Source: a virus
DNA length: 25,419 nucleotides
Strand: one strand, 5' to 3'
IMG/VR virus record: IMGVR_UViG_3300042374_000388
Span: 1 to 25,419 of that record
Of this stretch, positions 1-25,419 are shown in pieces. The notes beneath the pieces are model-generated. The model was not told the DNA's origin, did no database searches, and saw only the letters and a list, made by a program, of their open reading frames with translations. Positions within the stretch are counted from its first letter, which is position 1; every line of letters begins with the position of its first letter. A program made the position numbers and the translations under genes.

Positions 1-33
1 ATACTTGGAGCAGTCGAGAGTAGCATTGGACAT
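1..33 (-). CDS. 5' end of a divergent gene, truncated by window edge
   Basis: On the minus strand an ATG at 33-31 opens a frame that stays open to the window edge and reads MSNATLDCSKY. It is preceded by AAGGA seven bases upstream (complement of 41-45 region), an ideal ribosome-binding-site distance. Only 11 codons are visible, so no function can be given. If real, it marks a divergently transcribed gene block to the left, opposite to everything else in the window, and makes 34-735 a divergent promoter region. The open frame is too short to prove coding by itself; the good ribosome binding site is the main support. Confidence 0.5.
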   Translation of the reverse strand, partial: MSNATLDCSKY

Positions 34-94
34 AAGACGTTCCTTGTGGAAAGTGTGTAAATCGAACAAAACCGACAACCAACCTCAGCCCCTC

Positions 95-111
95 ACCTCC
101 CTTCGGGAGGT
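95..111. repeat. Hairpin repeat, copy 1
   Basis: ACCTCCC-TTC-GGGAGGT forms a 7-base-pair stem with a 3-base loop. The sequence just before it, CAGCCCCTC (86-94), is identical to that before copy 2 at 275-291. The two copies lie exactly 180 bases apart. The stem sequences differ but pairing is kept. No T run follows on the + strand, so it does not look like a simple terminator. Confidence 0.6.
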
Positions 112-274
112 CAAGAATCAATCCAGTAGCTCAAGTCAGCCATCTCAAAGGGAAACTCCTTGTTGAGTTCAGCCCAAACCAAATCCCAGTGATCCATGAG
201 AAGCACTCCAGAGGAAGGGAAGGGAACTGTCGATTGCCAGCAGCGGCAAAACGAACACCAAACCACAGCCCCTC

Positions 275-291
275 GGTTTCCTTCGGAAACC
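275..291. repeat. Hairpin repeat, copy 2
   Basis: GGTTTCC-TTC-GGAAACC forms a 7-base-pair stem with the same TTC loop as the hairpin at 95-111. The 27 bases just upstream match copy 1 at 22 positions, with CAGCCCCTC unchanged. Stem bases have changed on both arms together, which suggests that the folded form is what is kept. Confidence 0.6.
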
Positions 292-593
292 CCTGCCCGT
301 GCGTAAAGACTCTCTACGCGAGGAAAGCCGAACCAAGCCCTTGCCGAGCCAGACCGGCCAGACTTTGGGGGAGGGCTTTAGGAGGGGGAGAAGAACCTCT
401 AACCCCAGATAGGACAGAAGAGGGACAGGCTGCCCTAGGTCTTACTCTGGGGAATCATCAGTAAGGAGGGAAGGATTGTAAGGTTGTCATAACCCTATAC
501 TAGGAAAGGACTTACAACCGGCATTCTGTTCGATGCGATATGAACGACTCTAAATACCTAGGTTTGTAAGGCTATCTAGGTCTTTAAGAGAGG

Positions 594-616
594 CCCGCCC
601 ACCCCCCCCGCGCCCC
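594..616 (-). other. Putative G-quadruplex motif
   Basis: Read on the minus strand, 616 to 594 holds four G tracts of 4, 8, 3 and 3 bases separated by loops of 3, 1 and 1 bases. This meets the usual G3+N1-7 pattern for an intramolecular G-quadruplex. It sits in the divergent intergenic region, 120 bases before the endonuclease gene. Whether it folds in vivo is unknown. Confidence 0.5.
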
Positions 617-670
617 TGTGTGTGTAGGTCACGACCATGCCTTGGTTTTTTTGACAGAATGGGATTGTTA

Positions 671-686
671 CAAAAGCCCCTTACGG
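671..686 (+). promoter_or_regulatory. Shared leader element CAAAAGCCCCTTACGG, copy A
   Basis: The 16-base sequence occurs again, identically, at 6021-6036; a 12-base core recurs at 15068. Each copy is non-coding and 65-77 bases before a start codon. Here it lies 65 bases before the ATG at 736. A hairpin GTCTC/GAGAC (713-733) further down encloses the AAGGAG ribosome binding site (724-729). A TTGACA at 651-656 lies just upstream, but no good -10 follows it at normal spacing. It could be a promoter part or an RNA element. Confidence 0.45.
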
Positions 687-735
687 TTTCGTGTTCCCAT
701 TGGCAGGTTGAAGTCTCGCCCACAAGGAGAGACGA

Positions 736-1476
736 ATGCACCTGCGAGACACCGGGGCTATTTACGACGAGCGGCATTATTCCGCTTTGTCTGTGATTAG
801 CTGGCAGATTTGCCACGGCTATGCCAGAAGCACCCAGCGAGACCCGATTACCGGAAAGGTGAAGCACAAGTGCCAGATGCACCGCTTGATCTGGGAGCTT
901 GAATACGGCCTTCCGGTTCCCGGCAGCATTGACCACATCAATGGCAACAGGCTCGACAACCGGGTCTGCAATCTCAGGGCTGCCACCCTTTCCCTTCAGG
1001 CACTCAACAACCGGGGTCAGTCGGACAAGAAGAGCGGCTTACCTGTGGGCGTGTTCTTTGAAAGAGACAGTCGCAAAAACCCGTATATTTCGACAACTGT
1101 CTACAAGAGAAAGAGCTACCACCTAGGGTCATTCTCGACACCGGAAGAGGCCCATGCGGCGTATGTCCGCAACCGAGAGGCCTTGATTGAATACGAGGCG
1201 GCACTGGCTAGGGGAGAGTGCCCAGAGGTGCCCGCAATTCTTAAGACCCCCCGCAAGCAAGGCGGCGAGGTCGATCCGGCCAGCCAAGTCCTTATTGCCA
1301 AGCTGGCTACAGAAGGAAAGACGGTAACGGACATAGCCAAAGAGCTGGGCTTCTCGGCACCTACTGTAAGAAAGTGGATTCGCAGCGCCGGGGCACCAAT
1401 CCACAAAGGCAGAGTGGGCAGACCGCCCGGACCTAAGAAGGCACTCAAGGACCTTCTTCAGGAGTGGGGCCAATGA
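736..1476 (+). CDS. HNH homing-type endonuclease with AP2 domain and C-terminal HTH
   Basis: Likely free-standing DNA nuclease of the HNH/AP2 type found as mobile genes in phages. Residues 49-80 carry the HNH_3-like signature: H49, then IDHINGN (D66, H67, N69), DNR (74-76) and NLR (79-81). Residues 105-143 resemble an AP2 DNA-binding domain (GVFFERDSRKNPYIS, later YHLGSFSTPEEAHAAYV). Residues about 184-218 form a helix-turn-helix (VTDIAKELGFSAPTVRKWI), followed by a basic, AT-hook-like GRVGRPPGPKK near the end. The ATG at 736 has AAGGAG seven bases upstream inside a hairpin. The next gene overlaps its stop by ATGA. This fusion of nuclease plus extra HTH is less usual than plain HNH-AP2; the HTH may set target choice or repress the gene itself (inference). 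Confidence 0.85.
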   Translation: MHLRDTGAIYDERHYSALSVISWQICHGYARSTQRDPITGKVKHKCQMHRLIWELEYGLPVPGSIDHINGNRLDNRVCNLRAATLSLQALNNRGQSDKKSGLPVGVFFERDSRKNPYISTTVYKRKSYHLGSFSTPEEAHAAYVRNREALIEYEAALARGECPEVPAILKTPRKQGGEVDPASQVLIAKLATEGKTVTDIAKELGFSAPTVRKWIRSAGAPIHKGRVGRPPGPKKALKDLLQEWGQ

Positions 1477-1676
1477 GCGGCGGCAAACACGCGGCACCCT
1501 CCACCGCCTATTGGGCGGCGGGGATGACTCAAGAGCAGATCATTGCGGCCTACCGGGAGCTTCACTCCAAGCAGGTCCCTCCCTGCCCGTTTAAGGCAAT
1601 AACGGCGAAATGGCTCAGGGCGTGTGCCGGTAAGCACCCGGATTGGCCGAGGCTCCCAAAACCAAAAAATGCGTAA
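1473..1676 (+). CDS. Small protein, unknown function
   Basis: A 67-residue protein starting at the ATG that overlaps the stop of the HNH gene (ATGA at 1473-1476), with AGGAG at 1460-1464 as ribosome binding site. A GTG start at 1464 would add three residues but is less likely. The middle reads AAGMTQEQIIAAYRELHS, which looks like a helical, HTH-like piece, and the C-terminus is basic and proline-rich. I do not recognise a family. Coupling to the endonuclease gene suggests they are translated together. Confidence 0.6.
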   Translation: MSGGKHAAPSTAYWAAGMTQEQIIAAYRELHSKQVPPCPFKAITAKWLRACAGKHPDWPRLPKPKNA

Positions 1677-1863
1677 TTCCCGAGAGTTAGTAGACATCGC
1701 TGTATATGGCGACACAACACGAAAGGACCCGACTGTGACTTCTGCAATCCTGCAATTCTGTTCCGTGGTGATAACCGTGAGCCTGACCGCAATGGTGGCT
1801 ACCGGCAGCGTCTGGGTGGTGTGCATGTTGATTCGGGCGATTATTGGCAAAGACACAAACTGA
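1669..1863 (+). CDS. Small membrane protein
   Basis: A 64-residue protein beginning MRNSRELVDIAVYGD, with a hydrophobic stretch at about residues 24-56 (ILQFCSVVITVSLTA, then WVVCMLIRAII) long enough for one segment or two short ones. The ATG at 1669 overlaps the end of the preceding gene by eight bases; no clear ribosome binding site is seen, so translation may be coupled. A GTG at 1624 in frame would give a longer form but lies well inside the preceding gene. Holin or other phage membrane protein is possible, without real evidence. Confidence 0.5.
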   Translation: MRNSRELVDIAVYGDTTRKDPTVTSAILQFCSVVITVSLTAMVATGSVWVVCMLIRAIIGKDTN

Positions 1864-1880
1864 CTACGAAAGTGACTGAC

Positions 1881-2088
1881 AAATGACTGACAAGAAGAAG
1901 CGACTGTCGTGGCTGTTCTCCAAGAAAGCCCCTGCCCCCGTACCGGAAGAGACCGTGGAGCGGACCATTGCCGAGGAAGACCGGCTGAACATCCTCCTTG
2001 CGGCCAACTGGCTGGATCAGCGGATGTACCAGAAGGAAGCTGCCTCGCTGCGGGCACTGGCTAAGAGGCTGAAATGACTGACAAGAAG
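1881..2088 (+). repeat. 17-base direct repeat over two gene starts
   Basis: AAATGACTGACAAGAAG occurs at 1881-1897 and at 2072-2088, 191 bases apart, each covering the ATG and codons MTDKK of a gene. A partial copy (GTGACTGACAAA, 1872-1883) lies immediately before the first. The rest of the two proteins is not alike, so this is a duplicated start region and not a gene duplication. Confidence 0.6.
1883..2077 (+). CDS. Small charged protein, unknown function
   Basis: A 64-residue protein, MTDKKKRLSWLFSKK at the start, an acidic centre and a helical, basic C-terminal half (NWLDQRMYQKEAASLRALAK). The N-terminal basic plus WLF stretch could lie on a membrane surface, but there is no transmembrane segment. 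Its stop overlaps the next start (ATGA at 2074-2077), so the two genes are probably translationally coupled. No clear ribosome binding site precedes the ATG. No family recognised. Confidence 0.55.
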   Translation: MTDKKKRLSWLFSKKAPAPVPEETVERTIAEEDRLNILLAANWLDQRMYQKEAASLRALAKRLK

Positions 2089-2826
2089 CCCGTGTCCGAA
2101 GTTTGGGACACTGCCTATGCGGTCGCTAGAGCCAATCTGGTGGCCCAGCAAGCGAATCATGACGCTGTGCCGGAAGCGAAAGCCGACTTGCCCGACGAAC
2201 GTCCGCCAAATGCGGTGTCAGCAAACGGGGGAACCCCGGGTGCTGCTAGTCGGGATGGCAGCGGCACCGGCAATACACCAAGCGACGCCGAGATCGACGC
2301 ACTGGAGTTCGTTGTTGTAATGGGCCGGGTGGCGAACGGATGGGACAAGGACATCCTGCGGCAGTGGCTCATCCGGCTGCGGCCTGAGTTTGATAGCGCA
2401 AAGGCTATCAAAGAGGGCGAATCTGATAGGTCACAGCCTATCGGCTCGCCTGCGAAAACGAACCCTACACAGCCGCGAAACGGTACACCAGCGGAGGGTA
2501 CGGAGCAGGGAGAGTGTAGCGTTCCAGATTCCAGATCAGAGAACGAGCCGGTGGCGTGGGCTGTCACCATCGGCCCCCCAAGCAAGGTCTCGGTATACGA
2601 AGCGTTCGCTGCCCACCAGAAGGACGAGGCCATCGAACTGGCCGACAAGTGCCGATTCGGTGACACGGGCATGGAACTGCCGCTGGCCCCTCTGTATTTC
2701 GCACCCACTCTCACCGACGCGGAGCGGGAGGCGATTGAGTGGTATGCGAACTTTCCTGACGGGATACACGCCGATACGCTCCGCAAGCTACTGGAACGCC
2801 TCACCGGACCCATCTCCGGTACATAA
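2074..2826 (+). CDS. Hypothetical phage protein with PVAW/TDAEREAIEW-type C-terminus
   Basis: A 250-residue protein. Residues 1-80 and 115-160 are low-complexity and polar; between them is a short folded-looking stretch (DAEIDALEFVVVMGRVANGW...). The last 90 residues read EPVAWAV...PLYFAPTLTDAEREAIEWYA...TLRKLLERL. Such an ending (PVAW, PLY, TDAEREA) is common in accessory proteins of phages and prophages whose role is unknown. It probably arose by joining small modules. It is coupled by ATGA to the gene before it, and its stop is embedded in the GTACATAAATGA motif at 2819-2830. Confidence 0.65.
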   Translation: MTDKKPVSEVWDTAYAVARANLVAQQANHDAVPEAKADLPDERPPNAVSANGGTPGAASRDGSGTGNTPSDAEIDALEFVVVMGRVANGWDKDILRQWLIRLRPEFDSAKAIKEGESDRSQPIGSPAKTNPTQPRNGTPAEGTEQGECSVPDSRSENEPVAWAVTIGPPSKVSVYEAFAAHQKDEAIELADKCRFGDTGMELPLAPLYFAPTLTDAEREAIEWYANFPDGIHADTLRKLLERLTGPISGT

Positions 2827-2830
2827 ATGA
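2819..2830 (+). promoter_or_regulatory. GTACATAAATGA motif, copy 1
   Basis: Identical 12-mer to those at 15493 and 18549. Here it includes the stop codon of the preceding gene and lies 15 bases before the ATG of a tiny membrane ORF at 2834. The AT-rich core ACATAAAT could be a -10 type promoter element; at this site, so close to the start, it may also be coincidence. Confidence 0.25.
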
Positions 2831-2833
2831 GGT

Positions 2834-2947
2834 ATGAGCAGTCTCTTCCTAGCATCACTGGCTTTCGTGGCCATCGTCATAGGGCTGGTCTGCCTCGTTG
2901 TGTTCTTCGTGCTAGCCCTGATGGAATTGCTTGGCAGGAGGAAATAG
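2834..2947 (+). CDS. Tiny membrane protein (37 residues)
   Basis: ATG at 2834, eight bases after the stop of the preceding gene, encodes 37 residues starting MSSLFLASLAFVAIVIG and ending in ELLGRRK. Residues about 3-30 are almost wholly hydrophobic, giving one transmembrane helix with a basic tail, so positive-inside would put the C-terminus in the cytoplasm. GAGG lies too close to the ATG to be a normal ribosome binding site; re-initiation after the TAA at 2824-2826 is likely. The overlapping frame from 2827 (78 codons) lacks protein-like features. It could be a holin-like or membrane-signalling peptide, but it has no known family. Confidence 0.5.
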   Translation: MSSLFLASLAFVAIVIGLVCLVVFFVLALMELLGRRK

Positions 2948-3016
2948 CTGTTCACCCCTTTTCTCCTAGCCGTCTTCCTGCTTTTCCACTACCTCGACAT
3001 CCTGATGCGAGACTGA
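2948..3016 (+). CDS. Possible 22-residue hydrophobic peptide from a CTG start
   Basis: In frame just after the TAG of the 37-residue membrane protein, CTG at 2948 opens a frame for a peptide reading FTPFLLAVFLLFHYLDILMRD after the start residue. A perfect AGGAGG at 2936-2941 lies six bases upstream, and no ATG or GTG start uses it. Either a CTG start gives a second small membrane peptide, or the stop is read through to give a two-helix protein, or the AGGAGG is chance coding sequence. Confidence 0.25.
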   Translation: MFTPFLLAVFLLFHYLDILMRD

Positions 3017-3019
3017 ACC

Positions 3020-3292
3020 ATGCCCATGTCCGCTGTAGATCGAATCCGTGCCATGCAGGCTAAGGGCATTGACATTGGTGGCTCCGCACCTCGACCGCCA
3101 GCCCCGCCCTCTCCCTATGGCCAGCCCTCTGGAAGCCTGCACGACAGCATCCAGCAGGACTTCAGCGACTCCATGGCTCCCCAGCCCCAGCCCACGCTGC
3201 CCCCTGACAGTGACCTGAACGCCCCCGTGCAGTGGCATAAAAACCCACTTACAGGTCAGGGATATATGCCCAAGCAGAATATCCGAGGCTAG
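3020..3292 (+). CDS. Proline-rich hypothetical protein
   Basis: A 90-residue protein. The N-terminus MPMSAVDRIRAMQAKGIDIG looks helical; the rest is rich in Pro, Ser, Gln and probably disordered, ending NPLTGQGYMPKQNIRG. The start may be ATG 3020 or ATG 3026; neither has a Shine-Dalgarno sequence. It is followed four bases later by the gene at 3296. Such small disordered proteins next to structural genes may be minor virion proteins, which is a guess. Confidence 0.5.
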   Translation: MPMSAVDRIRAMQAKGIDIGGSAPRPPAPPSPYGQPSGSLHDSIQQDFSDSMAPQPQPTLPPDSDLNAPVQWHKNPLTGQGYMPKQNIRG

Positions 3293-3295
3293 CCG

Positions 3296-4618
3296 ATGGC
3301 CACTATCCCTAAGCCACACGTCAAGCCGCCAGCCCGCCAGCTTCTGTCTGGCCTGACCAACCCGGCACAGCAGGCGCGTTCGCCACGGGTGAGCAAGCTC
3401 CTTGCAGGGCTTGGAGCAAAGGCTAACGACCCTGCGATGCCGCACCTAGACCTCGACGCCAACAACACTCTTGTCCAGAACAGCCTGTTCGACCAGAGCG
3501 GCCCCCATGCCGATCCAGACAATCCCACAATCAGCGACTTTGCAGATACGACAGTAGCCTACGACGCTTCCAAGGCCGAGTCAGAATCGGTGTACCAAGC
3601 AGCCCAAGCACGATCCCAGCCCGACCAATCACTCCCCAAGTGGACGGGCCTGTCTGACGTTGCTTTTTATCCGGCTGATTTCACTGGAAGGGACGGCGTT
3701 AGGAGAAGTGCGTCTATCGGAAAGACCACTCCCTACGACAGCCTGACGAGCTTTTTTGGAAGGGACAGGGCAAACGAGCAGGCCCGAAACTTTATTCAGC
3801 GCAATGGCCCCAGCATAGAAAATCACCCCAAGCACGGCATTAGGCTGGCTGTCCCGCACCACGATGAAACGACTCCCAATATGCACTCGCGGGGTGGCGA
3901 GGAGCATTTTGACAGGCCCATCTACATTTCCAGACATTCAGGCCCAGCCGAAGACAATGGCAGCATTTTCCCGGGCCACGACATATCGGTCTGGGCGAAA
4001 GACGATGATGGCCCGGGAATGATTGTCCACGAATTGGCTGGACATGGGGTTAGTGACGCCTCCCCGTTCGTTGACGGCAAAGCTATCGGCTACCGGGACG
4101 TTGATGACCAAGATGTCTGGGGTCAGCACCTAACGAGCGCACCAGAAGAAAAATTCGTAGAACTCCTTGCACAAGCGGCAGACGAGCATGGATATGACCT
4201 AGACCCAACAACTGGGGACACGCCATTCCTTGGGCCAAGAGGCGCAACCTCCGTCTACGAAAATCTTGCTCGCCGGTATTACACGCGGCCCTACGAGATG
4301 AGGGCAAATGGCCTAGTCTTCAAGAACAGGTCGCTTCAGAGGCATGGATTTAGCACCCTTGCAGAAGCCGGTAACGAGAAGGCTTTTCTTAAAAAGTCCT
4401 TGATGGACAGCGACATCGCACACCCCGATGACTACGGCAAGAGGCTGCCACACCCGACATTTGAGCCAGAGGAATACAACAAGCTCTTGCTGATGCAGAA
4501 GTCCATTTACCACTCCTTAGACCCAGATGGGAAAAAGAAGTGGCTTCGCATGATGCTTAGGTTTGGGATGCTTGGTGCCCCCGCCGCAATGGCCGCTGGT
4601 CAAGGGGAGGATCAGTAA
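3296..4618 (+). CDS. Hypothetical protein with zincin-like HELAGH motif
   Basis: A 440-residue protein of unknown function. Residues 1-120 look flexible and polar. A central stretch contains MIVHELAGHGVSD (H245, E246, H250), preceded by hydrophobic residues as in metallopeptidases, and a later RPYEMRANGL with E334 that could serve as a third ligand. The spacing is HExxxH, one residue longer than the normal HExxH, so zinc binding and catalysis are doubtful. The C-terminus ends in a hydrophobic patch (RMMLRFGMLGAPAAMAAG). It overlaps the next gene by one base (TAATG) and precedes the capsid module, so an internal virion or ejected protein is possible. Confidence 0.6.
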   Translation: MATIPKPHVKPPARQLLSGLTNPAQQARSPRVSKLLAGLGAKANDPAMPHLDLDANNTLVQNSLFDQSGPHADPDNPTISDFADTTVAYDASKAESESVYQAAQARSQPDQSLPKWTGLSDVAFYPADFTGRDGVRRSASIGKTTPYDSLTSFFGRDRANEQARNFIQRNGPSIENHPKHGIRLAVPHHDETTPNMHSRGGEEHFDRPIYISRHSGPAEDNGSIFPGHDISVWAKDDDGPGMIVHELAGHGVSDASPFVDGKAIGYRDVDDQDVWGQHLTSAPEEKFVELLAQAADEHGYDLDPTTGDTPFLGPRGATSVYENLARRYYTRPYEMRANGLVFKNRSLQRHGFSTLAEAGNEKAFLKKSLMDSDIAHPDDYGKRLPHPTFEPEEYNKLLLMQKSIYHSLDPDGKKKWLRMMLRFGMLGAPAAMAAGQGEDQ

Positions 4619-6018
4619 TGGACCCTAGGCTCGACGCCAAGTCTGCCGTCAACGAAGCCGTCATCCGAGAAATTGAGCGGGCCGGTCAGTTCGGCAACGA
4701 AAAGATCGACCGGCAGGCCATCATGGCTGCCCTTCTGGACGGCCCGCAAAACGACCACCAGAGGCAACAGCTTAGTGACTTTGCCAAGCTGGTGGACATC
4801 GGGCACCCAGACACCGACCTAGAGTCGATGGATGACCCAGCGACTTTTTGGGATGAGACTCCTAAGCCATTTGGGCTATCTGCTAAAGAACTAAGAAAGG
4901 CCATGCTTGCAGGACAGGAGGGCAGGGGCTGGAGCCAAGACGATGTGGACAAGGCGGGGCGGCTCCCGCAGTTCCGCGAGCTATCTCCCGGCCATCGTCA
5001 GTTTCAAGAAATTGACCGCCGCTCCCAGTTCCTTCAAGGGCTAGTTAAATCACACGACTCCCCGGAGTCCGAGCCAAGCACCTACAACTACGGCTCGCCC
5101 TCTGGCCCAATGAGGGTGTCCAGAAGTGCCGTTCAGGATCGCGCCGCCGCTGAATTTAATCGCACCCGTGACCAGAAATTCGGTGAGTCTGGATGGGCTG
5201 GGCACATGGACAACCCGGAATACCTCACTGGCCGGGTCATGAACAACGTCCTTGATCCGACCATGCGGAAGCTCCAATACCTCACCCACGACAAAGACAC
5301 CCTTGAAGATGCGGACACCCACACCCGGGAGCTTCGAGAGGCCCAAGAAGCATCCAAGGCAGTCTCGCCACTTCTCCCCGGCAATCCCCGTGGATTTGAG
5401 GAAAGGGAAGCCGCCTACAAACAAGTCAAGGGAATGGCAGACAAGATGCTGCCCATATCATACGACTTCGCTGAGAGAGAACGCACCGGGTCTTACCCAT
5501 CGTTCTTTGGCTCAAAGACGAGGGAGTTTGTCGAAAACATGGCAGACCCTCCGACACTCCTAGCCGCGCTGCTTACTGGTGGTGTGTCGCTTGCCGGGTC
5601 CATGCCTGCCGCCGCAGCAAAGGCAACTAAAGCAGTCACAACCCTCCCTAGGCTGGCGTCTGTCTACACCAAGAATGCCGCTAGGGCGGGCAAGGCAGCC
5701 AGCAAGGCGGGTGCCACTGTTGGCAATGTGATCGGCCCAGAAGAAGGGCCGCTTTTCGCAGGGATTCAGGGCGGCGTCTACGCGAGTGATAAGAATCTGA
5801 TGGATAGCGTTCCAAGCAATATCTTTAGCTCGGGCAACCTTGCCAGAACTGACCTTTACGAACAAGGGCCGGATGGCAAGCCAAGGGAGCAATCGCAGGA
5901 TGAGTTCATGAAAAGCTACAACAAAAAGCTATCCGAACAGACCGAAGCCCGTAAGCAGCTAGATGATTGGAAGAAGAATGCTCCCGGCCAAGCCGACAAG
6001 CCCGTCTACTTCAGGTGA
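4618..6018 (+). CDS. Hypothetical large protein, possible internal virion protein
   Basis: A 466-residue, mostly hydrophilic and helical protein. Residues about 310-380 are small and hydrophobic (TLLAALLTGGVSLAGSM, then Ala-rich with spaced Lys), followed by a Gly-containing stretch and a charged C-terminus. The start ATG at 4618 overlaps the previous stop, with GGGAGG-like sequence at about 4604-4611. No family is recognised. Size, position just before the scaffold gene and the membrane-active-looking Ala/Gly segment are compatible with a protein packaged in the head and ejected with DNA, but no direct motif supports that. Confidence 0.6.
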   Translation: MDPRLDAKSAVNEAVIREIERAGQFGNEKIDRQAIMAALLDGPQNDHQRQQLSDFAKLVDIGHPDTDLESMDDPATFWDETPKPFGLSAKELRKAMLAGQEGRGWSQDDVDKAGRLPQFRELSPGHRQFQEIDRRSQFLQGLVKSHDSPESEPSTYNYGSPSGPMRVSRSAVQDRAAAEFNRTRDQKFGESGWAGHMDNPEYLTGRVMNNVLDPTMRKLQYLTHDKDTLEDADTHTRELREAQEASKAVSPLLPGNPRGFEEREAAYKQVKGMADKMLPISYDFAERERTGSYPSFFGSKTREFVENMADPPTLLAALLTGGVSLAGSMPAAAAKATKAVTTLPRLASVYTKNAARAGKAASKAGATVGNVIGPEEGPLFAGIQGGVYASDKNLMDSVPSNIFSSGNLARTDLYEQGPDGKPREQSQDEFMKSYNKKLSEQTEARKQLDDWKKNAPGQADKPVYFR

Positions 6019-6020
6019 GC

Positions 6021-6036
6021 CAAAAGCCCCTTACGG
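6021..6036 (+). promoter_or_regulatory. Shared leader element CAAAAGCCCCTTACGG, copy B
   Basis: Identical 16 bases to 671-686. It begins three bases after the stop of the preceding gene and 69 bases before the scaffold start. A small hairpin GTAGT/ACTAC (6065-6079) lies between the element and the GGAGG ribosome binding site. This is the only gap over 50 bases before the capsid genes and therefore the natural place for a late promoter or leader. Confidence 0.5.
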
Positions 6037-6089
6037 AAAACAGTAACGCTCCCAAGACTCTCTGGTAGTCCTTAACTACTGGAGGTTTT

Positions 6090-7205
6090 ATGGCTGACGA
6101 TTTCGCTGATGTTTCGCCGGATGTCTCTTCTAGTCCTGCACCCGAGGCACCTTCTTCCCCGGCACCAAGCCAATCTCAATCCGCTCCCCAGCAGTCGCAG
6201 CCCTCTTACCAATCGGCACCCCAATCCCAGCAGCAAGTGGGGTATTGGGATCGGTTCAAGACCCTGCCCGAGTTCCAAGGGCAAGATGACCGAGCTATCG
6301 CCGCCCGCCTCTATCAGGCCATGGAGCGTGAGAAGGTAGCCTCTAAGGCACTTGCTCAGTACCAGCAGGTCCTCCCTTACGCCCAAGAGTTTCTTTCCAA
6401 CCGCCGTGAGTTTGAGGCTTGGAAGCAGTCCCAAGCTCAGGCCCAGCGGGCTCCCGCAGCACCCCAGCCCGAAAAGGCCAAGTGGTGGAACCCTCCCGAA
6501 GTCCGAGAGGGCTACAAGCGGTATCTCACCAAAGACGAGGACGGTCGTGATGTCATTGACCCCAGCGCGCCGCTGGACGCCCGCCATGCCCTTATCGAAT
6601 ACCAGCAGTACAAAGCCGACTTTGCCCGCAAGTTCCTAGAGAACCCGGAGCAGGCCCTCGGCCCCATGGTCCAAGACCTTGCAGCCAAGCAGGCTCAGGA
6701 AATCTTCCAGCAGACCATGGAGCAGAAGGACAACGAGAGCTTTGTCTCCGCTGTGGAAGAAGAAAACAAAGATTGGCTCTTCGATAAAGAAACTGGCAAT
6801 GTCACACCGGAGGGTCTGCTCGTACATAAATATATTGAGCAGGCAAGAGACAAGGGCATCAACGGTCCCCAAGCCCGTTGGGAATATGCCGTCGCTATGA
6901 CCGAGAGGGACATGCTTGCTCAACAGTTCGATCAGCAGCAGCAGTATCAGGGTCGGGTTCAGCAGTCGGCACAGCAGTTCATGGCGCAGCAGGCTCAGGC
7001 CCCAAGGCCACCAGCCCCGCAACCGCCAGCACAGCCCCGGCAGCCGGATGTGGCCCAGCAGAACATGCAGTACCTGAGGCGAGAGGCCTCAAGAAACCCA
7101 AGCCGTTCAGCGGGAACAGCAAACAACGACATTCGGGCACCAAAGCCCAAGATGACCTTTGAACAAATGCTAAGGGACGACGCTAGTTCCCGAGGCTTCA
7201 TTTGA
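6090..7205 (+). CDS. Putative scaffolding protein
   Basis: A 371-residue protein placed directly before the major capsid gene. Residues 1-50 are Ser/Pro/Gln-rich and disordered; 52-280 are charged and helical (WDRFKTLPEFQGQDD, many Glu/Lys/Gln); 280-340 are again Gln/Pro/Ala-rich; the end (MTFEQMLRDDASSRGFI) is a short helix of the sort that can bind coat protein. This composition and position fit scaffolding proteins of tailed phages, which organise capsid subunits and leave before DNA filling. GGAGG at about 6081-6085 gives a good ribosome binding site. No sequence motif is diagnostic, so the call rests on position and composition. Confidence 0.7.
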   Translation: MADDFADVSPDVSSSPAPEAPSSPAPSQSQSAPQQSQPSYQSAPQSQQQVGYWDRFKTLPEFQGQDDRAIAARLYQAMEREKVASKALAQYQQVLPYAQEFLSNRREFEAWKQSQAQAQRAPAAPQPEKAKWWNPPEVREGYKRYLTKDEDGRDVIDPSAPLDARHALIEYQQYKADFARKFLENPEQALGPMVQDLAAKQAQEIFQQTMEQKDNESFVSAVEEENKDWLFDKETGNVTPEGLLVHKYIEQARDKGINGPQARWEYAVAMTERDMLAQQFDQQQQYQGRVQQSAQQFMAQQAQAPRPPAPQPPAQPRQPDVAQQNMQYLRREASRNPSRSAGTANNDIRAPKPKMTFEQMLRDDASSRGFI

Positions 7206-7218
7206 AAGGATAGCTTAG

Positions 7219-8352
7219 ATGGCAAGCTCGACTGACTGGGCCCGTAGCATTGGCACGACCATTACCAATTACCTGCGTGAGGAAGAGCTAAACACCTTCC
7301 GCAAGTTTAAGGTATTCGCGGCTCTGGAAGGTTCTGGCAATGTCATCATGAATCAGGGAGGCCTTGGCCTCAACTGGCAGGTTCGTTATCGGAACCAGCC
7401 TGTGACGGGAAACAATGGCGAGACTCCCCGAGTATTTGCCCGTCAGAACCTGTGGGTCGATGCCAATCTCCCTTACCGTGGCTATCAGGTAACAGATTCG
7501 ATCTACAAGCGCGAGATGCTTGAGAACCGTGGCCAGCAGGCCCTGATTAATGTTGCAGGCAAGATGGCTAGTCGGCTTCAGGAGTCGATGGAGCAGCATC
7601 TCGCCAAGGAAGTCTGGATCGACGGCAATCTCGCCGGTAACGAGCTTCGATTCCACGGCCTTGAGAGCTTCTGTGCCGTTGATGGCACTGTTAATGTCGT
7701 TGACGGCACCAAGCGTGTTGCCAGCCCCGATGACCCGTTTGGCTGGCCTGCGGATGTCTACGCTGGCATCAACACTGGCCTTGGTGCTGTGGCTGGTTCG
7801 CAGCTTCAGGGATCGTGGCCGAACGGCGTGGCCGATCCTGAGTACGACTTCTATAGTCCTATCGTAGTAAACTATACAAGTCGCTACTTCAAGGGTAAGG
7901 ACGAGTCGGGCACTGATAGCTACACATGGAAGGATCAGTGCGTTCAGGCTGTCCGCGAGGGCATTCAGCAGGCCAAACGCAATGACACCAAGGCTAGCCA
8001 GATCGACATGGTTATCTTGGATCGGAAGCTGTACATCGACTACATGAACAAGTTGGACAGCAAGGAACGCATCCTTGCCAACAACAACGAGGGTCTTCGT
8101 AGCTACGGCTTTAAGGACGTATTCCAGCAGGACGGTGTGGATATTTCGACTGAATACGCAGTGCCAACCGGCTGCGGATACGGCTTGTCCATTGCCAACA
8201 TGGAACTCCGCTGCATGGAGGGTTCCCTGATGACCGCCGAAGGCCCCTTCTACAACGAAGATACCCAGGCTTATCGGTATGTCGTGTCCGTATTAGCCAA
8301 CCTTAAGTTTGTTAGCCCACGCAACTTCTTCAAGTTGCAGGCCATCGCCTGA
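7219..8352 (+). CDS. Major capsid protein
   Basis: A 377-residue protein with the general look of an HK97-fold coat protein: no signal peptide, mixed alpha/beta, N-terminal helices (ITNYLREEELNTFRKF), then glycine-rich beta segments (MNQGGLGLNWQVRYRN), long middle region, and an ending LKFVSPRNFFKLQAIA typical of the conserved beta strand near the coat C-terminus. It lies after a scaffold-like gene and before a decoration-like gene, as expected. AAGGA precedes the ATG. Codons use C- and G-ending forms strongly, as in highly expressed genes. I identify it from overall pattern and order, not from a catalytic motif. Confidence 0.8.
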   Translation: MASSTDWARSIGTTITNYLREEELNTFRKFKVFAALEGSGNVIMNQGGLGLNWQVRYRNQPVTGNNGETPRVFARQNLWVDANLPYRGYQVTDSIYKREMLENRGQQALINVAGKMASRLQESMEQHLAKEVWIDGNLAGNELRFHGLESFCAVDGTVNVVDGTKRVASPDDPFGWPADVYAGINTGLGAVAGSQLQGSWPNGVADPEYDFYSPIVVNYTSRYFKGKDESGTDSYTWKDQCVQAVREGIQQAKRNDTKASQIDMVILDRKLYIDYMNKLDSKERILANNNEGLRSYGFKDVFQQDGVDISTEYAVPTGCGYGLSIANMELRCMEGSLMTAEGPFYNEDTQAYRYVVSVLANLKFVSPRNFFKLQAIA

Positions 8353-8382
8353 TCCCAAGACCCATAAGGAAAGCACAGACCC

Positions 8383-9048
8383 ATGAGTATTCACAATTCT
8401 GATCCTTGGTTCGGTCGTGGCCAGACCGCACTCGCTGGTCCGGGGCGGTACGCTGGCTACGAAAGTTCCTCTGCTGCGGCTGACCCCCGCAACGGTACGT
8501 CTTACCTCGGCTCGGTGAAGGTGTTCTCGGACGTTGATCCCCGTACTACCAACACGGGCATCGTTCTGAGCAACCGGCTTGTCACCTGTGTCGCGGTTCG
8601 CAACACTTCGGGGGCGGCTCTGCTGCCGGGAACGGTCGCTAAATTTAAGAAGTCGGCCATCCTCACTGAGGTAGACGGTGCGGCGACTGCTATTGCAAAT
8701 GCCCCGATTGGGGTTGTGGACGAGTATCTTCCGGCCTCGGGTGTTGCCAATGGTGACATCTTCTGGCTGGTGACCTCGGGTCCGACTGCCATCATGACCT
8801 CGGCCACCTTTGCTCCCGGTGCGCTGGTGGGTATCGGTGCTGGTGGTACTGCGGCTGTCGGTGCGGCTGGCACTTCGATTGGTGTAGCTATCTCGGCTGT
8901 TGTCTTGGGCAAGGTTCGGACGCTCACCAATGTGGCGGCTGATGGTGGTTCCCTCGCTCCGGTGTCGGCTGGTGGTGAAGAGCCTCCCGTCGAGCCGGAC
9001 CCCGCCCCTGCTGCTGATCCGGTATCCAAGTCCACCAAGTCGAAGTAG
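8383..9048 (+). CDS. Putative head decoration protein
   Basis: A 221-residue Gly/Ala/Thr/Val-rich beta protein. Segments such as CVAVRNTSGAALLPGTVAKF, IGVVDEYLPASGVANGDIFW and GTSIGVAISAVVLGKVR follow the pattern of DUF2190-like phage capsid decoration proteins. The last 30 residues are a Pro/Glu then Lys/Ser tail (EEPPVEPDPAPAADPVSKS), probably flexible and exposed on the head. AAGGA lies at 8366-8370, rather far from the ATG. Position straight after the coat gene supports the call. It could also be a head-fibre base or another minor head protein. Confidence 0.6.
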   Translation: MSIHNSDPWFGRGQTALAGPGRYAGYESSSAAADPRNGTSYLGSVKVFSDVDPRTTNTGIVLSNRLVTCVAVRNTSGAALLPGTVAKFKKSAILTEVDGAATAIANAPIGVVDEYLPASGVANGDIFWLVTSGPTAIMTSATFAPGALVGIGAGGTAAVGAAGTSIGVAISAVVLGKVRTLTNVAADGGSLAPVSAGGEEPPVEPDPAPAADPVSKSTKSK

Positions 9049-9063
9049 TTCACTTTCAGCATT

Positions 9064-9106
9064 GGTCTGGCGGGATGGTGGCAAGAAGCTGCTGTCCCGC
9101 CAGACC
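9064..9106 (+). other. Strong intergenic hairpin
   Basis: GGTCTGGCGGGA (9064-9075) and TCCCGCCAGACC (9095-9106) are a perfect 12-base-pair inverted repeat with a 19-base loop. It fills the gap between the decoration gene and the CHG-motif gene. No T run follows, so it is not a typical intrinsic terminator; it may slow RNA polymerase, protect the 3' end of the capsid mRNA, or mark a cleavage site. Confidence 0.7.
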
Positions 9107-9125
9107 TATATCCTTAAGGGAATCC

Positions 9126-9470
9126 ATGTACAAGAACATCCTGATTGCTTCTGCGGTAGTTTTTGCGGGTCTTGTTGGCGTTGCCCTTGCTGGCTCTGCC
9201 CCTGACGTAGCTGACGTTGCTTCAAGCTCCTGCCACGGCAGTGCTGAGGCTCAGGCTGAGTCGAGTGGTTGCCATGGATCGTCTGCCAGCAAGTCTGCCA
9301 GCCGGTCTGTGTCGCGTCGTTCGACCCGGCGGCTGGAAGCCCGTGCTGCCCGCTCTGAGGCCCGTGCGGCTGCACTGGATTGCCGTGCGGAAGCCATTGA
9401 GGCCCGTGCGGAAGCCAAGGCTGAGGTAAGGTCGGCCAAGGCTGCAAAGTCATCCTGTCACGGTGGGTGA
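9126..9470 (+). CDS. Secreted Ala/Arg-rich protein with three CHG motifs
   Basis: A 114-residue protein from ATG 9126, with AAGGGAA just upstream; an in-frame GTG at 9075 lies inside the hairpin and is rejected. Residues 1-23 form a signal peptide (MYKNILIASAVVFAGLVGVALAG). SSSCHGSA, SSGCHGSS and SSCHGG place C-H-G motifs at residues 36-38, 49-51 and 111-113, with one more Cys at 86. Between them, residues 60-105 are a charged helix built of EAR-like repeats (LEARAARSEARAA), likely a coiled coil. The CHG groups could bind metal or haem-like ligands or form disulfides outside the cytoplasm. Small Ser/Cys/His/Gly secreted proteins of this style are known to me from planctomycetes. Function unknown. 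Confidence 0.7.
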   Translation: MYKNILIASAVVFAGLVGVALAGSAPDVADVASSSCHGSAEAQAESSGCHGSSASKSASRSVSRRSTRRLEARAARSEARAAALDCRAEAIEARAEAKAEVRSAKAAKSSCHGG

Positions 9471-9493
9471 CACTGGAGGTCCGAGTCATTGCG

Positions 9494-9531
9494 ACAAGAG
9501 CCGTGGGTCACCCCTGCGGCTCTTGTTTTTT
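9494..9531 (+). terminator. Rho-independent terminator
   Basis: ACAAGAGCCG (9494-9503) pairs with CGGCTCTTGT (9517-9526) over 10 base pairs, and the loop can add a GGG/CCC extension. Six Ts (9526-9531) follow at once. This is a classic intrinsic terminator, ending the capsid transcription unit after the CHG-motif gene. The ribosome binding site GGAGG of the next gene starts directly after the T run, leaving no room for a promoter between them. Confidence 0.9.
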
Positions 9532-9545
9532 GGAGGCGCACTTAA

Positions 9546-9881
9546 ATGCTTGAGTTGATTATCAAGAACATGGACAAGGTTTTGATTGTTACTGGTGCGG
9601 TCGTTGTTTTGTTTTGGCCCAAGATTAAGGCAGCAATCGCCGCCGCAGGAACGGCACCAGCACCCAGCCCTTCCTGTTCATCGTGCCCTTGCTGTGCCCC
9701 TCCCAAGCCAGAGGAGCCCGTTTCCAACTGGGTCAACCGACAGCTTGAGGTCAGGGAATACTGCGAGCGGCGAGGTCTTGTCGATGCCGTCAAGGCTTGT
9801 GATGTGGTCATTACCGAGATGATTTCTGGCGAGCCTTCTCATGGCCACGCCGACAAGGTGGCATCCAAGAAGGGATGTTGA
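9546..9881 (+). CDS. Membrane-anchored Cys-rich protein
   Basis: A 111-residue protein. Residues about 11-34 form a transmembrane anchor (KVLIVTGAVVVLFW), followed by an Ala/Pro linker and a cysteine cluster CSSCPCC (C44, C47, C49, C50), then a helical domain (VNRQLEVREYCERRGLVDAV) with C73 and C85, and a C-terminal Cys at 111. GGAGG at 9532-9536 is a good ribosome binding site. The next gene begins one base after its stop. The Cys cluster may bind metal or make disulfides. No family recognised; role probably at the cell envelope. Confidence 0.65.
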   Translation: MLELIIKNMDKVLIVTGAVVVLFWPKIKAAIAAAGTAPAPSPSCSSCPCCAPPKPEEPVSNWVNRQLEVREYCERRGLVDAVKACDVVITEMISGEPSHGHADKVASKKGC

Positions 9882-9882
9882 A

Positions 9883-10353
9883 ATGGGCAGTGGCGATCTT
9901 TTCCGAGTGGCAATAGTTGTCGGTGGCCTGCTTCTGTACTTCCAGAGCCAGAAACCCCCAGACAACCCCAAGCCGGACGAGCCAAAGCCAGTCCCGGTTG
10001 AGCCGGTGCCGCCATACACAGGCCCGTATCAGTCGCTGCACCAGTCCTCTCGTCCAATGACCGTAGAGGACAGGGATGCTTTGTCTGGTGGGTTTAAGGC
10101 CGGGTACGACATGGCAATGGCTGACAGCAAGGGTCTGATTAAGCCAACGAACGTAGCTCAGGACTTCGTGGTTGGCCTGCTCCAGTTTGACTACAACGGC
10201 ATCTACAAGCCCTCTGCAAAGTATCCATCGGTGGTGACGGAGGTTTCCAAGATCATGGAGGAGGTCTTGGGGACTGATGTCAAAGACATGAGCCCGACCG
10301 AGCGAGATAAGTTCATTCAGTCTCTCCTTGAAATGAGTAAGGCGGTGAAGTGA
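9883..10353 (+). CDS. Membrane-anchored protein with proline linker
   Basis: A 156-residue protein from ATG 9883, with AGGGA about ten bases before; an ATG at 9841 in frame lies inside the preceding gene and is less likely. Residues 5-20 (DLFRVAIVVGGLLLYF) are a membrane segment, 23-47 a Pro/Lys/Glu linker (KPDEPKPVPVEPVPP), and the rest a helical domain with SGGFKAGYDMAMADS. A like phrase (SSGFEGAIYDP) appears near the start of the peptidase gene that follows, which overlaps by TGATG. It might hold the peptidase near the membrane (inference). Confidence 0.65.
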   Translation: MGSGDLFRVAIVVGGLLLYFQSQKPPDNPKPDEPKPVPVEPVPPYTGPYQSLHQSSRPMTVEDRDALSGGFKAGYDMAMADSKGLIKPTNVAQDFVVGLLQFDYNGIYKPSAKYPSVVTEVSKIMEEVLGTDVKDMSPTERDKFIQSLLEMSKAVK

Positions 10354-11411
10354 TGGCCAGACTCAAGACCCTCCAAGAGCGGATTGCTAACAACGAGCTT
10401 CCTCCCCCGGCTGTGTTCAAGTCGGCAGAGGAGTGTGCGTCTGCCTACTCCAGCGGCTTTGAGGGTGCCATCTATGACCCCGATGGTGCCGAAGCGGTGG
10501 AGTCCCAGCAGTTCGGCAAGGGCGAGGACATGCTCAGGGACTTTGGCCTAGAGGACGGTGGCAAGGGCAAGCTCTCGCTTATCTACCCTGTCGTGTGGGA
10601 TGTGGCCGGTCGAGATGACTTCTTCCACGGCTCCAAGTCACAGCCCTGTGGAGACTGTGTTTCCCGCTCGCAGACTCATGCCGCCATGGGCTCTCTTGCT
10701 GTGGCTGCCAAGAACGGCCAAGGAACGTGGCCTGATGTACCTGATGAGGTCTACAAGTACGGCATGGTGTTCCATCCGAGCCCGGTCTATTGGAATAGAG
10801 ATCACGGTGGGGACGGGTGGAGCTGCTCAGAGGCAGTGGCACGATCCAAGGACAGCATTGGCCTTGTTGTCTGTGCCAAGTACCCGGGCCCACTGGACTT
10901 TGACCTGACCGTCTACAACGAAAACGTGGCTCACAAGTGGGGCAGCAAGCGTCCCCCGGATGACATCCGCAAGCAGTTGAACGAGCATTGCACCTTGAGC
11001 TACAGCCGGATCAGCAAGTTTGAGCAGATCAGGGATGCCATAGCCAGCGGGTATGCCGTGACCACCTGTGGCAGCCAAGGCTTTGATTCTGTCCGTGATG
11101 CCAATGGTGTTGCTCGCAGGAAGGGGTCATGGAGTCACGCGATGGCTTATGTGGCCTGCGATGACACCGAGTGGGCCCACAAGAACTACGGCGAGCCTCT
11201 CATTTGCGTCCTCAATTCTTGGGGAGAATCTTGGATCAGCGGGAGTAGGGTTGTTCAAGGTAACTCTGCTATCCCCCAAATCCCCAAGGGTTCATTCTGG
11301 GCCAAGTGGTCTGATGTGTCTGGCCGTGATTGCTATGCGGTCAGTGCTGTCAACGGGTTCCCTGCGATGAAGCTCCCAAGCTGGGGAGAGGCTCTTGGGG
11401 GGTTGATCTAG
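10353..11411 (+). CDS. Papain-like cysteine peptidase (C1 family)
   Basis: A 352-residue protein with a clear C1 peptidase triad. QPCGDCVSRSQ holds the nucleophile C102, SWSHAMAYVA the base H262, and VLNSWGESW the Asn N288. The oxyanion Gln (Q97) is one residue nearer the Cys than in papain. About 70 residues precede the peptidase core. There is no signal peptide. The start ATG 10353 overlaps the previous stop (TGATG); the GTG at 10350 is less likely. The cysteine peptidase is flanked on both sides by membrane-bound or secreted proteins rather than capsid genes, which suggests action on the host envelope or on these partners, although head maturation cannot be excluded. Such enzymes are not the usual tailed-phage prohead proteases. 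Confidence 0.85.
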   Translation: MARLKTLQERIANNELPPPAVFKSAEECASAYSSGFEGAIYDPDGAEAVESQQFGKGEDMLRDFGLEDGGKGKLSLIYPVVWDVAGRDDFFHGSKSQPCGDCVSRSQTHAAMGSLAVAAKNGQGTWPDVPDEVYKYGMVFHPSPVYWNRDHGGDGWSCSEAVARSKDSIGLVVCAKYPGPLDFDLTVYNENVAHKWGSKRPPDDIRKQLNEHCTLSYSRISKFEQIRDAIASGYAVTTCGSQGFDSVRDANGVARRKGSWSHAMAYVACDDTEWAHKNYGEPLICVLNSWGESWISGSRVVQGNSAIPQIPKGSFWAKWSDVSGRDCYAVSAVNGFPAMKLPSWGEALGGLI

Positions 11412-11412
11412 G

Positions 11413-12066
11413 ATGCGGCACCTCCTGCTTGCCCTGCTGTTGCTGGCTCTTCCCCGGGCTGCCTTCGGGCTTCCGGTTGGGGAGCTTCGTCGGCTTGCGG
11501 CTTACGAGGCATACCTTGTTGCCACGGCTGTGCCACCCACGCCGTGCAAGCCGGATGGGCCATCCCGCCCGGGGGTCTGTCCTGAGTGCGATGGTTCTGG
11601 CAAGGTCGGAGATGGAACTGTTTTCATGGAATGTGGTCGCTGTGGTGGGACTGGCAAGGTCAGTTCTAGTGCCCCCAGCTTCGGTGCCACCCCTCAGGTG
11701 ATTGCCCCGCCGGTCATAGTGCCGTCTATGCCAACGCCGGTCCCCGGGCCTCAGGCCATTCGTAGCCCAATGCCGGTTCCTCAGGTTATTCGCAGTCCCG
11801 GCCCTCAGTGGAATGTCGAGGGGAAAAACAACTACTCAACATTTGAGTTGGCTGACCACCTTCGCCGGGTGCATGGAGTGAGCGTGGACGGCCAGACGCG
11901 GGAGCAGCTAGAAGCGATGCACGACAACCTGCACAACTCCGAGGTCAGGTCTGCTCCGGTCATCCGGCCACCTGCGCCGACAATTCGTTCATGCCCCAAC
12001 GGGCAGTGCCCAACCTCTGGGCAGTCCTACCAAAGTTCACCAAGACGGGGGATTTTCCGCAGATGA
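11413..12066 (+). CDS. Secreted proline-rich protein with DnaJ-type zinc motifs
   Basis: A 217-residue protein. Residues 1-19 are a signal peptide (MRHLLLALLLLALPRAAFG). CPECDGSGK (C56, C59) and CGRCGGTGK (C74, C77) form two CxxCxGxG motifs as in the DnaJ zinc finger, but with no J domain. Residues 95-140 are a Pro-rich repeat region with PQVIAPP, PQAIRSP and PQVIRSP units. Residues about 142-175 look folded (YSTFELADHLRRVHGVS, HDNLHNSE), and the end has CPNGQCP, a motif I know from many planctomycete proteins. It may act as an exported chaperone-like or redox-linked partner in this cassette; function not known. Confidence 0.65.
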   Translation: MRHLLLALLLLALPRAAFGLPVGELRRLAAYEAYLVATAVPPTPCKPDGPSRPGVCPECDGSGKVGDGTVFMECGRCGGTGKVSSSAPSFGATPQVIAPPVIVPSMPTPVPGPQAIRSPMPVPQVIRSPGPQWNVEGKNNYSTFELADHLRRVHGVSVDGQTREQLEAMHDNLHNSEVRSAPVIRPPAPTIRSCPNGQCPTSGQSYQSSPRRGIFRR

Positions 12067-12425
12067 CAGAAGTCGCCCCGCCCCCCGCCTCTTCCGACAC
12101 GCTGGCCCGCTACATCGAAAAGTTTGGCCTACCCACGGCTATACTCTGCGTAGTCTGCTACATGGGCTACTCCGAGGTAATCAAGCCCATCACGCTGAAG
12201 TATGTCGAGCTTGTGGAGGAAGTTAAGAACTCCAACAAGACCCTCTCGGAAGTTACAAACGAGTTGCGGATCAACATCAAGGCTATTGCAGAGGCCAATG
12301 GCGGTAAGCTGGACCGCATGGAAGACCGGCTCAAAGAGATTGATAGCTGCGTCAAAAGGCTTGAGAGGCTGCTGCCGCAGGGCGAGCGGGCCAGTATCAG
12401 GCCCATTGATCCCGGGGGTGGCTGA
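12063..12425 (+). CDS. Membrane protein with coiled coil, holin-like candidate
   Basis: A 120-residue protein from ATG 12063, overlapping the previous stop by ATGA. Residues about 22-40 (FGLPTAILCVVCYMGY) make one transmembrane segment, followed by a long amphipathic helix (residues 45-105, with heptad-like VELVEEVKNSNKTLSEVTNEL and LDRMEDRLKEIDSCVKRLERLL). This layout, N-terminal membrane segment and coiled coil, is seen in some holin-like or BhlA-type proteins and in inner-membrane spanin parts. No definite family match can be claimed. The next gene overlaps its stop and is also a membrane peptide. Confidence 0.65.
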   Translation: MTEVAPPPASSDTLARYIEKFGLPTAILCVVCYMGYSEVIKPITLKYVELVEEVKNSNKTLSEVTNELRINIKAIAEANGGKLDRMEDRLKEIDSCVKRLERLLPQGERASIRPIDPGGG

Positions 12426-12520
12426 TGGTCGGCAGAATCTACCGCACAAAGCATCTTGTACTTGTCGTTGCCTTCGCCCTCGGAATCGCAATGGCAGTCA
12501 TCGTTGAATCATGGATTTAG
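12425..12520 (+). CDS. Tiny membrane protein (31 residues)
   Basis: The frame starts at an ATG that overlaps the previous stop (TGATG, 12423-12427) and codes for 31 residues: a basic N-terminus MVGRIYRTKH, then a hydrophobic helix LVLVVAFALGIAMAVIV and a short end ESWI. A single transmembrane segment with its N-terminus inside is expected. Perfect stop/start coupling to a membrane coiled-coil protein suggests they work together, possibly as a holin/antiholin-like pair (inference). Confidence 0.55.
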   Translation: MVGRIYRTKHLVLVVAFALGIAMAVIVESWI

Positions 12521-12530
12521 GAGGGCACGA

Positions 12531-12872
12531 ATGAGCAGGCTTTTGAGGGCCCTTCGCGGAGCCTCTTCCGGCGGTCAGATGGCCCGGGAGGACCTTGAGG
12601 ACTTTATTTTCAGGACTACCGGACAGAGATCGAACCTGTCCGACAGCCTAGGGGCAGACCCGCTTGGTGACCCTGCATCCGACTACCTCCAAGGCCCCAG
12701 CATGGCCAGCATTCTTATTAAGAACGCAAAGGCAATGACCCTCAGGAATCAGATTGAGGAAGCCCAGCTTGCCGGTGCTGACCCTGAGGTTGCAGCCAAA
12801 AGGCGAGCCCAGAACGACATTGAAATGGCCATGGGGCCAATGATCGCATCCATTAAGCAGCTAGACCGATGA
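12531..12872 (+). CDS. Small helical protein before terminase genes
   Basis: A 113-residue protein with a GGAGG ribosome binding site at 12520-12524 that picks the ATG at 12531. It begins MSRLLRALRGASSGGQ, is polar in the middle, and ends in a helical, Ala-rich stretch (EVAAKRRAQNDIEMAMGPMIAS). Its stop overlaps the next start by ATGA. Position suggests a DNA-packaging or head-completion role, but no motif supports a specific one. Confidence 0.6.
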   Translation: MSRLLRALRGASSGGQMAREDLEDFIFRTTGQRSNLSDSLGADPLGDPASDYLQGPSMASILIKNAKAMTLRNQIEEAQLAGADPEVAAKRRAQNDIEMAMGPMIASIKQLDR

Positions 12873-13543
12873 GCGAAGCACCAAAGCCGCCGGATCAGAC
12901 AAGGCAGTGCGACAACTGCAAGCAGGTGAAGCCGCTTACCACGAAGCACTTCCCTCGGGTTGTCGGGACTCAGCACAACTATCAGTGGGTGTGCCGCCCC
13001 TGCAAGGTCAAGCTCAAGCAGCAGGCACAGATGGAGCGGATGGAAAGGAACGCCATCGGCACCTACCTCTCTCGGACTGTCTCTGGCGGGACTAACATCC
13101 CCCACACGGCAGAGCTTCTGGAAGGAATCATGCACTACTTTGGTGGTGCCAATGGATTTGCCAGCTTGGTGATGAAGCAATACTTTGAGTCCCCACCCGG
13201 CAGCCGGATGCGTAATTCCCTGCTGGAGATGGTTGTCCGGCTGGCCTCCAAGAACACCGAGCAGGGTGGGGCAAAGAAGCCCATCGACCTCTACTCAGAA
13301 GAAGAGCTAGAGGCAGAGATCGACCAGCGGCTCAGACAGGCTGTCCTGACCTACGGAAATGTGAGGCACATAGATGTCCAAGAAGAAAACAAGCCAGATT
13401 CCACCAACGCCGCTGCCAACGGTCCAGAGCATTTCGAGCTTCCAGCGGGACGAGTTGAAGAGCTTGCAGAGCGAGCTATCGGAGAGGCGAATAGAAGCCT
13501 TGAGGCTATACAAGCCAACCGCGAGGCAGAGGGAGTTTCATGA
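12869..13543 (+). CDS. Zinc-motif protein, possible small terminase subunit
   Basis: A 224-residue protein. Its N-terminus has CDNCKQVKPLTTKHFPR and VCRPC, that is C14, C17, C42 and C45, a treble-clef-like zinc site as seen near HNH or endonuclease VII-type proteins. Residues 50-150 are helical with EKKPIDLYSEEELE-like acidic stretch (actual KKPIDLYSEEELEAEI), and the C-terminus is a charged helix (RVEELAERAIGEANRSLEA). It lies directly before, and overlaps by 170 bases, the large terminase, the classical site of the small subunit that recognises phage DNA. The fold is not the usual small-terminase HTH, so the call is tentative. Confidence 0.5.
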   Translation: MSEAPKPPDQTRQCDNCKQVKPLTTKHFPRVVGTQHNYQWVCRPCKVKLKQQAQMERMERNAIGTYLSRTVSGGTNIPHTAELLEGIMHYFGGANGFASLVMKQYFESPPGSRMRNSLLEMVVRLASKNTEQGGAKKPIDLYSEEELEAEIDQRLRQAVLTYGNVRHIDVQEENKPDSTNAAANGPEHFELPAGRVEELAERAIGEANRSLEAIQANREAEGVS

Positions 13544-15062
13544 GTGCAAGTCCAGCGAAACACTTGTGCTTGGTGGAAATAGATCGGGCAAGTCACTCTG
13601 CTCATTCATAGAGGACGCATGGGCCGCAACTGGAACCCATCCCGTAGAAGGAAAGTACAGAAAAGAGGGCGGGAACCTCGTCATCGTAGGCCAGAACTGG
13701 AAGCACATCGGTCTAGTGGTAGTGCCCTATTTGTTCAAGGCCGGGGCCTTCAAGATCATCAGGGACAAGGAGACGAACCAGTTCCGAGCCTTCGATCCGG
13801 TGGCCGACGCCGACAGGCTGAAGGAAGCCAAGCCTGCACCGCCGCTGATCCCGCCCCGGATGGTCAAGAGCTTTTCGTGGGTGCTGAAGTCCGCAGGCTA
13901 CTTGAACTCCTGCGAGCTAGTTAATGGCTGGACTATCTATTGCTTCTCCTCGGAAGGTGATCCACCCCAAGGATTTCAAGCGGACAGAGTGCATATAGAT
14001 GAAGACCTTAACAACGAGGCATGGGTTCCAGAAATGCAAGCCCGCCTTGCCGACAGAAAAGGGCTCTTCTGCTGGTCTGCAATGCCCCATAGCAAGAATG
14101 AGGCACTCCTTGGCCTGAACGAAAGAGCAGACAAGGCAGAGGAGGTCGGAGACACAAAGGACATAAAGAGGTTCGTCCTAAGGTTTCTGGACAATCCTCA
14201 CATCGACAGCGACGAAAAGCGTAAGGCCATTGAGCGATGGTCGGCCATTGGGGATGACGTTCTCAGGCAGAGGTCTGAGGGCGAGTTCGTCATTGACTCC
14301 ATTCTGGTCTACCCCAACTTTAACCCGTCCATCCATGGGTTTGATCTATCCACGATTGAGGGTGGGGAGATACCGGATGACTGGTGTCGATATGCCGTCG
14401 TGGACCCGGGGCATGCCGTAACCGCAGTCCTGTTCGCAGCCGTCCCCCCCGGGGCAGACCGGATCGTGTGCTACGACGAGCTTTACATAAGGAACTGCAA
14501 CGCCACCATATTTGCCTCTGAGTTTCATAAGAAGGTGCAGGGCAAGAAGTTTTACGCCTTCCTAATTGACGCCCATGGTGCCCGCCTGACCGATATTGGC
14601 TCAGGCAAATCCCCTCAAGAACAGTATTCGGAGCAGCTTTCTGCCCTCGGGGTGAGGTCAAAAGTCACCGGGGCTAGCTTCATTCCCGGCTCAGATGACA
14701 TTCAGGGTGGACTTCAGGCAGTCCGAATGTCCATGCACATCAGGCCAGAGGGCACCCCAAGGTTCCGGTATGTCAGAAGCCGCATGCCCAATTTTGAGCG
14801 GGAACTGAAGCGGTACAAGAAAAAGACTATCAACGTGGCTGGGACTTCGGTTGTGACCGATGAGCCCAACAAGCGCGGCGAGTTTCACCTAGTGGACTGC
14901 CTGAGATACCTGATGGCCTACGATCCCCAATACCACAGGCCTGAGGTTGTGGCAGAAGTTCCTTGGTACGTCTCTTGGAAAGCCAGAAGGGATAAGGAGC
15001 AGGGCAAGTCCAATACTATTTACTTAGCCCCAAACTCCTACACTGAAGTCTACATCGCATAG
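13374..15062 (+). CDS. terL: Terminase large subunit
   Basis: A 562-residue packaging motor that cuts concatemeric DNA and pumps it into the prohead. The N-terminal ATPase shows RLYKPTARQREFH as adenine-side motif, Walker A GGNRSGKS (67-74) and Walker B VHIDED (206-211) with the catalytic Glu at 210. The C-terminal RNase H-like nuclease shows AVVDPG (D344), FLIDAHG (D399) and FHLVDCLRYL (D508). The ATG at 13374 lies inside the preceding gene in another frame, with TGAGG nine bases before it. No other ATG occurs before the Walker A box, so either this start or a TTG (for example in DELKSLQ) is used. Length is normal for the family. Confidence 0.95.
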   Translation: MSKKKTSQIPPTPLPTVQSISSFQRDELKSLQSELSERRIEALRLYKPTARQREFHECKSSETLVLGGNRSGKSLCSFIEDAWAATGTHPVEGKYRKEGGNLVIVGQNWKHIGLVVVPYLFKAGAFKIIRDKETNQFRAFDPVADADRLKEAKPAPPLIPPRMVKSFSWVLKSAGYLNSCELVNGWTIYCFSSEGDPPQGFQADRVHIDEDLNNEAWVPEMQARLADRKGLFCWSAMPHSKNEALLGLNERADKAEEVGDTKDIKRFVLRFLDNPHIDSDEKRKAIERWSAIGDDVLRQRSEGEFVIDSILVYPNFNPSIHGFDLSTIEGGEIPDDWCRYAVVDPGHAVTAVLFAAVPPGADRIVCYDELYIRNCNATIFASEFHKKVQGKKFYAFLIDAHGARLTDIGSGKSPQEQYSEQLSALGVRSKVTGASFIPGSDDIQGGLQAVRMSMHIRPEGTPRFRYVRSRMPNFERELKRYKKKTINVAGTSVVTDEPNKRGEFHLVDCLRYLMAYDPQYHRPEVVAEVPWYVSWKARRDKEQGKSNTIYLAPNSYTEVYIA

Positions 15063-15066
15063 TCGC

Positions 15067-15083
15067 ACAAAAGCCCCTTTTGT
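15067..15083 (+). promoter_or_regulatory. Shared leader element, copy C, within a hairpin
   Basis: ACAAAAG-CCC-CTTTTGT is a 7-base-pair stem with a 3-base loop starting five bases after the large terminase stop. It contains the 12-base core CAAAAGCCCCTT (15068-15079) shared with 671 and 6021, and starts 77 bases before the next ATG. The core may also pair CCCC with GGGG downstream (15086-15089). A second hairpin GTCTGT/ACAGAC (15109-15125) lies before the ribosome binding site GGAGG. It could act as a terminator, a promoter-linked site or both. Confidence 0.45.
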
Positions 15084-15144
15084 ACGGGGGTTCCCTCTGG
15101 AAGATGGTGTCTGTGGTTGACAGACCCGTTTCTCTGGAGGCTTT

Positions 15145-15474
15145 ATGGCAGACTTCAAGATGCCCGAAGTGGGCATTGGTGATCTCGTCCTTTTCTATGA
15201 CAACCCGTTCTCCCCTGACGCCCACTCTATGGGCTGGGTTTCTACGAAGCCGGGTGTGCAGACGGTCAAAGTCCTGATTTTTGCGGAAGAAGCTGGCTTT
15301 ATTGAGAAGCCCTCTGTCCGACACAAGGACGATCCGTTCTGGCGAGAGAGTGAGACTGCACAGGCGTGGGGACGCTGGGGCTGCTGGGATTTCCACCCAA
15401 GCACCCGTGCCCTGAAGGAGCTTCAGACCCTCCTTACCAAGTCAAAGATTGAGGCTGCCAAGAAGGGTGGATGA
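15145..15474 (+). CDS. Hypothetical protein, 109 residues
   Basis: Begins MADFKMPEVGIGDLVLFYDN, with beta-like segments (VGIGDLVLFY, VKVLIFAEEAG) and a Trp-rich end (DPFWRESETAQAWGRWGCWDFH), then a basic helix. The start has GGAGG nearby (15133-15137) in the leader ending CTTTATG. No family known to me. The VGDLVLFYDNP phrase suggests a small SH3- or KOW-like beta barrel, which is a weak guess. It stands between packaging genes and the portal, and is cytoplasmic (no signal or membrane segment). Confidence 0.7.
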   Translation: MADFKMPEVGIGDLVLFYDNPFSPDAHSMGWVSTKPGVQTVKVLIFAEEAGFIEKPSVRHKDDPFWRESETAQAWGRWGCWDFHPSTRALKELQTLLTKSKIEAAKKGG

Positions 15475-15492
15475 GCGTCCGAGGTTTAATCC

Positions 15493-15504
15493 GTACATAA
15501 ATGA
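15493..15504 (+). promoter_or_regulatory. GTACATAAATGA motif, copy 2
   Basis: Identical to 2819-2830 and 18549-18560. It lies 25 bases before the ATG at 15518 in a 43-base gap, followed by TTGGAG and TTTTATG. Its core ACATAAAT could be a -10 element; it matches six of eight bases of the T4-type late promoter TATAAATA, but no phage sigma factor is visible in this window. Confidence 0.4.
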
Positions 15505-15517
15505 ATTGGAGACTTTT

Positions 15518-15868
15518 ATGAATCGGTTCCTGATCGCAGCTACGGTTTCCACGATGTGTTTCAACTGGACGGTGGAAGCCCACGCTTGGCCCCGCCGCCA
15601 ATCCTCCCGCTCCAGCTACAGCTACTCCCAGCCTGTGTCAGGAGACAACTCCACGGCACAGGGGGTGGCTGAAGCCTGTGCCCGCAGTGGGGTTCTTTCT
15701 CATATGGGCGGCAACCGTGGGTACGAAGGGCTTGGTATGGGCAGCACCCGGGAAGGGGCCTACCGGAACTGCTGCTACGCCAATAGTGGGATGCCTGACT
15801 CTGATGTCGGTTATGCCAAAATGAGCAATGGGATGTGGGTGTGTTGCCGCAGATACGGGGGCCGGTAG
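15518..15868 (+). CDS. Secreted Cys-rich protein, planctomycete-like
   Basis: A 116-residue protein from ATG 15518, with GGAG ten bases before. Residues 1-23 are a signal peptide ending in AHA. The mature part has a Ser/Tyr/Arg stretch (RRQSSRSSYSYSQP) and then a compact domain: AQGVAEACARSGVLSHMGG, GYEGLGMGSTREGAYRNCC and GYAKMSNGMWVCCRRY, with Cys at 54, 85, 86, 109 and 110, probably disulfide-linked. Small exported domains with the G-x-G-S-T...A...CCY pattern are ones I recall from planctomycete genomes. It is placed between terminase and portal, where an exported protein is unexpected. Function unknown; it may act in the periplasm or at the cell surface during infection. Confidence 0.7.
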   Translation: MNRFLIAATVSTMCFNWTVEAHAWPRRQSSRSSYSYSQPVSGDNSTAQGVAEACARSGVLSHMGGNRGYEGLGMGSTREGAYRNCCYANSGMPDSDVGYAKMSNGMWVCCRRYGGR

Positions 15869-17995
15869 ATGAACGAAAACCTCCAGCCAGAGCTTCCTTC
15901 GGAGGGGTCAGATTCTGGCCCTTTTGAGGCCCCGCCGCCTGATGTCATTCCGCAGAAGCGGATGGAGGACGCCCTTCGTGCCATCTCGACCTCTTGGCTG
16001 TCCAAGCTCAAGCAGGCAGAGAAGCACAAAAAGCCCTTCACGGATGACGCCAAAGAAGGCATGAACTTCTTTGATGGTTCAGGAGACTGGTTCTGGAAGC
16101 AGGACGGCAGGTCGGCTGGCAACTACTCCAAGATTGCCCCGCCGTCTTTCAAGATGAGCCTGAACAAGGTGTTTGAAGCGGTCAAGCTCTTTGGCTCAGT
16201 CATCTACCACCGCAATCCGGTGCGGACTGTCACCCCAAGGACCTTCCCGCCAATCCCACCAGAGTCTTTGGGCATTGATCCAAGCCAGCCGCCGCAGATG
16301 GACCCCATGACCGGGCAGCCCATGCCGGACCCTAGGGTGGATCAGTACGTCCAGATTTCTCAGCAGATCGGAACCATGGAGCGGCAGCGGGAGACCGTTG
16401 CTTCTCTTATGGAGACGTACCTGAACTACAGCCCTGTCGAGTTGAACCTCAAGGAACACTCCAAAAAAGCTGTAGATGAAGGCATTATCAAAGGCATGGG
16501 GGTGTGGTGGACGGAATTGGTTGAGCTGCCTGCCTCAGAAGACGGCCAAACCTTTGGGATTATCGGCTCTTTCTGTGATTCGGTAGACAACCTCTTGATG
16601 GACCCTGATGCGGACGAGCAGGAAGACATCCTGTGGTGTGCCCGCCGCTGCGTTCACCCGGTCGATGAGGTGGCAAAGCAGTACGGCCTGAACAAAGAAG
16701 ACTTGAAGGGGCACCTTGAGAGCTTTGTGGCCCGCTCCCAAGAAGAAGACCGGGACTACAAAACAAAGAAGCGGAACGGCAAGACCAACGACCTGTGCGT
16801 CTACTGGAAGATTTGGTCCAAGACGGGCTTTGGCCACACGCTCAAGGGATTCCCCAAAGAGTTTGCAGGGATGTTCGATGCCCTTGGTCAGAATTGCTAT
16901 GTCGTGGTGGCCGAGGGTGTTGATTTCCCCTTGAATTGCCCAAAGGAAATCGCACTTGAGGAGCCCGACGAGTCTGGGCTGCCCAACAGCCTTTTCACCA
17001 AGAGCCGCTGGCCGATCCCCTACTACGCCGACCTCAACGGCTGGCCATTCACCCCGCTCCAGTTCCACCGCAAACCGGGGTACATCTGGCCCATCTCTCA
17101 CCTGAAGCCGGGTCTCAGTGAACTGAAGTTCCTGAACTGGGCCATGAGCTTCTTGGCAGGCCGGATCATGGTGTCCTGCAAGACCATGGTGGGTGTTGCG
17201 AAGGCGGCGGGCGATGACATCAAAGACCAGATTCTCAAGCACGAAGAGAACGGATTCTCCCTGATTGAGCTATCTGAAACCCTTGGCCGGTCTGTCGGGG
17301 ACATTGTGAATGTCTTCCAGATGCCGCAGGTCACCCCGGATATATGGCAGATCATACAAGCCGTATCCGAGATGTTTGACAAACGGGTGGGCCTAACCGA
17401 ATTGGTCTATGGCATGACCCGCAGCCAGTTCAGGAGTGCGGCAGAGGCACAGGTCAAGTCAGAGCAGATTAGTGTTAGGCCAGATGACATGGCTAATGTC
17501 CTTGAAGACGCCATGTCTATGTTGGCAAGGAAGGAAGCCCTAGCTGCCCGCTGGCTTCTTCAGCCTCAAGACGTTGCTCCCATCCTTGGTCCGCTGGGTG
17601 CCGAGGTCTGGAACAGCCTGATTCAGCAAATGGACGTTCATGGTCTCGCCCGTGAGTTCGACTACAGGATCGAAGCTGGTTCTGCCCGCAAGCCCAACAA
17701 GGCAGGCAGGGTAGAGCAGATGCAGATGGCCATGCAGACGCTTGGCCCGATCCTGCAAGGCCTTGTCCCAATGGGTCAGGTTGATCCGCTCAACGCTCTC
17801 ATCACCGACTGGGCCAGATCGCTCGACATCGACCCCAAGAACTACTTGGTTCAGCCGCCACCTCCCCCGCCGCCGCCACCCGGCCCTCCGTCTGGACCTC
17901 CAGCCAGCGAAGAAGGGAATCAACCCGGGCCACAAAGCGGCGGGGGGGCGGCTCCTGAAGAGATGCCCCAGATGCCACCGGAGATGATGGGATGA
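15869..17995 (+). CDS. Portal protein
   Basis: A 708-residue protein that would form the dodecameric DNA gate at a capsid vertex. It starts directly after the preceding stop. The N-terminal 100 residues are helical. The middle has the typical portal phrase FCDSVDNLLMDPDA, then WCARRCVHPVDEVAKQYGL, and later the crown/stem region GLTELVYGMTRSQFRSAAEAQ. The C-terminus is a nine-proline run and Gly/Pro-rich tail. Length fits large portals such as those of short-tailed phages. The next gene overlaps by ATGA. The call follows these phrases and the position after the terminase. Confidence 0.85.
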   Translation: MNENLQPELPSEGSDSGPFEAPPPDVIPQKRMEDALRAISTSWLSKLKQAEKHKKPFTDDAKEGMNFFDGSGDWFWKQDGRSAGNYSKIAPPSFKMSLNKVFEAVKLFGSVIYHRNPVRTVTPRTFPPIPPESLGIDPSQPPQMDPMTGQPMPDPRVDQYVQISQQIGTMERQRETVASLMETYLNYSPVELNLKEHSKKAVDEGIIKGMGVWWTELVELPASEDGQTFGIIGSFCDSVDNLLMDPDADEQEDILWCARRCVHPVDEVAKQYGLNKEDLKGHLESFVARSQEEDRDYKTKKRNGKTNDLCVYWKIWSKTGFGHTLKGFPKEFAGMFDALGQNCYVVVAEGVDFPLNCPKEIALEEPDESGLPNSLFTKSRWPIPYYADLNGWPFTPLQFHRKPGYIWPISHLKPGLSELKFLNWAMSFLAGRIMVSCKTMVGVAKAAGDDIKDQILKHEENGFSLIELSETLGRSVGDIVNVFQMPQVTPDIWQIIQAVSEMFDKRVGLTELVYGMTRSQFRSAAEAQVKSEQISVRPDDMANVLEDAMSMLARKEALAARWLLQPQDVAPILGPLGAEVWNSLIQQMDVHGLAREFDYRIEAGSARKPNKAGRVEQMQMAMQTLGPILQGLVPMGQVDPLNALITDWARSLDIDPKNYLVQPPPPPPPPPGPPSGPPASEEGNQPGPQSGGGAAPEEMPQMPPEMMG

Positions 17996-18537
17996 AAAAC
18001 TTCATGCCGCAGGAAATCCTGAACGCCCCTGCCCATGTTCAGCAGCACTACGTCAAGGTGCTTGCTATGGGCTACGGGGAGAGGTGGGCAGCCATGGTGG
18101 CTTTGCAGCAGCCCCCGGGCACCAAGGGCACCGACCGAGCCTTCCAAGAGGGACGCCTCGCTGGCAATCAGTGGGACGAACTCCCCGCTCGACAAGCCAA
18201 GAAGATGATCCGAGAGGCCAAGGCGGCAGGCATCAACATTTCAGGGAAACAATATGTAAGCGGCTTGGCAAACAAACTTGGCCATTGCGATCCTAGGGCT
18301 TGGGTGTCTGACTTGTCAGATGTCCGGCAGGTCGCAAAAGACCGGAATCTTAATGTTTCTGGGCTAGTAAACATGGAGGCTATGGAGCTTCCCCCTATCA
18401 GGCACGACCTAAACCCGCGAATCGCCAAGGAGCTAGCAAAGAAGGAAATCGCCAAGAACCCCAAGCTCTCAATGCAGGACGCCTTGATAAAGGTCAAAGA
18501 AAAGCACGCGCCCAAATGGAAGAAGCCTGCACGTTGA
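17992..18537 (+). CDS. Basic helical protein coupled to portal
   Basis: A 181-residue protein whose ATG overlaps the portal stop. It begins with a helix (PQEILNAPAHVQQHYVKVLAMGYGERWAAMV cut into two parts), has a central region KKMIREAKAAGINISGKQYVSGLANKLG, and ends in a Lys-rich helix (AKKEIAKNPKLSMQDALIKV). The pattern GINISGKQYVSGLA... WVSDLSDVRQVAKDRNLNV looks like repeated small alpha modules that could bind nucleic acid or assist head-tail joining. No family is recognised. Confidence 0.65.
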   Translation: MKNFMPQEILNAPAHVQQHYVKVLAMGYGERWAAMVALQQPPGTKGTDRAFQEGRLAGNQWDELPARQAKKMIREAKAAGINISGKQYVSGLANKLGHCDPRAWVSDLSDVRQVAKDRNLNVSGLVNMEAMELPPIRHDLNPRIAKELAKKEIAKNPKLSMQDALIKVKEKHAPKWKKPAR

Positions 18538-18548
18538 CGGTGATGCTC

Positions 18549-18560
18549 GTACATAAATGA
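18549..18560 (+). promoter_or_regulatory. GTACATAAATGA motif, copy 3
   Basis: Identical to copies at 2819 and 15493, 28 bases before the ATG at 18577, in the only gap ahead of the tail-fibre locus. TAGGAG follows as ribosome binding site. TTGACG (18533-18538) lies upstream but at a spacing of only about ten bases, too short for a normal sigma-70 promoter. Confidence 0.4.
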
Positions 18561-18576
18561 CGTAGGAGCCCTTATT

Positions 18577-19206
18577 ATGGCGTGTGTACCGACAGCACCA
18601 TCTACGCATTCCAACTGCTCCTCTGAAGAGCGTGGCTACCAGCGTATCAGGGTCCGGCAGGATACCGAGGCCAACTGGCTGAAGAACGATCCGATCCTTG
18701 CATCGGGTGAGTTCGGGTACGTCATAGGGTCCACAGACCCAGCCAGAATGCTCAAGATTGGTGACGGGTGGGTTAAGTGGAGCCAGCTTCCATGGCTTGA
18801 GTTTGGTGCCGGTGACTCCGACCAGCACATTGTTTCCAACACCAAGCCACCCCCCGGCGAGGACGTTGGTGACCTGTGGATTTGCCCTGACCCGGATGTC
18901 GCACCCAAGGCATTTTCTCACGCCAACCCACCCCGCTATCTCCACCCGTTACTGCCAGCCCCGCAAGCTGCCCAAGGCTTTGTGGCTGCCGTGCCTGTAA
19001 CTGTGGGCGGGAAGAGGCTCTTGCTGCCCCTCATGGAGGTGGTAGGTGTCTCCCCGTCCAAGTACCAGCCGTCACTGCTGCACTACTCAGATCAGCCAGT
19101 GACCACCAAAGAAGACGGCTCCAGCATCCAAGGCACCCCGATAGCTGGCGGCATCTACGCGATTGTCGGTGGCAAGAGATACATCCTCCCAGTAATTGAG
19201 GGCTAG
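18577..19206 (+). CDS. Tail protein with Mtd-N-like domain
   Basis: A 209-residue protein. Residues 22-73 (RIRVRQDTEANWLKNDPILA, GEFGYVIG, LKIGDGWVKWSQLP) match the repeat known from the N-terminal domain of Bordetella phage Mtd tropism proteins and many tail fibres. Residues 83-106 (HIVSNTKPPPGEDVGDLWICP) resemble a module found again in the collagen-like fibre. The C-terminal part has two copies of a short beta motif, VGGKRLLLP (143-151) and VGGKRYILP (197-205). It likely attaches other fibres to the tail or forms a host-contacting spike. It starts the tail-fibre locus. Confidence 0.75.
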   Translation: MACVPTAPSTHSNCSSEERGYQRIRVRQDTEANWLKNDPILASGEFGYVIGSTDPARMLKIGDGWVKWSQLPWLEFGAGDSDQHIVSNTKPPPGEDVGDLWICPDPDVAPKAFSHANPPRYLHPLLPAPQAAQGFVAAVPVTVGGKRLLLPLMEVVGVSPSKYQPSLLHYSDQPVTTKEDGSSIQGTPIAGGIYAIVGGKRYILPVIEG

Positions 19207-19208
19207 CC

Positions 19209-19346
19209 ATGACAGACAAAGAAGAGCCGGTCAAAGACGAGGCAGCAGTTCCCCCCAAGAAGATCGTAAAAGTGGCCGTCAAGGTCCTGAAGAAGATTCT
19301 GGAACTGACGGACAGTGAAGCCACCCCGAAGGAAAAGGCAGACTGA
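19209..19346 (+). CDS. Small charged protein (45 residues) between fibre genes
   Basis: ATG 19209, two bases after the preceding stop, encodes 45 residues: acidic start MTDKEEPVKDEAAV, a basic amphipathic helix KKIVKVAVKVLKKILEL and an acidic end. Its stop overlaps the next start by TGATG, so it is probably translated together with the collagen-like fibre. The Lys/Val/Ile helix could be a coiled-coil strand that helps fibre trimer assembly or an assembly chaperone. No family recognised. Confidence 0.55.
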   Translation: MTDKEEPVKDEAAVPPKKIVKVAVKVLKKILELTDSEATPKEKAD

Positions 19347-21064
19347 TGGCATCGCTTCTCTACTACTGGACCGGGACTGCGTGGGAACCCATCGCTGGTG
19401 GCGGCGGTGGCGGTACGGACGGTATGCACATTGTCTCGGAGACTACTCCCCCTCCCCCGCCCAACATCGGTGACATCTGGATTCAGCCCAACGCTCCCGA
19501 CGTTCCCGGCGGCACTGGTGAACCCGGCCCTCAGGGTGAGCCCGGTCTAGCTGCCACCATTGAGGTCGCAGAAACAACCACCATTGACCCCGGCCTGCCA
19601 GCGGAAGTGGTCAATGTCGGTAACGAGAGCAAAGCCCTCTTGGCATTCAAGATTCCCCGTGGCTCAGACGGCTTGCCCGGGGAACCCGGCATCCAAGGGG
19701 AAGCTGGAGCCCAAGGCATTCAGGGCGAGATTGGCCCCGCAGGCCCACAGGGCGAACCCGGCGTTCAAGGAGTTCAAGGTGAACCCGGTGAGCCGGGACC
19801 ACAAGGCATCCAAGGTGAGCAGGGAATTCAGGGCGAACCCGGCGTTCAAGGCCAGCAGGGCATTCAGGGTCCAGCAGGTCTTGGCATCAAGTATGTAGGC
19901 ACGGTTCCTACACAAGCCGACCTTCCAGAGTACGGCACCCAAGGCGACCTCTATGTTGTTGCCGATCCCGTGCCCGCAAGAGGGTATGTCTGGGATGACG
20001 AGCAGGTGGCGTGGATTGACTCCGGTCCAGTGCAAGGCCCTCAGGGCGTGGAAGGACCTCAAGGCATCCAAGGCATTCAAGGCGAGCCCGGGGCTGCTGG
20101 CCCGCAGGGAGATCAGGGAATCCCGGGTGTTGCTGGGCCGCAGGGTGAAGTCGGTCCCGCTGGCCCTACCGCTATCGCCACTGCCACTGTTCTTGGTGGT
20201 GTGAAGATCGGGGCTGGCATAACGGTTGAGGCTGACGGCACCATCAGTGCAAGTGCTGGCAGTGAATACCTGCTGCCAAAAGCCAGTGCGACTGTTCTGG
20301 GTGGCATCAAGATTGGCAACGGGCTGGCGATTGATGCCAATGGAGTTTGCACGGCTTCCCTTGCTGGCAACTATGTCAACAAGGCAGGGGATGTCATGAA
20401 CGGCCCCCTCCGGTATTCCGCATTTACTGGGGCCACGAACTTCAATGGGTCAGACGTTTACACCTACTACGACGGCTCCTATTACCGGCTGTATATGCCG
20501 GGTGGGAAGCAAGCGTTTGTTGCTGCTCCAGACACGGCTGTTGTTCAGTTCTTGGGCGGCAACCCACAGACCCCGTTTGTCCCCGCCGTAGACAACGACC
20601 TCACCAACAAGAAGTACGTTGACGGGGCTGTCTCAGGAAGCACGACTTTCCTGAAGCTGGCTGGCGGGACCATGACGGGGACCATCGTTGCCCCGACCGC
20701 AGTCAACACGATGACTTGGGCCTCGACCTACAACATCTTTGGCTCCAGCGGTGGCTGGGCGGTCAGAAATGTCAACTCCAACTTGCTGCTTGTGACCACT
20801 ACCAGTGTCGCGGCGGTGGTGCTGCTGGAGGTGAAGGCAACCGGCGCAGCCATTCGGTTTGGCAGTGCAGGCCCCACCATTACCAATGTCTCTGGCGTGG
20901 TGTCCGTTTCCGCGAACTTGGAGTCCACCGTTGCAGCCCCTACGGCAGCCAGTCACCTGACCCGCAAGGACTATGTAGATGGGCGAGTGATTGCTCAGGC
21001 TGCTGGTGGTGCCGCTCCCGCTGTTACCGGCCTGTCCGCTGGCACTCTGTTTGTTGAGTATTGA
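19346..21064 (+). CDS. Collagen-like tail fibre
   Basis: A 572-residue modular fibre. N-terminus YYWTGTAWEPI is the W-x-G-x-x-W anchor shared by three later proteins. Residues 27-50 repeat the HIVSETTPPPPP...GDIWIQP module. Collagen Gly-X-Y runs lie at 56-68, 106-179 and 231-275, separated by beta modules (70-105, IEVAETTTID...FKIPRG; 180-229, VGTVPTQADLPEYG...WIDSG). Two ATVLGG(V/I)KIG repeats (280-, 315-) and two TNKKYVDG/TRKDYVDG phrases, with GDVMNGPL and GTMTGTI units, form the C-terminal shaft. Such fibres trimerise and bind host surface. Gly-X-Y DNA is repetitive, thus prone to length change. Confidence 0.9.
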   Translation: MASLLYYWTGTAWEPIAGGGGGGTDGMHIVSETTPPPPPNIGDIWIQPNAPDVPGGTGEPGPQGEPGLAATIEVAETTTIDPGLPAEVVNVGNESKALLAFKIPRGSDGLPGEPGIQGEAGAQGIQGEIGPAGPQGEPGVQGVQGEPGEPGPQGIQGEQGIQGEPGVQGQQGIQGPAGLGIKYVGTVPTQADLPEYGTQGDLYVVADPVPARGYVWDDEQVAWIDSGPVQGPQGVEGPQGIQGIQGEPGAAGPQGDQGIPGVAGPQGEVGPAGPTAIATATVLGGVKIGAGITVEADGTISASAGSEYLLPKASATVLGGIKIGNGLAIDANGVCTASLAGNYVNKAGDVMNGPLRYSAFTGATNFNGSDVYTYYDGSYYRLYMPGGKQAFVAAPDTAVVQFLGGNPQTPFVPAVDNDLTNKKYVDGAVSGSTTFLKLAGGTMTGTIVAPTAVNTMTWASTYNIFGSSGGWAVRNVNSNLLLVTTTSVAAVVLLEVKATGAAIRFGSAGPTITNVSGVVSVSANLESTVAAPTAASHLTRKDYVDGRVIAQAAGGAAPAVTGLSAGTLFVEY

Positions 21065-21066
21065 CC

Positions 21067-21483
21067 ATGACCATGAAAGTCTTGAACGCCAATGTTTGGA
21101 AAGCAGCCACCCCCAAAGGTGTGCTGGTCAATGGTGCATGGCAACAGCCCAAGCGGGTGTCTGTTCTAGCCGGTGGAGCATGGAAGGTGGTTTGGGAAGA
21201 GCCGGTCGCTGCCGAGCCCCCCTACCTCTATGACATCACCATTGAGTATCTGCCCAACTACGAGGTGAAGTTCACTGCCAAGATCGGTGCCCCAGAAGAC
21301 CCAGAAGACGCATTTATGTTCAGGTGCGTCCAGATGCCAAGGGACGGGTATACGGGCCGCGTGTTCAACAAAACATGGGTGGCAAACGGCTACTCCAAGC
21401 TCGACTGCACCCTTGAAGATATGTCCAACGTGCCGGGGCGAGATCGCCGCACCATCAACTTCTTCATCACTCCCCGGCCTTAG
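21067..21483 (+). CDS. Small tail-associated protein
   Basis: A 138-residue protein. Starts ATG 21067 just after the fibre stop. Residues 8-46 contain three repeats of a beta unit (NVWKAATPKGVLV, NGAWQQPKRVSVL, GGAWKVVWEE), a pattern that is common in phage tail baseplate-type or fibre-connecting proteins. The remainder is beta-rich (YLYDITIEYLPNYEVKFTAKI) and ends FFITPRP, suggesting a carbohydrate-binding-like or fibre tip fold. Position among fibre genes supports a tail role. No exact family named. Confidence 0.65.
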   Translation: MTMKVLNANVWKAATPKGVLVNGAWQQPKRVSVLAGGAWKVVWEEPVAAEPPYLYDITIEYLPNYEVKFTAKIGAPEDPEDAFMFRCVQMPRDGYTGRVFNKTWVANGYSKLDCTLEDMSNVPGRDRRTINFFITPRP

Positions 21484-21486
21484 TCC

Positions 21487-21798
21487 ATGGCAAATGCAGC
21501 TTATTACTGGGACGGTAAACAGTGGCAGCCGCTTTCCGGCGGCGGCGGGGCTTCAGGTCCACAGGGGCCCGTTGGTCCTGTTGGTCCAGCCGGTGATTCG
21601 GTCAGCGTCTTTGTTCAACTCACTGAACCACAGCCAAACCGTGAAGGTGACTTCTGGATTGAGGAGCCTCCGATTGTGAAGACCCCTGAGAAAAACACCA
21701 AGGTTATTCGCCTTGAGAAGAAGAAGTATCCAACTCTGGATAGTTTGAAGAAGTACCCAACCCTCAGTGATATTGAAAGGAAGAAGAACCATGGCTGA
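21487..21798 (+). CDS. Short collagen-like tail protein
   Basis: A 103-residue protein with anchor YYWDGKQWQPL, a glycine run, a short collagen segment (GPQGPVGPVGPAG), the module QLTEPQPNREGDFWIEEP and an unusual basic end holding two KKYPTL repeats (KKKYPTLDSL and KKYPTLSDI). It ends NHG with its stop overlapping the next start by eight bases. It may be an adapter that links longer fibres, or a shortened fibre left by recombination. Confidence 0.65.
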   Translation: MANAAYYWDGKQWQPLSGGGGASGPQGPVGPVGPAGDSVSVFVQLTEPQPNREGDFWIEEPPIVKTPEKNTKVIRLEKKKYPTLDSLKKYPTLSDIERKKNHG

Positions 21799-22384
21799 CG
21801 TTAGAATTTGGGACGGGGTTCAGTGGGTTTCGTTGCAGGGGCCGGAAGGTCCGATTGGCCCAGCGGGTCCAGCGGGCAGTGACGGCGTGGCTGGCCCCAC
21901 TGGTGCCGATGGTGCTGCCGGTCCCGCTGGCGAGCAAGGCATTCAAGGTATCCAAGGTGAGGTCGGACCTGCGGGTCCCGAAGGCCCTCAGGGTATTCAG
22001 GGTATCCAAGGTGTTGCCGGTTTGGGCATCAATTTCAAGGGCGAGGTCCCGACTGAAGGTGATCTTCCCTCAGGTGCAGCCCAAGGTGACAGCTACATCG
22101 TTCAGGCCGATGACTCGTTCTGGGTCTATGACGCTGCGACTAGCACATGGGTGAGCGGTGGTTCGATCCAAGGTCCTCAGGGTATTCAGGGCTTGGCTGG
22201 CCCAGCGGGCCCCCAAGGCGAGCAGGGTATCCAAGGTGTTGCCGGTGTTCAGGGTCCCGCTGGCCCGACTGGCAGTGACGGTGTTGCCGGTGCTGACGGT
22301 GCCGATGGGCTTAACAGCGAGGTCTATAACCAAACAGCAGAGCCCACTCCGATCCGTGAGGGAGCTATCTGGTTGGTCCCGTAA
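21791..22384 (+). CDS. Collagen-like tail fibre
   Basis: A 197-residue protein from ATG 21791 (earlier starts lie inside the preceding gene). Anchor RIWDGVQWVSL at 5-15, collagen-like Gly-X-Y at 17-77 and 127-172, and between them (79-126) the beta module GINFKGEVPTEGDLPSGAAQGD...WVYDAATSTWVSGG, homologous to that in the fibre at 19346. The end repeats the ...EPTPIREGAIWLVP module. It probably forms a short trimeric fibre. Two in-frame 24-base direct repeats occur within it. Confidence 0.8.
   Translation: MADVRIWDGVQWVSLQGPEGPIGPAGPAGSDGVAGPTGADGAAGPAGEQGIQGIQGEVGPAGPEGPQGIQGIQGVAGLGINFKGEVPTEGDLPSGAAQGDSYIVQADDSFWVYDAATSTWVSGGSIQGPQGIQGLAGPAGPQGEQGIQGVAGVQGPAGPTGSDGVAGADGADGLNSEVYNQTAEPTPIREGAIWLVP
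21998..22246 (+). repeat. 24-base in-frame direct repeat pair
   Basis: The 24 bases at 21998-22021 (starting CAGGGTATCC and ending TTGCCGGT) recur identically at 22223-22246, 225 bases (75 codons) apart, and code for the same QGIQGVAG-type stretch. Recombination between them would remove or duplicate the beta module in frame. Confidence 0.7.
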
Positions 22385-22397
22385 TGGCACAAAGAGG

Positions 22398-22431
22398 AGG
22401 GGCACACTAAGGGGATTATGCCCTTGCCCCT
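22398..22431 (+). other. Intergenic hairpin between fibre genes
   Basis: AGGGGC (22398-22403) pairs with GCCCCT (22426-22431), with an inner AAGGG/CCCTT stem and one bulge. It lies in the 80-base gap between two fibre genes. The downstream bases lack a T run, so a rho-independent terminator is unlikely; a pause or mRNA-stabilising structure is possible. A TAATG overlap at the preceding stop leads only to an 8-codon frame. Confidence 0.5.
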
Positions 22432-22464
22432 GTTGGAGGCGGCACACCAAACGAGACAGGCAGC

Positions 22465-23760
22465 ATGGCAACGACAAAGATTTGGGACGGAATAACTTGG
22501 CGTGACCTCCAAGGACCTCAGGGTCCAGAGGGGCCGACCGCTGTTTCTGCGGATGCAGGCAACGTCGCCAAGCTGGGCACTGATGGCAAGGTGCTTGTTG
22601 CTCAAGCTGACCTGAACGCAAAGTACGTCGAGGTAGCTGGCGACACGATGACCGGCCCGCTGGCCGTTACGGCTGGTGCGACGATGACCCCACCGGCTAC
22701 GGCCATCCAGCCCGGAACCGTCCTGCACGCTGTTCGTGAAGGCGGATCAGCGTTTATTGAAACCTACAACGTCGGAGCATCTGGCACGACCGGACTGACC
22801 TTTCGCCGCAAGGCAGGAACCGTTGCCGCCCCAGCCCCAGTAGCCGCAAACACCAGCATGGGCGTTATTCGCTGGCAAACCAAGCCCAGCAACGGCAGTA
22901 ATGACCGGATAACCGCTCAGATTGCGTTGGCTGCCACCAGCCCCGAAACCCCTGACGGGTACTTTGAGAGCGTTATAGCGTTCACGACAGTTGGATATGC
23001 AGCCGGTGCGCCCAACACAGCTATAAGCCTTACTAATGCCGCAGCAGGCCGCACTTGCACCATCAATACTGACACTTTTATTTGCGACGGGAAGAACTTT
23101 TCCGTCACCGCCTCTGGTGACACCACCGTTACCGGCACCCTATCCGCCTCTGGTGGCGACTTCATCGTCACCGATACCCAAGTTAAATCAGCCGTCACGG
23201 CGGGCGACAGCGTTACGGCCATTGGGCTTTGCGGGGCCGGTGTCGGTACGTCCGCAACCTCTGGCGGTGTATATGGAGTGATCGGACAAGTTACCGGCAC
23301 GGTTAGCACGGGCATTGGGGTCAGCGGCAACGTCACCGCCACCGCTACGCAGAACTTTGGCCTGCAAGCTATTGTCAGCGGCGGCACCCGCAACTGCGGC
23401 CTCTATGTAGATGTCCCGAAAGCGGCTGGCTCGTATGCCGTGCAGTTTCAGGGGGATGCCGACTCCTACTTCAAGAGTAATGTTGGCATAGGCTGGTCTA
23501 CCCCGACCGTCGCCCTAGAGGTTGGTGGCGCAACCAAGCTCCGCAGCACTCTTGAGGTTGTCGGTAACATCACATCCACCGGGACGGCCCATTCGTTTTC
23601 ATCTGCGTCTATCCCATCTTCTGCCGTCGTTGGCAGCACCGCATTCACCCCGGCCAACTCAGCCGCCGCAGGGGTGGCTGGATCAATGAGGTGGGATGAG
23701 AATTTTCTTTATGTAAGAGTGGCTTCCGGGTGGAAGCGTGTCGCCCTCGCCGCCTTCTAG
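22465..23760 (+). CDS. Tail fibre with collagen start and C-terminal tip domain
   Basis: A 431-residue fibre. Anchor KIWDGITWRDL at residues 5-15 is followed by a very short collagen stretch (GPQGPEGP), then DLNAKYVEVAGDTMTGPL (a shaft repeat), a long beta region of Thr/Ala/Gly/Val residues and the ending SMRWDENFLYVRVASGWKRVAL, a typical fibre tip or end phrase. The start has only a weak ribosome binding site. It is a likely host-recognition fibre; base usage is like that of its neighbours. Confidence 0.8.
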   Translation: MATTKIWDGITWRDLQGPQGPEGPTAVSADAGNVAKLGTDGKVLVAQADLNAKYVEVAGDTMTGPLAVTAGATMTPPATAIQPGTVLHAVREGGSAFIETYNVGASGTTGLTFRRKAGTVAAPAPVAANTSMGVIRWQTKPSNGSNDRITAQIALAATSPETPDGYFESVIAFTTVGYAAGAPNTAISLTNAAAGRTCTINTDTFICDGKNFSVTASGDTTVTGTLSASGGDFIVTDTQVKSAVTAGDSVTAIGLCGAGVGTSATSGGVYGVIGQVTGTVSTGIGVSGNVTATATQNFGLQAIVSGGTRNCGLYVDVPKAAGSYAVQFQGDADSYFKSNVGIGWSTPTVALEVGGATKLRSTLEVVGNITSTGTAHSFSSASIPSSAVVGSTAFTPANSAAAGVAGSMRWDENFLYVRVASGWKRVALAAF

Positions 23761-23768
23761 GAACCACC

Positions 23769-24074
23769 ATGACAACTGAAAACGAAGTAGTGACAGACAC
23801 TGTAGCCGAGCCCGTCATCGACACCAGCGCAGCCGAACAGGCCAAGCGGGAGGCCGAGATGCAGGCAGAGTTGCAGGCCCAAGACAAGATGGCAACAGAC
23901 TACATGGAGCGCGTTAATTCCGACATGGAGGCCCTGCGCGAAGAAGAGGCAAAGATTGCTGCTGAACAAGATGCCGCTCTCACTGAAGTTAGAGAGGCGT
24001 GTGATGCCGAACGCGAGGCTGTTGGCCTGCCTACGAGCGATGCGCCCACAAAAGAAGACAAGCTGCCAACCTAA
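23769..24074 (+). CDS. Acidic coiled-coil protein
   Basis: A 101-residue protein from ATG 23769 with AGGAA seven bases upstream. Residues 22-90 are a charged helix (AEQAKREAEMQAELQAQDKM, later EALREEEAKIAAEQDAAL), probably a coiled coil; the ends are polar and disordered. Lying between two fibre genes, it may be a fibre assembly chaperone, a trimerisation helper, or a minor tail part. No family recognised. Confidence 0.6.
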   Translation: MTTENEVVTDTVAEPVIDTSAAEQAKREAEMQAELQAQDKMATDYMERVNSDMEALREEEAKIAAEQDAALTEVREACDAEREAVGLPTSDAPTKEDKLPT

Positions 24075-24083
24075 GGACCTGCC

Positions 24084-25419
24084 ATGAGCTTCACCCCCAG
24101 TTCCTGCAATCAAGTCCCCAACGCCTACCCGTATGGCTGTGGGTGCCCCTCGTACTCCACCCTCAGGATGCCTAGCAGGACATCTGTGGAGTGGGCATTG
24201 GACAACCCCGTCCTTGAGATGGGTGCTACTGCCTATGAGTCCGATACCGGCAAGTGGAAGATCGGTGACGGCATCAGCACCTACATGGAGCTTGGTTATC
24301 AGGCAGAGCCGGGGGTGGCTGGGCCCGTGGGTCCTCAGGGGCCTTCTGGTCCGGCAGGTGCGGTCGGCCCCGCTGCGGAGCCCTACTCCCTCGTTATCGG
24401 ATCAGTAACCACCGGGCCGGTCCCGATGGCAACGATCACGGGCACACCACCAAACCAAACTTTGAATCTCGTCCTGCCAAGCACTGGCGGCGGGGGCACT
24501 GACACCCTCACCTTCGTGTCATCCCCGGCAGACAAGAATGCCTACGTTGGGGATGAAGTCACCCTCTATGCCAATGCTCAGTCCACCGAAACGCCCATTG
24601 TCTATATGTGGGAGGTGACCACAGACGGCACCAACTGGACCGACGTTAGCCCCGGCCAGTCGCTCAAGTTCACTGCTGCCCTTGCGGACAACGGCAAGAC
24701 CTACCGATGCAAGGCCACCACTGCCACCTTGGGGCCGGTCTACTCGCTCTTGTCTGACCTGACCGTTTTGCCCAGCATCCCGGGCTCGACATGGAGGGCT
24801 GCAAGCCTAAAGGCACCCGCTCGCCTTGGGCACGGCGACAGCCTGTTCTCTGGATACGGCGGGTCTACATCTGATGACAACGGCATCACTTGGCGGGGCA
24901 GTTCAGTAGAACTGAACAACACCCCGACATACGGCAATGGAACGTGGGCTGGGATTCAGCACCTCTACAATGCCAACTACAGCCCTCCAATCAATAAGGC
25001 AATTCCGCACACAAGCCCTGACGGAATCAACTGGTCCCCCCAGACCGCATTGACGTACAGACTTGGGACAGCGGTTGCGTTCGTAGGCACTCCAACGAAC
25101 GCCGGTGCCGTCCCCGGGGTCCAGCCCATGTCTTTCCTCAACGGGAAGTTCTTTGGTTTTCTTGGCACAATGGGACAGCGATCCCCGCAGAATGTCATCC
25201 CAATCTACTCCTCTGACGGCGACAACTGGGCGGCTGGAGTTACATCAGGACTGACTTTTGTAGACGGCTGGAACGGTGCCACAGCCTATGCAGACCTGTG
25301 TGAAGTGCGTGGAATTGCTAACAGTGCAACCTTATCGGTGGCTGTTGGGAGGGGGCTGCGAGGCAATCTCACCACCTCCCCCGTGACCACCAATAAGTGC
25401 ATTCGGGCGGCTGACCCCA
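24084..25419 (+). CDS. Modular tail fibre, C-terminus beyond window
   Basis: ATG 24084 opens a frame that is intact to the window end (445 codons). Residues 1-22 are Cys-rich (CNQ, CGC). Residues 27-71 resemble the Mtd-N domain (TSVEWALDNPVLEMGATAYE, KWKIGDG). A short collagen stretch follows (GPVGPQGPSGPAGAVGPA), then the fibre module SLVIGSVTTGPVPMATITG (102-132), an Ig-like domain at about 142-229 (YVGDEVTLYANA, KTYRCKATT) and Asp-box-like repeats SDDNGITW, SPDGINW and SSDGDNW at about 263, 311 and 376, as in beta-propeller sialidase folds. Likely a large receptor-binding or glycan-degrading tail protein. Confidence 0.8.
   Translation, partial: MSFTPSSCNQVPNAYPYGCGCPSYSTLRMPSRTSVEWALDNPVLEMGATAYESDTGKWKIGDGISTYMELGYQAEPGVAGPVGPQGPSGPAGAVGPAAEPYSLVIGSVTTGPVPMATITGTPPNQTLNLVLPSTGGGGTDTLTFVSSPADKNAYVGDEVTLYANAQSTETPIVYMWEVTTDGTNWTDVSPGQSLKFTAALADNGKTYRCKATTATLGPVYSLLSDLTVLPSIPGSTWRAASLKAPARLGHGDSLFSGYGGSTSDDNGITWRGSSVELNNTPTYGNGTWAGIQHLYNANYSPPINKAIPHTSPDGINWSPQTALTYRLGTAVAFVGTPTNAGAVPGVQPMSFLNGKFFGFLGTMGQRSPQNVIPIYSSDGDNWAAGVTSGLTFVDGWNGATAYADLCEVRGIANSATLSVAVGRGLRGNLTTSPVTTNKCIRAADP

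Follow-up and report, generated by a model that had tools for sequence, protein, structure and literature searches.

The window, the whole stretch of DNA analysed here (25,419 bases), is an entire IMG/VR record (IMGVR_UViG_3300042374_000388) that is classed as linear and is probably a fragment. Its plus strand encodes an HNH protein (736-1476), a 562-aa protein with a weak terminase match, with which relatives align (13374-15062), a major-head-like protein, a portal protein, and tail fibres. The left end is occupied by two minus-strand reading frames: a gene start (MSNATLDCSKY...; 1..33) that continues past the left end, with only 11 residues inside the window, and a small ORF of 28 aa (MDHWDLVWAELNKEFPFEMADLSYWIDS; 111..197), which is presumably a real gene. 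A non-coding stretch (292..735) leads from these minus-strand genes to the plus-strand genes. In the related genome G004, a gene with similar first residues (MSTVAFDPTKF...) lies in the same place as the MSNATLDCSKY... gene, and a 44-aa ORF is found where the window has the 28-aa ORF. A relaxase site was considered on the basis of a weak Mob_Pre match at 3296-4618 and was dropped, given that the motif is absent from the G004 homologue and that PDB and NCBIfam yielded nothing useful.

Two hairpins lie in this left-end region, at the coordinates given in the preliminary description: ACCTCCC-TTC-GGGAGGT (95-111) and GGTTTCC-TTC-GGAAACC (275-291). On the plus strand both share the upstream CAGCCCCTC and the TTC loop while their stems differ, and the reported likeness of the flanks was reproduced (22 of 27 upstream bases identical). 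The strand on which the pair was presented has to be revised, however: it is the minus strand that makes sense, on which the loop reads GAA and the common flank lies 3' of the hairpin. Read in this direction, the element consists of a 7-bp stem, a GAA triloop, two bases, and a box (GAGGGGCTGWGGTTKG), with a start codon 61 or 77 nt downstream that is in each case accompanied by a Shine-Dalgarno-like site. Hairpin 1 (95..111, minus strand) is directly followed on its 3' side by box 1 (GAGGGGCTGAGGTTGGT; 78..94, minus strand), and the MSNATLDCSKY... gene starts 61 nt from it, with AAGGA at 41-45. Hairpin 2 (275..291, minus strand) has box 2 (GAGGGGCTGTGGTTTGG; 258..274, minus strand), and the 28-aa ORF begins 77 nt after it, with GGAG at 206-209; the stop codon of this ORF overlaps hairpin 1 by one base. 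Against a covariance model of the element, hairpins 1 and 2 score 37.5 and 36.3 bits, respectively, each copy being itself in the model. The start-to-start distance of 180 bases, which had been singled out, is correct in the window but is no property of the element (239 in G004, 392 in G011).

A portal protein query of IMG/VR gave 146 relatives, of which 80 were kept; several of these records are 60-65 kb. A listing of hairpins in 15 regions of relatives revealed the same element, with varied stems, in G004 (L190/L210) and G032 (L207), and a hairpin-plus-motif scan of 286 sequences returned 22 distinct perfect-motif matches with 7/7 pairs, vs none in reversed sequences. A covariance model built from 23 copies and searched against 89 sequences (E ≤ 0.01) identified 32 copies in 13 phage records: two in the window, five in G004, eight in G032, and seven in G033, the remaining ten being spread over nine smaller contigs. 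The same GTCTGTC copy accounts for nine of these ten, such that the 32 copies are partly non-independent and comprise 16 distinct stems. The copies of G004, G032, and G033 lie, in each genome, on a single strand and within one region of small genes beside structural genes, and this region would be of an early type.

The element is not universal in the group, as judged from G011 and G006. At two comparable places in G011 (L289:7506, 7898) there is another hairpin (6 bp, GTA loop) with another box (...TCAGTGTCG...), and the syntenic leader of G006 has no perfect hairpin, only two leader repeats whose stems are short or imperfect. The covariance model run over 25 records matched nine at E ≤ 0.1, six of them with real copies and three (G011, G027, G037) with weak matches only. 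In a de novo scan of 16 related records, several of them incomplete, 11 had no such hairpin pair; records without pairs served as the control, reversed sequence being void by symmetry. A pattern scan of IMG/VR with the window-type flank found seven stretches, none with a paired stem, and Rfam 15 gave no match at the gathering threshold in the window or in six loci of relatives. Regarding cultured relatives, there was no DNA match in the phage collection and there were two distant portal matches (~22% identity); a portal scan of GTDB genomes for hosts confirmed no relative. Among the titles and abstract openings listed from an open-access library, none describes such an element, nor does any among those on hammerhead and tRNA-like intergenic elements of phages.

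Two further leader features were noticed. By eye, G020 (L191 6000-6500) again has other hairpins with a different box in the leaders of comparable genes. The window (303-320) and G011 (L289:7481-7500) share an imperfect palindrome around GTAAAGACTC, upstream (in the gene sense) of the first hairpin and followed in both by GGGCAGG next to the hairpin; this palindrome is a possible operator.

The folded shape of the element appears to be kept by selection. The proposal that both arms had changed together, through selection for the folded form, is well supported by an alignment of 23 copies, which were chosen partly by their pairing and omit the copy with a 4-nt loop (L190 4044-4078): all 161 pair cells are Watson-Crick, 73 represent two-sided changes and none (0/161) a one-sided change, and each of the seven stem pairs is altered on both sides somewhere in the set. 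The covariation score is 1.132, compared to at most 0.251 with the partners slid, and none of 500 shuffles reaches the percentage paired, the count of two-sided cells, or the covariation score, so the retention of pairing in relatives, for which a covariation check had been suggested, is borne out. Two other measures are unexceptional vs the shuffles (pairs with double change, 56/500; number of pair types, 326/500). Compensation is also seen between syntenic copies: hairpin 2 reads GGTTTCC in the window and GCCCAGC in G004, hairpin 1 reads ACCTCCC and GCCCTCC, respectively, all of them paired, and ahead of a gene that begins identically in both genomes (MATSDIIAAM), G032 has GCTCAAC and G033 has AAATAGC.

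Pairing is all-or-none and free of G.U, claims that are carried by a box-only search of seven records that ignores pairing. Of the 69 box matches, 26 are paired at 7/7 stem positions, 43 at 5/7 or fewer, and none at 6/7; stems completed by G.U were absent, barring off-register readings of already perfect copies. G.U accounts for 20 of 163 pairs in 13 terminators from comparable regions, a contrast that is suggestive only because terminators are longer than the element hairpins; the corresponding Fisher value (5e-5) is indicative only, the copy list having required a perfect stem.

These results bear on whether the window pair could be due to chance, that is, an old 40-bp duplication that happened to hold two hairpins. 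A repeat search does place both hairpins in a 40-nt direct repeat (78% identity, 180-base spacing), and 7-bp hairpins are common in the window: six perfect ones with a loop of 3-5 were found vs a mean of 6.1 in 50 order-1 Markov shuffles, and four with a 3-nt loop vs 2.0. The non-chance part is the occurrence of two hairpins with the same flank and four stem pairs altered on both sides. The likelihood of a chance origin is virtually nil given 32 copies in 13 records and covariation beyond 500 shuffles; moreover, a scan with a merged window/G004 box gave nine matches, of which two are real copies (both in G004) and the other seven, in other contigs, pair at 1-3 of 7 positions.

In a list of 28 copies, for which a perfect stem was required, the loop is GGA (19), GAA (5), AGA (2), AAA (1), or TAAC (1); it is thus 3 nt long in 27 of 28 copies and 4 nt in one, and a GNA triloop is present in 24. 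All 28 copies (nine records; several copies near-identical) have an ATG with a Shine-Dalgarno-like site 56-104 nt downstream on the same strand; in the gene regions of G004, G032, and G033, the corresponding background over this span is 18.5% for sense positions and 3.2% for antisense ones. Outside the nine contigs described below, the copies are mostly followed by small genes without assigned identity (few were searched). One copy in G004 leads an AAA/MoxR-like ATPase gene (L210:11778-14654), which adjoins a DUF2201 metallopeptidase/VWA gene.

In many copies the stop codon of an upstream gene lies 1-21 nt before the hairpin or inside it. Together with the terminators or tRNA-like folds after some G032 and G033 copies, this would accord with a 3'-end element of the upstream gene (a terminator, stabiliser, or processing site at stop codons), which we nevertheless regard as very unlikely. 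Neither in the window nor in G004 is the first copy immediately preceded by a gene, and in G032 about 450 nt of non-coding DNA extend to a same-strand HNH gene. An intrinsic-terminator test found no U-tract behind the element hairpin, where NNG and then the box follow instead, and in the cassettes considered next the element moves with the downstream gene.

Nine sister contigs carry the element in front of an endonuclease-like gene, which is placed at either of two sites. In seven of these, the element and a 228-aa gene are directly behind the terL stop codon (e.g., L221:10218-10982), whereas in L225 and L240 (around 7052) the element and a 241-aa gene are ahead of terL, and the post-terL site is empty. 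The L221 protein matches endonuclease VII (phrog_1035, E 1.5e-10), with only a weak match in Pfam. The empty site of G032 reads ...GCGTAA|CTATTG, vs ...TAACACA-hairpin ... TAA|CTATTG for the filled site, and the cassette sequence common to both sites begins at TAACACA, directly before the hairpin. Thus, the hairpin and box belong to the downstream gene and form its left edge.

An endonuclease-VII-like cassette at two sites, with empty sites in relatives, also invites a reading of the element as a recombination module, either a boundary for the shuffling of gene cassettes or a mark of nuclease-gene homing, with stems kept perfect by template switching; perfect palindromes without intermediates would be expected from quasi-palindrome correction. 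We consider this quite improbable, since the stems vary among copies and so offer no homology, correction alone would not preserve the loop, the box, and the distance to the start codon, and the genes behind the copies are, apart from those contigs, mostly small ones.

Regarding promoters, one locus present in two genomes (G032 34949, G033 36524) has a sigma70-like promoter (TTGACA or TTGACG, 18 nt, TAGGAT; scores 10 and 9 of 12) that ends 10 nt before the hairpin, which would place the hairpin at the 5' end of the RNA at this locus. A general upstream sigma70 promoter was rejected: the mean score is 6.45 for 22 copies vs 6.36 for background, and the other 20 of the 22 scored copies are unexceptional, the best being window hairpin 1 (8 of 12), a score reached by 132 of 1500 background stretches. 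Downstream, six copies (three each in G032 and G033) have a terminator-like hairpin that begins 23-50 nt after the element hairpin and ends shortly before the start codon; one of these six has a weak T-tail. A loose terminator scan of the window and G004 detected only weak T-rich matches between element and gene. The gene order in G004 and G011 is hairpin - gene - terminator - hairpin - gene.

The intergenic regions of G032 and G033 also contain RNA-like folds. Type II hammerhead-like ribozymes, recognised mostly by eye from a GAAA core, a GTC cleavage site, and CTGANGA, lie between genes in G032 (L207:8808-8865, 9680-9738, 11474-11570) and at four places in G033; the fold at 9680-9738 scores 31.1 bits against RF02276, below the gathering score of 37. 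Behind four hairpin-box copies there are tRNA-like folds that have a T-arm without a full cloverleaf (L207:8462-8507, 10131-10179, and, by eye, ~7925-7985 and 9262-9312), the first two of which score 32.8 and 22.7 bits against RF01684 (mascRNA), below the gathering score of 42.5. The hammerhead-like and tRNA-like folds take comparable places between genes in G032 and G033.

Our tentative reading is that genes in a group of uncultured phages carry the element as a portable 5' leader, and that it acts in the transcript. The folded hairpin would form the 5' end of the message or lie close to it, followed by the conserved box; hairpin and box may be bound by RNA polymerase or by a phage or host factor, and the bound leader would allow the downstream gene to be transcribed through terminators and/or to remain stable and be translated. 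The leftward gene set would be headed by the first copy (275-291), and each subsequent copy would serve one gene. Action as RNA is favoured by the leader position, by terminators that could only be passed by read-through, by the promoter-hairpin distance at one locus, and by the RNA-like devices nearby, as well as by the association of the element with the downstream gene, the covariation, and the all-or-none pairing. It is weakened by the lack of G.U pairs and of Rfam matches, by the absence of the pair from 11 of 16 records, by the imperfect stems of G006, by the unexceptional sigma70 scores of 20 of 22 copies, and by the finding of no more than weak T-rich terminator matches between element and gene in the window and G004. 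RNA folding does not single out the two window leaders (z of -0.35 and -1.52); of eight folded leaders, two (L207 9244, L232 8203) lack the hairpin in the minimum-energy fold, and another two lack it in the centroid.

The RNA leader element is slightly favoured over its main rival, a DNA-hairpin promoter, which we regard as possible though doubtful. In the latter, the hairpin would be extruded from supercoiled DNA and recognised together with the box by a polymerase or activator, much as the virion RNA polymerase of phage N4 does at its early promoters, with transcription starting, at each copy, from the invariant G that lies two bases past the hairpin. The lack of half-changed pairs (23 copies) and of G.U stems (69 box matches) is in keeping with this, as is the fact that the cassettes have only TAACACA in common upstream of the hairpin; the terminator - hairpin - gene - terminator order in G004 and G011 resembles single transcription units. 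GNA triloops belong to the loop class of very stable DNA mini-hairpins (PMC4686876), and the geometry resembles that of N4 promoters (PMC4496689). Against a DNA-hairpin promoter, there is no ORF >1300 aa (largest 1248 aa in G004 and 1267 aa in G032; these records are near 64 kb, and their completeness is unproven). The polymerase domains PF00940 (12 records, control silent) and PF14700 (11 records, no control over the cut-off) gave no match, both of these being weak absences, and three large G004 proteins searched by sequence against PDB gave no useful match to a polymerase. In addition, the GNA loop occupies the coding strand, opposite to that used by N4; in the three copies folded as DNA, the two strands give the same predicted hairpin energy; and the terminator-like hairpins of the six G032 and G033 copies are within 50 nt of the element hairpin. 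A more specific version, rather unlikely in our view, is that the element represents a second, independently evolved class of DNA-hairpin promoter, in which extruded 7-bp GNA-loop hairpins and a downstream box would be served by a novel polymerase or activator and act as a plug-in promoter of mobile nuclease genes.

Phage repeats associated with gene starts are of a known kind; fully compensated stems are unusual. The nearest known system in position is SAS/ESAS of Cluster K mycobacteriophages, which likewise has repeats ahead of gene starts. There, the repeats are typically in one orientation before the starts of many non-structural genes, with inverted repeats (ESAS) upstream of about half and a consensus that varies by subcluster (PMC3203893). 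SAS is a 13-bp repeat that takes the position of the ribosome-binding site, 3-7 bp from the start codon, and the arms of ESAS are 17 bp long, follow a consensus sequence, and are separated by mostly 4-13 bp; its authors found little support for mRNA hairpins (PMC3203893). The element, in contrast, has 7-bp arms of free sequence with full compensation, lies 56-104 nt from the start codon, and has another box sequence.

In shape, the nearest system is the N4 promoter, with which the element shares a short stem (7 bp) and a 3-nt loop (27 of 28 copies). The stem of N4 promoters is 5-7 bp, and the N4 virion RNA polymerase is ~3500 aa; the comparison of geometry drew on the sequence of N4 P2, whose 7-bp form has a 2-nt spacing to the start. 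A polymerase of N4 size is not seen among the ORFs of G004 and G032, and the controls of the polymerase-domain searches are weak. The purine loop is on the template strand in N4, whereas in all copies listed (28 of 28) the element has it on the coding strand of the gene that follows, and conservation of the element extends ~13-17 nt past the hairpin on the gene side. N4 early promoters have, at a fixed distance ahead of the start site, a 3-nt-loop hairpin whose centre is near -11; they are conserved from -17 to +1, and their non-conserved stem bases are free while pairing is kept (PMC4496689).

In possible action, the nearest system is HK022 put, which shares a hairpin in the leaders of a gene set with intrinsic terminators. 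The put RNA is an antitermination element that lets transcription pass downstream terminators with no protein factor. The boxB/boxA of lambda nut is likewise a hairpin element in the leaders of a terminator-containing gene set. The put site is ~70 nt with two bulged stem-loops, present in two copies in HK022 (PMC9378689). Rather than two stem-loops, the element has one perfect 7-bp hairpin plus a box common to the aligned copies, in up to eight copies. At least one defining feature of each of SAS/ESAS, N4 promoters, and put, as tested, is thus lacking, and the element is therefore filed under none of the three.

The T4-type PeSLs (promoter - stem-loop modules) also resemble the element, as they are intergenic hairpin modules that recur and travel together with genes. 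They are reportedly composite promoter-terminator motifs and have reportedly been proposed as boundaries for shuffling gene cassettes. The PeSL module contains a sigma70 early promoter, whereas a sigma70 promoter is not above background at 20 of 22 copies of the element, which is also without a U-tract.

With natural covariation that is two-sided only in a palindrome of 17 nt, gene control that depends on structure becomes open to direct testing in dsDNA phages, and a family of 32 copies with a box yields simple predictions by which action as RNA and as DNA can be told apart. If the element acts as RNA, it would be a very small leader element with up to eight uses per genome, moved with endonuclease genes. 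Hairpin promoters are, to our knowledge, confined to N4-like phages, which, if the element acts as DNA, would no longer be their sole known users.

A further perfect hairpin with a 7-bp stem and a 3-nt loop (ACAAAAG-CCC-CTTTTGT) lies just past the terminase stop codon of the window (15067-15145). The next ATG is ~61 nt on, with CTCTGG and CTGTGGTTG further on, and this hairpin is possibly a related leader on the plus strand.
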